This document shows positions 1-64,000 of a stretch of DNA of 64,000 nucleotides, piece after piece. The notes beneath the pieces were generated by a model. That model ran no database searches, had not been told where the DNA came from, and saw only the letters and a list, made by a program, of their open reading frames with translations. This stretch comes from Nitrosopumilus adriaticus (GTDB lineage: Archaea > Thermoproteota > Nitrososphaeria > Nitrososphaerales > Nitrosopumilaceae), in assembly GCF_000956175.1 (NCBI RefSeq), contig NZ_CP011070.1, positions 1,544,147 through 1,608,146 on the forward strand. Direction: 5' to 3'. Each line of letters opens with the position of its first letter. Positions within the stretch are counted from its first letter, which is position 1. Position numbers and translations under genes: made by a program.

Positions 1-1601
1 TAAATTCGAAAATTCAATTAGATATTATGCCAGGAAAAATTGGCATTGGCCATACCAGATGGGCTACACATGGAAAAGTGACAGATACAAACGCACATCC
101 TCATTCAAGTAACTCTGGAAAAATAGCAATAGTTCATAATGGAATTATTGAAAATTTTGAGGAATTAAAGCAACAATTAGAAAATGATGGATATAGTTTC
201 AAAAGTGAAACAGATAGTGAGATAATTGCCAATTTACTTCAAAAAAATTATGAATTAACAAAAAATGTCAAAGAAACAATTATCAAAACAGTTTCAGAAA
301 TAAAAGGACATTACGCTTTTGTTGCAATGTTTGAAAATGGTCAGCTAGCCGCAGCAAGATATCATGAACCACTAATAATAGGAGTTGGAAAAGATGATTT
401 CTTTTTATCAAGTGATGTTCTAGGATTCATTGAGTATACAGACGATGCAATTTACTTGGAAAACGGGAATTTTGTAATTTTAGACAAAGATAAATTTCAA
501 ATTTTAGATTTTGATGGAAATCATGCAAAATATGGCATTACCAAAGTATCAAAAGAATTTGGAGATGCTTACAAAGGCGATTATGCACATTTTACTTTAA
601 AAGAAATTTATGAACAACCTGAAACAATTTTGAAGGCAGGCGAGAAAACAACAGAAGCAATTGAAAAAACTGCTGATTACCTAAAACATTCAAAAAATAT
701 CTACATTACAGGTAGTGGTACAAGTTACAACTCAGCATTAATTGCAAAACAAATGTTATCAAAATATGCTAAAATCAAAGTAGAGCCAATCATGTCAAGT
801 GAACTTCAGTTTTCACCAGATAGTATTGAGGAGAATTCAATCCTAATTGCAATTTCTCAAAGTGGTGAAAGTGCAGATGTGTTAGAGGCAGTAAAAATTG
901 CTAAAAAAGCGAATTGTAAAATCATATCTATTGTAAATCTGCTTACATCATCACTTGCTCGAGAAGCAGATGTAGTTATTGGAATGAATTGTGGGCCAGA
1001 AATAGGAGTTGCGGCAACAAAAAGCTTCACAGCACAACTTGTAATAATTTACAAAATAGTAGAGAAACTAAATAACAGTGAGATTAAGATAAATTTTGAT
1101 AAGATTTCAGAATCGGTTTCAAAAACTTTGGACAAACCCATTAGAATTCAGATAGTGGCACAAAAATTAAAAAATATTTCAGACATCTATGTTCTTGGTA
1201 GAGGAGTTCATTATCCAATTGCCATAGAAGCTGCCTTGAAATTAAAAGAGCTCACATATATTCATGCAGAAGGAATTCCGGGGGGAGAACTAAAACATGG
1301 ACCACTTGCATTAATGGATGAAAGCGTGTTTGTCTTAATCATCAATCCCAATGATTCAACATATTCAGATACTCTAACTAGTGCAAGAGAAATTAAAGCT
1401 AGAGGAGCAAAAATAATTGGAATTTCAGATGTGGAAAGTGATGTGTATGATTATTGGATAGAGATTTCCAAAGTTGAAGAATCAATGTATCCAATTTCAG
1501 AAATAATTCCAATTCAGTTGCTATCTTATTATGCAGCACTTGAAAAAGACACAGACCCAGATTATCCTAGAAATTTGGCAAAATCAGTTACAGTGAAGTA
1601 A
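1..1601 (+). CDS. glmS: Glutamine--fructose-6-phosphate aminotransferase, 5' end outside window
   Basis: Makes glucosamine-6-phosphate from fructose-6-phosphate and glutamine, the entry to UDP-sugar synthesis for glycoproteins and envelope. The reading frame is open from base 3, before the first in-frame Met, so the gene enters from the left. About 50 N-terminal residues, including the catalytic Cys of the glutaminase domain, are missing. Visible are the rest of the class-II amidotransferase domain (GHTRWATHG), two SIS sugar-isomerase domains (GSGTSYNSA; SQSGESADV) and the canonical C-terminal tail PRNLAKSVTVK. The 3' end overlaps the convergent cobT by 14 bp. Confidence 0.97.
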   Translation, partial: NSKIQLDIMPGKIGIGHTRWATHGKVTDTNAHPHSSNSGKIAIVHNGIIENFEELKQQLENDGYSFKSETDSEIIANLLQKNYELTKNVKETIIKTVSEIKGHYAFVAMFENGQLAAARYHEPLIIGVGKDDFFLSSDVLGFIEYTDDAIYLENGNFVILDKDKFQILDFDGNHAKYGITKVSKEFGDAYKGDYAHFTLKEIYEQPETILKAGEKTTEAIEKTADYLKHSKNIYITGSGTSYNSALIAKQMLSKYAKIKVEPIMSSELQFSPDSIEENSILIAISQSGESADVLEAVKIAKKANCKIISIVNLLTSSLAREADVVIGMNCGPEIGVAATKSFTAQLVIIYKIVEKLNNSEIKINFDKISESVSKTLDKPIRIQIVAQKLKNISDIYVLGRGVHYPIAIEAALKLKELTYIHAEGIPGGELKHGPLALMDESVFVLIINPNDSTYSDTLTSAREIKARGAKIIGISDVESDVYDYWIEISKVEESMYPISEIIPIQLLSYYAALEKDTDPDYPRNLAKSVTVK

Positions 1602-2652
1602 ATAATCGATGATACTCTTTTTCTGCCAAATCCAGATACGTTGAAGAATCATTTCCAGTTTTAATCATTGAGGAGATAATACTTCCACCAGCACCAACTC
1701 CTTCTTTTGCAAATCCTTCTGAAAATGCCTTTAGACCAGAATATCTAGAATTTTCTAAACCGGGATTAACAGAAATTGCGGGAATGTTGGCAATTTTTTC
1801 AACTAGACTAACAAAATTTGCATTTTCATCGTTTGTAATGTATGAGGTGGTTCCAATAACAGCATTTTCTTCATTGAATCCAATTTTAGATGCAAATGCC
1901 AATACTGCCAACATTTGAGTTCCTCCTGCAAGCATAACCTTTGAAACATCAGATGCAGAGCTTAGCATTCCAGCTACAAATGGAATCATTGGATCACCTA
2001 CTTTTGCCACAATACTATATGGATGATCAGAATCAATTCTTTCAAGTGCAGAATCAACAATTTGATTTTTCAACTCTACAGGATTATTCGGGATGCTAGA
2101 GCTGACTTTAGCATCAAAACCTAATCCTCTCAATACTGCCAATGCAGTTGTTGTTCCACCTGGTATACTCTCACCAATCACAAGACAATCTGAAAGCGAT
2201 GCTAAACTTCTGCCAACTATTCGCCCATAATCCACGGCATGAGTTACTTCTGAATCAGTCATTGCATCATTCATGGAGATATTTTTTCCAAAGGATAAGC
2301 CTGATTCAATAAAAGGTAATTTAGGCAAAACCTTACTTCCAGCATTAATCGTCAAATGTGGAATACTAGAGGATTCTAATGCAGTTTTGGTAAGTAAGCC
2401 AGGAGTAGGTTTTCCATCTGGAGTCATCGGGATTTTATCTATAGTTTTACAATATCCATAATGTAGATATTCTGCATCAGCAGGAGGAGTAAATTGAATA
2501 GAGTTCATGTCTGCACCAGCAAAAGTAATTCCGGGAATTTCACAAGTTTCAGTATAGGATATTACAAATGAAAAAAGAAATCTGCCGGATTTCATAGTTT
2601 CGATGAAATTATTGGCTTGATCTATATTCCCATGCAGTTCAAATTTTTCCAA
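1588..2652 (-). CDS. cobT: CobT-type nicotinate-nucleotide:dimethylbenzimidazole phosphoribosyltransferase family protein
   Basis: Archaeal CobT-family protein of 354 aa. The family activates the lower-ligand base of cobalamin by transferring phosphoribose from nicotinate mononucleotide. The Gly-rich stretch IGESIPGGTTTALAVL and the later GGTQMLAVLAFA fit the family. Ammonia-oxidising archaea make cobalamin, which fits a role in the late pathway. No other cobalamin gene is next to it. It is transcribed after the metallo-hydrolase (7-bp gap) and may share its operon. Lower-ligand specificity cannot be read from sequence. Confidence 0.8.
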   Translation of the reverse strand: MEKFELHGNIDQANNFIETMKSGRFLFSFVISYTETCEIPGITFAGADMNSIQFTPPADAEYLHYGYCKTIDKIPMTPDGKPTPGLLTKTALESSSIPHLTINAGSKVLPKLPFIESGLSFGKNISMNDAMTDSEVTHAVDYGRIVGRSLASLSDCLVIGESIPGGTTTALAVLRGLGFDAKVSSSIPNNPVELKNQIVDSALERIDSDHPYSIVAKVGDPMIPFVAGMLSSASDVSKVMLAGGTQMLAVLAFASKIGFNEENAVIGTTSYITNDENANFVSLVEKIANIPAISVNPGLENSRYSGLKAFSEGFAKEGVGAGGSIISSMIKTGNDSSTYLDLAEKEYHRLFTSL

Positions 2653-2659
2653 GAAATCA

Positions 2660-3268
2660 CTATCCCATCATTTCGACAAATTGTTGCTCTGTTCGTTTTT
2701 GCATTACATGATTTGTGATCTTTTCTTGTCCAAGAGTAGATACTTCAGAAGGACCATAATTGTGACCCGAATACATAACCAAATTATCATCTAATGAATA
2801 CAAAACATCAAACAGACTGTGATATAGCTCCTTTGCACTACCCCCAGGCAAATCAATTCTTCCACAATTTCCAACAAATAATGTGTCACCTGAAAAAATT
2901 TTTCCATCACCGACAAGACATATACTATCTTTAGAATGGCCGGGTGTGTGAAGTACTTTTAATTTTGAATTTCCAAATTCAATAAAATCACCATCTTTTA
3001 CTGTAATGTCATGCTTTAATTCTGAATACTCATGTTGAATTATTGGAGCTTTAGTAGATTCAGAGATTGCTTCATTTCCCAAAGTATGATCAAAATGATG
3101 ATGAGTGTTTACAATGTATTTTATCTTTAGATTATTTTTTTTTATGATCATTTCTAATTCCATTAATTCCCAAGATGGATCAATTATTATTGCCTCACTT
3201 GTATCTTCATCTTCAACAATGTAAGTGAAATTTTGCATGTTTCCTACTTGGATTTGATGAACTTTCAT
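2660..3268 (-). CDS. MBL-fold metallo-hydrolase, glyoxalase II-like
   Basis: Compact 202-aa metallo-beta-lactamase-fold hydrolase. The metal motif is T-H-H-H-F-D-H at residues 55-61; further ligands are in LHTPGHSKDS, SGDTLF and SGHNYGP. The short length without a long C-terminal helical domain matches the small hydroxyacylglutathione-hydrolase-like enzymes of archaea, whose substrates are mostly unknown. Its start overlaps the stop of the NAD(P)HX epimerase by 4 bp, so the two are translationally coupled. A joint metabolite-repair role is possible but is inference. Confidence 0.85.
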   Translation of the reverse strand: MKVHQIQVGNMQNFTYIVEDEDTSEAIIIDPSWELMELEMIIKKNNLKIKYIVNTHHHFDHTLGNEAISESTKAPIIQHEYSELKHDITVKDGDFIEFGNSKLKVLHTPGHSKDSICLVGDGKIFSGDTLFVGNCGRIDLPGGSAKELYHSLFDVLYSLDDNLVMYSGHNYGPSEVSTLGQEKITNHVMQKRTEQQFVEMMG

Positions 3269-3912
3269 AAGATTCCCTCTTCAGCTTCTGGCGGAATTCC
3301 AATTTTTTCTGCATACAATTCACCAGTCAAGTCTTTTCTCTTTGGAATCCCTTGTTTCATTTTATGAAAGGTAACTGTCATGTTGCATTTTGTGCAAATG
3401 TTTGCAGTCTCACCTGTTTGTGGATCTAATCCAGATGGGACATCAACTGCGAATTTGTAACAGTCTGTTTTATTGATATAATTTATTGCAGATGCATACG
3501 GTTCTCTAATTTCTCCTGAAATACCAGTTCCTAAAATTCCATCTACTATTATATCGGGTTTGAAATCAAAACTCAAAGAATCACCAATCATTAATTTCAC
3601 AGATGGCATTTTCTTTAATATTGACCAATTCCAGTTGCTCTCTTCGGTTTTAATTTTTTCAGGAGTACCAAGAAGCATCACTGTAACTTTAGCACCATAA
3701 CCTGCCAAGTGTCTTGCCATCACCAAGCCATCCCCGCCATTATTTCCTAGTCCTACAAAAATCAAGATATTTTTAGATTCTATATTTTCAATCTTCTCAA
3801 CTAATCTTCTAACTGATGCAGCACCAGCATTTTCCATCATGAATTTTTTTAAAAAGCCCATATCATGACCTTTATTTTCAATTTGATACATTTGATCTAC
3901 AGTAATTTCCAT
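3265..3912 (-). CDS. nnrE: NAD(P)H-hydrate epimerase (YjeF N-terminal domain)
   Basis: Repairs damaged NAD(P)H hydrates by epimerisation. The YjeF-N motif GLGNNGGDGLVMARHL and DGILGTGISGEIREPY are intact. This is the stand-alone form: the C-terminal dehydratase domain (NnrD), fused in many prokaryotes, is absent. The start is placed at the internal Met of MEITVDQMYQ (215 aa), because the 22 residues before it are hydrophobic and unlike the family. It is the first gene of a minus-strand run with the metallo-hydrolase and cobT. Confidence 0.9.
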   Translation of the reverse strand: MEITVDQMYQIENKGHDMGFLKKFMMENAGAASVRRLVEKIENIESKNILIFVGLGNNGGDGLVMARHLAGYGAKVTVMLLGTPEKIKTEESNWNWSILKKMPSVKLMIGDSLSFDFKPDIIVDGILGTGISGEIREPYASAINYINKTDCYKFAVDVPSGLDPQTGETANICTKCNMTVTFHKMKQGIPKRKDLTGELYAEKIGIPPEAEEGIL

Positions 3913-4093
3913 ACAATAAATGAAAATTATATCCAAAATAAGAGCTTTGAAAATAGGAATTCTGGCTAAAATAGGCATAAAATTTTAGAATTTAAGATAA
4001 TGTTTCTCAAACAAAATTGGAGAGATAATAGATATTCATTGTAAATGTTCTAAATTCTAATTTTAACCAATTAGTCGATCTAGAATCTTTTTT

Positions 4094-4114
4094 GTTTGTT
4101 TTAAAATAACAAAC
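4094..4114. promoter_or_regulatory. Perfect inverted repeat enclosing a TATA box
   Basis: GTTTGTT and AACAAAC arms (7 bp each) flank TTAAAAT at 4101-4107, which sits 28-34 bp before the ATG at 4135, the usual archaeal TATA distance for a leaderless mRNA. A dimeric repressor bound here would cover the promoter. No regulator can be named. Confidence 0.5.
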
Positions 4115-4134
4115 ACGATGCTAAGTATTAATTT

Positions 4135-5607
4135 ATGAATCTAACAGTAATGAGAACATTAAGAACTCAATTATCCGTATTAACAGTTATTCTTTTTACA
4201 TTAGGATTTGCCCCATATCTTACATCTGATGCTTTTGCAGCATCTGGAATTTCATCTGCAATAGCAGACGATCCAAATGATGCAGATGCAGTATATTCTG
4301 TTGACGATACCATAGTCATCACATTTCCAGCTCAAGTAAATAGCACATTTGCATCAGGAACAATGACTAATGCAGAATTCCGTGCAAACTTTACAGTAGC
4401 TAATTCAGATATAGATACTGCTGATACTATCAGTGGTATTTGGAATGCAGGGGCTACTGCATTAACATTAACAATTGATACAATTGCAGGTTCTACTCCT
4501 CCAGTGATAAATACTGACACAGTACTTTATGATCCAACTGCAGGAAATATTCACTATCAAGGAAATGGAACTGAATTTACAAACACAGCAGTTACTCTAA
4601 CAGGTGACTTTGGTTTGTTTGTTTCAGTTTCTGCAAGTAATGGAAGTGGATGTAGCGGGGATTGTGAAGAGCCAACACTGGGTGTAGATAGTAAGGGTAA
4701 GAGATTAGTTGATAACGGATTTACATACAATGGAAAATCAATTGATGTTGAGAGATACTTTACACCATATCCTCTTGTAACAGTAACCACAGGAGAGAAA
4801 AACATTGCAGAATTCAAAATTTATGATAACTTGGGTCCGGACAACATCTCTCACTTTGAGTTAGCATTTGGTCTGGCAAAAGGAGAAATTATGAGTAACA
4901 GCAAGGCAGTAATTAATTGGGACAAGTCATTTGATGGTGTAGCAACACTTTCAGTTGATGATCCTGAACATGTCTTAGGGGACATCGAAGTCTCAACTTC
5001 TGAAGGTAATTGCTCTGAGGAATCAGCACAGCAATGCCTACTAGTCAAAGTAATTCACACATTTAGAGCACCACTTGATTTCAACATACTTGGAACAAAT
5101 GTTTGGGATACAGAGCGTAATGCTTGGCAAAACTATTACAATCACGGAATTGAAGTTGTAGGACCATCAATGAATCCTGCAAAAGAATATGATGGAATCA
5201 ACAATGGTCAGATTTACCACTTGACTGAAACTGGCAGGACCACAGCAGTTGATGAATTTGGAAATTCATGGTCTCTAGTAATTGACCAATGGACTATGGA
5301 TTATATTCCAAACAAAAAGATAGTGGATGAAATTGCAATGAGCGGTATTGCAAGAGAGCATGCTTACTTTAACATGTACAAATATGGGCAATATCTATTG
5401 GCAGAAAATGAACTAAACCAGATTTGTCCTGGATGTCTTGATGGATCGTATGAGGAAATTGACAATATTTTCTCTTATGACTTTAAGGAAAGAATCAGCA
5501 AACTTGACAAACCAGAAGTAAAACAAAAGATGCTATTAGGATCTGAGAGAGCACAAAAAACTATGGATTACATACTTGATCCAATTTTACATCTAAAGAA
5601 TCAATGA
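4135..5607 (+). CDS. Secreted protein of unknown function with C-terminal CxxC module
   Basis: 490 aa. The N-terminus is a signal peptide (basic MRTLRTQ, hydrophobic core, Ala-x-Ala near residue 36); translation could also begin at the Met 5 codons in. The mature part is Ser/Thr/Asn/Asp-rich and probably beta-structured, with a further Cys pair near GSGCSGDCEEP. Residues about 409-452 (H-x2-F-x2-Y-x2-GQ-x-L, C-x2-C-x-D-x-S, EID-x-IF-x-YDF) closely match the C-terminus of the convergent gene at 5601-6248. I do not recognise the family. Export and an extracellular or envelope location are inferred from the signal peptide. Confidence 0.85.
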   Translation: MNLTVMRTLRTQLSVLTVILFTLGFAPYLTSDAFAASGISSAIADDPNDADAVYSVDDTIVITFPAQVNSTFASGTMTNAEFRANFTVANSDIDTADTISGIWNAGATALTLTIDTIAGSTPPVINTDTVLYDPTAGNIHYQGNGTEFTNTAVTLTGDFGLFVSVSASNGSGCSGDCEEPTLGVDSKGKRLVDNGFTYNGKSIDVERYFTPYPLVTVTTGEKNIAEFKIYDNLGPDNISHFELAFGLAKGEIMSNSKAVINWDKSFDGVATLSVDDPEHVLGDIEVSTSEGNCSEESAQQCLLVKVIHTFRAPLDFNILGTNVWDTERNAWQNYYNHGIEVVGPSMNPAKEYDGINNGQIYHLTETGRTTAVDEFGNSWSLVIDQWTMDYIPNKKIVDEIAMSGIAREHAYFNMYKYGQYLLAENELNQICPGCLDGSYEEIDNIFSYDFKERISKLDKPEVKQKMLLGSERAQKTMDYILDPILHLKNQ

Positions 5608-6248
5608 TTGCTTTTTATTTTGAATAGGGACTCAAAAAGATTTTTTGTTCTAAGAGATTCTGAATCTAAGTTTTGTTGATATTCATTGTTAACTCGCTTG
5701 TTATATTCAGGAAAATCATATTGGAAAATATCATCTATTTCTTTAAAAGATTCATCAAAGCATTTCAAACAGTTTTGTTTTAGCAAATATTGAGCAACTA
5801 GCTGTTGTCCTTGAACATAAATTGGAAAGAAACTGTGCTGCCTATCAATACCATGCATTGGAATTTTGTTTGATTCAATTTTCATTAATACAGGAACTAT
5901 TTTGTATCCATAGTACCCTTCATCCAGATTCATATCCAGATAAGAAAATATTTTTGGATTTGTAATTTCTGCAACTTTATGATAGTCTGAATTTAAATCT
6001 TTTCTCAGTATTTCAAATCCAGTTATTTTTTTGTCTTTTGAAATAGTTGGTTTTTCCCATTCGAGTTTCAGTGAGTCTTTTGAGAAAGTAGTGATTGTAA
6101 CTGGGACAGATGCATCAATTTCTGAATCAAGAATTCCAACCAGATATTCTGATTTCCAGGATAGTGATTCTTCAGCAAAAGAACTTTCTATAGATCCAAG
6201 TAATATTATAGCAGTGATAATGCTAATTCCTAGTAATTCACATCTCAT
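5601..6248 (-). CDS. Secreted fibronectin-III-like protein with shared C-terminal CxxC module
   Basis: 215 aa. A signal peptide (residues 1-25, ending SFA-EES) is followed by a fibronectin type III-like domain at about 45-135 (LKLEWEKP, ITGFEILRK, YGYKIVPV), a fold used in extracellular protein contacts. The end, from His138 through Cys160-x2-Cys163 to the YDF near 177, repeats the module of the secreted protein on the other strand. Their stop codons overlap by 7 bp. The function is unknown; partners or a common ligand are inferred only from the shared module and proximity. Confidence 0.8.
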   Translation of the reverse strand: MRCELLGISIITAIILLGSIESSFAEESLSWKSEYLVGILDSEIDASVPVTITTFSKDSLKLEWEKPTISKDKKITGFEILRKDLNSDYHKVAEITNPKIFSYLDMNLDEGYYGYKIVPVLMKIESNKIPMHGIDRQHSFFPIYVQGQQLVAQYLLKQNCLKCFDESFKEIDDIFQYDFPEYNKRVNNEYQQNLDSESLRTKNLFESLFKIKSNH

Positions 6249-6393
6249 TTTGAGTCTAGATTTGAAATGAAATATGAGGGATTAAAGACAGAGGAATATT
6301 TTGAAGATAGTGAGTTCCTTTTTGGAAATAGTTTACGTAAAATTCCTAAGAGTTTGGCAAACGGCTTTATCCTAGTCTTAAGATATTTCCACC

Positions 6394-7005
6394 ATGACTT
6401 TAAAAAATGTCAAAACATCATTAAACAAAATTTCAAAATCTTTAGGAGTAGTTCAAGATTCAAGAGAATTTTTATTGAAAAACACTAGAGAGATCATTAT
6501 TCTATGTAGCAAATCAATTATCGCAGTTCATAAAGGAGAACTTGAGACAGGCAAAAACAATCTAAAACAGGCAGATATTCTCTTAAAAAAATACAAGAAA
6601 AAAGCAACGGGGGGACTAGAAAGATATCTAATTACACCAGAGCAAGAATTTGTAGAGGCAGCATGTCTAATTGCAATTGTTGAAAAAAAAGAGATTCCTT
6701 CTGACAAGAAATTATCAGTAATGCCAGAGTCATATGTCCTAGGATTGCTTGATTGTGTTGGAGAACTAAAAAGAATGGTATTTGACAAAATTCGAGTAGG
6801 AAAAATAGATGATGCTACTAGAATTTTTGATATAATGGAGAATCTGTATATGAATTTGTATACTTTTTCATTATATGACAAAGTAGTCAAAGAGGCTAGA
6901 AGAAAAATAGATGTAAATAGAATTCTAGTAGATGATGTCAGATCTGCAATTACAGAAGAAAAAAGACGTAGTGAATTAATCAAAACTTTACAAAAACTAG
7001 AATAA
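6394..7005 (+). CDS. Translin family protein
   Basis: 203-aa all-helical protein. The SREFLLKNTREIIILCSKSI region and ESYVLGLLDCVGELKRMVFD match the translin/TRAX family, whose members form octamers that bind single-stranded nucleic acid and in some cases cut RNA. The C-terminus is charged and helical. The archaeal role is not established. It precedes tRNA-Leu, which lies on the other strand, and could take part in RNA metabolism. Confidence 0.8.
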   Translation: MTLKNVKTSLNKISKSLGVVQDSREFLLKNTREIIILCSKSIIAVHKGELETGKNNLKQADILLKKYKKKATGGLERYLITPEQEFVEAACLIAIVEKKEIPSDKKLSVMPESYVLGLLDCVGELKRMVFDKIRVGKIDDATRIFDIMENLYMNLYTFSLYDKVVKEARRKIDVNRILVDDVRSAITEEKRRSELIKTLQKLE

Positions 7006-7024
7006 TAATTTTCAAGAATTCTAG

Positions 7025-7109
7025 TGCGGGCGATGGGATTTGAACCCACGAACTCCTGAGAGACTAGCCCCTCAAGCTAGCGCCTTTGGCCAGGCTGGGC
7101 GACGCCCGC
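7025..7109 (-). tRNA. tRNA-Leu (anticodon GAG)
   Basis: 85-nt type II tRNA. The acceptor stem GCGGGCG pairs with CGCCCGC, with discriminator A. The anticodon stem CTAGC/GCTAG encloses TTGAGGG, giving anticodon GAG. There is a long variable arm (TCTCTCAGGAG) and a standard TTCAAAT T-loop. I see no intron. Confidence 0.96.
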
Positions 7110-7130
7110 AAAGGAACTTCCTTGCATGGT

Positions 7131-7138
7131 TTTTATAA
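7131..7138 (+). promoter_or_regulatory. TATA box for rpoN cluster
   Basis: TTTTATAA lies 24-31 bp before the ATG at 7162, consistent with a leaderless transcript. This decides the rpoN start against the upstream in-frame Met, which lies before the promoter. Confidence 0.6.
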
Positions 7139-7161
7139 TCCTTGATTACTTTTTCGTTCGT

Positions 7162-7398
7162 ATGTTAATACCTGTAAGATGTTTTACTTGTGGAAATTTA
7201 GTTGCAGACAAGTTTGAGGATTATCAAAATAAAATTAAATCAGGAGAAGATCCAGTTAAAACTCTGGATTCCTTAGGAATTGAAAGATATTGTTGCAGAA
7301 GAATGCTTTTGACTACCGTAGAAACAATTCAGCAAGTAATTCCATTTTATGAAGCAATTCAGAGAAGAAAACAAGAAGTTCAATCTGAGTTAGAATAA
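7162..7398 (+). CDS. rpoN: DNA-directed RNA polymerase subunit N
   Basis: Small zinc-binding subunit (Rpb10 homologue) of archaeal RNA polymerase, needed to assemble the D-L-N-P platform. The 78-aa protein begins MLIPVRCFTCGN and has the family zinc ligands: CFTC near the N-terminus and the ERYCCRRMLL pair. The start follows from both family length and the TATA box. It opens the rpoN-eno-rps2-mevalonate cluster, an arrangement widely kept in archaea; the usual neighbour rpoK is not here. Confidence 0.96.
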   Translation: MLIPVRCFTCGNLVADKFEDYQNKIKSGEDPVKTLDSLGIERYCCRRMLLTTVETIQQVIPFYEAIQRRKQEVQSELE

Positions 7399-7399
7399 C

Positions 7400-8638
7400 T
7401 TGGCCAAAATATCCTCAATTGAAGGACGTACTCTATACAACAGTAGAGGAACAAAAACTATTGAAGTTGATGTTGAATCTGAAGGAAAATTTCTAGGCAG
7501 AGTTTGTGCACCTTCAGGTGCAAGTGTCGGAAAATATGAAGCAGTAAGTTTTCCCAATGGAAAACCTGAAGAAAGTCTGAAAATTTTAAAAGAAAATGCC
7601 AATAAATTCATCGGCTTAGAATCCTCAGATCTTAAAGAAATCCACAACACGCTGAAAAGTTTGGATGATTCTACAAATTATGCAAACATAGGCGGAGCAT
7701 TAGCTTTTGCAGTAACAATTGCATCAATGGAATCAGCATCAAAAGCTTCTGGTCAGGAATTGTTTCAAATATTATCATCAGAATCATCGTTCAAATTCCC
7801 ATTTCCAATAGGCAATATTTTAGGTGGAGGAGCACATGCAGGTCCTGGAACCCCAGACATTCAAGAGATTCTAATTTGTGCTACAGGTTCAAAAACTATC
7901 GAAGACGCAATTGAAACAAATTTGTTAGTTCACAAAGAATTACGTAGTGTTTTAGAAAAAGAAGATCCTCATTTTACAAATGGGAGAGGAGATGAAGGAG
8001 GATGGGCACCAAAATTAGAAAACATAAAAGCTCTAGAAGTTTCTTCAAAAGCTTGTGAAAATTTAGGATTCACATTAGGTAAAGAAGTATCATTAGGTGT
8101 AGATTTTGCATCATCTACCCAGTGGAATGAGGAAAAAGGAAAATATGTTTATGACAGAGCAGGATTTGAAAACTCCCCAGGAGAACAAATAGATTTTGCA
8201 GCAGGCATTATTGAAAAATTCAAATTAATTTATGCAGAAGATGCAGTTCATGAAGAGGCGTTTGAAGATATGGCAGAACTGACAGCAAAATTTCCAGACA
8301 CATTAGTCACAGGAGATGATCTTACAGTTACAAACAAAGACATTCTGACAAAAGCAATTGGCTTAAAATCATGTAATGCTGCAATTCTCAAAGTTAATCA
8401 GGCAGGTAGTCTTTATGATGCATTTGAATTTGCTAGTGTTGCAAATCAAAATAATGTTAAACTAATCACATCACATAGATCGGGCGAATCTACGGATTCA
8501 CAAATTTCCCACATTGGTCTTGCTACAAAGTCAAAAATGCTCAAAGTAGGAGTGGTAGGAGGAGAAAGAGTGGCAAAATTAAATGAATTATTACGCCTCT
8601 CAGAGCATGATTTAATACGCGGTATGGTAGAGATTTAA
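7400..8638 (+). CDS. eno: Enolase
   Basis: Interconverts 2-phosphoglycerate and phosphoenolpyruvate; in this autotroph it probably works mainly in gluconeogenesis. 412 aa, normal length. Motifs: GNILGGGAHAG, the metal-binding acidic triad region ending VTGDDLTVTN, ILKVNQAGSLYDA and SHRSGEST. It starts with TTG one base after the rpoN stop, so the two are probably translationally coupled. Confidence 0.98.
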   Translation: MAKISSIEGRTLYNSRGTKTIEVDVESEGKFLGRVCAPSGASVGKYEAVSFPNGKPEESLKILKENANKFIGLESSDLKEIHNTLKSLDDSTNYANIGGALAFAVTIASMESASKASGQELFQILSSESSFKFPFPIGNILGGGAHAGPGTPDIQEILICATGSKTIEDAIETNLLVHKELRSVLEKEDPHFTNGRGDEGGWAPKLENIKALEVSSKACENLGFTLGKEVSLGVDFASSTQWNEEKGKYVYDRAGFENSPGEQIDFAAGIIEKFKLIYAEDAVHEEAFEDMAELTAKFPDTLVTGDDLTVTNKDILTKAIGLKSCNAAILKVNQAGSLYDAFEFASVANQNNVKLITSHRSGESTDSQISHIGLATKSKMLKVGVVGGERVAKLNELLRLSEHDLIRGMVEI

Positions 8639-8645
8639 AATCGTC

Positions 8646-9269
8646 ATGAGCCAACAAGCAGAAACAACTGACATTAAGAAGAAGATCCTAGCTACTGGAA
8701 TCAGAGTAGGAACTCAAGTAAAGACAAAATTCATGAAATCATTCATCACCAAAGCCAGTCCTGAAGGCCTTTACATGCTTGATTTGGACATTACGCTAGA
8801 GAAAATTAAAACTGCAGCCAAATTCATCAACAGATTAGGTGCAGACAATCTCATCGTATGCTCAGGTAGACAATATGCAGAAACACCAATTGAAAAATTC
8901 TGTGAGATGTTAAATTCAAAGAAATTACTTGGAAGATTTATGCCCGGAACATTGACAAATCCATCATTACCATATTACATTGAACCAAAATTGGTGTTAA
9001 TTTCAGATCCTCAAGTGGATGAACAAGCTATCATTGAAGCAACCAATGCAGGAATTCCAATCATAGGAATTGCAAACACAGATAACATCACATCTAATCT
9101 TGATGTAATTATTCCTGCAAATAATAGAGGAAGAAAAGCTCTTGCTACAGTCTACTGGCTACTTGTACGCCAAGTACTAATTGAAAGAGGAGAGCTAAAA
9201 GAAGATGAATCAATGAAATATGAAATTGATGATTTTGAAACAAAGATTACCGAAGAGGAAATCGAGTAA
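8646..9269 (+). CDS. rps2: 30S ribosomal protein S2
   Basis: 207-aa universal ribosomal protein uS2. Recognised from LYMLDLDITLEKIKTAA, RFMPGTLTNPS, LVLISDPQVDEQAI and GIPIIGIANTDN, the archaeal/eukaryal SA-type signature. Lies 7 bp after eno, as is common in archaea. Confidence 0.98.
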   Translation: MSQQAETTDIKKKILATGIRVGTQVKTKFMKSFITKASPEGLYMLDLDITLEKIKTAAKFINRLGADNLIVCSGRQYAETPIEKFCEMLNSKKLLGRFMPGTLTNPSLPYYIEPKLVLISDPQVDEQAIIEATNAGIPIIGIANTDNITSNLDVIIPANNRGRKALATVYWLLVRQVLIERGELKEDESMKYEIDDFETKITEEEIE

Positions 9270-9292
9270 TTCAATCAAAATTCAGAATTCAC

Positions 9293-10234
9293 TTGAAATC
9301 TAAAGCTTCTGCTCCAGGAAAAGTAATTCTTTTCGGAGAACATTTTGTAGTATATGGAGTAAAAGCTATCCTTTGTGCAATTGACAAAAGAATCACCGTT
9401 TCTGCAGAAAAAACTAAGGAGAGAAAAATTTCCATCATATCAAATATTGGCAAACTAGAACTAGAGAAAAACACATCACTTTCAGAAATTAATTCTCCAC
9501 TAAAACCATTTTATTTTTTAGCAAATAAAATAATAAAAAATCACGATACGGGAATTGAAATTATAGTAGAATCAGACATTCCATTAGGGGTTGGGTTGGG
9601 TTCATCATCTGCCTGTTGTGTTGCAGGAGCTGCTGCAATTTCCAGATTATTTTCAAATACAACCAAAGAGGAGATTCTAAAACTTGCAATTGAAGCTGAA
9701 AAAACAATTTTTCAGAATACATCAGGGGCAGATTGCACTGTTTGCACATATGGTGGAATAATGGAATATGATAAAGAAAATGGATTTACCACAATAGAAT
9801 CTCAGCCTAATTTTCATTTAGTAATTGCAAATTCAAACATTGAGCATTCAACAAAAGTAGTAGTTGCAGGAGTAAAAGAATTTAAAGAAAAAAATGAGAT
9901 AGAATTCACCACATTATGTAACAACGAATCAAAATTAGTAGATGAGGTTTTGAAGGAAATAAAAGAAAACAACATCAAAGAAATTGGGAATAGAGTAACT
10001 CAAAATCAAGAATATCTTGAAAAAATAGGAATATCTAATGACAAATTAAGGGACATGATTAAAATTGGAAAAAATGGATCTTTTGGAGCAAAAATCACGG
10101 GTGCAGGTGGTGGTGGATGTATTTTTGCTTTAACAGATGAATCTAATCTAGAGAAGACGATAAAACAATTCAAGGAGAAAAATTATGATTGCTTTTCAGC
10201 CAAAATCGATTTCAGAGGACTGGATACTTTTTAA
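9293..10234 (+). CDS. mvk: Mevalonate kinase
   Basis: GHMP-superfamily kinase that phosphorylates mevalonate for isoprenoid lipid synthesis. 313 aa with the ATP-binding loop DIPLGVGLGSSSA, an N-terminal APGKVILFGEHFVVYG and the C-terminal KITGAGGGGCIFAL. Starts at a TTG codon; no better ATG fits the family N-terminus. It is followed directly by ipk, idi and a prenyl synthase, forming a lipid-precursor cluster. Confidence 0.96.
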   Translation: MKSKASAPGKVILFGEHFVVYGVKAILCAIDKRITVSAEKTKERKISIISNIGKLELEKNTSLSEINSPLKPFYFLANKIIKNHDTGIEIIVESDIPLGVGLGSSSACCVAGAAAISRLFSNTTKEEILKLAIEAEKTIFQNTSGADCTVCTYGGIMEYDKENGFTTIESQPNFHLVIANSNIEHSTKVVVAGVKEFKEKNEIEFTTLCNNESKLVDEVLKEIKENNIKEIGNRVTQNQEYLEKIGISNDKLRDMIKIGKNGSFGAKITGAGGGGCIFALTDESNLEKTIKQFKEKNYDCFSAKIDFRGLDTF

Positions 10235-10257
10235 TTGACTAAATAATTTCGAACATC

Positions 10258-11001
10258 ATGATTCTAATAAAATTAGGAGGATCTATTATTACAAATAAAG
10301 AAAAACCACTATCACCAAGGAAAAAAACAATCGACAATCTTACTAAGAGTTTAAAGAAAATCAGCGAACCCATGATCATTGTTCATGGTGGTGGCTCGTA
10401 TGGACATTATTGGTCTGTAAAATACGATATGCATACTAAAGAAAAAAAATACGATCCAAAAGGTGTCGCTATTGTAAAAAATTCAATGATTGAATTAAAC
10501 AAAATAATTTTAGATTCAATGTTACAAAATAAACTAAACCCATATTGTTTGCCACCAACAGATTTCATGTCAGGAAACAAACCAATAATTAAAAAAATCA
10601 AAGAGATTGAGAAAATTTCCAAATCAAGATTAATTCCAGTTACATATGGAGATGCACTGTGGTATGGGCAAAATAAAACTTACATATTATCTGGAGACAA
10701 GATAATGACTCATCTAGCAAAAATACTAAAACCCAGACTTTGTATTTTTGCATTAAATGAAGATGGCTTGTATGCAGATCTAAAATCTAAAAAATTAATT
10801 TATGAATTAAAAGGAGAACACCCCTCAATATCTGAAAATAAGATGGACGTCACCGGTGGTATGACTAGAAAAGTGGAAGAGGCAACAAAAATTTCGAAAA
10901 TGGGAATGAATGTATTCTTTGTGAACGGAAACAAGCCTGAAAGAATTGTAAAAGCGGTTAAAAATAGGAAATATGAAGGAACATTGTTTAGGAGTAAATG
11001 A
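10258..11001 (+). CDS. ipk: Isopentenyl phosphate kinase
   Basis: Amino-acid-kinase-fold enzyme that converts isopentenyl phosphate to isopentenyl diphosphate, the last step of the alternative archaeal mevalonate route. 247 aa. Visible are MILIKLGGSIIT, the substrate loop VHGGGSYGHYW with the catalytic-type His, LSGDKIMTHLA and DVTGGMTRKVEEA. Its presence beside mvk supports the alternative pathway in this organism. Confidence 0.94.
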   Translation: MILIKLGGSIITNKEKPLSPRKKTIDNLTKSLKKISEPMIIVHGGGSYGHYWSVKYDMHTKEKKYDPKGVAIVKNSMIELNKIILDSMLQNKLNPYCLPPTDFMSGNKPIIKKIKEIEKISKSRLIPVTYGDALWYGQNKTYILSGDKIMTHLAKILKPRLCIFALNEDGLYADLKSKKLIYELKGEHPSISENKMDVTGGMTRKVEEATKISKMGMNVFFVNGNKPERIVKAVKNRKYEGTLFRSK

Positions 11002-11002
11002 A

Positions 11003-11653
11003 ATGCCAGAAGAATTAGTGATTTTAGTTGATGAAAATGACAACCCAATCGGTACTGAAGAAAAAGTAAAGTGTCATTTACCAGATGGAAAACTTCACAG
11101 AGCATTTACTGCATTATTATTTGATAAAGATGGAAGGCTTGTTCTTACAAGACGAGCAAAGGAAAAAATGCTTTGGCCAAATGATTGGGACGGAACATTT
11201 GCAAGCCATCCCAGAGAATCAGAAACATATGTATCATCTGGGGAAAGAAGAATGCCAGAAGAATTAGGAATTACTGGAAATCTAGACTATCTTCACAAAT
11301 TTGAGTATCATGTTCCATACAAAGATGTAGGCGCTGAAAATGAAATTTGCGGAACGCTGGTTGGAGTAATTGACAAATCTACAGAATTAAAAGAAATTGA
11401 TGGTGAAATAGATGAAATAAAGTGGATTTCAGCAACAGAGTTAATCTCAGAACTAAATTCAAACCCACAAAACTATTGCCCATGGATGCTTATTGCATTA
11501 GAATTACTTGAGAAATCAGAACAGTCAATGCTTGAAAAGTATTCAAATATTTTATCTCCATGGTTGAATAATGAAATCCATGAAGGATTGCAAAAAGCAA
11601 TCAAAGTTCATTTACCAAAAGAAAAATGGAGATTAGTAAATGAAAAAAACTAA
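11003..11653 (+). CDS. idi: Type I isopentenyl-diphosphate isomerase-like Nudix protein, catalytic Cys absent
   Basis: Nudix-fold protein of the type I IDI family, which interconverts IPP and DMAPP. Metal ligands are kept in KCHLPDGKLHRAF, and the glutamate motif ENEIC is present. The Cys that lies just before the (S/G)HP motif in characterised enzymes (SVCGHP in E. coli) is Ala here (TFASHP). It may therefore be catalytically altered or a different Nudix hydrolase. The start is set at the ATG one base after the ipk stop; the longer frame would overlap ipk by 29 bp. The end overlaps the prenyl synthase start by 14 bp. Confidence 0.85.
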   Translation: MPEELVILVDENDNPIGTEEKVKCHLPDGKLHRAFTALLFDKDGRLVLTRRAKEKMLWPNDWDGTFASHPRESETYVSSGERRMPEELGITGNLDYLHKFEYHVPYKDVGAENEICGTLVGVIDKSTELKEIDGEIDEIKWISATELISELNSNPQNYCPWMLIALELLEKSEQSMLEKYSNILSPWLNNEIHEGLQKAIKVHLPKEKWRLVNEKN

Positions 11654-12620
11654 ACAAATTGAAAAAAATGCCAAAACTGTAAACAAATATCTTAAATCAA
11701 AGCTAAAAGGAAATCCAAAAAAACTCTATGATGCAGCAGGACATCTAATAGTTAATGGAGGAAAAAGACTTAGACCATACATGGTAATTAGAAGTTGCCA
11801 AATTTTGGGAGGAAATAGTTCCAATGCAATGCCAGCTGCAAGTGCAGTTGAAATGGTTCATAATTTTACCCTAGTTCATGACGATATTATGGATAATGAT
11901 GAAATGCGTCACGGAGTACCTACAGTACACAAAAAATTTGGAATGCCTATTGCAATTCTAGCAGGAGATGTTTTATTTTCAAAAGCATTTCAAGTGATTA
12001 CAGATTCTAAATTATCACCTATTGCCGTAACCCAGTTGGTTTCAAGACTTGCTAAAGGATGTGTTGATGTTTGTGAAGGTCAATTACTTGATGTTAAAAT
12101 GGCAGAGGAGGGAAGAATTCCAACACAATCAGATTATATTACAATGGTCAGCAAAAAAACAGCAGCATTGTTTGATGTATCATGTGCTATGGGAGCAATA
12201 TGTGCAACAGACAAAGATAATGATATATCAAATTTATCATCATTTGGAAGAAACTTAGGGATAGCATTTCAAATAACAGATGATTTAATCGGAGTGATGG
12301 GAGATCCAAAGATTACAAAAAAACCAGTTGGAAATGATCTTAGAGAAGGTAAAAAATCACTTCCAATTTTGATGGCAATAAAATCAGCAAAAGGCAATGA
12401 TAAAAAAATTATTTTAAAGGCATTTGGAAATTCAAAAATTTCAAAAAATGAGCTAAACAAGGCTGTGGAAGTAATTCGTTCTCTAAATATTGAAGAAAAT
12501 GTAAGAAAACAGGCTCTAAAATATGCAGATAAAGCTGAAAAATCACTATCAAAATACTCAGGACCTGCCAAAGAAGAGCTAATATCATTGTTGGATTTTG
12601 TAGTTAAAAGAAGTGTATAG
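11640..12620 (+). CDS. idsA: Polyprenyl (geranylgeranyl) diphosphate synthase
   Basis: Trans-prenyltransferase that condenses IPP onto allylic diphosphates to make the C20 (or C15) chain of archaeal ether lipids. 326 aa with the first aspartate-rich motif DDIMD at residues 81-85 and the second at FQITDDLIG. GGKRLRPYMV is the usual IPP-binding region. Chain length cannot be stated from motifs alone. A second paralogue lies at 32655-33533. Confidence 0.93.
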   Translation: MKKTKQIEKNAKTVNKYLKSKLKGNPKKLYDAAGHLIVNGGKRLRPYMVIRSCQILGGNSSNAMPAASAVEMVHNFTLVHDDIMDNDEMRHGVPTVHKKFGMPIAILAGDVLFSKAFQVITDSKLSPIAVTQLVSRLAKGCVDVCEGQLLDVKMAEEGRIPTQSDYITMVSKKTAALFDVSCAMGAICATDKDNDISNLSSFGRNLGIAFQITDDLIGVMGDPKITKKPVGNDLREGKKSLPILMAIKSAKGNDKKIILKAFGNSKISKNELNKAVEVIRSLNIEENVRKQALKYADKAEKSLSKYSGPAKEELISLLDFVVKRSV

Positions 12621-12640
12621 CTGCAAAAAGGAAAATTATC

Positions 12641-14350
12641 ATGGATGAAGAATTAAGAAAAGAAGTTAGAAAATTATCACTACAAAATGCATATGAGCAT
12701 GGGGGAAAAACTCAGGATAAAATAATTTTGGGAAAAATTCTCGGTACAAAACCAGAATATCGAACCAAAGTAAAAGAAATTACAAAAGATATTTCTGAAA
12801 TTGTCAATTCAATTAATCAGTTATCATCTGAAGAACAAGAAAAAGAAATCAATGAAAATTTTCCAGAACTCTTAGTACCAAAAGAAAAAATTGAAGAGAG
12901 AGAAGGACTACCAGAATTAAAAGATGCAGTTCAAGGTAAAGTGATTACAAGATTCCCTCCAGAACCCAATGGGTATCCGCACATCGGACATGCAAAAGCT
13001 GCAATAATTAATTCAGAATATGCAAAGATGTATGGAGGAAAATTCATTCTTAGAATGGATGATACTAATCCTGAAGCAGAGCGAATGGAATATCATGCAG
13101 CTATCAAAGTTGGACTTGAATGGTTGGGTATTGAGTTTGATTTGGTAAAAAATACTTCAGACGACATGGAAATATTTTATGAGAAAGGCATGGAATTAAT
13201 AAATTTGGGAAAGGCCTACATTTGTACTTGTAAAAGAGAAGATATCAGTAAGAACAGAAGAGAAAGAAAATCCTGCAAATGCAGTATGAATGATATTGAT
13301 AAAAATAATAAAAATTGGGGAAAAATGAACACGAAATACAAAGCAGGGGAAGCCATTGTTAGATTTCGTGGAGATATGAAAGCAGATAATGCAGTTATGA
13401 GAGATCCAGTATTATTCAGGATTATTGATGGAAAGCATTACACATTAGGTGAAAAATTTAGAATTTGGCCTAGCTATGATATGGCAGTTGCAATCGAAGA
13501 CAGTATAGATGGGGTAACACATGCATTTCGTTCAAAAGAATTTGAACTGAGAAAGGAATTGATTGATGAGATTTTAGATGCGTTAAACATGCGTAAGCCA
13601 CAACAAGGCTTTTTCTCAAGATTAGAATTCAAAGGTATGCCCATTTCAAAAAGAATCATCAAGCCGCTAATTGAGGAAGGCAAGGTTTCATGGTATGACG
13701 ATCCAAGATTACCAACTCTTGAGGCCCTAAAAAGAAGAGGAATAAAACCTGAAGCCATTAGAAAATTTATCATGTCGTTGGGGTTAACAAAAGCAAATAC
13801 TCTGGCACCTTTTGATTCTCTTGAAGCATTCAATCGAAAGTTTGTGGATTCCGATAGTATCAGACTATTCATGGTAAGTGATGCAAAAGAACTAGTAGTC
13901 AAAAATTTATCAATGTCATCAGTAGAAATTCCAAACCATCCAGTAAACGATAAAGGTAAAAGAAAAATTGAGATAGATGAAAATTTCTATATTTCTGGAG
14001 AGGACGCAAAGAATTTCAAAGAAGGAATTAAAATTAGACTATTAGGATTAGGCAACATACTAATTAAAAAAATTGGTACTGTATTTGAAGGAGAACTAAT
14101 CAATGAAGGGGATACCAAAGAGATAACAAAAATTCAATGGGTTCCACAAAAAACTGCTCATGAAATTAAAATGATCATTCCCAAAACATTGTTTATTGAA
14201 GATGAATTTAATGAAGAAAGTTTGGAGGAGATAGATGTCTACACAGAACCACACTATCTACAATTAAAAGAAGGTGAAGAAATTCAATTTGTTAGATTTG
14301 GATATTGTAGAAAAGATTCACAGAATCAAGCAATTTTCACACACAAGTGA
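12641..14350 (+). CDS. gltX: Glutamyl-tRNA synthetase, archaeal type
   Basis: Class I aminoacyl-tRNA synthetase charging Glu, in archaea often also tRNA-Gln for later amidation. 569 aa, with a helical N-terminal extension of about 95 residues typical of archaeal/eukaryal GluRS. The HIGH signature is in EPNGYPHIGHAKAA and the KMSKS equivalent in MPISKRIIK. The C-terminal half is beta-barrel, as in GlnRS-like enzymes. A Cys-rich insert (CTCKRED, CKCS) sits in the catalytic domain. It lies in the lipid cluster, 20 bp after idsA. Confidence 0.97.
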   Translation: MDEELRKEVRKLSLQNAYEHGGKTQDKIILGKILGTKPEYRTKVKEITKDISEIVNSINQLSSEEQEKEINENFPELLVPKEKIEEREGLPELKDAVQGKVITRFPPEPNGYPHIGHAKAAIINSEYAKMYGGKFILRMDDTNPEAERMEYHAAIKVGLEWLGIEFDLVKNTSDDMEIFYEKGMELINLGKAYICTCKREDISKNRRERKSCKCSMNDIDKNNKNWGKMNTKYKAGEAIVRFRGDMKADNAVMRDPVLFRIIDGKHYTLGEKFRIWPSYDMAVAIEDSIDGVTHAFRSKEFELRKELIDEILDALNMRKPQQGFFSRLEFKGMPISKRIIKPLIEEGKVSWYDDPRLPTLEALKRRGIKPEAIRKFIMSLGLTKANTLAPFDSLEAFNRKFVDSDSIRLFMVSDAKELVVKNLSMSSVEIPNHPVNDKGKRKIEIDENFYISGEDAKNFKEGIKIRLLGLGNILIKKIGTVFEGELINEGDTKEITKIQWVPQKTAHEIKMIIPKTLFIEDEFNEESLEEIDVYTEPHYLQLKEGEEIQFVRFGYCRKDSQNQAIFTHK

Positions 14351-14356
14351 TGGATT

Positions 14357-15226
14357 ATGAAAATAGTACGCTTAGCTTATGAGAATAATGAAACATATGG
14401 TTTTGTAAATGGTGATAGAGTATCAACAAAAGATGAAATCACATACCTAACAGGGGTGCCAATTCCACAAAATGTGAAGGACTTTCTTTTTGATGGCTGG
14501 TATGATGAAATTAAAAATAAAATTAAAGATTTGCCATATGCAGAAAATATTTCTAAATTCAAAATACTACCCCCAATACCAAATCCAAATAAAATAATCT
14601 GTTTGGCATTCAACTATGTGGATCATGCAAAGGAACAGGGATTAGAAGCACCAGAGGATCCGGCAATTGTAATAAAACCTAGAACTGCATTAAATAGCAC
14701 TAAATCAGATATCGTATGCCCAGATTTTGTAAAACAACTAGACTATGAAGTGGAATTGGCTTTGATAATTGGTAAAAATTGTAAAAATGTAAGCATAAAG
14801 GATGCACCAAGTGTAATTTTTGGATATATGGTTTTCAATGACGTATCTGCAAGAGACATTCAATTCAAGGATAAACAATTCACAAGAGGGAAGAGTTTTG
14901 ATTCTTTTGCACCATGCGGACCATGGATTACAACATCTGATGAAATCCAAGATGCACAAAATCTAAAGTTAACTACAAAAATTAACGGTGAAATAAGACA
15001 GAATTCCTCTACAAGTAACATGTTTATCAAAATTCCAGAAATTATTTCAAAAATCTCAAATGTAATGACGTTAGAAAAAGGAGATATTATTTCTACAGGA
15101 ACCCCAGCTGGAGTAATGCTAAACAAACCTAATGCAGTGTTTTTGAAAGATGGTGACAAAGTAGAAATGGAGATAGAAGGTCTTGGCACTTTAAGCAACA
15201 CAATAAAATTTGTTAAATCAAATTAA
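14357..15226 (+). CDS. Fumarylacetoacetate hydrolase family protein
   Basis: 289-aa FAH-fold enzyme. Members hydrolyse or decarboxylate acylpyruvates using a divalent metal. The metal site is recognisable from the region DYEVELALIIGKNCKN and NDVSARDIQFKDKQ with SFDSFAPCGPW. The GDIISTGTPAGV motif is canonical. The exact substrate (acylpyruvate, oxaloacetate or other) is not resolvable. It follows gltX by 6 bp and overlaps the convergent acetyltransferase by 14 bp. Confidence 0.9.
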   Translation: MKIVRLAYENNETYGFVNGDRVSTKDEITYLTGVPIPQNVKDFLFDGWYDEIKNKIKDLPYAENISKFKILPPIPNPNKIICLAFNYVDHAKEQGLEAPEDPAIVIKPRTALNSTKSDIVCPDFVKQLDYEVELALIIGKNCKNVSIKDAPSVIFGYMVFNDVSARDIQFKDKQFTRGKSFDSFAPCGPWITTSDEIQDAQNLKLTTKINGEIRQNSSTSNMFIKIPEIISKISNVMTLEKGDIISTGTPAGVMLNKPNAVFLKDGDKVEMEIEGLGTLSNTIKFVKSN

Positions 15227-16007
15227 TCAAAGATTTTTTCATCAAATAAAAAGAAATTTTATGTTCCAGCGAATCAAATTTTGGTAAGATATTTTTTGTT
15301 AAAATTTGGATTCTTTCATAGTTTTTTTCAATTGCATGATGTTGTAAAAATGAAACAACATCCAAAACAGAGTTTTCTGAACCTGGAAATAATGTAACGA
15401 TCAAAGTTTTATCAAAATGTTCTGAATCAGTAAGTATTGCAATCGAATCAGTATCAAAACCAGAAGATTTGATAATTTTTTTGTTCTCATAAAATTGAGA
15501 AAGAGTAAAATCATCAAGTGGGAGCCACCTCCAGGATTTCACATAATGAGTACAAAATTTTGGATTAATTGATTTTACATAATGTATTTTATGATTTAGG
15601 TTTTTTTTTGGAGATAATGAATAATAATTCCAAGTTTGAAAAATTTCATAGTCTAAAGATTGCGCCATTTCTAAAGATGAAAAATTTTGAGTGTCAATTA
15701 ACATATACGAAAAAGAAGCATTCTTTTTTAGACCAATTAATTCAGCATTCATCACAAGCTTTGAGGCAATATTTTGTCTCCTAAAATTAGGATTTACACG
15801 AATTCCTTCAATCCAGACTTGATCCTTGGAGTAAAACGAATGACAGATTCCCACAGGCAACTCTTTTTCAAATACAATAAGATTTTCCTCAGATAACCAA
15901 AAATCCCAAACATATTCGATGTAATCTCCCCAAGAAAAAGTGTTTTTACAAAATTTTAAAACTGGAATTTTATCTTCATTTTTGGCAACTCTGATCATCA
16001 TTTTCAC
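15213..16007 (-). CDS. GNAT-family N-acetyltransferase
   Basis: 264 aa. The N-terminal half has a GNAT fold: IEGIRVNPNFRRQNIASKLV is a good acetyl-CoA-binding motif (R-x2-x-I-A/G). The C-terminal half, about residues 140-264, is of unknown type. Several Met codons at the start (MKMM) leave the exact start uncertain by a few residues. The substrate is unknown. Confidence 0.8.
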   Translation of the reverse strand: MKMMIRVAKNEDKIPVLKFCKNTFSWGDYIEYVWDFWLSEENLIVFEKELPVGICHSFYSKDQVWIEGIRVNPNFRRQNIASKLVMNAELIGLKKNASFSYMLIDTQNFSSLEMAQSLDYEIFQTWNYYSLSPKKNLNHKIHYVKSINPKFCTHYVKSWRWLPLDDFTLSQFYENKKIIKSSGFDTDSIAILTDSEHFDKTLIVTLFPGSENSVLDVVSFLQHHAIEKNYERIQILTKNILPKFDSLEHKISFYLMKKSLINLI

Positions 16008-16049
16008 CGTATACGAAAAAATAATAAGAATAGTTAGATAATAACTGCG

Positions 16050-16358
16050 ATGGGAAAAATTATTGCTGGAAAAACATCAGATATTCCTCCTGGAAAAATG
16101 ACCAAAGTGACCATTGATGGAAGAGATATTCTAGTTGCTAATATTGACGGCGAGTATTATGCTACAGATGATTCTTGTACTCATTCTGGTTCAAGTTTGT
16201 CTGAAGGAAAATTAGATGGTTGTGTAATTACTTGTGGCTGGCATGGAGCACAGTTTGATTGTAAAACAGGGAAACTGGAAAAATTTCCAGCAAAAATAAG
16301 AGATTTAACATCCTACAATGTTGTTGTTGAATCAGATAGTGTATTTGTAGAGATGTAA
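16050..16358 (+). CDS. Rieske-type [2Fe-2S] ferredoxin
   Basis: 102-aa soluble Rieske protein. Cluster ligands are in CTHSG and CGWHGAQFD (C-x-H ... C-x2-H). There is no signal peptide or membrane anchor, so it resembles the ferredoxin components of oxygenases and nitrite reductase small subunits rather than the cytochrome bc1 Rieske protein. Its electron partner is not adjacent. Confidence 0.92.
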   Translation: MGKIIAGKTSDIPPGKMTKVTIDGRDILVANIDGEYYATDDSCTHSGSSLSEGKLDGCVITCGWHGAQFDCKTGKLEKFPAKIRDLTSYNVVVESDSVFVEM

Positions 16359-16393
16359 CTATATACCTCTATTTTTTAATAAAATGTAATAAT

Positions 16394-16663
16394 ATGGCAG
16401 ATAACGCTCAGAATAAAGAATCCATGAAAGAAGCAATCGATACACTAAATCAGATTGTCGCTAGCAATTCAACACCAAAGACAATCAAAAAATCAATTAC
16501 AGACTTAATTTCTGATTTGAATAATCAAGAATATTCGTTATCAGTAAGAGCCGCAAATACAATTAGCCTTCTAGATGACGTTACACAAGATCCCAATATG
16601 CCATCATATGTTAGAACCCAGTTATGGCAAGCAGTTTCAAAATTAGAAAGCATAAGAGAATAA
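16394..16663 (+). CDS. UPF0147 family protein
   Basis: 89-aa helical archaeal protein of the UPF0147 family; the core is SVRAANTISLLDDVTQDPNMPSYVR. The function is unknown. Lies between the Rieske protein and a methyltransferase, with short gaps. Confidence 0.85.
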   Translation: MADNAQNKESMKEAIDTLNQIVASNSTPKTIKKSITDLISDLNNQEYSLSVRAANTISLLDDVTQDPNMPSYVRTQLWQAVSKLESIRE

Positions 16664-16688
16664 ATTCTTGTTTGCAGTACAGTAAATA

Positions 16689-17450
16689 TTGAAAATAGAA
16701 GAATATCTAGAAACACTTCCAGAGAACTTACTCAGTGGCGAAGATGTTCAGCTTCCAGAGAAATCATTTAGAGAGATTTTCAAATTTGTAGATTTAGGAG
16801 AAAATGATATTTTTTATCATTTAGGATGTGGAGATGAAAAAGGAATTGAGATTGCAATTAATGAATTCAAAGTAAAAAAAGCAGTTGGTATCGACAACAA
16901 TTCTGAAAAAATTCAAAAAGCAAAAGAAAATCTAAATGCAAAAAATCTTCAAGGACAATTCATTTGTAGTGATGTAGAAGATTCAGACATATCAGAAGCA
17001 TCGATTATTTTATTTTGGTTTACAGATGAGGAGGTCATAAATAATATGATGATGAAGTTTGAACATCTTAAACCAGAAACAAAAATAATTACAATTTGGG
17101 GACCACTGCCAGATTGCCTTCCAGATAAAGTTAGTTTCCCATACATTATCAATCAAACGCCATTTAAAAAAGCTGAAAATATGCAAGAGCAACTATTATC
17201 CATTTTTGGTGTAAAGTGCATAGATTTCGTTACTGCTTGGGAATTTGCTGAAAGATATACTAAATCTATTGGAACTCCAGAAATTCAAAATGATCGTTTT
17301 TTGACAATTATTCAAACTTTGATGATTTGGATAAATGCAAAAAAATTAGGAGTTGCATGTGGTGAAGAAATTCCAGAATCCATTCAAACATACATAAAAT
17401 TAATGAAAATGAATTTCGATATTGATTTTGGGCATCTATTAAATGAGTAA
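16689..17450 (+). CDS. Putative class I SAM-dependent methyltransferase
   Basis: 253 aa, TTG start. A class I methyltransferase core is suggested by motif I (DIFYHLGCGDEKGIEIA), the acidic motif II (AVGIDNNSEKIQKAK) and ICSDVEDSD. ILFWFTDEEV takes the place of motif IV. The C-terminal third (GTPEIQNDRFLTIIQTLM) is unassigned. The substrate is unknown; the arrangement resembles DOT1-like or small-molecule methyltransferases. Confidence 0.7.
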   Translation: MKIEEYLETLPENLLSGEDVQLPEKSFREIFKFVDLGENDIFYHLGCGDEKGIEIAINEFKVKKAVGIDNNSEKIQKAKENLNAKNLQGQFICSDVEDSDISEASIILFWFTDEEVINNMMMKFEHLKPETKIITIWGPLPDCLPDKVSFPYIINQTPFKKAENMQEQLLSIFGVKCIDFVTAWEFAERYTKSIGTPEIQNDRFLTIIQTLMIWINAKKLGVACGEEIPESIQTYIKLMKMNFDIDFGHLLNE

Positions 17451-17491
17451 TTCATGTAATCCTTTTATTTTGTTTTAAAACTATCAAAGTA

Positions 17492-17839
17492 TTGGAAGGT
17501 AAGATAAACATCAACGTTTCTGCAGTAGATTATGATAAAACTAGTAAGGCATTAACTCATCAGTTATCACTATTAGAAGAGATGGTTCATGGAGAGGAGG
17601 ATTTTGTTATGACAGATTCAGAATTTGCCTTTGGATGGCATTTTTTTGTGCTTAGTGTGAATAGATCTCTTGTCCAAAAGTTGTCAGAAATGATGGGATC
17701 TGACTTTGAACGATTAAAAGGGAAAGGAATGGAAAAAAAATTTCTTACATGGTTAACAAAGAATCTAGAGAATAAATCACCCAGATTCAAAATTGCCATC
17801 AAAGAAGAGATGGAATCTAGTAAATTCGGAATATTCTAA
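17492..17839 (+). CDS. Conserved-looking protein of unknown function
   Basis: 115 aa with a TTG start after an AT-rich upstream region. Predicted mainly helical and charged, without signal peptide, Cys or metal motif. The frame is intact up to the downstream tRNA-His on the other strand, and codon use matches its neighbours. I do not recognise the family. Confidence 0.65.
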   Translation: MEGKININVSAVDYDKTSKALTHQLSLLEEMVHGEEDFVMTDSEFAFGWHFFVLSVNRSLVQKLSEMMGSDFERLKGKGMEKKFLTWLTKNLENKSPRFKIAIKEEMESSKFGIF

Positions 17840-17849
17840 AAGTATGAAT

Positions 17850-17923
17850 GGGCCCTCGAGGGGAATCGAACTCCTGTCCGAGGATCCACAATCCTCTATA
17901 CTAACCACTGTACTACGAAGGCC
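17850..17923 (-). tRNA. tRNA-His (anticodon GTG)
   Basis: 74 nt. The acceptor GGCCTTC/GAGGGCC is followed by C73, which marks tRNA-His. The genome has T, not G, at position -1, so G-1 would have to be added after transcription. The anticodon loop TTGTGGA gives GTG. The T-stem AGGAG/CCCCT has an A52-C62 mismatch; the T-loop is TTCGATT. Confidence 0.95.
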
Positions 17924-18011
17924 ACAAGGAAGAAACTTTGTTTATCCTGTAATAATCTTTTAGCTGGGAATTAGACTGTAGATTTATTATTGACTAGGTG
18001 AAATTTGTAAT

Positions 18012-18092
18012 ATGAGATTATGGTGGGTAGCAATGGCAATTGCAATTGGATTAACGTGGGTTGGAATGAACTATTTACTTCCATTCAAGTAG
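18012..18092 (+). CDS. 26-residue single-span membrane peptide (putative)
   Basis: An ATG-to-TAG frame encoding 26 residues that begins MRLWWVAMAIAIGLTWVG and ends LLPFK: one hydrophobic, Trp-rich transmembrane span between short basic ends. A TATA-like ATTTATTAT (17982-17990) lies 22-30 bp upstream, and a Shine-Dalgarno-like AGGTGA (17996-18001) is 10 bases before the ATG. It fills most of the gap between tRNA-His and corA. Tiny single-span subunits are common in respiratory and transport complexes, but no partner is identified. It could still be a chance ORF. Confidence 0.5.
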   Translation: MRLWWVAMAIAIGLTWVGMNYLLPFK

Positions 18093-18189
18093 GCTCAATT
18101 TCAAAACATTTCTAATTTTTAGGTGTAATAGTTTTTCAATAAATTAAAGCCGATCGCTTTAAATTTGTTGTATCAGGGTATTTTTCAAC

Positions 18190-19215
18190 TTGAAAAAAGG
18201 ATTCATTACCAAAAAATTGCGAACCGGGAGAAGAGTCCAAGAAGAGGATATCAATACAGGTAAAATGGAGAGAATCCAAGGAGAGAAATTTACTTGGTTG
18301 GATCTTCAGAATCCAGATAGAGGGCTGATGGAGCAAATTGCCAAAGATTACAATCTTAACTCACTTAATTTAGAAGACTGTTTAACCAAATTTGAGCTTC
18401 CAAAACTAGACAGTTATGATGATCATTTCTTTGTAATTTTACATTTTCCGCCACTATCACAAAAAGTAGGAATATCAAAAAATAGTCAATTATCTATTTT
18501 TGTAGGTAAAGATTTTCTAATCACCGTACATCAAGGAGATCTAAATCCATTAGTTGAATTAGTTGAATTATGTATCAATGATTCAGATCCAGAAAGAAAA
18601 AAGCGATTAATAGGAAAATCCCCAGGGCATTTACTCCATGAGATAATCGATGTACTAGTAGATGATCTTTTGCACACATCTAGAAAAATCATCGCAAATT
18701 TAGATGAGATGGAAGATAGAGTATTTGATGAAAGGAAATCTGTCGCAAGAAGTATTTCATTATTAAGAAGAGAAATTAACAGGTTAAGAAGAATTGCAAA
18801 CCCATTAAAGAAATTCGTATTAGAGATTGCAAAGAATATTGACAGATATTCAGATAGGGAGCTTGATGAACTTACATTATATTTTGACGATGTAATTGAC
18901 CATATTGACAAAGTAATTGAAACATTAGAAGAATCAAGAGAAACTATGGAAATTTACAAAGATACAGACTTTGTGTTAAGCACTGAAAAAACAAACAAAG
19001 TGCTAGGAGTTTTAACAATTATCTTTACATTAGCAATACCGGCAACTGTTATCGGTACATTTTATGGAATGAACGTCAATCTTCCAGGTGGGATTGGAGG
19101 AGATTTGATATTTCTGGGTCCACATACATCGTTTATCATTATAATTTTGGCATCAGCAATTCCAGCAATTCTGATGTTTGCTTACTTTAGAAAATTAGGC
19201 TGGATAAGTAGCTAG
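18190..19215 (+). CDS. corA: CorA-family magnesium/divalent cation transporter
   Basis: 341-aa pentameric channel subunit of the 2-TM-GxN family. A large cytosolic alpha/beta domain leads into a long helix and two C-terminal transmembrane segments. The selectivity signature YGMNVNLPGG (GMN) follows TM1. The C-terminus RKLGWIS is basic, as usual. TTG start. Confidence 0.94.
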   Translation: MKKGFITKKLRTGRRVQEEDINTGKMERIQGEKFTWLDLQNPDRGLMEQIAKDYNLNSLNLEDCLTKFELPKLDSYDDHFFVILHFPPLSQKVGISKNSQLSIFVGKDFLITVHQGDLNPLVELVELCINDSDPERKKRLIGKSPGHLLHEIIDVLVDDLLHTSRKIIANLDEMEDRVFDERKSVARSISLLRREINRLRRIANPLKKFVLEIAKNIDRYSDRELDELTLYFDDVIDHIDKVIETLEESRETMEIYKDTDFVLSTEKTNKVLGVLTIIFTLAIPATVIGTFYGMNVNLPGGIGGDLIFLGPHTSFIIIILASAIPAILMFAYFRKLGWISS

Positions 19216-19342
19216 GGAAATTATTTCATATAGATTTACTTTGTCAAAGGCAATTACAGATAGAAAAATCAATTCATTTTGAAAAATATCCAAGATCTAA
19301 AAAAAGAAGCTTAGATAAATATGAGATATTTTAAAGTAAATT

Positions 19343-19615
19343 ATGGGGAAAATTAGAATACGAACCGGTAGAGGAACAGGAACCATTGAAGTTGACGATG
19401 ATCCTACTAAATGGTCAGGAGACGAATATAGAAAAATCCAAGAAGCTAGGAAGAAAGCATCTGCAAACAGAATGGTTCACACCGGAAGGGGAACAGGTTC
19501 AAGAAAATTAGGAGACATGCCTGAACCAAAAGCAAGACCTTCTACTGAAGGAATGACTAGAAGTACAGGTAGAGGAACTAGTTCAAGAAAGAGTAAAAAC
19601 AAAGGTTCAGGATAA
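19343..19615 (+). CDS. Small basic protein with three TGRGT repeats
   Basis: 90 aa, strongly basic, low complexity. TGRGT plus Gly/Ser recurs at residues 8-13, 47-52 and 75-80, each with nearby basic residues (SRK twice). The linker has an acidic patch (EVDDDPTKW) and a helical DEYRKIQEARKKAS. Arg-Gly motifs in disordered chains often bind RNA or are methylated. I do not recognise a family, and no partner is adjacent. Confidence 0.7.
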   Translation: MGKIRIRTGRGTGTIEVDDDPTKWSGDEYRKIQEARKKASANRMVHTGRGTGSRKLGDMPEPKARPSTEGMTRSTGRGTSSRKSKNKGSG

Positions 19616-19653
19616 AAAGTCCTCAATTTTCATTTTTAATATTTTTTATAGTT

Positions 19654-20325
19654 TTAGATTTTTATGTCAGGATTTCCGGCTTTGAGTTTCTCCCAATCTG
19701 CAAGAAAATTCTCCAAACCAATTTTTGTTAGTGGGTGTAGCAGCATCTTATCAAGAACAGTTGGAGGCAACGTTACCACATCTGCCCCAATTTTTGCAGC
19801 ATCTACTACATGCACCGGATGACGAACACTTGCAACAAGAATTTGGGTATCTATTGAATCCTCATAATTTTTAAAAATTTTTTTAATATCTGAAATTAAT
19901 TTCATCCCATCCTGACCAACATCATCCAATCTTCCAATGAATGGACTAACATATTTTGCACCAGATTTTGCTGCAAGTAAGGCCTGATTGGCAGAAAAAA
20001 TCAATGTAACATTAACAGGAATTCCTTGAGATGAAAGTGTTTTACAAGCTTTGAGCCCATCAGGAGTCATGGGAACTTTAACTACAACATTATCCCCATA
20101 TTCACGAAGTCGTTTACCTTCTTCAATCATTCCAGAATAATCTGTGCTGACAACTTCTAGACTTACATCACCCTTGATAATTTTAGTAATTTCTCCCATT
20201 GCATCTTTTGGATTTCCACCTTCCTTTGACATCAATGATGGATTAGTAGTAATTCCATCCAGTAAACCCATATCATTGAATTTTTTTATTGATTCAAGAT
20301 TAGCAGTGTCAAGAAAAATTTTCAT
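19654..20325 (-). CDS. tal: Transaldolase (TalC/fructose-6-phosphate aldolase-like)
   Basis: Moves a dihydroxyacetone unit between sugar phosphates in the non-oxidative pentose phosphate pathway. 223 aa, the short TalC-type form. MKIFLDTANLESI, GITTNPSL and the Schiff-base Lys83 in VVVKVPMTPDG are all present. Its ATG overlaps the stop of the upstream transketolase subunit by 4 bp. Transaldolase versus F6P-aldolase activity cannot be settled from sequence. Confidence 0.92.
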   Translation of the reverse strand: MKIFLDTANLESIKKFNDMGLLDGITTNPSLMSKEGGNPKDAMGEITKIIKGDVSLEVVSTDYSGMIEEGKRLREYGDNVVVKVPMTPDGLKACKTLSSQGIPVNVTLIFSANQALLAAKSGAKYVSPFIGRLDDVGQDGMKLISDIKKIFKNYEDSIDTQILVASVRHPVHVVDAAKIGADVVTLPPTVLDKMLLHPLTKIGLENFLADWEKLKAGNPDIKI

Positions 20326-21296
20326 AATTTTTTGCTCCTAATTTCTTTGACTTGTTTTGCTATATTAAAAGATGTTATTCCATGTTTTTCCAAGAGTAGT
20401 GGAACCTCATTATCACGAGCAGATTCGCCAAACATATCTTGAGCGCCGATTCTCTTAATTGGGACAGGATATGATTCGGAAATAGATTCTGCAACTGCAG
20501 AGCCCATTCCTGCAAAAATATTATGTTCCTCAGTAGTTACAATACAACCTGTTTCACGAGCAGCTTTTTCCAATATCTCATCATCAATTGGTTTTATTGA
20601 AAACATATCCAAAACTCTACAGGAAATGCCCTCCTGTTGCAATGAATCAGCTGCCTCCAAAGCCATACGTACCGTAATTCCACAAGCTGCAATAGTACAA
20701 TCAGAGCCATCTCTTAGTGTAATGCCTTTTCCAATTTCAAAATTTTGGGATTCTGAATGAATCAATGGAGTTTTAGATCTTGCCATCCGCATGTAAAAGG
20801 GACCATATTCTTTTGCCATCAATGCAGTCAATTTTGAAACTGCAACAGTATCAGCTGGAATTAAAACTCTAAAATTTGGAATTACTCTCATTATTGCAAT
20901 ATCCTCTATTTGTTGATGAGAACCTCCATCAGGTCCAACAGATAAACCTCCATGTGATGAAACTAATTTTACATTTAATCCCTTTTTTCCAAGAGGAGAT
21001 GGATATGCAATGTTATTTCGAATTTGATCAACAGCTCTTCCGGGTAAAAAAATAGCATATGTACTTGCAAAAGAAATCTTTCCAGAATATGCTAATCCTG
21101 CAGAAATTGTCACTAAATTCGCTTCAGCAATTCCAACATTGAAAAATCTATCAGGGAATTCCTTTCCAAAATCAGATGTTTTTAAAGAATCAGTTGTGTC
21201 TGCACCTAAAACTACAACATTTGGATTTTCTTTTCCAAGATGTATAAGTGCTTTTGAATATGCTGAACGCATGTCAGTCATAATTGGATCGTTCAA
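20322..21296 (-). CDS. Transketolase, C-terminal subunit
   Basis: 324 aa carrying the pyrimidine-binding and C-terminal domains of split transketolase. Visible are MRSAYSKALI, GIAEANLVTISAGLAYSG, the SHGGLSVGPDGGSHQQIEDIA region and EEHNIFAGMGSAVAE. It pairs with the N-terminal subunit encoded just upstream (4-bp overlap), the two forming one thiamine-diphosphate site. The operon supplies ribose phosphates. Confidence 0.94.
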   Translation of the reverse strand: MNDPIMTDMRSAYSKALIHLGKENPNVVVLGADTTDSLKTSDFGKEFPDRFFNVGIAEANLVTISAGLAYSGKISFASTYAIFLPGRAVDQIRNNIAYPSPLGKKGLNVKLVSSHGGLSVGPDGGSHQQIEDIAIMRVIPNFRVLIPADTVAVSKLTALMAKEYGPFYMRMARSKTPLIHSESQNFEIGKGITLRDGSDCTIAACGITVRMALEAADSLQQEGISCRVLDMFSIKPIDDEILEKAARETGCIVTTEEHNIFAGMGSAVAESISESYPVPIKRIGAQDMFGESARDNEVPLLLEKHGITSFNIAKQVKEIRSKKL

Positions 21297-22960
21297 AGAT
21301 ATCCTGCCTCCTGTGCAATTTTTTGAATTTGATCTTGTTTTTCACCTACAACATGCAAACCGATCCATTTCTTTACTAAATCAACACCACCCAACTCATT
21401 TGCCTTATCAAGTAAAATCCGTCGTCTAGATTTTAGAATCTCTGATCTAAAATCTCTTATTGCCATTCGGACATCTTGTTGTCCTATAATTGCACCACCC
21501 CCAACAAATACACGTGCACCATCAGCAAAAATAGAACCAATATTTTCCAGATTTACTCCTCCATCAGCCTCAATGTAACCTGAGAAATTGTGTTCTTTAA
21601 GAACAGAATTTAATCTAGCCATCTTTGAGTGGGTTTCTTCAATGTATTTTTGGCCAGATTTACCAGGTACAACAGACATTACAATTAGTTGATCAAGTGA
21701 CGGTAAAAATTTGTGCGACCATTCAGGTAATTCAGTGTCAGGATTTATTGCAAATCCCACACCAACTTGGTTTTGTTTAAGCAAATCATGAATTTCACCA
21801 AAACTTGATTCGTCAGTTACTTCTGCATGGACTGTTATTATGTCACTACCTGCGTCAATGTAATTCTTAACATGTTTTACTGGTTCGTTAATCATCAAAT
21901 GGGAATCAAATGGAATTACAGTAAGAGGCCTTAGTTCTTTGATTTTATTATGATCAAAAGTTTTGGTTGGTACAAAGTGCCCATCCATCACATCGAGATG
22001 AATGTAATCTGCTCTACCAGACACACATCTTTTAATTTCATTTTCTAAATTTGTCATATCTCCTGCAATTATCGATGGTGCAATCATGAATTGGGAATCC
22101 AATTCAGAATTAATTATAGGAACCACATCAGAGTCAGGAGCTTTACCATGCCATTGGGGATTATCTTCCATGTGTTCAACAGATTTACCCTTTACTGTTC
22201 TAGAAATTATCATTGTGGGCACTCCTTTTGTTGCATTTGCTTTTGCTATTGCAGCGTTGATTTGTTCAATTCTATGACCATCAATTTCAATAACATTCCA
22301 GCCAAAAGATCTCCATTTATCACCGGTCTTCCAGCGTGATGCATCTTTCCACATTTCAGAAAGATCATCACCTTCTAATTTTTCATCAAGGGGCATAATT
22401 TTTTCAGTGTAAGAATCTTGTTGAATAAAATTTCTATCAAGAAAGGCAGTAAGATTATCAACTTTATATTTTGCAGCAGTCATTGCAGCCTCCCAAACCT
22501 GTCCTTCATCAGATTCCCCATCACCAATAATTGTGTACACATGATGATTTTTAGAATCAATTTTTGCTGCAAGTGCAATTCCAATAGAGTAGGACAACCC
22601 AGTTCCGAGTGAACCCCCACAGAATTCTACACCCGGACATTTAAGATCAGGATGACCTTGTAATTTACTGCCAAATTTCCTCAGTGTTTCAAGTTCAGAT
22701 TCAGGAAAATAACCAGATACTGCCATGTTAGAAAATAATCCAGGAGATGCATGACCTTTAGAAAGAACTAGGCGATCTCTGTCTTCCCATTGAGGGTTTT
22801 GAGGATCGAATTTCAAATATTTGTTAAATAAGCATCCCATAATTTCTGCCATTGAAAAGGAACCTCCAGGATGTCCTGAGCCAGCAGCATTCGTTCCTTT
22901 AATCACTAATTTTCTGGCTCGTAGAATATTTTTCTTTATTTGATAATAATTGAGCCCCAT
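21293..22960 (-). CDS. Fusion: transketolase N-terminal subunit + ribulose-phosphate 3-epimerase
   Basis: 555 aa. Residues 1 to about 285 are the thiamine-diphosphate-binding transketolase domain (GSGHPGGSFSMAEI, LSKGHASPGLF, IIGDGESDEGQVWEA). Residues about 290-505 are a complete ribulose-phosphate 3-epimerase barrel: IAPSIIAGD, HLDVMDGHFVP, DSHLMI, MSVVPGKSGQ and EADGGVN. A roughly 50-residue helical tail of unknown type follows. There is no stop or frameshift between the domains. The fusion links two consecutive pentose-phosphate steps and is co-transcribed with transketolase-C and transaldolase. Confidence 0.93.
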   Translation of the reverse strand: MGLNYYQIKKNILRARKLVIKGTNAAGSGHPGGSFSMAEIMGCLFNKYLKFDPQNPQWEDRDRLVLSKGHASPGLFSNMAVSGYFPESELETLRKFGSKLQGHPDLKCPGVEFCGGSLGTGLSYSIGIALAAKIDSKNHHVYTIIGDGESDEGQVWEAAMTAAKYKVDNLTAFLDRNFIQQDSYTEKIMPLDEKLEGDDLSEMWKDASRWKTGDKWRSFGWNVIEIDGHRIEQINAAIAKANATKGVPTMIISRTVKGKSVEHMEDNPQWHGKAPDSDVVPIINSELDSQFMIAPSIIAGDMTNLENEIKRCVSGRADYIHLDVMDGHFVPTKTFDHNKIKELRPLTVIPFDSHLMINEPVKHVKNYIDAGSDIITVHAEVTDESSFGEIHDLLKQNQVGVGFAINPDTELPEWSHKFLPSLDQLIVMSVVPGKSGQKYIEETHSKMARLNSVLKEHNFSGYIEADGGVNLENIGSIFADGARVFVGGGAIIGQQDVRMAIRDFRSEILKSRRRILLDKANELGGVDLVKKWIGLHVVGEKQDQIQKIAQEAGYL

Positions 22961-23036
22961 CTGGAACGTATTCTTTGTAAATTGAATAAAAATCTACTTC
23001 TGCAATATTTTAATTAGATCGGAATAATCTAATCAT

Positions 23037-23414
23037 ATGGAAATCAAAGAAAACACTCCAATAGTAGTTTTTGATAATCAATGTTACTTGTGTGTGAAAT
23101 TTGCAAAAGTCGTTAAATTTTTTGCAAGGGATAAAATCACTATGATTGGTCATTATTCAGATTTTGGAAAAAAGATACGAGATGAGATTTTAGATGAATC
23201 CGCTTTAGAGATGTTTTGGTTTATTGATAAAAAAAGAGCATATGGTGGAAGAGCTGCATTACTCCCATTAGTAAAATCATTGTTTGCTAAAAAAACAAAA
23301 AAATCAATTTCAATGAAAATGGATGATATTTGTGAACAAGACTGTAAAACAGTCAAAGCAGTTTTTATCAGATCAGCTAGTTTACTAACTAATAGCAAAA
23401 AAATTGATTTTTAG
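23037..23414 (+). CDS. DCC (DUF393) family thiol-disulfide oxidoreductase-like protein
   Basis: 125 aa. The N-terminus VVFDNQCYLCVKFAKVVKFF matches the DCC family motif (D-x2-C-x2-C), predicted thioredoxin-like. The later FWFIDKKRAYGGRAALLPLV also fits. The family is presumed redox-active but is poorly characterised. It starts 13 bp before pepA, probably co-transcribed. Confidence 0.78.
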   Translation: MEIKENTPIVVFDNQCYLCVKFAKVVKFFARDKITMIGHYSDFGKKIRDEILDESALEMFWFIDKKRAYGGRAALLPLVKSLFAKKTKKSISMKMDDICEQDCKTVKAVFIRSASLLTNSKKIDF

Positions 23415-23426
23415 TAAATCTAAATA

Positions 23427-24923
23427 ATGCTTCAAAAACTAGCAAATAGTGTGAAATTAAAAACTGAGAGTTCTATAAAAAAGAAAACAGAACTTCTTTG
23501 TGGATTTGTTTTAGAAAATTCAAACAAAGTCTTAGGATTAACGAAAATAGATGTAAAAACAGCATCATCAATTAATCAATCCCTAAAAGATCTGGATGGG
23601 AAGTTGGGGAAAATGATCATTATTCCTACCCCAGGGGCAAAATATGCTAATAGAATTCTTCTTGCAGGATTAGGAAAAAAAGAAAATTTGACAAATGATA
23701 CCATAAGATATGTTTCAGGAAAAATTGCACAAAAAGCACAAGAGTTAAAGTTAAATGAATTTTCCATAATTTCGCCTCCTAATTTTGCATATGACCAAAT
23801 TTCATCGGTTACACAAATTGTTGAAGGCTCCAAAATGGCACTATACAAATTTGATAAATTCAAAGCAGAGAAAATAGAGAAAACACCAGATCTTACAATC
23901 ATCGTTTCAAAATCAAACAATATTTCAAAGGCTATCAAAATTTCCGAAATTGTTGCAGAGGGTGCAATATTTACTAAGAGCATAGCAAATTTACCTCCTA
24001 ACGAATGTACTCCAACAACTTTGGGAAATTTTGCAAAAATGATTTCCAAAAAAAATAAAATGAAATGCAATATTATTTCTAAACTTGAATTAAAAAAGAA
24101 AGGCTTTGGTGGAATTTCTGCAGTAGGGCAAGGAAGTAAAAATGAACCCAAACTAATTGTTTTAGAACATAATAATGGACGAAAAAATGAAAAACCCATT
24201 GTTCTTGTTGGAAAAGCTGTAACATTTGACACAGGTGGAATTTCATTAAAGCCCGGAGATAAAATGGATGAAATGAAATTTGACAAATGTGGCGGATGCA
24301 CAGTTTTAGGAATTATGAAAGCAGTATCAGAATTAAAACTACCAATCAACGTTGTTGGGATTATCCCTTCAGTTGAAAATATGCCAGGTGGGGAATCATA
24401 TAGACCAGGAGACATCATTAAATTGTATGGCGGTAAGACTGCCGAGATTCTAAATACAGATGCAGAAGGGAGATTGATTTTATCAGATGCATTATCATAT
24501 GGTGAAAAACAATATTCACCTAAAGCAATAATTGATTTTGCAACTCTTACAGGTGCATGTATTGTTGCATTAGGAACTAATGTTGCAGCTATAATATCAA
24601 ATAATGAACAATTGACAAAAAAGATCAAGAGCGCTTCAAAGAATACAAGCGAAGATGTATGGGAACTTCCACTTAATCAAAACTATATGGACATGATAAA
24701 ATCAGATGTGGCAGATATGAAAAATGTTGGTATAGGAAGAGCTGCAGGAACTATTACTGCTGCTGCATTTTTGAGAAATGCAATAAATGACACACCATGG
24801 GTACACTTTGATATTGCAGGAGTTGCATGGACTCAGATAGCTACCAAAGAGAAATCATACAACCCAAAAGGCGCAACAGGTTTTGGTGTTAGATTAATCT
24901 TGGACTATTTACAAAAATTATAA
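23427..24923 (+). CDS. pepA: Leucyl aminopeptidase (M17)
   Basis: Cytosolic hexameric metallo-aminopeptidase of family M17. 498 aa: an alpha/beta N-terminal domain and a catalytic C-terminal domain with VGKAVTFDTGGISLKPG, MKFDKCGGCTVLG and the metal-binding NTDAEGRLIL. Active-site Lys, Asp and Glu positions are intact. It frees N-terminal amino acids in peptide turnover. Confidence 0.96.
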   Translation: MLQKLANSVKLKTESSIKKKTELLCGFVLENSNKVLGLTKIDVKTASSINQSLKDLDGKLGKMIIIPTPGAKYANRILLAGLGKKENLTNDTIRYVSGKIAQKAQELKLNEFSIISPPNFAYDQISSVTQIVEGSKMALYKFDKFKAEKIEKTPDLTIIVSKSNNISKAIKISEIVAEGAIFTKSIANLPPNECTPTTLGNFAKMISKKNKMKCNIISKLELKKKGFGGISAVGQGSKNEPKLIVLEHNNGRKNEKPIVLVGKAVTFDTGGISLKPGDKMDEMKFDKCGGCTVLGIMKAVSELKLPINVVGIIPSVENMPGGESYRPGDIIKLYGGKTAEILNTDAEGRLILSDALSYGEKQYSPKAIIDFATLTGACIVALGTNVAAIISNNEQLTKKIKSASKNTSEDVWELPLNQNYMDMIKSDVADMKNVGIGRAAGTITAAAFLRNAINDTPWVHFDIAGVAWTQIATKEKSYNPKGATGFGVRLILDYLQKL

Positions 24924-24925
24924 AA

Positions 24926-25063
24926 TTAGTACCCTCTACTATTTCTATCAGGAGTTCCAACATTTGGATTTCTCCAACCATGTTTGTCCATCATATGATT
25001 TAGTAATCTAATGTCATTATCACACATTTCTCCACAAACGCTACAATTGGGCATTGAATTCAT
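24926..25063 (-). CDS. 45-residue zinc-finger protein
   Basis: A short frame from ATG to TAA with a C2H2-like pattern: Cys7-x2-Cys10, then His23 and His28 in LLNHMMDKH, plus Cys14. The C-terminus is basic and Gly/Arg-rich. It is bounded by a stop 2 bp from the pepA stop and by the 5S rRNA gene 49 bp upstream on the same strand. Single-finger proteins of this size are common in archaea and mostly uncharacterised; nucleic-acid binding is inferred. Confidence 0.65.
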   Translation of the reverse strand: MNSMPNCSVCGEMCDNDIRLLNHMMDKHGWRNPNVGTPDRNSRGY

Positions 25064-25112
25064 TTCATCCCAAGTATTTGGATATTAAAAGATTGATTGT
25101 AAAATAGAAAAT

Positions 25113-25225
25113 GCCAGCACTGTTGCTTCCCAAAGGCTCTCGCATTTTAGTAGCACAACAGCGACGTCAGGTTTGACTTCCAAGTTCGGAATGGGATTGG
25201 GTCGCACCCTAACGCTATGGCCGGC
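25113..25225 (-). rRNA. rrf: 5S ribosomal RNA
   Basis: The minus strand reads GCCGGCCATAGCG at its 5' side and AACAGTGCTGGC at its 3' side; the ends pair as helix I. The internal CCCATTCCGAACTTGGAAG is the conserved loop B/C segment of 5S rRNA, and AATGCGAGAGCCT gives the loop D/E part. About 113 nt, ends approximate. No 16S or 23S gene is near, so 5S is an independent unit. A CDS start could be drawn inside it on the plus strand, but the true rli1 start lies downstream. Confidence 0.93.
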
Positions 25226-25291
25226 TTGAAAATTAATGATGAATTCTCATCTATTAACCTAACGCTGAATTTGAAATACGCTCAAAATAGG

Positions 25292-25298
25292 TATAAAG
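25292..25298 (+). promoter_or_regulatory. TATA box for the ABCE1 gene
   Basis: TATAAAG lies 24-30 bp before the ATG at 25322. Supports that start and a leaderless mRNA. Confidence 0.55.
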
Positions 25299-25321
25299 CA
25301 AAGAAAATACGGGATTACAAC

Positions 25322-27109
25322 ATGACTCACAGGGTAGCTGTTTTAGATCAAGACCTATGTCAACCACAAAAATGTGGTTTAGAGTGCATAAAATACTGCC
25401 CAGTAAACAAATCTGGGGCAGAATGTATTGTTATTAATGAAGAATCAAAAAAAGCCAAGATAGATGAAGACATCTGTAATGGATGTGGAATATGTGTCAA
25501 AGTATGTCCTTTTGATGCAATAACTATTGTAAATCTAGCAAGTGAATTGGCTACTGATAAAATTCATCAGTATGGAGATAATTCATTTAGGTTATTCAAA
25601 TTACCTACACCAAAAAAAGGAGAGGTCGTAGGATTGCTGGGAAGAAATGGAATGGGGAAAAGTACGGTAGTCAATATTCTATCAGGGAATTTAAAACCAA
25701 ATCTTGGAAGATATGAAAACCCTCCTGAATGGAATGAGATTTTAAAACATTATAGTGGAACTGAACTCAAACAACATTTTGAAAAAATAGAACAAAAACA
25801 AATTCGTGCATCGATTAAACCGCAGCAGGTTCATCATATTGCACAAGCATTTGATGGAACAGGAAAAGAATTACTTGACAAATATGATGAAAGAGGAGTT
25901 TCAAGAGAATTAATCAAAGAATTAGGATTAGAAAATTCTATGGAGCAGAGTTTAAAAGAATTAAGTGGCGGGGAGTTACAAAGAATTGCAGTAGCTGCTG
26001 CCGCATCAAAAGATACTGAATTTTATTTCTTTGATGAGCCATCATCATACAACGATGTTTTTCAAAGAACAGGTGTTGCTCGGGTAATTCAGAACTTGGC
26101 AAAAATTGGAAAGAGTGTGATGGTTGTAGAGCATGATCTAACATTGCTTGATTTTCTTAGTGACTATATCGAAGTTTTATACGGTGAACCAGGTGCATAT
26201 GGAATTGTTTCAACCATACTATCTACCAAAATCGGAATCAATGTCTTTCTTGATGGATATTTACCAAATGAAAATGTGAGATTCAGAGATAAGAAATTTT
26301 CTTTTGATGTATCATCATCTACTACAGATATTTTTGAAGAAGGAAGTACGATAGTCACATATCCAAAATTAGAAAAGAAATATTCAACATTTTCAGTAAC
26401 AATTGAAGCAGGTCAAGTAAGAAAAGGCGAAGTTTTAGGCATAATGGGAGCTAATGCCCTTGGGAAAACAACCATGATGAAGATGATAGCAGGAGTTGAA
26501 AATCCAGATTCTGGTACTGTAAATAAAAAAATCAAGATTGCATACAAACCTCAATATCTACAAAACGATCTTGACGTAGAAGTAATATCAGTATTAGATA
26601 AAGCAAATGGCAATCCCGTTGAAGGTAGCATGGAAGAAGAACAAATACTTGAACCATTAAAAATTAAAAAACTATACAATAAATCAATCAAAAATCTTTC
26701 TGGGGGAGAATTGCAAAAAGTTGCTGTTGCATCATGTTTATTGCAAAAAGTAGATTTGTATGCATTAGATGAGCCATCAGCATTTTTGGATGTTGAAGAT
26801 AGAATTGCAGTTGCAAAATTTATTCAAAAATTTGTTCGTTCGTTTGGAAAATCTGCAATAATTATTGATCATGATTTACAGCTAATGGATTTAATTTCAG
26901 ATTCTATAGTAATTTTTGAAGGAGAGTCAGGAGTTTCAGGAACAGCTACCACTCCAATGCGAAAGGCTGAAGCCATGAACAGATTTCTAAAATCCCTTGA
27001 TATGTCATTTAGAAGAGATGAAAGAAGCCTTAGACCTAGGGTGAACAAACTAGAGAGTAGATTAGACAAGGATCAAAAATCATCCGGTAATTTCTATTAC
27101 AAACATTGA
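25322..27109 (+). CDS. Ribosome recycling ATPase ABCE1/Rli1
   Basis: 595-aa iron-sulfur ABC protein that splits ribosomes after termination. The N-terminus carries two [4Fe-4S] sites (CQPQKCGLECIKYCP; CNGCGICVKVCPFDA). Two nucleotide-binding domains follow: Walker A GRNGMGKST and GANALGKTT, ABC signatures LSGGELQRIA and LSGGELQKVA, Walker B FFDEPSS and ALDEPSA. Essential in archaea and eukaryotes. The start is the Met of MTHRVAVLDQ: it fits the family and follows a TATA box, whereas the longer frame runs into the 5S gene. Confidence 0.98.
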   Translation: MTHRVAVLDQDLCQPQKCGLECIKYCPVNKSGAECIVINEESKKAKIDEDICNGCGICVKVCPFDAITIVNLASELATDKIHQYGDNSFRLFKLPTPKKGEVVGLLGRNGMGKSTVVNILSGNLKPNLGRYENPPEWNEILKHYSGTELKQHFEKIEQKQIRASIKPQQVHHIAQAFDGTGKELLDKYDERGVSRELIKELGLENSMEQSLKELSGGELQRIAVAAAASKDTEFYFFDEPSSYNDVFQRTGVARVIQNLAKIGKSVMVVEHDLTLLDFLSDYIEVLYGEPGAYGIVSTILSTKIGINVFLDGYLPNENVRFRDKKFSFDVSSSTTDIFEEGSTIVTYPKLEKKYSTFSVTIEAGQVRKGEVLGIMGANALGKTTMMKMIAGVENPDSGTVNKKIKIAYKPQYLQNDLDVEVISVLDKANGNPVEGSMEEEQILEPLKIKKLYNKSIKNLSGGELQKVAVASCLLQKVDLYALDEPSAFLDVEDRIAVAKFIQKFVRSFGKSAIIIDHDLQLMDLISDSIVIFEGESGVSGTATTPMRKAEAMNRFLKSLDMSFRRDERSLRPRVNKLESRLDKDQKSSGNFYYKH

Positions 27110-27114
27110 CTCGA

Positions 27115-27941
27115 ATGCTAAAAAAATCACTTGCTAGTGTACTTTCTGAAGAAGAAAGTGAAGATTTAATCTCAGCATTTGATCAAATTGGAGACATAAT
27201 AGTTGTAAGAATTCCAGACACTCTTTTATCAAAAAAAAAATCATTGGAGAAACTTTGCTAAATGAGGTAAAAATTGTTCGAAGTGTGTATTATCAGGCAT
27301 CGGATGTAGAAGGGGATTTTCGAACTAGAAACCTAGAGATCATAGCAGGAGAAGACAATACTGAAACTGAATACAAAGAATTTGGATGTAAATTTATTGT
27401 TGATGTAGAAAAAGCATTTTTTTCGCCAAGACTTTCAACAGAAAGAGAAAGGATTGCAAATTTGATTCATGATGGTGAGATTGTGACTAACATGTTTGCC
27501 GGAGTTGGAATGTTTTCTATAATGGCTGCAAAAAAGAAAAAATGTACTGTGTACAGTTTAGACATTAATCCAGTTGCTTCAAAACTCTGTGAAAAAAATA
27601 TAGGGTTAAACAAACTAGCAGGAAAAATAATATCAATTAATGGGGATGCATCACATATTATCAAAGAGCAACTAGAGAACAAATCAGATAGAACCCTGAT
27701 GTTATTACCAGAAAGATCTGATGAGTTTTTAGATTCTGCAATTAGTGCAACTAAGAGTGAAGGAATAATTCATTACTACTCGCATATTCATGCAGATAAA
27801 AAATCAGATGCTGGAAAATTATCAGAGGAGCATTATCTTCAAGTTACACCAGTAAAATCAGAAATTCTAAATTCAAAAATTGTTAGAGCAGTAGGTCCAA
27901 GATTCTATCAAACAGTAGTAGATGTAAAAATTTTCAAATAA
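27115..27941 (+). CDS. trm5: tRNA (guanine37-N1)-methyltransferase Trm5, with -1 frameshift at an A10 run
   Basis: Trm5-family enzyme that methylates G37 of tRNA to protect the reading frame. The ATG at 27115 opens an N-terminal domain (ESEDLISAFDQIGDIIVVRIP) that runs into stop TAA after a run of ten A (27231-27240). The rest, including RSVYYQASDVEGDFRTRNLE, VDVEKAFFSPRLSTER, the SAM site FAGVGMFSI and MLLPERSDEF, is in the -1 frame and open to 27941. One more A (11) would restore a continuous 275-aa protein. It is either a homopolymer error, transcriptional slippage or -1 frameshifting. It starts 5 bp after the ABCE1 gene. Confidence 0.88.
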
Positions 27942-28160
27942 TTAATCTTCAGAAGTAATTGATGCAGGAGATGGTTTGGTTGTTGCCATAACATATCCAA
28001 TCCATGCAATGACTCCAAGAATTCCGCCGGCTATCATTAATACAGATAATTGTAATACAATTGGACTCCATTCAGAGAGCATTAACAAATATGCATAAAG
28101 AAAAAATCCACCAATGCAAAGCATGAAAATTGTAATACCCATTCCTTTACGTTTATCCAT
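27942..28160 (-). CDS. Small two-span membrane protein, unknown function
   Basis: 72 aa: a short basic N-terminus (MDKRKG), two hydrophobic spans (about 8-28 and 35-58) and a polar Ser/Thr/Pro tail. It directly abuts the convergent trm5 stop. No family recognised. Confidence 0.65.
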   Translation of the reverse strand: MDKRKGMGITIFMLCIGGFFLYAYLLMLSEWSPIVLQLSVLMIAGGILGVIAWIGYVMATTKPSPASITSED

Positions 28161-28197
28161 GGCGAAGAATTTTTTGAGAGTTATTTATTGGTTTGAA

Positions 28198-28695
28198 CTA
28201 ATCTAATTCAATTGCCATAAGATATGCATCTTCCCCATCTCGATAATACGAGTTTAATTGTTGTCTAATGACAAACCCTAATTTTTCATAGAGTCTAACA
28301 GCTTCATTATTACTACATCTAACTTCTAAATAAAATTCATCACACTTTCGTAATTTTACACCATTAACGGATTCTTCTACAAGAGCATTTCCAATTCCTC
28401 TTTTTCGATATTCATTTAGAACAGCAATGGAAACCACATGACCTTTTTTAACAAACCCTAATTTTTTAAAATTTGAAAAACCGTATTCAGTTTTACACAT
28501 AATATACCCTACATGTTTTCCTCCAATTTCTGCAACAATAAATGCTTCAGGAAGTTCTGCCAGTAGACTTTCATAGAAATAATCAGAATAATGTTCTGGA
28601 AGTGTTTTCAAATTAATTTCCATTACAGAAATAAGATCGCTAGGTTCAGCTCGTCTAATATTACAATCTCCTAACTGTCTAAGAATTACTTGCAT
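28198..28695 (-). CDS. rimI: Ribosomal-protein-alanine/N-terminal acetyltransferase (RimI/Ard1 type)
   Basis: 165-aa GNAT enzyme. Acetyl-CoA-binding motif: VSIAVLNEYRKRGIGNALV, then YLEVRCSNNEAVRLYEKLGF, the RimI/NatA-like signature. Archaeal homologues acetylate protein N-termini with relaxed specificity. First gene of the minus-strand pair with the small membrane protein. Confidence 0.9.
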   Translation of the reverse strand: MQVILRQLGDCNIRRAEPSDLISVMEINLKTLPEHYSDYFYESLLAELPEAFIVAEIGGKHVGYIMCKTEYGFSNFKKLGFVKKGHVVSIAVLNEYRKRGIGNALVEESVNGVKLRKCDEFYLEVRCSNNEAVRLYEKLGFVIRQQLNSYYRDGEDAYLMAIELD

Positions 28696-28769
28696 ACTTT
28701 AGATTAAGAGTATCAATATTTATTTTTAAACCAAAAGACCATTTAATGGAAAGATGCAGCATTTAAGAG

Positions 28770-29876
28770 ATGGAAGATTCCTCACAGGAAGAGATTATCT
28801 CTCTAGTTGAATCAATATTCGAGGTAAGTGATTATACAAAAACTGAATTTTCTTTAGAATTTAGAATTGAAGACTATGATTTCAAATCAAAGTTCGAAGA
28901 TCTAGCTAGAAGACTGGAGAATATGAGTTATGCTGGGAAATTAGAAGAGAGAAATAATGAAAAATATGTAATCATTCAAAAATTTTCACCAAAAAAACAG
29001 AGAAAATGGATGAGCTCTTCATGGACTCCGAGAATACTATTTGCAATTGTCATATCATTTGTGATGATTGACGGGTATTATAGAACTGCAGGAACTAATT
29101 CCATCATAGAGATTGGAGATCCTTTAGAAATGGCTGGAGTATACACATTATCATTATTAGGGATTTTAGGAATTCATGAACTTGGCCATATCATTGCTGC
29201 AAAAATACACAGACTAAAAACTACTTGGCCATATTTTATTCCAGGATTACCTGTAATTGGAATACCAACATTTGGTGCGTTTATTCAATCAAAAGGATTA
29301 ACAATTAACCGTGAAATTTTGTTTGATGTTGCCATTGCAGGGCCCATTGCAGGGTTAGTAATTGCAGTCATAGTTTCAATTTATGGGGCATATACTGCAC
29401 CAATATTAGATCAAGATATTGCAGCAGGATTATTTGCCGAATCTAAATTAATAGAATGGAATCAAGGCGAGCCATTACTAATGACTGCCAGTTTAGCACT
29501 GTTTGGAAAAGGTGGAGCAGGACATGAGGTAATCATGACACCAGTTATGTTTGCAGCATGGATAGGATTTTTGATTACTTTTTTGAATTTACTTCCAGCA
29601 TGGCAATTAGATGGCGGACATATGGCAAGAACATTACTTGGACCAAAACTACACAGATATGCTACTTTTGGAAGTATGGCAATTCTTGTTTTGCTAAATT
29701 ATTGGTTAATGGCTTTACTAATTCTCTTTATGAGTTCAAGAAATCCAGGGGCAACTCCACTTGATGATATATCGCCACTTTCTAGAAACAGAAAACTTGC
29801 ATATATTGGAATTATAGGATTAGCAATTTTGTGTGCACCATTGCCATCAGATTTCCTACCGTATCTTTTACCTTAG
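28770..29876 (+). CDS. Site-2 protease family (M50) membrane metalloprotease
   Basis: 368 aa. A soluble N-terminal domain of about 85 residues precedes a multi-span membrane domain. The zinc motif His136-Glu-Leu-Gly-His140 and the third-ligand motif LLPAWQLDGGH (Asp281) are intact, so it is probably active in intramembrane proteolysis. No PDZ domain is seen. The substrate is unknown. The 3' end overlaps the convergent LarA-like gene by 9 bp. Confidence 0.92.
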   Translation: MEDSSQEEIISLVESIFEVSDYTKTEFSLEFRIEDYDFKSKFEDLARRLENMSYAGKLEERNNEKYVIIQKFSPKKQRKWMSSSWTPRILFAIVISFVMIDGYYRTAGTNSIIEIGDPLEMAGVYTLSLLGILGIHELGHIIAAKIHRLKTTWPYFIPGLPVIGIPTFGAFIQSKGLTINREILFDVAIAGPIAGLVIAVIVSIYGAYTAPILDQDIAAGLFAESKLIEWNQGEPLLMTASLALFGKGGAGHEVIMTPVMFAAWIGFLITFLNLLPAWQLDGGHMARTLLGPKLHRYATFGSMAILVLLNYWLMALLILFMSSRNPGATPLDDISPLSRNRKLAYIGIIGLAILCAPLPSDFLPYLLP

Positions 29877-30950
29877 CAATAGTCTAGCACCATCTAGAAC
29901 AACTGAAACCTTTTGTTTTACTCCTTGTGTTTTTAAAATATAATCCATAGAATATTTTATTCCAGGTAGCGATATCATGTTTAGTTTCTTAGCATAAAAT
30001 TCAGGCAATATTGAAACTAGTCCAATCTGAAAATTCTTTTGGATTTCGGAGAGAAATAACAAATCTTCCATTCCGCCAATGTATTTGGTAGGATTTCTTA
30101 GTTGCTCCAAAGTCAATCTGTCTTCAACATATTGCTGAATTGCATCAGATCCCAATCCACCTTTGCATTCAGCTACTAAAATTGCAAGACCATCTTTTTT
30201 TATTGCATTAGAACAATTCCAGAGAGATGAAAGAGATTTCCCTAAATCAAAATTACTTGCATCCTTACCAGTACTAATTACCATGGTTTTATGCTCCCCA
30301 ACATCTTTGATTGAGTTTGATTCCAAAGTTTTAGTAGCAGTAATTGTTTCAGATGGATGGCCAATTGAAAAATCAAGTATACCTTGAGAATTTGCCACTA
30401 TTTCAATGCCCTGAATTTCAAAATTATCAGTGAATTTCTTTGCTTCAACTAAACTTTCGGGATGTTGTCCTGGCACTGGTAAATTTCCTTGTCTTTTAGC
30501 ATATGCAGAAAGCATAGAATCTAAACCGAATTTTTTAATTAAACGTGTTGAAACAGTCTCATAACCAAATAATCCATCAAATTCCATCTCACCCATAAAT
30601 ACAAGATTTGAATTAGAAATATCAACATCGTCAAATTCATTAATTGAGCTTCCTTCGGGAAGTCCAGCTTTGACCAAATTTAGTATTTTTTTCTCAGCAA
30701 AAATTTTGGGAAAAGGTTTTGATTTTTGCTCACATAAAGTAAACAATGAAGAGATAATTTTTTGGATTGACTTTGAATTATGTAAAATTACTAGTTCCAT
30801 TGGTTTTGACAGATCTAGAGAATTGAGTTTTTCATTGATCGCTGAATCTTCCAAAATTTTTCCGTCAGAATCAATTTTTTGCTCTAAATTTTCTGCCCTT
30901 ATATCCAAAACTACGTCTGTAACACCATAATTTAACCAAATTTCAGGCAT
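29868..30950 (-). CDS. Possible LarA/DUF2088-like protein
   Basis: 360 aa. The best recognisable part is the C-terminal DGLAILVAECKGGLGSDA, reminiscent of the lactate racemase LarA/DUF2088 family, with an N-terminal half of alternating alpha/beta segments. I do not see the His-x3-His nickel-pincer signature of true LarA, so racemase activity is not claimed. It may be a binding or regulatory homologue. It opens divergently from pyrE (50 bp). Confidence 0.45.
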   Translation of the reverse strand: MPEIWLNYGVTDVVLDIRAENLEQKIDSDGKILEDSAINEKLNSLDLSKPMELVILHNSKSIQKIISSLFTLCEQKSKPFPKIFAEKKILNLVKAGLPEGSSINEFDDVDISNSNLVFMGEMEFDGLFGYETVSTRLIKKFGLDSMLSAYAKRQGNLPVPGQHPESLVEAKKFTDNFEIQGIEIVANSQGILDFSIGHPSETITATKTLESNSIKDVGEHKTMVISTGKDASNFDLGKSLSSLWNCSNAIKKDGLAILVAECKGGLGSDAIQQYVEDRLTLEQLRNPTKYIGGMEDLLFLSEIQKNFQIGLVSILPEFYAKKLNMISLPGIKYSMDYILKTQGVKQKVSVVLDGARLLLR

Positions 30951-31000
30951 AATTCATTGATAATACAAACCAAAATAAATCCAGTGTAGTTAATTTTGGT

Positions 31001-31606
31001 ATGGAATTTGTAAAAGAGTTTGCAACCTTTTTGCATGAAAAAGGCATTATAAAATTTGGAGAATTTACTCTTGCCAGTGGCAAAAATAGTTCATACTATG
31101 TAGATTTAAGACTAGTTCCTAGCTACCCACACGAATTTAGAAAAATGGTAAAACATCTTGAAAATGAGATAGCTCAAAATATTGGTTTAACTAATTTTGA
31201 TTCTATTGTTTCTGTTCCAACAGGTGGTTTGGTGATTGCTTCAGCATTAGCAATAGAAACTGTAAAACCTCTAATCTATGTAAGAAGCAAACCGAAAGAT
31301 TATGGCACTTCAAAATCAGTGGAAGGAAAAATTCATGATGGAATGAAGGTGGTTATGATTGATGATGTTGCAACTACTGGAGGATCAGTAGTAAACGCAA
31401 TAAAATCCTTAAAAGAGGTCAACATTTCAGTGAAAGACGCATACGTCATTGTTAATAGAATGGAAGGTGCAGACAAAGCCTTATCTGAATTAGGAGTCAA
31501 TATGCATTCAATTTTAGATATTTTGCAAATTACAGAAGTATTGTATGAACAAAATTTAGTTGATGAAGGCATTCTAGAAAAAGTCAAAAAACAAATTAAC
31601 AAATGA
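31001..31606 (+). CDS. pyrE: Orotate phosphoribosyltransferase
   Basis: Adds phosphoribose to orotate in pyrimidine synthesis. 201 aa with the PRPP loop VVMIDDVATTGGSVVNA, the catalytic flexible-loop region (SKPKDYGTSKSVEG) and the N-terminal FTLASGKNSSYYVDLR. Stand-alone, not fused to pyrF. Confidence 0.96.
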   Translation: MEFVKEFATFLHEKGIIKFGEFTLASGKNSSYYVDLRLVPSYPHEFRKMVKHLENEIAQNIGLTNFDSIVSVPTGGLVIASALAIETVKPLIYVRSKPKDYGTSKSVEGKIHDGMKVVMIDDVATTGGSVVNAIKSLKEVNISVKDAYVIVNRMEGADKALSELGVNMHSILDILQITEVLYEQNLVDEGILEKVKKQINK

Positions 31607-31718
31607 ATATTGGCAGCTCAGACAAATGCCTTCCAATCACCATTCAGATATAACTCTGATTCTTCATTGCGGCCAATGAATTTTGGATTGGCTTATTTTA
31701 AAACTAATTGAAAATATA

Positions 31719-31792
31719 TGGGCCCGAAGGGCTTCGATCCCTTGGCTCACCGGTTATGAGCCGGTTACTCTACCAAGCTGAGTTACGGGCCC
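31719..31792 (-). tRNA. tRNA with CAT anticodon (elongator Met, or Ile2)
   Basis: 74 nt. The acceptor GGGCCCG/CGGGCCC is perfectly paired, discriminator A. Stem ACCGG/CCGGT encloses CTCATAA, anticodon CAT. It lacks the three G-C anticodon-stem pairs of initiators. An Ile2 tRNA read through a modified C34 cannot be excluded. The T-loop is ATCGAAG: A54 instead of T54. Confidence 0.9.
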
Positions 31793-31833
31793 TAAGCAGA
31801 TGAATCTAGTCTTAGGTTTAAAATGTTATGAGA

Positions 31834-32466
31834 TTAACAGTATTCTTCATAACAACTATCAAGTAACGAGTTTTGTGCAGAAATGGATTTATCTGCAATT
31901 TCAATCAAGTTATTTGTCTCAGATGAAGATTTTTCCAAGATGTTTCTCCATGATGCTGTATGACGAATATCAGCTTCTGTATGGAGTGTAAAGTATTCTG
32001 TAGCCTCATGACTTGTTAATCCATAAAATTCAGCCAGACCATCAAGTTTTGTTTGACTAATTTTTGGAATTTCTTTTTCAAAAGCATACATTGCACATGC
32101 ACCACCTTCAAAGGTATCCATTAATGCATTAAGATCAGATACAGCTTTCTTAGTTTTTGATGTTCCAGAATATGAGATTAATTCATCTTGTGAAATACCA
32201 AGTTCTCCTGCAAATGCAATCCAAGGGGCAATATGATCAGATTCTTCTTGCTGATTTTCAATTAATTCATCAACCACTCCTTCTGGTGCTTTAGCAATAA
32301 TAGGAGTCATAAAATTTGGAACAGCTTTTACAAGTTGAAAGTATTCTTTTGAATAACCTGCCAAAGATTCTTGAGTTAGCTTTCCATCAGACCACATTTG
32401 ATAGAATGGGTGTTTTAGCAAACTTCTTTCTTCAATCATTTGATCAATTTTTTTAATTATACTCAT
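31834..32466 (-). CDS. TenA/PqqC-like, CADD-type haem-oxygenase-fold protein
   Basis: 210-aa helical protein of the haem-oxygenase-like di-iron superfamily. Candidate ligands are EESDHIAPW (E-x3-H region) and ATEYFTLHTEADIRHT (E...H-x3-D-x2-H). It resembles CADD-like proteins, some of which make p-aminobenzoate from Tyr, more than thiaminase TenA, which lacks the metal ligands. The reaction is inferred from family only. Confidence 0.65.
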   Translation of the reverse strand: MSIIKKIDQMIEERSLLKHPFYQMWSDGKLTQESLAGYSKEYFQLVKAVPNFMTPIIAKAPEGVVDELIENQQEESDHIAPWIAFAGELGISQDELISYSGTSKTKKAVSDLNALMDTFEGGACAMYAFEKEIPKISQTKLDGLAEFYGLTSHEATEYFTLHTEADIRHTASWRNILEKSSSETNNLIEIADKSISAQNSLLDSCYEEYC

Positions 32467-32546
32467 GATTCAACTCCTAAATTGCCAATAAAAAAATCTT
32501 TGTTGTTTACAAAAGATTTTATGGTCAAAACACAGAATTTTCATGG

Positions 32547-32640
32547 GTTCCAGTGGTGTAGACCGGTCAAGCATACTGCCCTTTCAAGGCAGTGATCCCG
32601 GGTTCAAAATCAATCGATGAAAATCCCGGCTGGAGCACCA
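32547..32640 (+). tRNA. tRNA-Glu (anticodon TTC) with 15-nt intron in the T-loop; CCA encoded
   Basis: The acceptor GTTCCAG/CTGGAGC is followed by A73 and an encoded CCA. Anticodon stem CTGCC/GGCAG encloses CTTTCAA (TTC at 32583-32585). The T-stem CCGGG/CCCGG encloses 22 nt instead of 7. Removing 32609-32623 leaves the normal loop TTCAAAT, with the intron between positions 59 and 60. The precursor folds as a bulge-helix-bulge: outer GGG/CCC, 3-nt bulge AAT, 4-bp TTCA/TGAA, 3-nt bulge AAA, inner TC/GA with a 4-nt loop. Confidence 0.9.
32609..32623 (+). other. tRNA-Glu intron (15 nt, noncanonical position 59/60)
   Basis: The bulge-helix-bulge geometry puts the cut sites after the second base of each 3-nt bulge (AA^A and AA^T). 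This excises exactly the 15 bases needed to give a 7-nt T-loop. Confidence 0.82.
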
Positions 32641-32654
32641 AGATTTATTTACTA

Positions 32655-33533
32655 ATGACAAAGTTTTTTGATCAGGCAATTTTGGACAGGAAAAATATTG
32701 AAATTAATCCATTACTTGAAACCTATGGAAAATATATTGAAAAAATTGACGAAGCATTAAAAAATGAATTGTCTCTTTATTCAGAATCTGAATTTATTGA
32801 ACCTTTAAAATATTCATTGGAAGGTGGAAAACGAATTAGACCAATAATTTTGACATTGGCAGCTGAAAGCGTAGGGAAAGTTGATGAAAATACATGGTCA
32901 GCATCTTGTGCTGTTGAATTTTTACATATGGAATCAATCATTCATGACGATATTATCGATAATGAAACAATGCGAAGGCAAAAAGATCCATTTCATATCA
33001 AATATGGCTATAACACTAGTGTTCTTACAGGAGACTTTGTTTTAGGATTAATTCTTGCAATATCTTCTAGATTAGATAATGCCAGAATTACAAAAGATTT
33101 AGCCACAACTGCAATGTTGATGAGTGAGGGTGAAATGATTGAAAATAGATTAGAAACAAGCGAAGATGTTACTTTTGATGATTATCTCAAAGTAATTGAA
33201 TACAAAACTGCAACTGCATTTGAGGTAGCAGCCAGAATAGGTGCAATAATTGCAAATGGTTCTGAAGAAGAGATTGAAGCGTTAACGGAGTATGGAAAAA
33301 ATATAGGTATCGCATATCAAATTAGAGATGATTTATTGGATTGGAAAAATGAAGATAAATTATTCAATCTATTAATTAAAAAAAGTTCAGATCCAAGAGA
33401 CGTTTTTAATAAAATGGAAGAGTTGTTAAAGGAATATTCTGATAAAGCCAGAGTCGGTTTAAGAAAAATTCCTGATAATGATGCAAAAATAAATTTAGAT
33501 AATTTAATTAAATTTACTTCGTTTAAGGCATAA
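32655..33533 (+). CDS. Polyprenyl diphosphate synthase, second paralogue
   Basis: 292-aa trans-prenyltransferase with GGKRIRPIIL, first Asp-rich motif HDDIIDNE and second YQIRDDLLDW. It probably makes C15, C20 or longer chains; the division of labour with the idsA of the mevalonate cluster is unknown. The start at MTKFFDQ is chosen because the longer frame begins inside tRNA-Glu. Only 14 bp separate it from the tRNA, with no room for its own TATA box, so co-transcription is likely. The 3' end overlaps nuoN by 11 bp. Confidence 0.9.
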   Translation: MTKFFDQAILDRKNIEINPLLETYGKYIEKIDEALKNELSLYSESEFIEPLKYSLEGGKRIRPIILTLAAESVGKVDENTWSASCAVEFLHMESIIHDDIIDNETMRRQKDPFHIKYGYNTSVLTGDFVLGLILAISSRLDNARITKDLATTAMLMSEGEMIENRLETSEDVTFDDYLKVIEYKTATAFEVAARIGAIIANGSEEEIEALTEYGKNIGIAYQIRDDLLDWKNEDKLFNLLIKKSSDPRDVFNKMEELLKEYSDKARVGLRKIPDNDAKINLDNLIKFTSFKA

Positions 33534-35007
33534 GACCTAAGCTAATTACAGGTGTTGCAAACTCTACAAATTTAATTAATGGATCTGGATATACACCAAA
33601 TCCTACTAAGAAAATTGTGGAGAAGATCATAACTGCCATTATAGATTTTGGTTCTGCAACTCTTTTTTCTGTTTCACCTTCAAAGTACATTTTTCGTGTA
33701 ATCCAACCATAGTATGCAAGAGATAATGCACTGTTTAGGACTCCTGCAATTGCAAGCCATGGAGCCCACCATAAAGCAGAACTTGCATCTAAAGCACTTC
33801 CAAATAACATGAGCTTACTCCAGAATCCTGAAAGTGGTGGAATTCCAGCTAATGCAAACAATGCAATTACCAACCCCAAAGCAGTGATTGGCATTCTTCT
33901 TCCAAGTCCTTTGAGTTTATCAATATTAGTTACAGCAAGAGTTGTTACAATTCCTGCAATTGCAATAAAGGCAGCTCCTTTCATTACTGCATGATTCATT
34001 ATTTGATACAAAGATCCTTGTAATCCAAGTGAACTGTGTGGTGCAACTGCAAGTCCTATCAAAATGTATCCTGCATGTGCAATACTAGAATATGCCAACA
34101 TCCTCGAGAGATTCTTTTGCATAATTGCTGCAACGTTTCCAACAGTCATGGTCATCACAGCAATAATAGCAAGAGCTAATGTCCAATCAAGATTAAGAAC
34201 TACCATTCCAAGAATTACAATTCTAATTGTTGCTGCAAATCCAGCTTTCTTTGTTGCTGCTGCAAGAAGAGCAGTAATTGGTGATGGTGCACCCTCATAA
34301 GTATCAGGAAGCCATTGATGGAAAGGTACAAGTCCCATCTTGAACCCAAATCCTGCAATAAACATTCCAACAGATAGCAAAGCAAGAGGTAGCAATGAAG
34401 GATCAAGTGTGGAATAACCTTGAATAACCTCTCCGATATTTGTAGAACCAGTTAATCCATAAGATATCGAAATTCCGTAAACAATAATTGCTGATGATAA
34501 TGCACCAAACAAGAAATATTTGAGAGCTGCTTCATTTGAGCTTGGATTCTTTTTCATAAATCCAACTAAAACATAAGTTGGAATACTCATCAATTCCCAT
34601 GCAACAAATAACATCACCAAATCAGTAGAGTATGCTACTAACACCATACCAATAGTTGCAAGTAAAATTAGAGAATAGTATACTGCAGGGGAATTATGTT
34701 TTCTCATGTAATTGAAAGAGCCAACTGTTGTGAACAATGCAACAATCAACATTGCAATTGCAAAGAAGCCACCAAATGCATCATCAACTATAACATCATT
34801 TGAGAAAAGAGCAGATTGTGAAACATTATCGTTAATGAATTGATATCCAACGTATCCCATGGATACAATTAATGCTGCAAATGCAATTACAGCATAAAAT
34901 GAATTGGAGCCTTTTTCTTTCCTAGCAATGCTAATTATAGGAAGAATGACGCCTACAGTACCCAATATTGCAATTAATACCAATGGTGTTGAAGTAATTT
35001 CTAACAA
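33523..35007 (-). CDS. nuoN: NADH-quinone oxidoreductase (complex I) subunit N
   Basis: 494-aa antiporter-like proton-pumping subunit with about 14 hydrophobic spans. Hallmarks are WELMSIPTYVLVGF with the proton-path Glu, FGFKMGLVPFHQWLPDTYEGAP and the broken-helix Lys region LLAAATKKAGFAA. Last gene of the nuo operon. Confidence 0.96.
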   Translation of the reverse strand: MLEITSTPLVLIAILGTVGVILPIISIARKEKGSNSFYAVIAFAALIVSMGYVGYQFINDNVSQSALFSNDVIVDDAFGGFFAIAMLIVALFTTVGSFNYMRKHNSPAVYYSLILLATIGMVLVAYSTDLVMLFVAWELMSIPTYVLVGFMKKNPSSNEAALKYFLFGALSSAIIVYGISISYGLTGSTNIGEVIQGYSTLDPSLLPLALLSVGMFIAGFGFKMGLVPFHQWLPDTYEGAPSPITALLAAATKKAGFAATIRIVILGMVVLNLDWTLALAIIAVMTMTVGNVAAIMQKNLSRMLAYSSIAHAGYILIGLAVAPHSSLGLQGSLYQIMNHAVMKGAAFIAIAGIVTTLAVTNIDKLKGLGRRMPITALGLVIALFALAGIPPLSGFWSKLMLFGSALDASSALWWAPWLAIAGVLNSALSLAYYGWITRKMYFEGETEKRVAEPKSIMAVMIFSTIFLVGFGVYPDPLIKFVEFATPVISLGLMP

Positions 35008-35019
35008 GTCATCAATCTC

Positions 35020-37098
35020 CTACATCAACAATATCAAGACTACGAATAGTAATCCCGCTCCAAATACGAATAGATATGATTGTGAAACACCGGTTTGAGT
35101 TCCCTGTACAACTTTTGCACCCCAGCCAACTGCTTTCTGAACTCCATCATTCATACCATAATCGATAGCCGTCTTTTCAAAGTATCTGAACACACCTCTT
35201 GCTAACCATAATGGCGCTACAACAAAGCACCAATAGATTATTGCATTAAGATACCATCTGTTTAAGATAACTTTGTGAATTGCGTAAAAGAATATGTTGG
35301 AATTTACAAATCTTACAGGATCAACCCATCTTCCAATATAGAAGATGTAACCAAGACCAATTCCTGTAGCAAATGCTACTAATGATGCACCAAGGGCCAC
35401 TGGATTAATTCCTTGTAAGAACTCTGGTAAAATGGATACCCCATCTTTTGCATATTCGCTATGAATACCAAATGAGTGTTCAAGATACTCTTCAAACATG
35501 TGATGAAGTCCTTGTTCTGTTGATAATCCAATAAGACCAATTCCTATTGTCAGTACTGCAAGAATTCCATATGGAACCCACATTGATAATGATGCTTCAT
35601 GGATATGATGACCTTCTTCTTCCATCTTCTCAATGTGTTTGCTCTTCTTTCCAAAGAAGACCAATCCAATCATTCTTGTAGTGTAAAATGCTGTTATTAC
35701 TGCAGTTAGAACTGCAATAGCAAATAACGGTAATGCCCATTCATTTCCAGATGTGTAAACAGCAGCAAAGATTGCATCCTTACTCCAGAAACCTGTTGTG
35801 ATAAATGGTGCTCCCATCAAACCAAGACCTGCAGCCCACATGAACGCATATGTCTTCTTCATTTGTTTTCTAAGACCACCCATATCAGTCATGAATCGAG
35901 AACCAACAATATGCAACAGTGAACCTGCTGCCATGAATAATGAAGCTTTGAACATTGCATGAGAAATTAAATGGTAAAATCCTGCAGTATAGCCATCAAC
36001 GTATTGATGGGATAGTCCTGCAACACCTAATGCCATCATCATATAACCAATTTGAGAGCCAGTAGAATAAGCGAGAACTTTCTTAATTTCAGGGTTGACC
36101 ATTCCTTGTGTTGCAAGTAATAATGCAGTAATTGCACCAACCCAAGCAACAATCTCAAAGAATTGGTCTGCCATAATTCCAGCAGCTCCTAGTGCAAAAA
36201 CAAGTGGACCAATTCTTGCAACCAAAAATACCCCTGCTTTGACCATTGTTGCTGCGTGAATCAATGCAGAAACAGCTGTTGGACCAGTCATTGCTTCTAA
36301 GAGCCATTCGTTTAGTGGGAATTGAGCTGATTTTCCTATTGCCCCTCCAAAGAGTAAAACAAACGCTGGAACTAATAGTCCCTGTGCAGCCATTGTGGTT
36401 GCCCATTGAGTATCACCCATTAGTTCTTTAAATCCAAATGTACCTGCAAATAAAAATATCAAAAGCATACCTGCAATCATCATCACATCACCAACTTTGG
36501 TCATGATGAATGCCTTCATACCTGCGTGTGTTGGTGCATAGTAATCTAACATTCCAAGAACAGTTCTACCTTCAACACCAACATGATCTTTTTTCTTGTC
36601 ACGATACCAAAAGCTGATCAAAGCGTATGAGGCTAGTCCAACACCTTCCCATCCAAAGAATACTTGAAGTAAATTATCAGACAAGACAATTAATTGCATT
36701 GAACCAATAAAGAACATCATCCAGAACCAGAATCTTGTGATATCTTTATCGCCTTTCATGTATCCTGTACTGTAAATCATAATGAGGAATGAAATCCAAC
36801 CAACAACGTTTGCCATGATTATTGAAAGCGGATCTGCTAAGACACCAGCTTTAAGTCCAATTGCCTCAATCCACATAATTTGATGGTGTAATTCGTGTGC
36901 CTCTAAAGCTACAGGAATCATTGTTGCTGCAGACAAAGCACTCATCAAAGCAAATGCTACTGCAACATATCCAGTTGCATGTTTTGATAATTTTCCAACA
37001 CCGGGTATAATCATTGCAGCTGCAAATGGCAATATCCAAACTAACCAAGCACTTAGAGCTCCAACTTCAAATGGCAATCCAAAAGCTTCTGTTGCCAT
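35020..37098 (-). CDS. nuoL: Complex I subunit L
   Basis: 692-aa largest antiporter-like subunit. FFGWEGVGLASYALI, QFPLNEWLLEAMTGPTAVSA and LIHAATMVKAGVFL are the NuoL signatures (cation-pathway Glu, Lys and His). The extended C-terminus includes further spans that would form the lateral helix. Lies between nuoM (3-bp gap) and nuoN. Confidence 0.97.
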   Translation of the reverse strand: MATEAFGLPFEVGALSAWLVWILPFAAAMIIPGVGKLSKHATGYVAVAFALMSALSAATMIPVALEAHELHHQIMWIEAIGLKAGVLADPLSIIMANVVGWISFLIMIYSTGYMKGDKDITRFWFWMMFFIGSMQLIVLSDNLLQVFFGWEGVGLASYALISFWYRDKKKDHVGVEGRTVLGMLDYYAPTHAGMKAFIMTKVGDVMMIAGMLLIFLFAGTFGFKELMGDTQWATTMAAQGLLVPAFVLLFGGAIGKSAQFPLNEWLLEAMTGPTAVSALIHAATMVKAGVFLVARIGPLVFALGAAGIMADQFFEIVAWVGAITALLLATQGMVNPEIKKVLAYSTGSQIGYMMMALGVAGLSHQYVDGYTAGFYHLISHAMFKASLFMAAGSLLHIVGSRFMTDMGGLRKQMKKTYAFMWAAGLGLMGAPFITTGFWSKDAIFAAVYTSGNEWALPLFAIAVLTAVITAFYTTRMIGLVFFGKKSKHIEKMEEEGHHIHEASLSMWVPYGILAVLTIGIGLIGLSTEQGLHHMFEEYLEHSFGIHSEYAKDGVSILPEFLQGINPVALGASLVAFATGIGLGYIFYIGRWVDPVRFVNSNIFFYAIHKVILNRWYLNAIIYWCFVVAPLWLARGVFRYFEKTAIDYGMNDGVQKAVGWGAKVVQGTQTGVSQSYLFVFGAGLLFVVLILLM

Positions 37099-37101
37099 AT
37101 T

Positions 37102-38655
37102 CTAGACTCCCAGCACTCCATTCATGTATGGAATAATTGTTTTCAAGAAAATATCTGGATAAATTCCAACTATAATTGTAAATCCTGCTAGTACCATCAT
37201 TGGTGCAGTCATATACCAACTTCCTTCTTTCACATTTTCAAGATGCTCAGGAGTTTTTCCAAAGAATACGCGCTTTAGCATCCAAAGCATGTAAGACATC
37301 GTAAGAGCTGTTGCAACAAGACCTAAACCAAACGTTACGGCTCTAAGAGTTGAGCCTTCTTCAATTGCAGTCTCTAAAGCACCGTAAAACAAAATCCATT
37401 CACCCATAAATCCACTTGTTGGTGGAACTCCCATTATTGTCAATGCGCCTATAACTGCACAAACAGCTGTAATTGGCATCTTTCCTGCTAAGCCTCCAAG
37501 TTTTGAAATACTTCGGGTTCCAACTTTAACAATTATTATTCCAGCCATCATGAAGAGAATGCCTTTTCCAATTGCGTGAGTTACATACATCATCTCTGCA
37601 CCAGCAAGTCCTAGTGCAGACATTGAACCAATACCAAACAAAAGATAGCCCATTTGACTTATACTTGAATATGCTAAGAGACGTTTGAGATCATCTTGCA
37701 TTAATGCCATTGCACCACCATAAATCATCGTAACAAGTCCCCAAATGTGGAACCAAATTGAAAGTTCTGCAAACGTTGCAGGCAAGAACTCAACAATTAA
37801 TCTGAAAATACCATAAGCACCAATTCCAATCATGGCAGGGGACAATAACGCACTGATTGGTGTTGGTGCAGAACCGTGAACATATGGAAGCCAAATATGG
37901 AACATGAATACTGCAAGCTTAACTCCCAATCCAATTGCAATTGCAACTGCTGAGATCATTACAATGTCTTGAGGTATATCAGATTCACGAATATCTACAA
38001 AATCAAAACTTCCCAATGAAAGACCAATCATCAAAAAGCCTAAGAGTAAAACAACTGCACCAGCATGGGTCCAGAATAAGAACATTAAACCAATTTTTCG
38101 TCTTGGTCCATCACCCCAAAGTGCAACTAAGAAGAAACCTGGAATTAACATCACCTCGAAGAAAATATAAAATTCGATGAGGTTTGTTGAAAGAACGGTT
38201 CCAAGCATTCCCATTGCAAAGACAAGATACAATGCAAAGTAAAGACCAGATTTAGCATTAACATAATTTGAAAGTGAAGATGATTCAACTACTGAAGTTT
38301 GAGCACCTGAAGAAGAATTCATTTTATGTTCTTCTTCAAATTGTTCGTGGAATTTGTGAATCATGTATGGTTTTGAATATACTGCCAAGATTGTAGACAA
38401 CACATAGATCATTATTGCAAATGGAGATGCCAAACCATCTAACAAGAAACCAAATTCTCCAAACTGTTCAGTCCATGGATAATGCTCCTCTACTGTTCCA
38501 GATAATGCTGCATTAATTACTAAGATTGTAGTGTAAAGTAAAATTGCAAATGTAAACCACATTGCAGGTGTTGGACCCATTTTTCTTCCAATAATGTAAG
38601 CAACTGGTGATAAGAGTAACGGCAAGAAGACTGCCTGTAATAATGCATATTCCAT
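37102..38655 (-). CDS. nuoM: Complex I subunit M
   Basis: 517-aa antiporter-like subunit. IFFEVMLIPGFFLVALWG holds the conserved Glu, with FMFHIWLPYVHGSAPTPISALL and GIFRLIVEFLP following. One unusual hydrophilic stretch at about residues 104-126 (EEHKMNSSSGAQTSVVESSS) lies in a loop between early spans. Shares one base with nuoK. Confidence 0.96.
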   Translation of the reverse strand: MEYALLQAVFLPLLLSPVAYIIGRKMGPTPAMWFTFAILLYTTILVINAALSGTVEEHYPWTEQFGEFGFLLDGLASPFAIMIYVLSTILAVYSKPYMIHKFHEQFEEEHKMNSSSGAQTSVVESSSLSNYVNAKSGLYFALYLVFAMGMLGTVLSTNLIEFYIFFEVMLIPGFFLVALWGDGPRRKIGLMFLFWTHAGAVVLLLGFLMIGLSLGSFDFVDIRESDIPQDIVMISAVAIAIGLGVKLAVFMFHIWLPYVHGSAPTPISALLSPAMIGIGAYGIFRLIVEFLPATFAELSIWFHIWGLVTMIYGGAMALMQDDLKRLLAYSSISQMGYLLFGIGSMSALGLAGAEMMYVTHAIGKGILFMMAGIIIVKVGTRSISKLGGLAGKMPITAVCAVIGALTIMGVPPTSGFMGEWILFYGALETAIEEGSTLRAVTFGLGLVATALTMSYMLWMLKRVFFGKTPEHLENVKEGSWYMTAPMMVLAGFTIIVGIYPDIFLKTIIPYMNGVLGV

Positions 38656-38960
38656 TATCCCTTCAAACTCCTAAAGTCTGCAATATCGACATTGTTATAC
38701 ATTCTATATGCTACAATAATCAAAGACAATCCAACTGCTACTTCTGCTGCTGCAATTGCAATTGAGAATAATGCTAAAGTCTGACCTCCACTATGAGGTA
38801 AAAATCTACCAAATGCTACAAGATTAAGATTTGCGGCATTGATAATAATTTCAACGGCAAATAACATACGAATAAAATTACGTTTTACTGCAAGACCGTA
38901 AATTCCTATGCCCAATAGAGCAACAGATACAAGTGTAAAATCAACTAGCTCGTTGGTCAT
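38655..38960 (-). CDS. nuoK: Complex I subunit K
   Basis: 101-aa three-span subunit; FAVEIIINAANLNLVAFGRF carries the conserved Glu, and AIAAAEVAVGLSLIIVAYR the second. The start at MTNELVDF is preferred; an ATG three codons earlier is possible. Overlaps nuoJ by about 20 bp. Confidence 0.93.
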   Translation of the reverse strand: MTNELVDFTLVSVALLGIGIYGLAVKRNFIRMLFAVEIIINAANLNLVAFGRFLPHSGGQTLALFSIAIAAAEVAVGLSLIIVAYRMYNNVDIADFRSLKG

Positions 38961-39453
38961 TCTCCACATCCTCTCGTTTGGCTAAAACTAGTGCACCAGT
39001 AACAGAACCAGCTAGAATCAATCCCATCAAAATCAATGCAGGCCAATAATATGTTACAAAGTCTGTACCGATATCTCTGAAATTAACTGGAGGTTCATCA
39101 GTAGTTATTGTTTTTATTCCTGAATCCAAGAATACTGCCCCTAGTGACACCATAACTACCAACATTAATCCAATACCTGCAAATTTTCTTCTCTTGTCCT
39201 CAATTTTTTTGAAAATTAATTCTCTTTTTACTAGCATAACAGTAAACAAAATCAGAACAGCAATAGAACCAACATAGACTGCTAATTGAAATAATGCAAC
39301 AAATGGAGAATCTAGTAAGAAGAAGAATCCAGCTATCCCACCTAAGGTTCCCATCAAAGCAATTGAGCCATAAATTAATGATCTTAATTCAAGTGCTGCA
39401 ATTGCAGAACCAATTGTAATTACAGTTAATGCTAGAAACGCTGCATCAGCCAT
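38941..39453 (-). CDS. nuoJ: Complex I subunit J
   Basis: 170-aa five-span membrane subunit. ALFQLAVYVGSIAVLILFTVML is the conserved TM3 with the pi-bulge region. The start is set at MADAAFLALTV; the longer frame would overlap nuoI by 41 bp and add a basic leader unlike the family. Confidence 0.92.
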   Translation of the reverse strand: MADAAFLALTVITIGSAIAALELRSLIYGSIALMGTLGGIAGFFFLLDSPFVALFQLAVYVGSIAVLILFTVMLVKRELIFKKIEDKRRKFAGIGLMLVVMVSLGAVFLDSGIKTITTDEPPVNFRDIGTDFVTYYWPALILMGLILAGSVTGALVLAKREDVENDQRAS

Positions 39454-39943
39454 GTGAGGCACCTCTATCAGTAATTTGGATTTCACTATCTTGTGCTACA
39501 TATGGTTTTACAGCAAGTTGTGCAGGAGTATAGATCAACCCTTCTTTAGAAAATGAAGATAGTTCATAATCGTTTGTCATGTATAAAGCATAAAATGGAC
39601 ATGCATCAACGCAAAGTCCACAAAAAACACATTTACCATAATCAATTTGTGGCATGATAGATTTTTTATTTTGTTTTTGTTCTTCTGGAACTTTGACCAT
39701 TGCAATAGCTTCTGCAACTCCTTCACATGCAATAGAACATAGTTGGCAACCTGTACAATGATCATGGAATAACATATGACGTCCCTTTAATCCAGCAATT
39801 CCAACACCAGTAGAAGGATCAAACTGATAACCATCGCCTACAAATTTTAATTTCTCTTCAGGATAACGAAGTGTAAATCGCTTTGTTGCAATATGTTTAA
39901 TTCCAGAGTTTAATGCACGAATAATACCTGTAGCAGTTCCCAT
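39446..39943 (-). CDS. nuoI: Complex I subunit I, two [4Fe-4S] ferredoxin-like
   Basis: 165-aa subunit carrying clusters N6a/N6b: CTGCQLCSIAC and CVFCGLCVDACPFYAL. It passes electrons toward NuoB. In the absence of NuoEFG it is the probable entry point for an external donor such as reduced ferredoxin. Shares one base with the nuoH stop region. Confidence 0.95.
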   Translation of the reverse strand: MGTATGIIRALNSGIKHIATKRFTLRYPEEKLKFVGDGYQFDPSTGVGIAGLKGRHMLFHDHCTGCQLCSIACEGVAEAIAMVKVPEEQKQNKKSIMPQIDYGKCVFCGLCVDACPFYALYMTNDYELSSFSKEGLIYTPAQLAVKPYVAQDSEIQITDRGASHG

Positions 39944-41241
39944 TATTGTAAACCTCCTGGACCTAACACTCCAGCGTAAAGCAAGCCTAGAGCAATAAAG
40001 ATGTTAACGAATGCAAGTCCAATAAGTTTGGTCCATCCAAGACTCAATAGCATATCAATTCTAATTCTTGGGAATACACCTCTTGGCAATAATATGAAAA
40101 AGATGACTCCTACAGTTTTTAGAACAAACCATAATGTTCCATTAAGCATTTCTTGGGTAAATATTGGTAAACCTGCGATATTGGCAGTGACAGGACCAAG
40201 TTCAATTCCATCAGTAACAATTTCGGCGGGGAACGGAGGTACAATCATTGGGCCATTCCATCCACCAAGGAATAATACTACAAACAATGCTGCAAATGCA
40301 TAAAGTTTCAGATAGGTTCCTAATTGAACAAGTCCATACATCATTCCAGATAGTTCAGTAAGCCATCCAGCTACAATCTCACTTTCTGCCTCGGGTAGAT
40401 CAAATGGGATTCTTTCTAATTCTGCCAACATTGTAATGAAAAAGACAATAGCGCCAACTGGTAAAAATACTATCCAAGGGAAGCTAGATTGACTAGCTGC
40501 AATTTCAGACAAGTTTAGAGTTCCAGTTAGAATAACAACCCCTAACAAAGATAGAATTAGTGGAATTTCAAATGAAACCATTTGGAATAATGCTCTGATA
40601 CCACCAATGAATGGGAATTTACTGTTTGCAGACCATGCAGAAAGAATTGTAATTATTGGGAAAAATCCAATTACTGCAAACACACCTAGCAATCCCAAGT
40701 CTACATCGGCTACTACCCAACCAGGGGCAACAGGAATTAATGCTACAAATGATGCTGCAGCTGCAACAAACATTACTGGTGCTGCCCAGAAAATTGGCTT
40801 GTCAGCTTTGGCTGGAATAATAATTTCTTTTGAAATTAATTTTAGTCCATCGCCCATTAATTGTAAAATACCCTCGAATTTTCCACAGTAAAATGGACCA
40901 ACTCTTAATTGTAATTTTGCAAGCATCTTTCTTTCAACAAATATTGTTGCTGCAGCAAGTAGGGCAGCAAAACCAAATCCTGGAAATGCCATTACTCTGA
41001 ACATATCAGTTGCCATGAAGGCTTTGATGATTGGAAGAGTACGTGATGGATCTGCTATCCATGTCAATGCTAGAAACGGTGTAAGTAATTCACCATCAAT
41101 TACAGGCATTTCTATTCCAAATAAAATTACTTGAACTAATGGAATTCCAATTAAAACCAAAATGAAAAGTATCCAAAATACATTATCAAGTAGTGATTTG
41201 ATAAATTCACTTAGTTTGAATTTTGGTGCAATTACAGACAT
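39943..41241 (-). CDS. nuoH: Complex I subunit H
   Basis: 432-aa membrane subunit lining the quinone chamber. Hallmarks are FVERKMLAKLQLRVGPFYCG, ELERIPFDLPEAESEIVAGW and PRIRIDMLLSLGW. An N-terminal extension of about 60 residues precedes TM1. Starts one base after the nuoD stop. Confidence 0.96.
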   Translation of the reverse strand: MSVIAPKFKLSEFIKSLLDNVFWILFILVLIGIPLVQVILFGIEMPVIDGELLTPFLALTWIADPSRTLPIIKAFMATDMFRVMAFPGFGFAALLAAATIFVERKMLAKLQLRVGPFYCGKFEGILQLMGDGLKLISKEIIIPAKADKPIFWAAPVMFVAAAASFVALIPVAPGWVVADVDLGLLGVFAVIGFFPIITILSAWSANSKFPFIGGIRALFQMVSFEIPLILSLLGVVILTGTLNLSEIAASQSSFPWIVFLPVGAIVFFITMLAELERIPFDLPEAESEIVAGWLTELSGMMYGLVQLGTYLKLYAFAALFVVLFLGGWNGPMIVPPFPAEIVTDGIELGPVTANIAGLPIFTQEMLNGTLWFVLKTVGVIFFILLPRGVFPRIRIDMLLSLGWTKLIGLAFVNIFIALGLLYAGVLGPGGLQ

Positions 41242-42378
41242 CTATCGGTCTGCCTCCACTGGCCAATAATTAAGACTCCAATAAACTGAAGGCATGTTTC
41301 CAAGTTTTTCACCTTTTAGAAGATATGGTAATGCAATTAGATTTCTAAAAGAACCAACACTCATCTTAAGTCTATAAGGTTCAGTTTTTCCATCAGACAC
41401 AATATAACATCCTAAAGAACCTCTTCCAGATTCAACTCGTTTGTAAACTGAATCAAGTCCTTTTCCTTTTGGATTTGGTTTAAGTTTAGTTCTAACAGAG
41501 CCTGACTTTGGCATTTTTTGTAATGCTTGTCGGATAATATTACAACTTTCAAGCATATCAAGCCATGGAACTTTTGATCTTGCATAAGAATCACCTTCTT
41601 TCATTACGTTAGTGTGAACATCTAATTCATCATAGACATCATAAGGCTCCTTTATTCTAAGATCATAATCTACACCACTTGCACGAAGTACAGAACCAGT
41701 TGTTCCAAGTCTAATAGCATCTTCACGCGAAAGAACTCCAGTATCACGAGTTCTAGAAATCAGAATCGGGTTATCATAAAATACTGCAGCATATTCTTTG
41801 ATTCGTTTTTCAAAGTAATTTACTTGACGTAGGCAAACATCCTCAAAGTTTGGAGGTAAATCATTTCTTACTCCACCTGGAACAAAATGAGCATGTGTAA
41901 CTCTTGCACCAGTCATTTTTTCCATCAGATCAATTAAGAGTTCACGATCACCTGCTGGCCACATGAACATTGTAGAATGTCCTAAGAAAATACCATAAAT
42001 TGCAAGCCAATACATTGTGTAAATACATCGATTCAGTTCAGATGCAATAACTCTAACATATTTTGCACGCTCAGGAACTTCAATACCAACAATTTCTTCA
42101 ACACCCAAAACATATGGATAAAGAACATTACAGGAATCATGAATCACAGGTCTTTCTAAGTGAGGAATGTTCAAAATGTAGTTTCGGTATTCTGCCATTT
42201 TTTCTTCACCACGATGAACATATCCTGGATCAGGATCACATGCAACAATATAGTCACCATCAATTTGAACAATAATTCTCATGTGACCAGAACCAGGATG
42301 TTGAGGCCCTACATTGAGAGTCATTATTCTCTCATCAACTTTTTGGAGTGCTAATCCTGGAGGTAATTCAGTAGTCAT
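41242..42378 (-). CDS. nuoD: Complex I subunit D
   Basis: 378-aa 49-kDa-type subunit forming the quinone site with NuoB. Visible are VGPQHPGSGHMR, GYVHRGEEKMAEYR, ARVTHAHFVPGGVRND and the C-terminal SVYWSLNYWPVEADR. It is separate from nuoC, unlike E. coli. Confidence 0.97.
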   Translation of the reverse strand: MTTELPPGLALQKVDERIMTLNVGPQHPGSGHMRIIVQIDGDYIVACDPDPGYVHRGEEKMAEYRNYILNIPHLERPVIHDSCNVLYPYVLGVEEIVGIEVPERAKYVRVIASELNRCIYTMYWLAIYGIFLGHSTMFMWPAGDRELLIDLMEKMTGARVTHAHFVPGGVRNDLPPNFEDVCLRQVNYFEKRIKEYAAVFYDNPILISRTRDTGVLSREDAIRLGTTGSVLRASGVDYDLRIKEPYDVYDELDVHTNVMKEGDSYARSKVPWLDMLESCNIIRQALQKMPKSGSVRTKLKPNPKGKGLDSVYKRVESGRGSLGCYIVSDGKTEPYRLKMSVGSFRNLIALPYLLKGEKLGNMPSVYWSLNYWPVEADR

Positions 42379-42379
42379 T

Positions 42380-42972
42380 CTATCTTCCCTTTATTGTAAA
42401 GTCCTTTCTGAGCGGTGGTAAATCTGCCCAATCTTCTGGTAAAAGTAATCGTCTATTATCAGGATGTCCTTCAAAGTAAACTCCAAACATTTCAAAAACT
42501 TCTCTTTCATGAAATTCAACACTGTAAAATATATCTCTAAGAGTTGGAAGTTTAGTAGCATCATTTCCAGGAATTGGATTTTCTTCTCTTTGGGCCCTGG
42601 TGGACAAAACAAGAATTTGACTAGCAAGTGATGAATCGGTATAAGATCCTATATGATAAACAACCTCTATTTCTTTATCTTGAGGATAATCTACACCTGA
42701 AACAGATTCTACATGATCAAAATTTAATCCGTCACGAATGAATTCAGCAACATCATGAATATTTTCTTTTCCAACTTTAATTCCAACTCTATCCTGTTTC
42801 ACAAATGTAGATTCCACCTTATCACCAAATTTTTCAATAATTTTATCAGAAATTCCCTTTTCAAAAGCCGGTAAATCTTCAGATTTTTCTTCAGGTTTTT
42901 TTGCAGGAGGTGGAGGCGTTTTTTTTCTTGGGGTTTAGCATCTGCAGAAGGTTTTTCAGAATCAGAACTCAT
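42380..42972 (-). CDS. nuoC: Complex I subunit C, frameshifted at an A8 run
   Basis: 30-kDa-type subunit. The body (VYHIGSYTDSSLASQ, REVFEMFGVYFEGHPDNRRLLLPEDW) is intact from about 42900 to 42380. The proper start is the ATG at 42972, whose A is shared with the nuoB stop (TAATG). From there the frame reads a Lys/Ser/Pro-rich leader and, at eight A in the coding strand (42919-42926), leaves the NuoC frame. Nine A would give a continuous 197-aa protein with a Pro/Lys/Glu-rich N-terminus. A GTG at 42817 could start a shorter form, but it lies 155 bp from nuoB. Confidence 0.9.
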
Positions 42973-43496
42973 TATACAAACTTCCTAGCCTTCATTCTCT
43001 TGATTTTCTCTTGTAATAACATACATCCTTGGATGAGAGTTTCAGGTCTAGGTGGGCAACCTGGAACATATACATCAACTGGAATAACTCCATCAATTCC
43101 TGGAAGTACATTGTACGAATCAAAATACAACCCTCCAGTAATTGCACAAGCTCCCATAGCAATAACATATTTTGGTTCCGGCATTTGATCATAAACTAAT
43201 CTAAGACGTGGTGCCATTTTTCGTGTAATAGTTCCCTGAACTACAACTAGATCACATTGTCTAAGCGAACCAAATGCTTCAATGATACCAAATCTTTCAA
43301 CATCATATCTAGGGCTTGATGCTGCGCCAAATTCAACACTGCAACAAGCTGTTTCAATATGGACAGGCCAGAGTGACCAAATTCTACCCCAATTGATGGC
43401 ATAGCCCAATGGTTTATCAATTGCTTTTTCTAAAATATCTCCTAGTTTACCGACAAACACATTTGCATTTTCTGGTGTAACTAAATCTTTAAGCAA
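42972..43496 (-). CDS. nuoB: Complex I subunit B
   Basis: 174-aa subunit with terminal cluster N2. Ligands: the tandem Cys in ETACCSVEFGA, GACAITGG and VYVPGCPPRPE. The sequence WSLWPVHIETACC is canonical. Its stop TAA overlaps the nuoC ATG by one base. Confidence 0.97.
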   Translation of the reverse strand: MLKDLVTPENANVFVGKLGDILEKAIDKPLGYAINWGRIWSLWPVHIETACCSVEFGAASSPRYDVERFGIIEAFGSLRQCDLVVVQGTITRKMAPRLRLVYDQMPEPKYVIAMGACAITGGLYFDSYNVLPGIDGVIPVDVYVPGCPPRPETLIQGCMLLQEKIKRMKARKFV

Positions 43497-43536
43497 TCTT
43501 ATCCCCTACCCTCGTAAATACGATTTATATAAAAAA

Positions 43537-43911
43537 CTACCATATTCTCCTTCTCCCTGATTGATATAATGCAAATGCCATTGCACCAAACATTATTGCT
43601 AAAAATCCCATCATAGGAAGCGTGGCACTTTTTGGAAGTTCCAAAAGAGCACTTCCCCATGCATACAAGAAGATTGCCATTACATCAAAAACAACAAACA
43701 TCAGAATGTAAGGATAATACTGCATCATAAAATGAGTTCGTCCTTCACCAGTTGGAACCTGACCACATTCCATTGGCAAAAACTTGACAGGATTACTTCT
43801 TTTTCTTGGAGAAATCATTCTTGAAATTATTAGTGCTGGAGCCATTGCTACTACAGCAAAGCCAAACATCAATACAACGGTACTATAATTGCCCGCTAAT
43901 TCCCCGACCAA
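43537..43911 (-). CDS. nuoA: Complex I subunit A
   Basis: Three-span subunit; KFLPMECGQVPTGEGRTHFMMQYYPYILMF is read in two parts as the loop with the conserved Cys region and TM2. First gene of nuoABCDHIJKMLN. I place the start at the TTG at 43911 (124 aa): it begins at the usual distance from TM1 and lies 25 bp after a TATA-like TTTTTATA (43936-43943). The longer frame (to 43968) would add 19 charged residues not seen in the family. Confidence 0.88.
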   Translation of the reverse strand: MVGELAGNYSTVVLMFGFAVVAMAPALIISRMISPRKRSNPVKFLPMECGQVPTGEGRTHFMMQYYPYILMFVVFDVMAIFLYAWGSALLELPKSATLPMMGFLAIMFGAMAFALYQSGRRRIW

Positions 43912-43935
43912 TTTATCTTCTGACTCTGATTTTTG

Positions 43936-43943
43936 TATAAAAA
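43936..43943 (-). promoter_or_regulatory. TATA box candidate for the nuo operon
   Basis: TTTTTATA on the minus strand ends 25 bp before the TTG at 43911. It lies inside the alternative longer nuoA frame. Confidence 0.45.
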
Positions 43944-44024
43944 GGTATTCTTCCTTTTTTCCGATCAAGTTTTGAAAATAATTATTTTCTAAAGTACTTT
44001 ATAGACCATTTTCTTACTGCGATC

Positions 44025-44489
44025 ATGACTTTGAACATTGGAGATACAGCTCCTAACTTTGAACTTCCAGATACAGAATTGAAATTGCGGACTTTGGATG
44101 AATTTAAGGGCAAAAAAATTGTTTTATCATTCATAGTTGCTGCCAGTTCACCAGTTTGTGAAGCCGAATTGTGTACTTTACGGGATTCATGGCAAGAAAT
44201 TGCAGATCAAGGTGCTCAAGTAATTGCAATCAGTAACGATGGTCCATTTGCAAATAAAGCATTTGCAGAAAAAAATAACTTCAAATTTCCTTTATTAGGA
44301 GATTATTCAAGTAAAACAATTCGTGACTATGACATATTGATGCCAGATTTACTTCACATTAAAGGATACAACGCTGCAAAACGTTCTGTATTCATAATTA
44401 TGGAAGACGGAAAAATTGGTTACAAATGGGTTTCAGAAGATCCATTAAAAGAACCAAACTATGAAGAAATTAAAAATTTCCTGAAATAG
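44025..44489 (+). CDS. Peroxiredoxin / thiol peroxidase
   Basis: 154-aa AhpC/TSA-family protein. The peroxidatic Cys is in ASSPVCEAELCTLRD, with a second Cys five residues later in the position of the resolving Cys of Prx-Q/BCP types. It reduces peroxides using a thioredoxin-like donor. TATA-like CTTTATAG at 43997-44004; divergent from nuoA. Confidence 0.92.
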   Translation: MTLNIGDTAPNFELPDTELKLRTLDEFKGKKIVLSFIVAASSPVCEAELCTLRDSWQEIADQGAQVIAISNDGPFANKAFAEKNNFKFPLLGDYSSKTIRDYDILMPDLLHIKGYNAAKRSVFIIMEDGKIGYKWVSEDPLKEPNYEEIKNFLK

Positions 44490-44503
44490 GAAAATCTTCT
44501 TTT

Positions 44504-45016
44504 TTATTCTATATCAGCTATAGGATCGCCTTTAGCAACAGATGCAGTTTCTTTAATTTTAATTGATTTTACGACTCCATCTTTGTGAGCCTTTACAGAA
44601 ACCTGCATCTTCATAGATTCGAGTGTACATATCACATCACCTTTCTTTACTGAATCTCCTTCGGCAACTGCAATTGAAACAACTTTACCTGGGATTTGGC
44701 TTTTGAGTGCTAATTGAGTACCACCTGCACCTCCACCTCCAGAGTTTTTGAAAACAATTTTATCAAAATGAGTGTTCATGTTTAGGGTAATTGGAACATG
44801 ATCAATTACAAGATTCATTTCGTTAGTTAGAGTTTCAAGATATTTTGCTTTATGGTATTGTTGGTCTAAGATGAATTCTATTCCTTTTGCATCCATGTTA
44901 AGAATTCTTAATTGATGCTCTTTGTCATTTATCTTAATTACATAATCATTGTTACCCAAATTTTCAACAATTTTTCCTTCAAATGATTTTTCAATGTCTG
45001 GTATCTTATAGTCCAT
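44504..45016 (-). CDS. Biotin carboxyl carrier protein of acetyl/propionyl-CoA carboxylase
   Basis: 170 aa. C-terminal biotinyl domain with the biotinylated Lys136 in ESMKM, preceded by a Gly-rich hinge (GGGGAGG at about 93-99). The N-terminal about 90 residues likely bind the other subunits. It shuttles CO2 between the carboxylase and transferase subunits. Last of the three-gene operon. Confidence 0.95.
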   Translation of the reverse strand: MDYKIPDIEKSFEGKIVENLGNNDYVIKINDKEHQLRILNMDAKGIEFILDQQYHKAKYLETLTNEMNLVIDHVPITLNMNTHFDKIVFKNSGGGGAGGTQLALKSQIPGKVVSIAVAEGDSVKKGDVICTLESMKMQVSVKAHKDGVVKSIKIKETASVAKGDPIADIE

Positions 45017-45022
45017 TAATTA

Positions 45023-46510
45023 TCAATCCAATTTATTTTTCCATGTAGAACTGGTTGCGCCGCTATTTTGAACTTTGCTCTTAAAGTATTCAGAATGAAT
45101 GACAGCAGCAGCCAAAGCAGCTTCACTTTTATCTTCCTTCTCTTTCTTTAGATCTTCAGTTAATTTTTCAATCATATCATAACGTTTCAAAAAGTCGGTT
45201 GATAGTTCTCCATTTTTGTATTGGTCAGAGTTTAGAATTGTTTTGTAAAGTGGAATAGATGTTTCAACGCCTTGAACGTACATATCATTTAGTGCTGTAA
45301 GCATTCTTGTTCTAGATTCTTCAAATGTTGGTCCCCATGTACAGAGTTTAGCCATCAATGAATCATAAAATGGGGATACAGTGCATCCAGGATAAAGATA
45401 AGTGTCACATCTAACATTTGGTCCAGCAGGAATTATTACATCCGGAACAGGTCCAGTTGAAGGTGCAAAGTCCAAAAATGTGTCTTCTGCGTTAATTCTA
45501 CATTCGATTGCATAACCATTGATTTTGAGGTCACTTTGTTTGAATGGTAATGGCTCACCATTTGCAATATCAATTTGAAGTTTAACAAAGTCTAATCCTG
45601 AAACCATTTCACTGATTGGATGCTCTACTTGGAGTCTTGCATTAATCTCAATAAAATAAAACTCTCCATTATCTGCTCGTAGAAATTCTGCAGTTCCCAG
45701 ATTAGTATAATCAACTGCTTCTGCTGCTCTAACAACTATTTCACCAATTTCTTCTCTTTTTTCATCATCTACTACAGGAGATGGTGTTTGCTCAATTAAT
45801 TTTTGATTACGTCTTTGAATGGAGCACTCTCTCTCAAAGAGATGTACTGCATTACCATGTTTGTCTCTACACATCTGATATTCAATGTGTCTTGTTTTTT
45901 CTAGGAATTTTTCAACAATAATGGCAGATTTTCCAACAGCAGCTATAGATTCAGATGTTACTGTTTCAAAACCTTCTTGTAATTCTTTATCATTAGTTAC
46001 TATTCTAATTCCTCGACCACCACCACCATAAACTGATTTTAACATTACAGGATATCCGATATCATTTGCAATTTTTGCTGCATCATCTGCATCTTTAACT
46101 AAACCAGGACTACCAGGTACTGTTGGGACTTTAGCTTTTAGCATTGCAGCTTTACATTCCATTTTATCACCACAAAGATTCATTGAATCTGCAGATGGAC
46201 CAATGAAATTAATTTTATTTTTTTCACACAGTCTTGCAAAGTCATCATTTTCAGAGAGAAAACCATAGCCTGGATGTATAGCATCAGCACCTGCTGAAAG
46301 CATTACATCAAGAATTTTTTCTTGATTTAGATATGATTTTGCAGGAGCTGCCTCTCCAATGTGATAAGATTCATCAGCTTTCTTTACATGTAAAGAATTG
46401 TAATCTTCATCAGAATAAACTGCTACAGTCTTTATTCCTAATGTGTTACATGTTCTAATTACACGTAAGGCAATTTCCCCTCTATTTGCAATGAGAACTT
46501 TTTCAATCAT
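45023..46510 (-). CDS. accC: Biotin carboxylase subunit of acetyl/propionyl-CoA carboxylase
   Basis: 495-aa ATP-grasp enzyme that carboxylates biotin. Visible are IANRGEIALRVIR, the HPGYGFLSEN loop, GGGGRGIRIV (ATP lid) and EINARLQVEHPISEMV. With the adjacent carrier and transferase it forms the bifunctional acetyl-/propionyl-CoA carboxylase of the 3-hydroxypropionate/4-hydroxybutyrate cycle. Confidence 0.97.
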   Translation of the reverse strand: MIEKVLIANRGEIALRVIRTCNTLGIKTVAVYSDEDYNSLHVKKADESYHIGEAAPAKSYLNQEKILDVMLSAGADAIHPGYGFLSENDDFARLCEKNKINFIGPSADSMNLCGDKMECKAAMLKAKVPTVPGSPGLVKDADDAAKIANDIGYPVMLKSVYGGGGRGIRIVTNDKELQEGFETVTSESIAAVGKSAIIVEKFLEKTRHIEYQMCRDKHGNAVHLFERECSIQRRNQKLIEQTPSPVVDDEKREEIGEIVVRAAEAVDYTNLGTAEFLRADNGEFYFIEINARLQVEHPISEMVSGLDFVKLQIDIANGEPLPFKQSDLKINGYAIECRINAEDTFLDFAPSTGPVPDVIIPAGPNVRCDTYLYPGCTVSPFYDSLMAKLCTWGPTFEESRTRMLTALNDMYVQGVETSIPLYKTILNSDQYKNGELSTDFLKRYDMIEKLTEDLKKEKEDKSEAALAAAVIHSEYFKSKVQNSGATSSTWKNKLD

Positions 46511-46516
46511 CGTTAA

Positions 46517-48064
46517 TCACAAATTGATATTTCCATGTTTTCTTGGAAGTTGTTTTTCCCTCTTATTTGCAAGCATTTGAAGTGCTTTGATAATCATTGG
46601 TCTTGTTTCTGCTGGGTCAATTACATTATCTACAGTTCCATGAGATGCTGCCACATATGGATTTTCAAATTTTTCGGCAAATTCGTCAATTAATTGTTTT
46701 TTTAGTGCTTCAGGATCATCTGCTGCAGCAAGTTCTTTTCTGGACATAATTTTGACTGCTGCCTCGCCACCTAAGACCGCACATCTTGCAGTTGGCCATG
46801 CATAGTTAATATCAGTTCTAAGATTTTTACTTCCCATTGCAATGTATGCACCACCATATGCTTTTCCAATTACTAGAGTAATGCGTGGAACAGTTGCTTC
46901 ACAGTATGCATAGAGTAGTTTACTTCCATGTCTAATGATACCATTATGTTCTTGATTAGAACCTGGCATGTAACCTGGAGTATCAACTAGAGTTAGAATA
47001 GGAATGTTAAATGAATCACAGAATCTAATAAAACGTGCAGCTTTGTTTGATGAATCAATATCTAGTGCACCTGCAAGATGCATTGGATTGTTTGCAATAA
47101 TTCCAACTACTTGACCATTCATTCTACCATAACCAACAACTACGTTTGGTGCAAACAATTCATGTACTTCGAAAAATTCATGATTATCAACAATAGAATT
47201 GATGATCTCTTTCATGTCATATGGTTGAAGAGGATTTTCTGGAATAATGCTAATCAAATTATGATCTAATCTGTTTGGGTCATCATCAGTTTTAGTCTTT
47301 GGGGGTTCTTCTGTATTGTTTTGTGGAAGAAATGAAATTAATTTTTTAATGTAATCCATGCATTCGTATTCATTTTGTGCAACAAAATGTGCAACTCCAC
47401 TTTTTGAACCGTGTGTCATTGCACCACCAAGATCATCAAATGAAATATCTTCACCTAAAACAGTCTTTACTACATCAGGTCCTGTAACAAACATAGTTCC
47501 TGCTTTATCCACCATTATTACAAAGTCAGTCATCGCAGGAGAATATACAGAACCACCTGCAGAAGGACCAATGCTTGCAGTAATTTGCGGAATAACTCCC
47601 GAAGCTAATTGATTGTGATAAAATATATCTGCAAATCCATCAAGACTCATAATTCCTTCTTGAATTCTTGCACCACCAGAATCCATAATTCCAATAATTG
47701 GGCAACCAGTTCTAACAGCATGATCCATTAATTTAGTAATTTTTTTGGCTCCCATCTGGCTTAGTGTTCCGCCAAGTACTGTGAAATCATATGCAAAAAC
47801 AAAGATTTGTCTTCCATTGACATTCCCATAACCACCAACTACACCATCAGTGTAGAATTTCTTTTTCTGCATGTCATATTCGTGATAATGGTGAGTAACC
47901 ATTGGATCAATTTCAGTAAAAGTACCTTCATCAAGTAATAAATCGATTCGTTCACGAGCAGTTAATTTTCCCTTTTCATGTTGGGCCTTGATTCTATCTT
48001 GACCTCCACCTTGGTGTGACGTGTATTTCTTTTTAGTATAATCTTCAATTTTTTCAGAATGCAT
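46517..48064 (-). CDS. pccB: Carboxyltransferase subunit of acetyl/propionyl-CoA carboxylase
   Basis: 515-aa crotonase-fold transferase moving CO2 from biotin to acetyl- or propionyl-CoA. Visible are LTARERIDLLLDEGTF, SGGARIQEGIMSL, the oxyanion-forming Gly motifs (GPSAGGSVYSPA; GKAYGGAYIAMGSK) and LVDTPGYMPG. First gene of the operon, so transferase, carboxylase and carrier are made together. Provides both carboxylations of the carbon-fixation cycle. Confidence 0.97.
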   Translation of the reverse strand: MHSEKIEDYTKKKYTSHQGGGQDRIKAQHEKGKLTARERIDLLLDEGTFTEIDPMVTHHYHEYDMQKKKFYTDGVVGGYGNVNGRQIFVFAYDFTVLGGTLSQMGAKKITKLMDHAVRTGCPIIGIMDSGGARIQEGIMSLDGFADIFYHNQLASGVIPQITASIGPSAGGSVYSPAMTDFVIMVDKAGTMFVTGPDVVKTVLGEDISFDDLGGAMTHGSKSGVAHFVAQNEYECMDYIKKLISFLPQNNTEEPPKTKTDDDPNRLDHNLISIIPENPLQPYDMKEIINSIVDNHEFFEVHELFAPNVVVGYGRMNGQVVGIIANNPMHLAGALDIDSSNKAARFIRFCDSFNIPILTLVDTPGYMPGSNQEHNGIIRHGSKLLYAYCEATVPRITLVIGKAYGGAYIAMGSKNLRTDINYAWPTARCAVLGGEAAVKIMSRKELAAADDPEALKKQLIDEFAEKFENPYVAASHGTVDNVIDPAETRPMIIKALQMLANKREKQLPRKHGNINL

Positions 48065-48169
48065 AACAGTGATCTAAGTCAAGGAAGGTTTCCTATATTA
48101 ATTTAATTTGAAAATACAATCTACTAGAATTTTTACAAAAACTCATAGATCATTGATTTTTTTAGAATT

Positions 48170-48481
48170 TCAAGAGTTAAGAATTGGGAATTTCTTGTTT
48201 GTTGATGTTTGATATGACTTGAAAGCGTCTTTTTTTTCGCTACATTTCTTACAAATGCATAATTGAGAAACATTTGGAATATCACAAGTTTCCTGAAATT
48301 CGCACTGAAGGCAACCAGCAGGACCCCCACAAACACTGCATTGTAATTCATTGATTTGAGCACATTTTTCGTGTTTTACGCCTAATCCTTTTGCCCATAA
48401 ACCGATCTCATTAATTTCAATTTTTTCATTGCAAACTATACAAGTACCAGGAAATTTCATTGGTATTTTTCTCCAACTCAT
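48170..48481 (-). CDS. Cys-rich zinc-binding protein, unknown function
   Basis: 103 aa with eleven Cys: Cys14/Cys17 with His37/Cys40 make a first zinc ribbon, and Cys48, 51, 57, 60, 66, 75, 77 and 80 a second cluster of sites. The start may instead be Met8. It overlaps the end of rfcL by 4 bp, so it is translationally coupled to a clamp-loader gene; a role near DNA replication is only inference. Confidence 0.7.
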   Translation of the reverse strand: MSWRKIPMKFPGTCIVCNEKIEINEIGLWAKGLGVKHEKCAQINELQCSVCGGPAGCLQCEFQETCDIPNVSQLCICKKCSEKKDAFKSYQTSTNKKFPILNS

Positions 48482-49647
48482 TGAATTATGCCAATCTCCT
48501 TTTCAATAATATCCCCAAAAGTTTCCTCCAGTTCTAATTCAAGAGCATTATTTTTAATACAAAGTAAAACAAAAGGTAAACATAAAGTTACAAATGCACT
48601 TGAAGACATATGTAACTTTCTTGCCATTATAGATGACATTGATTTAATTTTTGCACCATCCCAACGGATTCGGTTTAACAATGGCCATGATAGATTGTAT
48701 TGTGAATATCTTATTCGATCATCATTTTGATACAATTTAATTAAAATATCATTAAGATATCGTAAAAGTCTCCAGTTCTGAGTTTTCATAATCTTTCCAA
48801 AAAGCATATCAGCATTTGAAATAGTTTCTAGATATTTTGCAAGACTTGAATTATCCAAATTACTTGTAATTATACTTGAATAGAACGCATTAATTTTTTC
48901 TCGAGGATCAATCTGCATAGAGTATAAAACTATTCTAGCTTCTTCAATTGAATTTGCTTTAAAGAAAGCATTAACACCATCTTCCACATTAATATTTTCA
49001 AAAGTTGTTTCTGTTTGCGGATTAAATCCAGTAACTAAAGATTGGGCAAAATTTATCATTGAACGTATATCGCCTTTGGATTTATCAATAACTTTGATTA
49101 AGGAGCCAGGACTAAGTTTTGAATTTTCTTTTTTTAAAATATTTTCAAGATATACTCTAAGTAATCTAGGAGGAATTCTTTTGAATGAAATTGTTTTGAC
49201 AACTTTTTTTATACTTTTCATTTTATCGGATGTATCATTATTTGCTGCAAGAACTATTGGTACTGTAGGTTCTTTGAGAATATCAACAAGTGCAGAAGCA
49301 CCTCCATAATCACCGCGTCCATGAATTCCATCAACTTCATCAACAAAAATCATTGGAGTCCCTAAGACGCTTACATTACCCAAAACAGGCATAAGAATTT
49401 CATTTATTCTAGATTTACTTCTAACATCGCTTGCATTAAGTCCAATCATATCATACCCAAACTGTTTAGCTATAAGATATGCAATGGTGGTCTTTCCAAT
49501 ACCCGGAGGGCCAACTAGAAGAAGAGGTTTTGTGCCTTTTTTCCATTTGGCAAACCATTCCATGATTGCTGCTCTTTGTTCTTCGTTTCCCACCATATCA
49601 GAAATAATCTGAGGTCGGTATTTTTCAGACCACATCAATTTTATCAC
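48478..49647 (-). CDS. rfcL: Replication factor C large subunit
   Basis: 389-aa AAA+ clamp-loader subunit that opens PCNA. MWSEKYRPQ is the typical N-terminus, Walker A is GPPGIGKTT and Walker B FVDEVDG. The C-terminal half is helical, as in RfcL. The GTG at 49647 overlaps the upstream stop (GTGA); the ATG four codons later (49635) fits the family equally well. Confidence 0.95.
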   Translation of the reverse strand: MIKLMWSEKYRPQIISDMVGNEEQRAAIMEWFAKWKKGTKPLLLVGPPGIGKTTIAYLIAKQFGYDMIGLNASDVRSKSRINEILMPVLGNVSVLGTPMIFVDEVDGIHGRGDYGGASALVDILKEPTVPIVLAANNDTSDKMKSIKKVVKTISFKRIPPRLLRVYLENILKKENSKLSPGSLIKVIDKSKGDIRSMINFAQSLVTGFNPQTETTFENINVEDGVNAFFKANSIEEARIVLYSMQIDPREKINAFYSSIITSNLDNSSLAKYLETISNADMLFGKIMKTQNWRLLRYLNDILIKLYQNDDRIRYSQYNLSWPLLNRIRWDGAKIKSMSSIMARKLHMSSSAFVTLCLPFVLLCIKNNALELELEETFGDIIEKEIGIIQ

Positions 49648-50759
49648 TTGGGAAGTTTTGATTGAAATTCAGACCACTTGTTAGCCTTTTGTAATTTATT
49701 ATACCAATATTGATTATAATGTTCCACAGTCAAAAATAAAAATTCTAAAAATTCTTTATGTGAGAATTCCTCAGGTAATAATTCCAGAGTAAGCCTAGCA
49801 TCTTGTAGATACAAATTACTTTTTTCCAGTGTGACATCAAATCCTTTTTTCACATCATTGGCCAACAAAGAATAGTATAATGGCCAAGAAGGGATTTTTA
49901 CAAAACCATTTTTTATTGAATCTTCAATTTCATTACCACATCCAACACCTTCTGCAGCACGGGCCATACCTAAGTAGAATATTTCTCCCAGCGGTCGCTC
50001 TGCTAAGGCCATGTTTCTACCAGCTGTTCCCATTACGGCACGGTATTTTTTGTAAGACAATGTCATTTCTTCTTCAGTAATTGTTGTGGGTGTTGATTTT
50101 AATTTCTCATCCAGATATTGTCCAATTCTTGCATCCTTAAAGCCATCTTCAAATTCTTTTAGGACTTGTTCTCCACCTTTTGAGATTTTATCTCTAGCTA
50201 ATTTTAGAATATATGGATTCATGAGTTTGTAATCATCAAGAAATTCCAAGTCTTCATCTTTATCTACAATTCTATCCATAGGTTCACTCAAATCAATTGC
50301 CAGAATATGTCCTTCAACCATATCTTGTTTTAATTGTGGATCGTCTCTTCCAGAAAATTCTGCTGCAGCATCAAACAATCCATTGAAAACAGGGAAAGTC
50401 ATTTTTACAAAATTTGAATTTAGTATACGATTTACTCTATCTTGCATTACTTCAAGATTATCCAATTTTGATTTTATAGGCTCAATTTCAGATGCATTTA
50501 GTATAATTTCAGTAGAGCCTACCTCATTTCCAAAAGATTGTTGTGTAGAATTTGGATTTGAATCAGATTGAATTTCATCTAGCAATCCCTTTGCAAATCT
50601 TTCAGCAAAATTTGGAAATTGTTTTTCAGTTTCTTCTTTGTATTTGTTAAATAATTTGTAACCTTTTGATTTGAATAGAGCCTGTTTCATAATTTGTTTT
50701 CCAGGTTTTGTACTCATCAAAGATTCTTTACTTACAACGGATTGATCTTTTCCACTCAC
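49644..50759 (-). CDS. Unknown helical protein upstream of rfcL
   Basis: 371 aa, mostly alpha-helical and charged, without Walker, zinc or membrane motifs. Conserved-looking stretches are TFPVFNGLFDAAAEFSGRD and GRNMALAERPLGEIFYLGM. It is coupled to rfcL by a 4-bp overlap, so involvement with replication proteins is a reasonable guess only. No family recognised. Confidence 0.75.
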   Translation of the reverse strand: MSGKDQSVVSKESLMSTKPGKQIMKQALFKSKGYKLFNKYKEETEKQFPNFAERFAKGLLDEIQSDSNPNSTQQSFGNEVGSTEIILNASEIEPIKSKLDNLEVMQDRVNRILNSNFVKMTFPVFNGLFDAAAEFSGRDDPQLKQDMVEGHILAIDLSEPMDRIVDKDEDLEFLDDYKLMNPYILKLARDKISKGGEQVLKEFEDGFKDARIGQYLDEKLKSTPTTITEEEMTLSYKKYRAVMGTAGRNMALAERPLGEIFYLGMARAAEGVGCGNEIEDSIKNGFVKIPSWPLYYSLLANDVKKGFDVTLEKSNLYLQDARLTLELLPEEFSHKEFLEFLFLTVEHYNQYWYNKLQKANKWSEFQSKLPK

Positions 50760-50841
50760 AAACGTTAAGCTTCTTTATTGTTATTTATGCTTTCAATACA
50801 AAAATTTCTTCACTTAAATTACGAACAACTAATTTTGCAAT

Positions 50842-51642
50842 ATGGAAATAATAGAAATTCTCCGCGAAGCATCAAAAAGAATTTATGAAAATGTAAAAGA
50901 TCTACCAGGTACTGATAAAGCTGCAGGTGATTTTGGTCTTGGGGCAGGTGGAGATATTTCAAGAAACATTGACATTATTGCAGAAAAAACAGTCTTAGAT
51001 TATCTTAAAGAAATTAATTTCAAATGTGTTGTATTAGGTGAAGAGTGCGGTAGAGTTGAATTATCTGAAAAACCCAAAGGGTTTGTAATAATGGATGCAA
51101 TCGATGGTTCTGCAAATGCAGTAAGAGGTGTCCCTTTCTTCTGTAGTTCACTAGCATTTGCTACTGAAAATAAACTTAGTTCAATATCTGATGGTGTGAT
51201 CACAAATCTTTCAAATGGTGAAATGTATTGGGCTTCAAAAAATCAAGGGGCATTTTATAACAATAAAGAAATCAAGGTTCACAAAAAAGATCCAATTTAC
51301 AAAATAGTTGGGATAAACACATCAGGCGCATCAATTGAGTTGATAAATAAACTACAGCCAATTTTTGAAAAATACGATCATACCAGACATTTTGGTGCCA
51401 ATGCATTAGAAATGGCAATGTTTGCAAGAGGTTTAATGGATATTTTCATAGATTTGAGAAATAAAATTAGAATTCAAGATATTGCTGCAGGTTACATTAT
51501 TGTTAAGGAAGCAGGGGGTTTGCTTTTAGATTCTAATTTGCATCAACTTGATGCAGATCTTGGTTATGAGACAAGAGTTTCTTTTATCGCTGCTGCAAAT
51601 CAAGAAATTCTAGATGAAGTAGTATCTCAAATTGAAAAGTAA
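50842..51642 (+). CDS. Inositol monophosphatase / fructose-1,6-bisphosphatase family
   Basis: 266-aa Mg-dependent, Li-sensitive-type phosphatase fold. The metal signature MDAIDGSANAVRG and EECGR (upstream Glu) are present, and the C-terminal motif IQDIAAGYIIVKEAGG completes the site. Archaeal members can act on both inositol phosphate and fructose-1,6-bisphosphate, the latter fitting gluconeogenesis. TATA not assigned. Confidence 0.88.
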   Translation: MEIIEILREASKRIYENVKDLPGTDKAAGDFGLGAGGDISRNIDIIAEKTVLDYLKEINFKCVVLGEECGRVELSEKPKGFVIMDAIDGSANAVRGVPFFCSSLAFATENKLSSISDGVITNLSNGEMYWASKNQGAFYNNKEIKVHKKDPIYKIVGINTSGASIELINKLQPIFEKYDHTRHFGANALEMAMFARGLMDIFIDLRNKIRIQDIAAGYIIVKEAGGLLLDSNLHQLDADLGYETRVSFIAAANQEILDEVVSQIEK

Positions 51643-51740
51643 ATTTTTGAATAAAAGATTGGAAAATTTCTAATAGTTTGAGGAATTATTTGACATTCTT
51701 GAGTTTTCAGTAGATCTTGGAAGGTAATTGATAAGAGAAA

Positions 51741-51747
51741 TATATTT
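51741..51747 (+). promoter_or_regulatory. TATA box for the ferredoxin-reductase-like gene
   Basis: TATATTT lies 28-34 bp before the ATG at 51775. Confidence 0.5.
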
Positions 51748-51774
51748 AACCAAAGTCGGGAAAAAACTTCTTGT

Positions 51775-52617
51775 ATGGTTACTGAGATGAAGGCAAAGGT
51801 TGTCTATACCGAACTACTAAAAGAAGATCTTGTAATCATTAGATTAGTTCCAGAAAATGGAATGCCAGAGTACAAAACAGGTCAATTTTTGACAATAGGA
51901 CTTCCAATTCCTGCAGAAAAAAAAGTTGTTAGAAGAGCATATTCAATTGCATCACATGCAGAAAATAGAGATTATTTTGAATTTGTTATCAGATGGGTAA
52001 GAAAACCACTTCCAGGTCGTGTAACTACGGAATTATTTTATCTTAGTGTTGGAGATGAAGTTTCTCTAGGAGACCCAACAGGGGCTGCACTACAAATTAG
52101 TGAAAAGTTATCTAATGGGCAAAAAGATAATCGCAGAGTAATTTGTGTAGGTGGAGGTACCGGACTTGCACCATTTATTGCATTTGCAAAACATTTCCAC
52201 GATACTAATGATAAGCGGGAAATAGTTGTCCTTCATGGAGCAAGTTATGTGGATGAATTAAGTTACAAACGATTGCTTACAGATTTAGAATTAGAGAGTG
52301 AAAAAAGAGGGAGAGATCAATGGAATTTTAGATATAGAGCAGCAATCAGTAGACCAAAAGAATATTTTAACAGGTCATGGAATGGTCATGTTGGTAGGGT
52401 AGAATCATTTTTCAAACCAGACAAAAAGACAGGGCTTTCTCCTGTTGAAGAAATGGTGGGAGAAAAACTAACTCCTGAAAACACCATAATCTACATTTGT
52501 GGATATCAAGGAACTATTGATGGTGTTATTGAACATCTAGGGCCTAAAGGATTCGTTACAGAACATGAAAAGAAACCAGATGGAAGTTTTGGGATCAAAT
52601 ATGAGTCATATGGATAA
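51775..52617 (+). CDS. Ferredoxin--NADP+ reductase-like flavoprotein
   Basis: 280 aa. FAD-binding motif RRAYSIAS, nucleotide-binding GGGTGLAPFIAF and the C-terminal IYICGYQG define the FNR superfamily. It would exchange electrons between ferredoxin or flavodoxin and NADP(H). No redox partner gene is next to it. Confidence 0.9.
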   Translation: MVTEMKAKVVYTELLKEDLVIIRLVPENGMPEYKTGQFLTIGLPIPAEKKVVRRAYSIASHAENRDYFEFVIRWVRKPLPGRVTTELFYLSVGDEVSLGDPTGAALQISEKLSNGQKDNRRVICVGGGTGLAPFIAFAKHFHDTNDKREIVVLHGASYVDELSYKRLLTDLELESEKRGRDQWNFRYRAAISRPKEYFNRSWNGHVGRVESFFKPDKKTGLSPVEEMVGEKLTPENTIIYICGYQGTIDGVIEHLGPKGFVTEHEKKPDGSFGIKYESYG

Positions 52618-52703
52618 TCAATTCTAAAATCATAAGATAATTCATTTTCTCATAGTCAAAATCAATTCTCTTTAATTCTCATTTACCTGTGGATTTTTAT
52701 ATT

Positions 52704-52721
52704 CATTATTTTTCAATAATG
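52704..52721. repeat. Inverted repeat before DUF1059 gene
   Basis: CATTATT, 4-base spacer TTTC, AATAATG. It lies between a TATA-like TTTTTATATT (52694-52703) and the ATG at 52723, where a bound protein or hairpin could affect expression. Confidence 0.4.
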
Positions 52722-52722
52722 T

Positions 52723-52890
52723 ATGGCAAAACTCAAGTGTAATGATTATGGATTTGAGTGTGATTTTATTGCAGAAGGAGAAATGGAATCAGTTATTGAT
52801 GAATTTCAAAAACACACTGATGAAGAGCATGGAATAGATTATTCTAAAGAAGCCATTATGCAGTTCCTATTAAGAAAGCAAGGATTATAG
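52723..52890 (+). CDS. DUF1059 family small protein
   Basis: 55 aa: MAKLKCNDYGFECDFIAEG, a helical middle (FQKHTDEEHG) and a C-terminal helix. Length and the Cys6/Cys13/His pattern (F-x-K-H...H) match the small DUF1059 family of unknown function, perhaps metal-binding. Ends 4 bp before the convergent hemA stop. Confidence 0.8.
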   Translation: MAKLKCNDYGFECDFIAEGEMESVIDEFQKHTDEEHGIDYSKEAIMQFLLRKQGL

Positions 52891-52894
52891 AAAA

Positions 52895-53947
52895 TTAAGC
52901 ATCTAATCTTTTCATTCTAGCTGACAAAACAGGTAGTTCTTTCTCAATGATTTTCTCTACTGCAGGAACAATACCAACTCGGGTTTTCACACTCTCTTCA
53001 TAAATTTCTGCAATTTGATCTCTGAATAATAATTTAATTCCAGGAAGAGCAGTAATACCTTCATCTACAGTTCTGGGTTCTGATAAATCTAAAATCAGTG
53101 TACCTTTTTTCTTTTCTTCCATCACTAATCTAATTCTATCATATGTAATCAAGAAATAATCAGCAGTTGTGGCAACAAAAATAATATCATATTTGTCAAA
53201 ACCTGCCAATACATCACTAAAGTCAACAGGAGTTCCACCTAGAAGAGTTGAAAAACCAGTTGCACGATCTAAACTTCTACTAGTTACATCAAATGGAACA
53301 CCTTTTTTTCCTAATGTTTTTGCAAGCATAGCTGCAGGCTCACCAGTACCAATAACAAGGATTTTTTTCTTTGAATCAAGACCGGCTTTTTCATCGACTA
53401 ATTTTATTGCAATATCACCTAATGAAATTACATCTTTTCCAATACCTGTAGTATCTCTCATTCTTTCAGCTAATCGTATCACACTATCAAATAATTTATT
53501 GAGAATACTTCCAGATGCACCTGAATTCTTTGCATCGGCAAATGCTTTTGTTATATCATCAAATACACTTTGCCATCCAATTACAAGTGAATCTAAACCG
53601 GATGCTAATCTTAAAAGATGTAGATAGACATCATCACCTTTGTAAACTTCAAGTGTTTGATCAAAATGATCTATATCAATTTGTTCTAATGAAGATAAAG
53701 AAACCCAAGTGTCTTTAATTTGATTTAAGACAAGTGTTTTTCCTTCTGCCCGTCTTGCATCAGGTGAATCATCAGTTTCAACATTGCTAACTGTAAATAT
53801 TTCAACTCTGGTTGCAGTTTGTATAATAACACATTCCTCAACACCAGGTATTTTTTTAAATTCTTCACATGCTGCTGCTATATCCTTGAAAGCAAATTTA
53901 GCTATTGTATGAATAGGTACATTCTTGAAAGTTACTCTCGCATTCAT
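52895..53947 (-). CDS. hemA: Glutamyl-tRNA reductase homologue lacking the usual catalytic Cys
   Basis: 350-aa protein with the GluTR domain order: N-terminal catalytic domain, NAD(P)-binding domain (VIGTGEPAAMLAKTLGKKG) and C-terminal dimerisation helix. LLRLASGLDSLVIG is characteristic. At the motif normally reading S/T-T-C-N-R-x-E, this protein has IIQTATRVEIF, so the nucleophilic Cys is Ala; the nearest Cys is six residues upstream. The usual GE of the next motif is GW. The start is the Met of MNARVTF, because the longer frame overlaps the upstream gene. Function in haem synthesis is uncertain. Confidence 0.8.
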   Translation of the reverse strand: MNARVTFKNVPIHTIAKFAFKDIAAACEEFKKIPGVEECVIIQTATRVEIFTVSNVETDDSPDARRAEGKTLVLNQIKDTWVSLSSLEQIDIDHFDQTLEVYKGDDVYLHLLRLASGLDSLVIGWQSVFDDITKAFADAKNSGASGSILNKLFDSVIRLAERMRDTTGIGKDVISLGDIAIKLVDEKAGLDSKKKILVIGTGEPAAMLAKTLGKKGVPFDVTSRSLDRATGFSTLLGGTPVDFSDVLAGFDKYDIIFVATTADYFLITYDRIRLVMEEKKKGTLILDLSEPRTVDEGITALPGIKLLFRDQIAEIYEESVKTRVGIVPAVEKIIEKELPVLSARMKRLDA

Positions 53948-53981
53948 TACATCAAAAGAAATTTGACTCAAATCATAGCAC

Positions 53982-54776
53982 CTATACCTTAATCTTACTC
54001 CTTCCACCTTTCGCAGTTCTAAATACATTCATACCAATATAGAAATTTTCATGTAATGATTCTAAGTAAATAATTTTATCTTGAGTATCTTTAATCTCTT
54101 TTTCTGTTGCCTCAGGATTATTTTTCAATTCTTCTAATTTTCGTTTAGTTTCTTCTAAGAAAGAATCAACACCTCTTTCGTAATTTGAGACACCCCCAAA
54201 TTCAGGACTCAAAACATGTTCAGGTTTGTATTTAGGAGTTTGATCTTTAGGAATTTCAACTTCTCTTGAAAGAGATTCTTGTACGTCTGCAGATAGAATT
54301 GGTCTAGGGAAACGATCTTTTTTCTCTAACCAAAATTCAGGCTCACCCATGTCTCTTCTAAAAATTTCTTCGCCCTGTCGCTTAAATGTAAAGTCAGATT
54401 TTGAAGAAGCCTCTGCTTTTACTTCAGCAGCAATTGCTTTGTATTCTTCTTCAGCTGCAGCTTCTGCTTCTGCTTTAGCTGCTTCTGCTTTTGCAAGAGC
54501 TTCTTTGACTGCTTGTTCTGCTTCTTCGGCTGCTTTTGCTGCGGCTTCTGATTTCAAAATTGCTTCTTCGGCTGCTTTTGATTCTTCAGCTGCTTTTTCA
54601 TCTTCAGCTATTTGTGCATCTTTAGTTGCTTGTTCTGCTTCTTTAGCTGCTTTTGCTGCAATCTCAACTTTTGCAACTGCTTCATCAGTTACTTTATTTT
54701 CAGTTTTATCGGGAGATGTTTTAGTCTCAGTTGATTTTGTTTCAACTTCAGATTTTTTTTCCTCTTCAGACAACAA
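53982..54776 (-). CDS. Ala/Glu/Lys-rich coiled-coil protein
   Basis: 264 aa. About residues 30-125 form one long low-complexity helix of Ala, Glu and Lys with repeated AAKAAEEAEQA-like units, predicted coiled coil and soluble. The C-terminal half (FTFKRQGEEIFRRDMGEPEFW, then a second helical segment) looks globular. No signal peptide or membrane span. Family not recognised. It lies 34 bp before the hemA homologue on the same strand. Confidence 0.75.
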   Translation of the reverse strand: MLSEEEKKSEVETKSTETKTSPDKTENKVTDEAVAKVEIAAKAAKEAEQATKDAQIAEDEKAAEESKAAEEAILKSEAAAKAAEEAEQAVKEALAKAEAAKAEAEAAAEEEYKAIAAEVKAEASSKSDFTFKRQGEEIFRRDMGEPEFWLEKKDRFPRPILSADVQESLSREVEIPKDQTPKYKPEHVLSPEFGGVSNYERGVDSFLEETKRKLEELKNNPEATEKEIKDTQDKIIYLESLHENFYIGMNVFRTAKGGRSKIKV

Positions 54777-54912
54777 ATTTTACTAAAATTCCCTGAATTT
54801 TAATATTCTTGTGAGATTCATCTTCAATCTATCATTATTCATTAATTATTTCTAAAAATGTATTTTTGATCGATATTAAGTGATTTTCAACTAATGATAA
54901 TAGAAATAATGG

Positions 54913-54987
54913 CGCCCTCGGCGGGATTTGAACACGCGTCTCAGCCGTGACAGGGCCGAATTCTAGACCGGGCTATACTACAAGGGC
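54913..54987 (-). tRNA. tRNA-Asp (anticodon GTC)
   Basis: 75 nt. Acceptor GCCCTTG/CGAGGGC with G73. Stem CGGCC/GGCTG encloses CTGTCAC, anticodon GTC. T-loop TTCAAAT; the T-stem GCGTG/CCCGC has a T52-C62 mismatch. Confidence 0.95.
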
Positions 54988-55083
54988 ACAAATTGTTTGA
55001 ACAAAATTGCCAGATTAAAAGTTTCTGTCATAAGAAGATATTTTGTAAAAGACTAAATTATACACGAAAATCATTTTTGATGA

Positions 55084-55157
55084 GGGTCTATGGCGCAGCC
55101 AGGTAGCGCACCGGACTTTTAATCCGGTTGTCAAGGGTCCGAATCCCTTTAGACCCG
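55084..55157 (+). tRNA. tRNA-Lys (anticodon TTT)
   Basis: 74 nt. Acceptor GGGTCTA/TAGACCC with G73. Stem CCGGA/TCCGG encloses CTTTTAA, anticodon TTT. The T-stem AAGGG/CCCTT is perfect, but the loop is TCCGAAT, with C at position 55 where nearly all tRNAs have T (pseudouridine). Confidence 0.95.
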
Positions 55158-55170
55158 CTACTTTTTTTAT

Positions 55171-56631
55171 TTATTTCATAATTTCATCAATTTGTTTTGT
55201 CAATGCTTCAATTGAAGAATTGATTTTGTTTTCTCTTTTTGTAACATTTGTTCTATATTCATTAATTTTTTGAATCCTATCTGTAATCATTCTTTTCTGC
55301 TCATCGTATCCTGAAGAACCTAAAGATTTTCTATCCTTTAGAGATGAAACTACAGATGTACTGGAAATAATTTTAGATACAATTTTTGGATCAACTTTGG
55401 TGCCAGATACAGATTTTTTTATTTGTTCTAGAGTTAATTTTGAAATGGGTTTTTTTGATTGATATGCTAATTGAACTAAAATCCCTGAAATCTTATGAGT
55501 TATTCTAAATGGGATTCCTTCCTGTACTAATTTTTCAGCAATATCAAGTGCAATAAGATTACTGGATTCTGTAACTTTTTTCATTTGTTTTTCATTTACT
55601 TTTAACGTAAGAAGAATAGATTTTAAAATCAATAATGCACTAATAGATATTTTTGATGTATTCCAAATTGAAGATTTTATCTGTTGTAAGTCACGTCCAT
55701 AACCTGAAGCTAATCCTTTGATAGTTGTAAGAATTGCAGTAAGGTTTCCAATAATTTCAGATGTTTTACCACGAGTTAATTCCAAGATATCAGGATTTTT
55801 CTTTTGTGGCATTACACTTGAAGGAGATGTAAATTCATCAGCTAATTCAATGAACGAAAATTCAGATGTTGACCATATCACAAAATCTTCGGATATCTTA
55901 CTCAGATTAGTCATTAAAATTGAAACCATAGCAACATATTCTGCTACAAAATCACGTGTGCTTGTAGCATCAATTGAATTTTCAAGAACGCCGTCAAAAC
56001 CTAACATTTTTGCTGTACTTATCCTATCAATTGGGATGCTAGTTCCCCCAACTGGCCCTGCACCTAATGGACTTTGATTTACTCTTTCAAAGGTTCCATA
56101 AAGTCTTTCAAAATCTCTAAGCAGTACATCTGCATGAGCTAGTAAATAATGAGAAAACAAACCAGCTTGAGCCTGTTGAAGATGGGTGTAAAGTGGCATG
56201 ATTGTTTTTTGATGGTTTTTAGCTATAGAAACTAAGGCTTCAACAGTATCTAAAAGACAATTACAGATAATGTTTACATCATCTCTAATTTTCATTCTAA
56301 TGTCTAAAGCAACTTGATCGTTTCTAGATCTAGCAGTATGCATCTTCCCACCACTTGTCATACCAGCCTTTTTGATCACAAGTGATTCAATTAATTCATG
56401 AATATCTTCAGATCCAGAAGAAGTATCAAATTTTTCATTTTTCAAAATATCCAAAGCTGACAAGATCTTTTTTGCATCATTTCTTGTAATGATGTTATTT
56501 TGATATAACATCAAAGTGTGAGCTTGACTTCCAATAATATCATAATATGCAATTTCAGAATCATCGTTAATTGATGAAACATAGTCTAACGTAATATCAC
56601 TCAAATCAGTACCTAGACGTGAACGATACAT
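55171..56631 (-). CDS. argH: Argininosuccinate lyase
   Basis: Last step of arginine synthesis: argininosuccinate to arginine and fumarate. 486 aa, fumarase/aspartase superfamily. Superfamily motif SSVMPQKKNPDI (mobile serine loop), HTARSRNDQVALDIR, YTHLQQAQAGLFSHY and SPLGAGPVGG. Follows tRNA-Lys on the opposite strand. Confidence 0.96.
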   Translation of the reverse strand: MYRSRLGTDLSDITLDYVSSINDDSEIAYYDIIGSQAHTLMLYQNNIITRNDAKKILSALDILKNEKFDTSSGSEDIHELIESLVIKKAGMTSGGKMHTARSRNDQVALDIRMKIRDDVNIICNCLLDTVEALVSIAKNHQKTIMPLYTHLQQAQAGLFSHYLLAHADVLLRDFERLYGTFERVNQSPLGAGPVGGTSIPIDRISTAKMLGFDGVLENSIDATSTRDFVAEYVAMVSILMTNLSKISEDFVIWSTSEFSFIELADEFTSPSSVMPQKKNPDILELTRGKTSEIIGNLTAILTTIKGLASGYGRDLQQIKSSIWNTSKISISALLILKSILLTLKVNEKQMKKVTESSNLIALDIAEKLVQEGIPFRITHKISGILVQLAYQSKKPISKLTLEQIKKSVSGTKVDPKIVSKIISSTSVVSSLKDRKSLGSSGYDEQKRMITDRIQKINEYRTNVTKRENKINSSIEALTKQIDEIMK

Positions 56632-56651
56632 TATCTAAGGTTCTAGAATGG

Positions 56652-56658
56652 TTATATA
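56652..56658 (+). promoter_or_regulatory. TATA box for the MIP18-family gene
   Basis: TTATATA lies 23-29 bp before the ATG at 56681. It falls just inside the longer possible ORF, so the downstream ATG is the likely start of a leaderless mRNA. Confidence 0.6.
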
Positions 56659-56680
56659 TAGCATCGACGCTTTTGCCGAC

Positions 56681-57004
56681 ATGAGTCAAGATATCAAATT
56701 GCTTAGAGTGAAAATCTTCGATGAATTATCAAAGATTGTGGATCCAGAAATTAATACTTCAATTGTAGAATTAGAATTGATTGATGAAGTAGACATCAAT
56801 GACAGCAATGTCAAAGTAGATTTGCATCTTACCAGTCCATTCTGTCCTGCAGTATTTGGTTTTAAGATTTGTCAGGATGTTCATGATAATCTCTTGAAAG
56901 TAGATGGAGTTAATGATGTTAAAGTGAATGTATCAAATCACTTTATGGCTGAACAGATTAACAATCAAGTAAATAACAGTCCAAACCCAAAGAAGTCAGG
57001 TTAA
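56681..57004 (+). CDS. MIP18/DUF59 family Fe-S assembly protein
   Basis: 107 aa. IFDELSKIVDPEINTSIVELELI and LTSPFCPAVFGF match the MIP18 (SufT/PaaD) family used in iron-sulfur cluster maturation. The following sdh operon encodes a major Fe-S enzyme on the other strand, a suggestive but not decisive neighbour. Overlaps the sdhB stop by 4 bp. Confidence 0.85.
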   Translation: MSQDIKLLRVKIFDELSKIVDPEINTSIVELELIDEVDINDSNVKVDLHLTSPFCPAVFGFKICQDVHDNLLKVDGVNDVKVNVSNHFMAEQINNQVNNSPNPKKSG

Positions 57005-57768
57005 TCTCTAAAACCTAGCAAGTAACCTCTAAGAAGCTGAATACCCATTGCCGGATCTACACCCTTTGGGCATACTTGGCTACAAGAACCAGCAAAATGA
57101 CATCTCCAAATTCCATGAGACTCGTCAATAATTTTTAGCCTTGAATCTTTTCCTTTATCTCTGCTATCAGCAACATAACGATATGCTTGAGCTAATGCTT
57201 GAGGTCCAACGAAAGAAGAATCAGTTGCCATTGTAGGGCATGCAGAATTACACAATCCACATTTTATACAATTTGCAAATTGAATGTATTGTTCTACCTC
57301 TTCAGGAGATTGTAAAAATTCTTTTTCATCAGTTTCTAATTCAGTGTCATCTCGAATAAGATATGGTTTGATTTTTTGATGAGTGTCAAATAATCTTTCA
57401 AACTTTACTGCAAGATCTCTAATTACAGGGAAATTATTCATAGGTTCAACTGTAACAACATCCGAGTTTAATTCACTAATTTTTGTAAAGCAAGCCAATC
57501 GAGGTTTTCCATTAATTATCATTCCACATGAACCACATGTTGCTTGTCTACACGAATAACGTACTGCTACTGAATGATCAAAATGTTTTTTGACCTCTAA
57601 AATTGCCTCCAAAACAGTTGTCCAGCGTTCATATGGAATTGTAAATTCCATGAATTGACTAGAATCATCATGTTCTGGATTATATCTTGCAATTCTAAGT
57701 GTAATTGATTTTGATGAAGATACTGGTGAGGATGCCTTTTCATCTGCGATGTGAGATACCTGTGCCAT
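57001..57768 (-). CDS. sdhB: Succinate dehydrogenase iron-sulfur subunit
   Basis: 255 aa. Three cluster sites are seen: [2Fe-2S] CRQATCGSCGMIINGKPRLAC (in two parts), [4Fe-4S] CIKCGLCNSACP and [3Fe-4S] CHFAGSCSQVCPKG. Passes electrons from the SdhA flavin to the membrane subunits. Last gene of the sdhA-C-D-B order. Confidence 0.96.
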   Translation of the reverse strand: MAQVSHIADEKASSPVSSSKSITLRIARYNPEHDDSSQFMEFTIPYERWTTVLEAILEVKKHFDHSVAVRYSCRQATCGSCGMIINGKPRLACFTKISELNSDVVTVEPMNNFPVIRDLAVKFERLFDTHQKIKPYLIRDDTELETDEKEFLQSPEEVEQYIQFANCIKCGLCNSACPTMATDSSFVGPQALAQAYRYVADSRDKGKDSRLKIIDESHGIWRCHFAGSCSQVCPKGVDPAMGIQLLRGYLLGFRD

Positions 57769-57770
57769 CT

Positions 57771-58127
57771 CTATATCATCCCCATGTTAGTCATAATAAT
57801 TGTTCTTGAACCGTATGCTATTAAACCAAACATTGCTGCCAGACAACCATATGAAACAGCTTTCTCATAAACACGTCCTTGTTTTAACTCCAACAATATA
57901 ACTCGCAATCCATTAAATCCATGAACAGATAATAGAATTAAAATCAGTTCAAGCATTATAGCATATGGAATGAATTTGTAATTTGCTAAAACTGATTCAT
58001 ATTCTAAAGACTCGGCAAAGCCCATTGTAAGACGCATCAAAATATGGACTGCGACCAAGCCTACGGCTGCAAGGGCGGTCCCATAGTGAATTTTCATAAT
58101 TGTGCTTTCTCTCATTTTATTCACCAA
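57771..58127 (-). CDS. sdhD: Succinate dehydrogenase membrane anchor subunit
   Basis: 118-aa protein with three hydrophobic spans. AVGLVAVHILMRLTMG has a His suitable for haem b. Only moderate similarity to known SdhD; position between sdhC and sdhB supports the assignment. Starts 11 bp inside the sdhC end. Confidence 0.8.
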   Translation of the reverse strand: MVNKMRESTIMKIHYGTALAAVGLVAVHILMRLTMGFAESLEYESVLANYKFIPYAIMLELILILLSVHGFNGLRVILLELKQGRVYEKAVSYGCLAAMFGLIAYGSRTIIMTNMGMI

Positions 58128-58548
58128 ACATTACGGCTAATCCGTACATCATAGCAATTGCAGCAAGAACTATTGCAGAGTAGATACCTATTTTGTGTCT
58201 ATAGTTTTGAGATGCTGGATCATATGGGTAATCAGGTCTTGCAGGTTTTCCCACTCCAACTCCGCCATGTCCCAACATCACTCTAATTCCATTAACAGTA
58301 TGAAACACACACATGGCAATTACAATTGCCAAGAAAATATGTCCTTCAGTAGTTTGAGTTAATTCAAGGAATTCATCCCATCCTACTTGACCTCTCAAAA
58401 TATTACTTGTTTCATAAATGTGAGCTACAAAATATGCTAATAGTCCCAATCCACTTAATCGCATTAACCAGTAAGCTACTCGTTCAATTCCATAACGGCC
58501 TGGATTGGCCATTCCTTTGATTCCTTCTTTATGTTCGTCGTGTGTCAT
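58117..58548 (-). CDS. sdhC: Succinate dehydrogenase cytochrome b subunit
   Basis: 143 aa, three spans. LLAYFVAHIYETSNIL and MCVFHTVNGIRVMLGH carry His residues that fit haem b ligands and the conserved SdhC helices. Directly after sdhA (stop and start adjoin). Confidence 0.88.
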   Translation of the reverse strand: MTHDEHKEGIKGMANPGRYGIERVAYWLMRLSGLGLLAYFVAHIYETSNILRGQVGWDEFLELTQTTEGHIFLAIVIAMCVFHTVNGIRVMLGHGGVGVGKPARPDYPYDPASQNYRHKIGIYSAIVLAAIAMMYGLAVMFGE

Positions 58549-60261
58549 CTAATATTTCCTCTCTACTGGTTGATATTTTGTAATTGTTACAGGATGTGTT
58601 TTCATAATCGGTTCATTCGGATCATAGTATGCAAGGGTATGATGTAAAAAGTTTGCATCATCACGTTTGGTATAATCAGTTCTTGCATGTGCGCCACGAG
58701 ATTCTTTTCTATTAATTGCACCAAGTAAAACAATTTCTGCTACTCTAAACATTGAATCAAGTTCCATTACATTTGCAAAATTGGTGTTGTATTCTTTGGC
58801 TTTATCATCCACATGTTTCCATGTCTGTGTTTTTAATTCACGAATTTTTTTAAGACCTGCAACAAGATCAGTTTCGTTTCTATAGACATATGCTTTTTCA
58901 TTCATGGTATCAGTTAGCTCCTGTCTAATTTCATATGGATTAACATCACCATTTCCTCTAAATATTCCATCATAGATTCTCTTTTCTTCAGCAGCAACTA
59001 AATGATGTGGCCAAGGATTTGAAGAAGTATCATTCATTACATATTCTGCAGCTAATTCACCAGTGATTTTTCCCCAAACAATGCATTCAGATGTGGAATT
59101 CGCGCCCAATCTATTTGAGCCATGAACGCTATTACATGCAGCCTCTCCAGCTGCCCAAACACCTTGAATTTCTGTTGCACCATCAATATCAGTATGAAGA
59201 CCACCCATCATATAATGGCACACAGGTCTAATGTCAAGCAAATCAGTAGCAGGATCTATACCAGAAAATTTTATGGAAATTTCTCTAATTCCCCCTAATT
59301 TCTCTTTAATTTTTTCATCACCAATATGTCTCAAATCAAGTTTCATACAATCAACACCAGTTTCATGTTTGAATCCGCGTCCTTCTTGAATTTCTGTCAT
59401 AATTGATCTAGATACGATATCTCTTGGCGCTAATTCCATTTTTCCAGCAGCATAAGTTTTCATAAATCGTTCACCCTTGTTATTTAGAAGATAGCCTCCT
59501 TCACCTCTGGCACCTTCCGTAATCAAAATTCCAGAGGGCATAATTCCTGTAGGATGAAATTGTACAAATTCCATATCTTTCAGTGCCATTCCAGCACGTA
59601 ATCCCATATCCAAACCGTCAGGGGTTGAAGAAAGAGCATACGTTGAAAAACTGTATAATCGTCCAGCCCCACCAGTTGCAATAATAAGAGATTTTCCTTT
59701 AATTGTGTAAAAGGTTCCTGAAGCTAATTCAATTGCAGTTACTCCCATGAATTTTTTTCCATCGTGAATGATTGATGTTACAAACCATTCATTGAGATAT
59801 TCAATATTTTCAAATTTTTGACATGTATCATACAAAGTCTGCATTTCAAAGAAACCAACTTTATCAGATGCATATGTTGCCCTTGGAAAACTATAACCTC
59901 CAAAGTTTCGTTGATCAATTCTACCATCAGGTCTTCTAGACCATGGCATCCCCCAATGATCTAATTGATGGATTTCTTTTGGCATCTCTACACAAAGTCT
60001 TTCTGCAACATCTTGGTCTGCAAGAAAATCACTTCCTTTTACAGTATCATAAACATGAGATTCAATAGTGTCACCTTCATCCTCAAAAAGGACTGCTGCA
60101 GTACCTCCTTCTGCAGAGACAGAATGAGAACGCATAACTTGTACTTTTGAAACAACACCGATTTTGAGACGAGGTCCCTTTTTTGCTGCGGAAATAGCAG
60201 CCCTTAATCCAGCAAGACCTGAACCACAAATAATCAAATCAAATTCTAAAGAATCAACCAT
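58549..60261 (-). CDS. sdhA: Succinate dehydrogenase flavoprotein subunit
   Basis: 570 aa. FAD site GSGLAGLRAAISAA, the covalent-FAD region RSHSVSAEGGTAAVL, QFHPTGIMPSGILITEGARGEGG and the catalytic Arg region GSNRLGANSTSECIVWG. Oxidises succinate to fumarate in the citric-acid and 4-hydroxybutyrate-linked metabolism. The start is the Met of MVDSLEF: a TATA-like TATTTAT (60288-60294) lies 27-33 bp upstream, and the longer frame adds an unrelated leader. Confidence 0.97.
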   Translation of the reverse strand: MVDSLEFDLIICGSGLAGLRAAISAAKKGPRLKIGVVSKVQVMRSHSVSAEGGTAAVLFEDEGDTIESHVYDTVKGSDFLADQDVAERLCVEMPKEIHQLDHWGMPWSRRPDGRIDQRNFGGYSFPRATYASDKVGFFEMQTLYDTCQKFENIEYLNEWFVTSIIHDGKKFMGVTAIELASGTFYTIKGKSLIIATGGAGRLYSFSTYALSSTPDGLDMGLRAGMALKDMEFVQFHPTGIMPSGILITEGARGEGGYLLNNKGERFMKTYAAGKMELAPRDIVSRSIMTEIQEGRGFKHETGVDCMKLDLRHIGDEKIKEKLGGIREISIKFSGIDPATDLLDIRPVCHYMMGGLHTDIDGATEIQGVWAAGEAACNSVHGSNRLGANSTSECIVWGKITGELAAEYVMNDTSSNPWPHHLVAAEEKRIYDGIFRGNGDVNPYEIRQELTDTMNEKAYVYRNETDLVAGLKKIRELKTQTWKHVDDKAKEYNTNFANVMELDSMFRVAEIVLLGAINRKESRGAHARTDYTKRDDANFLHHTLAYYDPNEPIMKTHPVTITKYQPVERKY

Positions 60262-60333
60262 TTTCAGACAAACTTGCTTGATGTGGGATAAATATGTAGT
60301 AATTGTTAGGCACAACACAAAAAATTAAAATAT

Positions 60334-60357
60334 ATCACTAGTGATATCACTAGTGAT
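60334..60357. promoter_or_regulatory. Tandem 12-bp palindromes, probable PadR operator
   Basis: ATCACTAGTGAT occurs twice, back to back (60334-60345, 60346-60357), with no mismatch. The block overlaps the padR start at 60356 and directly follows the TATA-like AAATATAT, so binding would block the promoter. It also lies about 75 bp upstream of the divergent sdhA. Confidence 0.7.
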
Positions 60358-60862
60358 GATATCTGAATGGTTTCAGAGAGTGGGTAGCTCAGTTCCTAGA
60401 GGGTTTTCAAGATATTTCATACTAGAGTTGTTGAAGAAAAAATCTCATACTGGAAAAGAGATTATTGATTATGCAGCCGAGCAAAGCAATGGAATTTGGA
60501 AACCATCACCAGGTTTGATCTATCCCTTATTGGGAAGGCTGTTGGATGAGGGATTGATCGATGAAACAAAGGATGGAAAGTATCAACTTACACAAAAGGG
60601 TGCAGAGACTGCACAAGATGTAGATAAGGTAAATGATATTGTAAAAAAACAGCTAGAAGTTTTATTCAGATTAGGAAATGTTGGAAGATTTGTTGCAATT
60701 GATTTGCTTGAGAAGATATTCACAATGGGATCTATTCTGAGCTCAAATGTTACAAAAATGACTGATGAGGAGACTCAGAAATATAAAAAATTCCTACAAG
60801 ATGAATTAAAAAAAATAGATGAGAGTTCTGCCAAGAAAGGCAAGAAGATCAAAATAGAATAA
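60356..60862 (+). CDS. PadR-family transcriptional regulator
   Basis: 168 aa. Winged-helix DNA-binding domain with the PadR core RYFILELLKKKSHTGKEIID, SPGLIYPLLGRLLDEGLI and YQLTQKG. A C-terminal helical region mediates dimerisation. The ATG at 60356 is preferred; an earlier GTG at 60341 lies inside the palindrome. Autoregulation, and possibly control of the divergent sdh operon, is inferred from the tandem palindrome at its start. Confidence 0.88.
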   Translation: MISEWFQRVGSSVPRGFSRYFILELLKKKSHTGKEIIDYAAEQSNGIWKPSPGLIYPLLGRLLDEGLIDETKDGKYQLTQKGAETAQDVDKVNDIVKKQLEVLFRLGNVGRFVAIDLLEKIFTMGSILSSNVTKMTDEETQKYKKFLQDELKKIDESSAKKGKKIKIE

Positions 60863-60940
60863 TAATTTTTGAAAGGTAATAATTAATTGAGTTCAACTCC
60901 ACGGGACTCACCCATATTTTGGGACGAAAATAGATGCAGA

Positions 60941-62008
60941 TTAGTCAATCATTGCATAGAAAACCATTGTAACACAGTTTTCAACTGGAGAAACTTCAAT
61001 ATCTTTTAGATCTGGATATTGTTCCACAGTCAATTCTGCACACTTGTTTGCCAAATCACCAAAATAATTTGCACTTGGCTTGGTAGTTTTCATTGCAGTA
61101 TATGCATTATCCAATACTGACAGAGTAAATTCTTTATTGAATTTTAGATGTTCAGGGGTTCCCAAAATTGGTTCATGCCCTGAAACAATAATGTCCCAAT
61201 CCATTGATAAGAGTTTGTCATGTGCAGCAATATGTTCACCCATATCTCTTGTGATTCCAAAATATTGAAATGGTGCAGCTTTAGGATGGAAAAAGTCAAC
61301 TGCCATGATCACTTTATGTGCAGGAGAGTTAACTACAATGTCACCTTTAGAATGAAAATCTCCAATGTAGGATAATTCTAATCTTTGATCACCTACATTT
61401 AGTGTATAATTATCATCAAAAGTTACTGTTGGAACTGGTCGCTGAGGATCATTTTTCATTATCAAATGTTCTGCAGTATCACTATGGGATATGTACACCG
61501 TATCTTTTGGAAGCAGACTAGCAGAGCCAACATGATCTTTGTGAATATGAGAGTAAATGAAATGAGTTACTTTTTCTGAAGTTACTTCAGATATGGCTTG
61601 CTGAATCTTTGTACCCATACCCATAGGAGCATCAACTAAAATTACTCCTTGACCTGTTGCCAGAAACATTACTTGATACATTCCATCAGTAAGCCAATAG
61701 AGTCCATCGCCAATCTCAATTACTGCATATCCTTTGTCAGGATCAATCTCAGGTCCAGTTACAGTGTAATCCATAGAGGATGGAAACAAAGCTTTTTGAG
61801 ATTTTGTTACCACATGTGGTGATGTTATTTTATTGTCAGAAATTTCTGAGCATAATCTATCACCACAGACTTTGTTAGAATTGATTTCAGTCATAGAATT
61901 CCCTTTTGCCTTGATAGCATCCACACTTGGAATAAATTCAGATTGCAACGCAGGTATGATTCCAAGTGATAAGATAAGAGGGATAAATGCAAAAACTAGA
62001 ATATTCAT
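60941..62008 (-). CDS. Secreted MBL-fold metallo-hydrolase
   Basis: 355 aa with a signal peptide (MNILVFAFIPLILSLGIIP) and a metallo-beta-lactamase domain. The metal motif is SHIHKDHVG (H-x-H-x-D-H), with SGHEP as a later ligand. It is exported, unlike the cytosolic glyoxalase-II-like gene at 2660. Its substrate is not evident. No regulatory sequence is identified. Confidence 0.88.
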   Translation of the reverse strand: MNILVFAFIPLILSLGIIPALQSEFIPSVDAIKAKGNSMTEINSNKVCGDRLCSEISDNKITSPHVVTKSQKALFPSSMDYTVTGPEIDPDKGYAVIEIGDGLYWLTDGMYQVMFLATGQGVILVDAPMGMGTKIQQAISEVTSEKVTHFIYSHIHKDHVGSASLLPKDTVYISHSDTAEHLIMKNDPQRPVPTVTFDDNYTLNVGDQRLELSYIGDFHSKGDIVVNSPAHKVIMAVDFFHPKAAPFQYFGITRDMGEHIAAHDKLLSMDWDIIVSGHEPILGTPEHLKFNKEFTLSVLDNAYTAMKTTKPSANYFGDLANKCAELTVEQYPDLKDIEVSPVENCVTMVFYAMID

Positions 62009-62141
62009 GAAAATAATTGATTTAAAATCAAATTTAAAGGATCTTTGTGATTCTTAGAGGTCTTAACCTTTCTTGGGCAGATTAATGACATAAACTTTCA
62101 TAATTTTAAAATCATAAATAATTCAGATAAAGAAAGGATTC

Positions 62142-63008
62142 ATGAAAAATTTACGTAGTATGCTAAAGTCAAAAAAACCACTTGTAATTCCAGGTGTCTA
62201 TGATGCTATTGGAGCTAAAATTGCAGAAAAAGTTGGGTTTGATGCAATGTTTCAAACAGGATATGGGACATCAGCAACTCTATTCGGAATGCCAGACTAT
62301 GGATTCATTGGTGCAACTGAAACTCTAGATAATGCAAGAAGAATTTGCAGAGCAGTATCAGTTCCAGTTATTGTTGATTCAGATACTGGATATGGTAATG
62401 CGCTAAGTGTTTGGAAGCTTGTAAAAGAATTAGAAACAGCTGGAGCATCTGGAATTTTTCTTGAAGATCAAAGATGGCCAAAGAGATGTGGTCATATGAG
62501 TGGAAAAGAAGTAATTTCACAAGAAGAATACACAGAAAAGCTTGGAGCCGCAATTGATGCACGAGAAAGTAAAGACTTCATTATAGTTGCACGAACAGAT
62601 GCAAGAGCAACAGAAGGATTAGATGCTGCAATTCAGCGAGGCTTGCAAAATAAAAAGACAGGTGCTGATGCCATCTTTGTTGAAGCCCCAAAATCAATTG
62701 ATGAGATGCAAATGATTGGAAAATCTATCAAAGCCCCACTTGTTGCTAATATGATAGAAGGTGGCGCCACACCAATTAGTTCTGCTAAGGACTTGCATAA
62801 AATGGGATTTAACATAGTTCTTTATCCACTATCAGTGTTGTTTGCAAATACATTTGCAACAATGGAAATATTGCAAGAACTAAAGAAGACAGGTACAACT
62901 AAAAAATCAAAACAAAAAGTTGTGAATTTTGATCAGTTCAATGATTTAGTTGAACTTCCAAAGTTTAGAAAGATGGAAAAGAAATACGGATTTTCAAAGA
63001 GAGAATAA
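62142..63008 (+). CDS. Isocitrate lyase/PEP mutase superfamily enzyme (lyase type)
   Basis: 288-aa (beta/alpha)8 barrel. Mg-binding DSDTGYGNALSV and the active-site loop KRCGHMSGKE (Cys of lyases) point to a C-C lyase such as methylisocitrate or 2,3-dimethylmalate lyase, or oxaloacetate hydrolase. PEP mutases used in phosphonate synthesis lack this Cys. The exact substrate is undetermined. Confidence 0.87.
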   Translation: MKNLRSMLKSKKPLVIPGVYDAIGAKIAEKVGFDAMFQTGYGTSATLFGMPDYGFIGATETLDNARRICRAVSVPVIVDSDTGYGNALSVWKLVKELETAGASGIFLEDQRWPKRCGHMSGKEVISQEEYTEKLGAAIDARESKDFIIVARTDARATEGLDAAIQRGLQNKKTGADAIFVEAPKSIDEMQMIGKSIKAPLVANMIEGGATPISSAKDLHKMGFNIVLYPLSVLFANTFATMEILQELKKTGTTKKSKQKVVNFDQFNDLVELPKFRKMEKKYGFSKRE

Positions 63009-63036
63009 AAGAAAAAATTTCAAGTAAAGTATACAG

Positions 63037-63324
63037 CTATGCTGTATTTCTCTTTACTTCAATTTCTATTGTTGAAACGTTTCTGGTTCTACCGTCTTGT
63101 GACTCTAGTGATTCTGAGCCTATTTTGATTTCTCCGATTGAGTAGCCTGCATTTTCAGTTTTTCTTGCAATGATTTGAGCTACATCTACAGCACGACCTA
63201 TGCTGAGTCCTCTAGCTTTGATGTTGACGGCCGGTAAGTTTGCCAGTTGAATTAGCGTTGATGTAACATATGCCATCAATGGTTTCTTACCAATGAATAT
63301 GGTGTCTCTGGCTTCGTTTGACAT
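63037..63324 (-). CDS. alba: DNA/RNA-binding protein Alba
   Basis: 95-aa chromatin protein; FIGKKPLMAYVTSTLIQL holds the conserved Lys pair region and ARGLSIGRAVDVAQIIARK the rest of the fold. Abundant in archaea, binds DNA and RNA as dimer. Single copy in this window. Confidence 0.96.
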   Translation of the reverse strand: MSNEARDTIFIGKKPLMAYVTSTLIQLANLPAVNIKARGLSIGRAVDVAQIIARKTENAGYSIGEIKIGSESLESQDGRTRNVSTIEIEVKRNTA

Positions 63325-63420
63325 AGAAATTTTACTATTTAAGGATAATTTAAAGCTAAAAGTGTTTTTTTGAATTTGTTGAAAAAATATTGAAAAATTT
63401 TAACTAATATTAACCAGAAA

Positions 63421-63425
63421 GGAGG
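63421..63425 (+). promoter_or_regulatory. Strong Shine-Dalgarno before the HEAT-protein gene
   Basis: GGAGG lies 13 bases before the TTG at 63439. It supports the TTG start, since leaderless genes elsewhere in this window lack such a site. Confidence 0.55.
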
Positions 63426-63438
63426 ATTTCTAGCGAAC

Positions 63439-63972
63439 TTGGAAAACATTTCAAAAGTTTTAGAATCAGGAAACAATCAAGAAAAAATCAGAATTTTAGA
63501 AACTATGGATAACATAAACAATCCAATAATTTTGGAAAAAATTATTTCGAAATTAGATGACGACGATATTCAAGTAAGAGGAGAAGCGTTTAGTTCACTT
63601 ATCTTAAATGAAAATGACATTTCTAATTTTTTAATTAAAAGCCTTAATTCCACAAGTAAAAACATTAGAGGTTTTGCATCACTAGTATTAGCAAACAGAA
63701 ACGAAGTAAATTCAATCCCAGAAATAATTAAACTTACAAAAGATAAACGTTCAATGGTTAGATCATGTGCAATAGGCGCATTAGGTCACCTAAAGGCAGA
63801 AAATGCAAAAGAAGTTTTCTTAGAATCACTTTTAGATTCAAATATAGAAGTAAGAAAGAGTGCACTTCATGCAATAATTGATCTAAGAATTTCAGTTTCT
63901 GAAGAGAGAAAAAATGAACTTAAGAAAGAGAAGGATACTGAATTGGAAAAATTACTTTTAAAATTAAAATAG
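63439..63972 (+). CDS. HEAT-repeat protein
   Basis: 177-aa helical-repeat protein. Repeats are seen as paired helices ending DDDIQVRGEAFSSL, STSKNIRGFASLVLAN, RSMVRSCAIGALGHL and SNIEVRKSALHAI. HEAT/PBS-lyase repeats form scaffolds for protein binding. The partner is unknown. Its stop abuts a tRNA gene on the other strand. Confidence 0.85.
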   Translation: MENISKVLESGNNQEKIRILETMDNINNPIILEKIISKLDDDDIQVRGEAFSSLILNENDISNFLIKSLNSTSKNIRGFASLVLANRNEVNSIPEIIKLTKDKRSMVRSCAIGALGHLKAENAKEVFLESLLDSNIEVRKSALHAIIDLRISVSEERKNELKKEKDTELEKLLLKLK

Positions 63973-64000
63973 TGGACCGGAAGGGATTTGAACCCTTGAT
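63973..64000 (-). tRNA. Partial tRNA (3' part only, identity unknown)
   Basis: The minus strand reads a T-stem AAGGG/CCCTT around TTCAAAT and the acceptor end CCGGTCC plus A73. The anticodon lies outside the window. Confidence 0.85.

Follow-up and report, generated by a model that had tools for sequence, protein, structure and literature searches.

Ammonia-oxidising archaea are among the most abundant marine microbes, and their cell surface is poorly understood beyond the S-layer. The PEFG-CTERM/archaeosortase signals of these organisms are short tails made up of a motif, a transmembrane helix and a basic end. In dockerin-cohesin and coiled-coil pairing tails, small modules common to secreted partners unite catalytic or binding domains, and in the Rad50 zinc hook, whose members all possess CXXC, a CPxC motif sits between coiled-coil helices. 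Ig-like and fibronectin III domains are found in archaeal surface proteins.

Within a 64,000-nucleotide stretch of the Nitrosopumilus adriaticus chromosome (the window), two convergent genes encode the exported proteins P0001 (490 aa) and P0002 (215 aa), which resemble each of these systems in part. Like the PEFG-CTERM signals, the C-terminal module that they share closes exported proteins whose N-terminal domains vary, but it is ~85 aa long and lacks a transmembrane helix, and neither protein has an NCBIfam match above the model cut-off. Like the dockerin-cohesin and coiled-coil tails it would be a small module common to secreted partners, but no sequence relation to these tails was found and binding by the module is here a proposal. 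The module recalls the Rad50 zinc hook in that a CPxC turn links its two predicted amphipathic helices, and it would join chains if metal-bound; this is a resemblance only, with no sequence match, and the module differs from the hook in being extracytoplasmic, in its short helices and in the absence of the Cys pair from half of its members. The core of P0001 is modelled as an Ig-like beta sandwich and P0002 contains a fibronectin-III-like stretch, but the signature of the P0001 core is distinct and includes a conserved Cys pair, Pfam has no model for it, and the fibronectin III match of P0002 falls below threshold.

We find that the module is a real, unnamed and lineage-restricted C-terminal tail that usually ends a larger Ig-like region. 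Tentatively, and with a little less than an even chance of being right, we read it as a helical-hairpin docking module, with P0001 and P0002 as surface partner proteins from a two-gene cassette; docking, the identity of the partners and the surface location of both proteins are what we infer. The analysis defines two unnamed domains, the Ig-like core and the helical tail, on many exported proteins of ammonia-oxidising archaea, and it offers a concrete hypothesis on which secreted proteins cooperate, together with a chromosomal site at which such genes vary between species.

Extent and predicted fold of the module

The host of P0001 and P0002 is a member of the Nitrosopumilaceae with a genome of 1.80 Mb in a single contig. 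As noted in the preliminary description, the two reading frames overlap by 7 bp at their ends (Table 1) and both products have signal peptides, seen here as a hydrophobic N-terminal signal segment in each; beyond this segment, a hydropathy scan found no transmembrane-like stretch in either protein. Their N-terminal parts differ, as had also been stated. Residues 50-97 of P0002 match the fn3 model (PF00041) with 17.5 bits and an E of 0.0048, below the 25-bit Pfam gathering cut-off, and the AF2 model of P0002, itself of low confidence, gave no significant fold match.

Table 1. Features of the convergent gene pair and its site (positions in the window)
Feature	Position	Strand	Description or basis
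Two-gene insert, ~2.36 kb	3964..6319	.	Three relatives lack it and have the flanking genes side by side; breakpoints approximate, flank alignments overlap by ~17 bp
P0001	4135..5607	+	Exported; signal peptide, variable N-terminal beta-rich domain, Ig-like core, C-terminal module
Ig-like core of P0001 (residues ~178-390)	4666..5304	+	Unnamed family domain, signature PTLGVD...FTPYPL...W..DY
C-terminal module of P0001 (residues 398-490)	5326..5604	+	BLASTP, profile searches, module alignment
Predicted module helix 1 of P0001 (residues 412-430; conserved F412, A423, L427)	5368..5424	+	AF2, conservation
CPGC of P0001 (residues 431-434), at the turn	5425..5436	+	Cys pair all-or-none in 71 modules
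Predicted module helix 2 of P0001 (residues 460-489; hydrophobic stripe 462/466/473/477/480)	5512..5601	+	AF2, conservation
P0002	5601..6248	-	Exported; signal peptide, fibronectin-III-like domain, C-terminal module
C-terminal module of P0002 (residues 127-215; predicted helices 141-159, 188-214)	5604..5870	-	BLASTP, AF2
CLKC of P0002 (residues 160-163), at the module turn	5760..5771	-	Cys positions
Fibronectin-III-like region of P0002 (residues ~50-123)	5880..6101	-	fn3 PF00041 match, residues 50-97

In a BLASTP alignment of residues 398-452 of P0001 with residues 127-181 of P0002, 27 of 55 positions are identical and 38 positive (E 1e-15), and the local score of 142 is far above the scores of 2000 shuffles (mean 34.8, SD 5.3, maximum 62). 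The C-terminal module first noticed in both proteins is thus borne out. Its alignment stands as described, but its length had been drawn too short: the module reaches the C-terminus of each protein (~398-490 and ~127-215), takes in a second conserved amphipathic helix, as predicted, that had not been listed and has a full length of ~85-90 residues.

AF2 models the module as a helix-turn-helix in both proteins, in models of moderate quality (mean pLDDT of 66.8 and 57.3) in which parts of the module lie near or below 60. In the module alignment, R407, F412, A423 and A473 are near-invariant (97%, 96%, 97% and 94%, respectively), and positions 427, 462, 466 and 477 are 91-99% hydrophobic. Hydrophobic residues, including the conserved A423, L427, A473 and L477, recur at three- or four-residue spacing and form one stripe per helix. 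The predicted fold of the module is a helical hairpin with the Cys pair at its turn, and the conserved hydrophobic stripes of such a hairpin would make a plausible docking surface.

Distribution of the module and of the Ig-like core

A wider profile search located the module in 46 of 250 Nitrosopumilaceae genomes. When 398 genomes of the phylum were sampled with the module profile, 16 matched, all from one family, and no member was found among them outside Nitrosopumilaceae. The module has no family in Pfam or NCBIfam and no PDB sequence match above chance, in keeping with its first description as unrecognised. It is neither confined to P0001 and P0002 nor part of a known larger domain, and the view that otherwise different exported proteins share it holds well beyond this pair.

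The collected loci contain 75 distinct module ORFs. The Ig-like core is also present in 60 of these ORFs, and the 15 coreless ones comprise nine that encode small exported proteins, which fall into three kinds, and six short ORFs, five of which are cut by the end of the stretch. In the 60 ORFs the module closes a larger C-terminal region with an Ig-like core, and the notion of a free-standing tag is therefore apt only for small partner proteins such as P0002.

Residues 211-390 of P0001, within the core, are modelled by AF2 as all-beta with a mean pLDDT mostly of 76-95. The nearest solved single-domain overlaps found by Foldseek are Ig V domains and nanobodies, with a target TM of ~0.6 at an E of only ~1e-3 and a query TM below 0.2, and sequence searches of Pfam, NCBIfam and the PDB with the core returned nothing above chance. 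P0001 homologues are found in 89 of 200 genomes of the family, and some core-bearing proteins have other C-terminal ends in place of the module. Three ORFs (L051 1-1728, L060 1-1869 and L145 1326-2663) present the core and module behind very different N-terminal regions, subtilase-like in L051 and composed of YCF48-like repeats in L060 and L145 (domain names assigned by eye only), as if core and module were a reusable C-terminal unit.

The position of the core directly upstream of the module in these 60 ORFs, and the invariably C-terminal placement of the module, are what would be expected of a structural cap or spacer for the Ig-like core, one that acts within its own chain, has no partner and was acquired by P0002 through gene fusion. 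We consider this explanation unlikely, given that three unrelated kinds of exported protein carry the module without the core and keep its conserved residues, and that a low-confidence linker (residues 392-404, pLDDT <50) stands between core and module in the P0001 model.

Gene pairing and the variable site

The site occupied by the two genes lies between an NnrE-like gene, named by sequence resemblance, and a gene for a conserved 202-aa protein; it is empty in G158, G080 and G571 and holds other genes in G181, G175 and G134. With its place empty or taken by other genes in these genomes, the pair resembles in its behaviour a cassette of two genes at a site of variable content.

The P0002 family (fibronectin-III-like region plus module) is rare: of 250 genomes, 6 carry it, with 7 full copies between them. 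The P0002-type gene is convergent with a gene for an Ig-like core plus module in the host genome (G000) and in G030 and G093, and tandem with one in G039, and the two copies of G076 lie ~4.4 kb from such a gene. The two genes stand at facing contig ends in G129 and are putatively adjacent across the contig break. The assembly of that genome breaks inside both modules (contigs C6 and C48; L125 and L126), where breaks would be expected if two convergent genes had similar 3' ends. When the flanks of the P0002 loci were compared all against all, they had only the gene pair in common, plus one response-regulator-like match. Four genus groups retain P0002 with its conserved residues and partner gene while its surroundings have changed. 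An Ig-like plus module gene also stands beside the genes for two more small exported proteins that have the module and N-termini of unrelated sequence, one of 222 aa in convergent orientation (G130, C72) and one of 256 aa in tandem (G129, C12).

The repeated joining of this tail to unrelated exported proteins beside module genes, and the linkage of the pair through relocation, argue for a partner relation. In the docking reading that we prefer, the module, confined as far as seen to Nitrosopumilaceae, is the tail of a large family of secreted Ig-like surface proteins, and it has also become attached, minus the core, to small exported proteins whose genes neighbour one of that family. The modules of P0001 and P0002 would pack their helices together, or both would bind a common receptor at the surface, and the fibronectin-III-like and Ig-like domains would thereby be united there; the CPxC turn, where present, would either form a disulfide that fixes the hairpin or bind metal. 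Neighbourhood evidence alone cannot tell whether the two proteins would dock on each other or both on a third one. Also against this reading are the moderate quality of the AF2 models, the presence of P0002 in only six genomes, the unmatched Cys states of the partners in G039 and the fact that small neighbours with a module are missing for most module proteins. A bolder form of the same idea, possible but on the whole unlikely, is that the module encodes pairing: through this helical tail, specific to the lineage, small exported proteins would be recruited to, or swapped among, Ig-like surface proteins, unrelated N-terminal domains having acquired it at least three times beside such genes, with pairs moving together between chromosomal sites.

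The shared tails might also be by-products of local partial duplication of surface genes, with no partner function. The neighbouring tails at G129 C12, identical at 131 of 173 positions, are by their sequences a recent duplication, and the presence of different genes at the P0001/P0002 site in other species would also suit this explanation. However, in the module tree the P0002 modules lie on one side of a branch, apart from the modules of their neighbours, in 89% of bootstrap trees, although the alignment has few columns, many forks are weak and support for the P0002 clade is itself weak (55/95). The fit of the P0002 modules to a single origin, and the fact that they do not cluster with their neighbours' modules, argue against recent copying; with the retention of P0002 and its partner gene in four genus groups despite changed surroundings, they make mere duplication improbable. 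Gene conversion between adjacent modules likewise found no support, as the P0002 modules group with each other and not with their neighbours.

The cysteine pair and the metzincin-like neighbours

Among 71 aligned modules both Cys residues are present in 35, neither in 36 and a single one in none. The pair is therefore optional and all-or-none and does not define the module, which had first been described as a short Cys-pair module. All-or-none occurrence fits a disulfide or a joint metal site. Mature P0002 has no Cys except C160 and C163, and the Cys states of the partners agree in 5 of 6 genomes (four of these related; G039 is the exception). These features, and the placement of the pair at the turn between two helices, would suit a CPxC turn that is itself the functional point, either an intermolecular zinc site of the zinc-hook type or a redox or metal centre joining two modules. 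We hold little expectation of this, since half of the modules have neither Cys, often with a shortened turn, which excludes a general role, a simple local disulfide explains the all-or-none pattern equally well and a Pfam search gave no zinc-hook family match. The Cys-based metal or cofactor tag of the preliminary description consequently fails as a general role and is possible for half of the modules only.

The sorting or anchoring tag also put forward there, which would be read by a dedicated and perhaps cleaving enzyme in the manner of PEFG-CTERM or the type IX secretion C-terminal domain, is consistent with the placement of the module at the C-terminus of exported proteins that differ in their N-terminal domains and with the gene for a secreted metzincin-like protein that lies directly downstream at some loci. 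One such locus is a paralogue cluster in the host genome at ~815,200-823,000 (G000:C1, ~818 kb; L129 2205-10036), outside the surroundings of P0001 and P0002. It comprises two class III cyclase-like genes, one of them divergent and the other a PF00211 cyclase, together with genes for the paralogue, which is exported and of the Ig-like plus module type, and for two proteins with metzincin-like motifs, one large and exported (HEIGHNLGLDH) and one small (HEFIHKIGLRH). At least four further genomes have the cluster (G076, L077, L078 and L080), and partial versions exist elsewhere; the papers searched include none on a Nitrosopumilus cyclase-metalloprotease system.

Such a tag is nonetheless improbable for a module of this length with two predicted helices and no transmembrane segment: within the final 100 residues, no 19-residue stretch has a hydropathy above 0.29 in P0001 or 0.48 in P0002, and neither protein has an NCBIfam match above the model cut-off. 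No processing gene is shared among the compared flanks of P0001/P0002-type loci, and the metzincin-like neighbour occurs only at cyclase-type loci, where 5 of 10 metzincin-family neighbours have HExxHxxGxxH (of the remaining five, one is cut by a contig end). No module-like tail was found on these neighbours. A general processing protease for the module was rejected, the HExxHxxGxxH pattern having 7 sites in the host genome, two of them beside the paralogue, and none in window ORFs of at least 100 aa. A viral origin was also discarded, as searches with the core-plus-module alignment and tblastn confirmed no relative in IMG/VR contigs.

Two metzincin-family proteins (L077 4684-6903 and L081 3386-5800) have an LPEFSTFS end followed by a hydrophobic stretch and basic residues, which is PEFG-CTERM-like and unlike the module proteins. 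At L020 1408-2712 and L081 1-1305, the ending of the Ig-like plus module ORF resembles the C-terminus of the adjacent cyclase, a similarity that suggests a past deletion fusion.

Follow-up and report, generated by a model that had tools for sequence, protein, structure and literature searches.

A predicted 15-nt bulge-helix-bulge intron in the T-loop of tRNA-Glu(UUC) of Nitrosopumilus adriaticus, with pairing to exon bases conserved among its relatives

Position 59/60 is among the archaeal tRNA intron positions listed by Yoshihisa (2014; PMC4090602), who also gives a general description of the bulge-helix-bulge (BHB) motif. BHB introns in the T-loop are credited to Marck and Grosjean (2003; cited in PMC6379350). 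The tRNA-Glu intron described here shares with the noncanonical 59/60 introns of PMC4090602 the position, the BHB-type splice sites and the archaeal alpha2-beta2 enzyme; a possible difference is that here one side of the central helix is supplied by exon bases of the T-loop, which covary with the intron. For tRNAscan-SE 2.0 a Thaumarchaeota BHB model was trained, and 107 noncanonical introns are reported in that group (PMC8450103); the phylum and the BHB covariance model are common to that set and our case, and the set very likely includes relatives of the present intron. The nuclear tRNA-Ile(UAU) gene of the eukaryote Cyanidioschyzon merolae also carries an intron in the T-arm but, unlike tRNA-Glu, as one of three introns (PMC9602550). 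Further related papers are PMC3293823, PMC4033280, PMC4390854 and PMC2237900. In a literature search of mostly open-access papers we found no published account of a 59/60 intron in tRNA-Glu of Nitrosopumilaceae. A BHB intron in this gene is of the kind expected in this archaeal group; the present analysis adds the covariation of an exon base with the intron and a history of repeated gain or loss, with at least five changes on one gene tree.

The window analysed is a 64,000-nt stretch of a 99.88% complete archaeal genome of 1,803,090 bases in a single contig, whose nearest named relatives on a tree of the neighbouring gene are Nitrosopumilus. All features given below lie on its plus strand. The tRNA-Glu(TTC) gene spans 32547-32640, including the intron and an encoded CCA, and the mature body would be this span minus 32609-32623. 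Direct reading gave paired acceptor strands (GTTCCAG, 32547-32553; CTGGAGC, 32630-32636), a discriminator A at 32637 followed by CCA at 32638-32640, an anticodon stem-loop CTGCC/CTTTCAA/GGCAG, and a T-stem in which CCGGG (32598-32602) pairs with CCCGG (32625-32629). This T-stem is the outer helix of the proposed BHB; the GGG/CCC outer stem of the original prediction belongs to it, yet is only the inner portion of its five base pairs. The T-loop, TTCAAAATCAATCGATGAAAAT (32603-32624), has 22 nt instead of the usual 7 and becomes TTCAAAT when 15 nt are taken out. Judging from its sequence and that of its relatives, we conclude that the locus is very probably a functional gene for tRNA-Glu(UUC), present in a single copy and interrupted at position 59/60 by an archaeal BHB intron of 15 nt.

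ARAGORN made no call at 32547-32640 and the Rfam score of the gene was 17.4 bits, under the 29-bit cut-off, as expected for a tRNA with an interrupted T-arm. The gene was not among the 42 RF00005 matches found in its own genome at E values up to 0.001. The anticodon TTC was absent from the 40 of these loci that were read by ARAGORN with introns allowed, and the other two are, by our reading, Arg-CCT and initiator Met. The genome has an intronless Glu-CTC gene, and a search of it with a tRNA-Glu pattern gave 32547-32640 as the single match. Neither the inventory nor the pattern search thus revealed a second, intronless tRNA-Glu(TTC), the finding that by the original prediction would have pointed to a pseudogene. 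By standard decoding rules GAA is not read by a tRNA with anticodon CTC, so this gene, the only TTC gene found, should be essential. The missing ARAGORN call and the low Rfam score could also mark a pseudogene or an assembly artefact, a view that we find barely credible for the sole TTC gene found in a nearly complete single-contig genome, with an insert of the same length in 47 genomes of the genus (own included) and with exon bases, TATA-like box and CCA all intact.

The TATA-like box, TTTTATGG (32517-32524), lies about 30 nt before the 5′ end of the tRNA and is a probable promoter. It is conserved: such a box was present within 45 nt upstream in 68 of 79 scanned loci, at about -30 in the loci displayed. 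Downstream of the tRNA follows a 292-aa open reading frame (32655-33533, start approximate), which we take to be a prenyl (GGPP-type) diphosphate synthase. A homologue of this synthase lies downstream of tRNA-Glu in 77 of 98 scored loci, the window included, and is thus a conserved neighbour.

A survey of this tRNA in related genomes, as proposed in the original prediction, matched the tRNA-Glu pattern in 81 of 95 genomes of the same genus and left 14 without a match. By hand count, the T-loop had exactly 15 extra nucleotides in 47 of the 81, own genome included, and none in the other 34, where it reads GGGTTCAAATCCC. The insert-free alleles thus display the expected splice product without recourse to any splicing model, and together with direct reading they bear out the claim of a 22-nt T-loop with a 15-nt insert. 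In other genera of the family the insert was counted by hand in 40 of 49 matched genomes and was missing from 9; the patterns used in both surveys miss introns longer than 30 nt.

We assign the intron, ATCAATCGATGAAAA, to 32609-32623. Upstream of it, exon bases U54-A57 (TTCA, 32603-32606) make up the 5′ side of the central helix; A58 and A59 follow as the exon part of the 5′ bulge AAA (32607-32609), whose third base already belongs to the intron. Next come an inner hairpin TC-AATC-GA (32610-32617), the intron-side 3′ strand TGAA of the central helix (32618-32621) and the 3′ bulge AAT (32622-32624), whose third base is exon U60. In the window alone, A-runs leave the cut sites ambiguous and several 15-nt frames yield TTCAAAT, which leaves room for splicing in a different phase, such as 57/58 or 58/59. 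The relatives make such a phase quite improbable: across 52 listed intron-bearing forms the last position of the 5′ bulge is occupied by A, T or C and the middle position of the 3′ bulge by any of the four bases, whereas the AA opening the 5′ bulge and the T closing the 3′ bulge never change. As variable bulge bases are intronic and the fixed ones correspond to A58, A59 and U60, the intron lies at 59/60 and not at the canonical 37/38, in agreement with the noncanonical position first proposed. In BHB introns the cut falls between the second and third bases of either bulge; the phase 32609-32623 is consistent with this rule, and bulge variability leads us to infer cleavage at these two sites.

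For structural comparison we assembled, from the matches listed, 52 different T-loops with an intron, all from the family; one source covered 80 loci of 120 stretches, minus-strand entries of another show no T-loop, and eight loci outside the family were kept apart. All 52 listed forms can be divided into an exon strand of 4 nt, a bulge of 3 nt, a hairpin, an intron strand of 4 nt and a second bulge of 3 nt, with introns of 14-22 nt (most commonly 15 nt, in 27 forms, and 16 nt, in 14). The central 4-bp helix pairs in every one of them, as TTCA/TGAA in 47 and TCCA/TGGA in 5, which upholds the claim that exon T-loop bases take part in it. In the latter five a U55-A pair has become C55-G, a compensatory change between exon and intron (TGGA stands on the intron side where exon base 55 is C). 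The inner helix, mostly UC/GA, covaries too, to CC/GG and GCC/GGC, with longer stems also seen and a hypervariable loop; its outer pair is T-A in 48 listed forms, G-C in two and C-G in one, and one form has no pair there. The predicted spliced loops are TTCAAAT (47 listed forms) and TCCAAAT (5), the same two that intronless relatives encode.

For introns of 15 nt, 27 distinct forms were compared: 100% of the cells were paired and two pairs were altered on both sides. None of 500 shuffled controls reached this level of pairing or the covariation score, while 11 of 500 reached the observed count of double-sided pairs. When the partner strand was slid, other registers paired in 37-67% of cells vs. 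100% in the true one; slides of +3 and +2 scored higher in covariation (0.131 and 0.079 vs. 0.075), with 48-55% of cells paired and fewer pairs. Most helix pairs are invariant and covariation among the 15-nt forms amounts to two pairs. As far as aligned sequences can tell, covariation in both helices supports the view that the BHB structure has been kept; together with bulge variation restricted to the intron side, this agrees with the anatomy originally drawn.

Predicted folding gave a different picture for the isolated T-arm strand. Its lowest-energy fold, at -10.6 kcal/mol (37°C), combines an AUC/GAU hairpin with a 6x6 internal loop, vs. -8.8 kcal/mol for the BHB, which is thus 1.8 kcal/mol less stable and remains the less stable fold at 10-25°C. 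We thus dropped thermodynamic folding as a proof of the BHB. Energy z-scores (-3.41 for the whole gene, -2.30 for the arm) show only that a tRNA is structured. Of 13 forms tested, eight had the central helix in their best fold, none of these eight being a 14- or 15-nt TTCA/TGAA form; it was present in the best fold of all five C55-G forms, from which we conclude that the compensated change strengthens it. The description of this intron as a minimal splicing substrate is fair, with the reservations that the helix is weak in prediction and that 14-nt introns occur in relatives. The folding result also raises the alternative that the precursor adopts mainly the AUC/GAU hairpin and is recognized by the endonuclease as a relaxed motif and not a strict BHB, which would be in line with the acceptance of relaxed motifs by alpha2-beta2 enzymes (PMC6379350). 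We regard this as unlikely: two of the 27 15-nt forms cannot make the extra A-U pair of that hairpin, 22 of the 52 listed forms have T or C at the 5′ side of this pair, and the change from U55-A to C55-G suits the central helix but not the AUC/GAU hairpin.

Candidates for the splicing enzymes are present: the genome has two PF01974 proteins (L194 and L195) and one RtcB (L196). L194, 181 aa as translated, best matched the splicing endonuclease chains 2cv8_A and 3p1z_B, the latter presumably the A. pernix enzyme. In alignment with 3p1z_B the Y, H and K of the triad are matched, and KPK stands opposite K44-P45-R46. L194 thus has, by sequence, the triad and the loop pattern of broad specificity (lysine, then P/V and K/R); these residue assignments and the role of the loop follow PMC6379350 and PMC12397907. 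L195 aligned best with 1a79_A and by our reading is devoid of the triad histidine; we take it as the probable structural subunit. The genome is thus predicted to encode both subunits of a splicing endonuclease of the alpha2-beta2 type, complete with the triad and the lysine loop.

In the proposed pathway, T-loop bases U54-A57 of the precursor would pair with intron UGAA between the two 3-nt bulges, the alpha2-beta2-type endonuclease would cleave both bulges between their second and third bases, and RtcB would ligate A59 to U60 to give the normal loop UUCAAAU; cleavage, ligation and their order relative to T-loop modification are all deduced. The gene is otherwise a complete cloverleaf, and one could imagine that the 15 nt simply persist through maturation and enlarge the T-loop, a natural variant that is never spliced. 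This appears highly improbable in view of the 34 matched genomes of the genus with alleles lacking exactly these 15 nt, of a structure kept in introns that range from 14 to 22 nt and have a hypervariable loop, and of the splicing enzymes encoded; moreover, we infer from PMC7912444 that a T-loop of 22 nt would probably disrupt the elbow between D-loop and T-loop.

The distribution of the intron was followed further. Genomes of genus g8 that were missed by the pattern have a different anticodon stem, and all seven with a readable T-loop carry the insert. It is absent from two loci of genus g9 (L199, L202), and none was seen in genomes of family f8 among those listed in the survey of other genera. 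A search of 250 genomes of the phylum, of which 43 matched, gave no new intron form, with a pattern that fits few tRNA-Glu genes outside the class. One genome (G405) had two copies on near-identical contigs, read as assembly redundancy. On a tree of the neighbouring prenyl synthase built by a quick method, comprising 77 of the 98 loci with a scored T-loop (locus L203 of genome G210 left out; L045 and L046 as far outgroups), at least five changes between intron and no intron were needed, also when only the starred branches were forced. We read these as mostly losses, since most genera have the intron, while the tree by itself does not separate gain from loss. One intron-bearing locus (L152) sits within an otherwise intronless clade, which means either more losses or a return by transfer. 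On this reading the intron is old in family f1, Nitrosopumilaceae by its named relatives, and was repeatedly lost or exchanged.

At L203, in another genome of the genus, the corresponding position beside the same neighbour is occupied by a g9-like, intronless tRNA-Glu with a different anticodon stem; this is an apparent in-place replacement of the tRNA gene and so a second way to lose the intron. Outside the family, L045 and L046 (family f9) have inserts of 58 and 44 nt at the same place and with the same neighbour gene. In genus g23 of family f2, the T-loop of loci L060-L065 is interrupted at this position by 23-44 nt, in which ATGCAT palindromes are frequent and the central helix is imperfect; similar inserts were seen in tRNA-Glu(CTC) of genomes G001 and G018. 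The g23 inserts are possibly of independent origin. An intron age beyond the family was not adopted, as the f9 and g23 inserts do not demonstrate common origin.

According to PMC4390854, Randau and Soll proposed that introns protect tRNA genes from integrating elements. The intronless loci of our tree keep the downstream synthase close by and thus have no element there, a comparison that is unfair because the loci were selected for having the synthase. In two intronless loci (L227 in G270, L228 in G283) about 30 extra nucleotides lie between the tRNA-Glu 3′ end and a conserved downstream motif, and in G270 the extra stretch includes a repeat of GCACCA; these stretches are perhaps the scar of a departed element.

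By hand count, C55 occurs in tRNA-Glu of 13 genomes of other genera: six with the intron, all with G opposite, and seven without it, which belong to one genus. As the intron borrows exon bases of the T-loop, splicing may shape the mature tRNA. We tentatively suggest, giving the idea somewhat less than even weight, that in several lineages the nearly universal U55 changed to C together with the opposite intron base, stabilizing the helix and giving up pseudouridine 55, and that C55 in the seven intronless genomes is a scar left after loss. In C. merolae, Pus4 leaves U55 unmodified while the T-arm intron is present (PMC9602550). A scan of the 30 of 42 own tRNAs with a parsable T-loop revealed C55 in two tRNA-Lys genes (L002, L003), both intronless. 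The idea that C55 is unique to intron lineages was rejected on this ground, and C55 could also have come first.

Other tRNA genes showed signs of introns as well. Initiator tRNA-Met of the same genome (L042, C1:276700-276856, minus strand) has an apparent 15-nt D-loop intron as compact as that of tRNA-Glu (AGCC / AGA / CTATTTAG / GGCT / AGG); its best predicted fold differs from the structure drawn, and ARAGORN misses the locus. An apparent 18-nt D-loop intron was seen in tRNA-Arg(CCT) (L041, C1:117161-117326, minus strand; GCGC / AGA / GTCATTTTGAC / GCGC / AAC). In tRNA-Glu loci L085 and L093, from Nitrososphaeraceae and Nitrosopumilus records, the 5′ half does not run on into the usual acceptor strand, which suggests a D-arm intron.

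The interrupted T-arm explains why the gene was missed: tRNA finders without an archaeal intron model overlook tRNA-Glu(TTC). Close ammonia-oxidizing archaea provide a natural series of intron-bearing, intronless and compensated forms of one presumably essential tRNA. This series allows direct tests of the cost of an intron, of the exactness of its loss and of the constraint that splicing puts on the T-loop and its modification.
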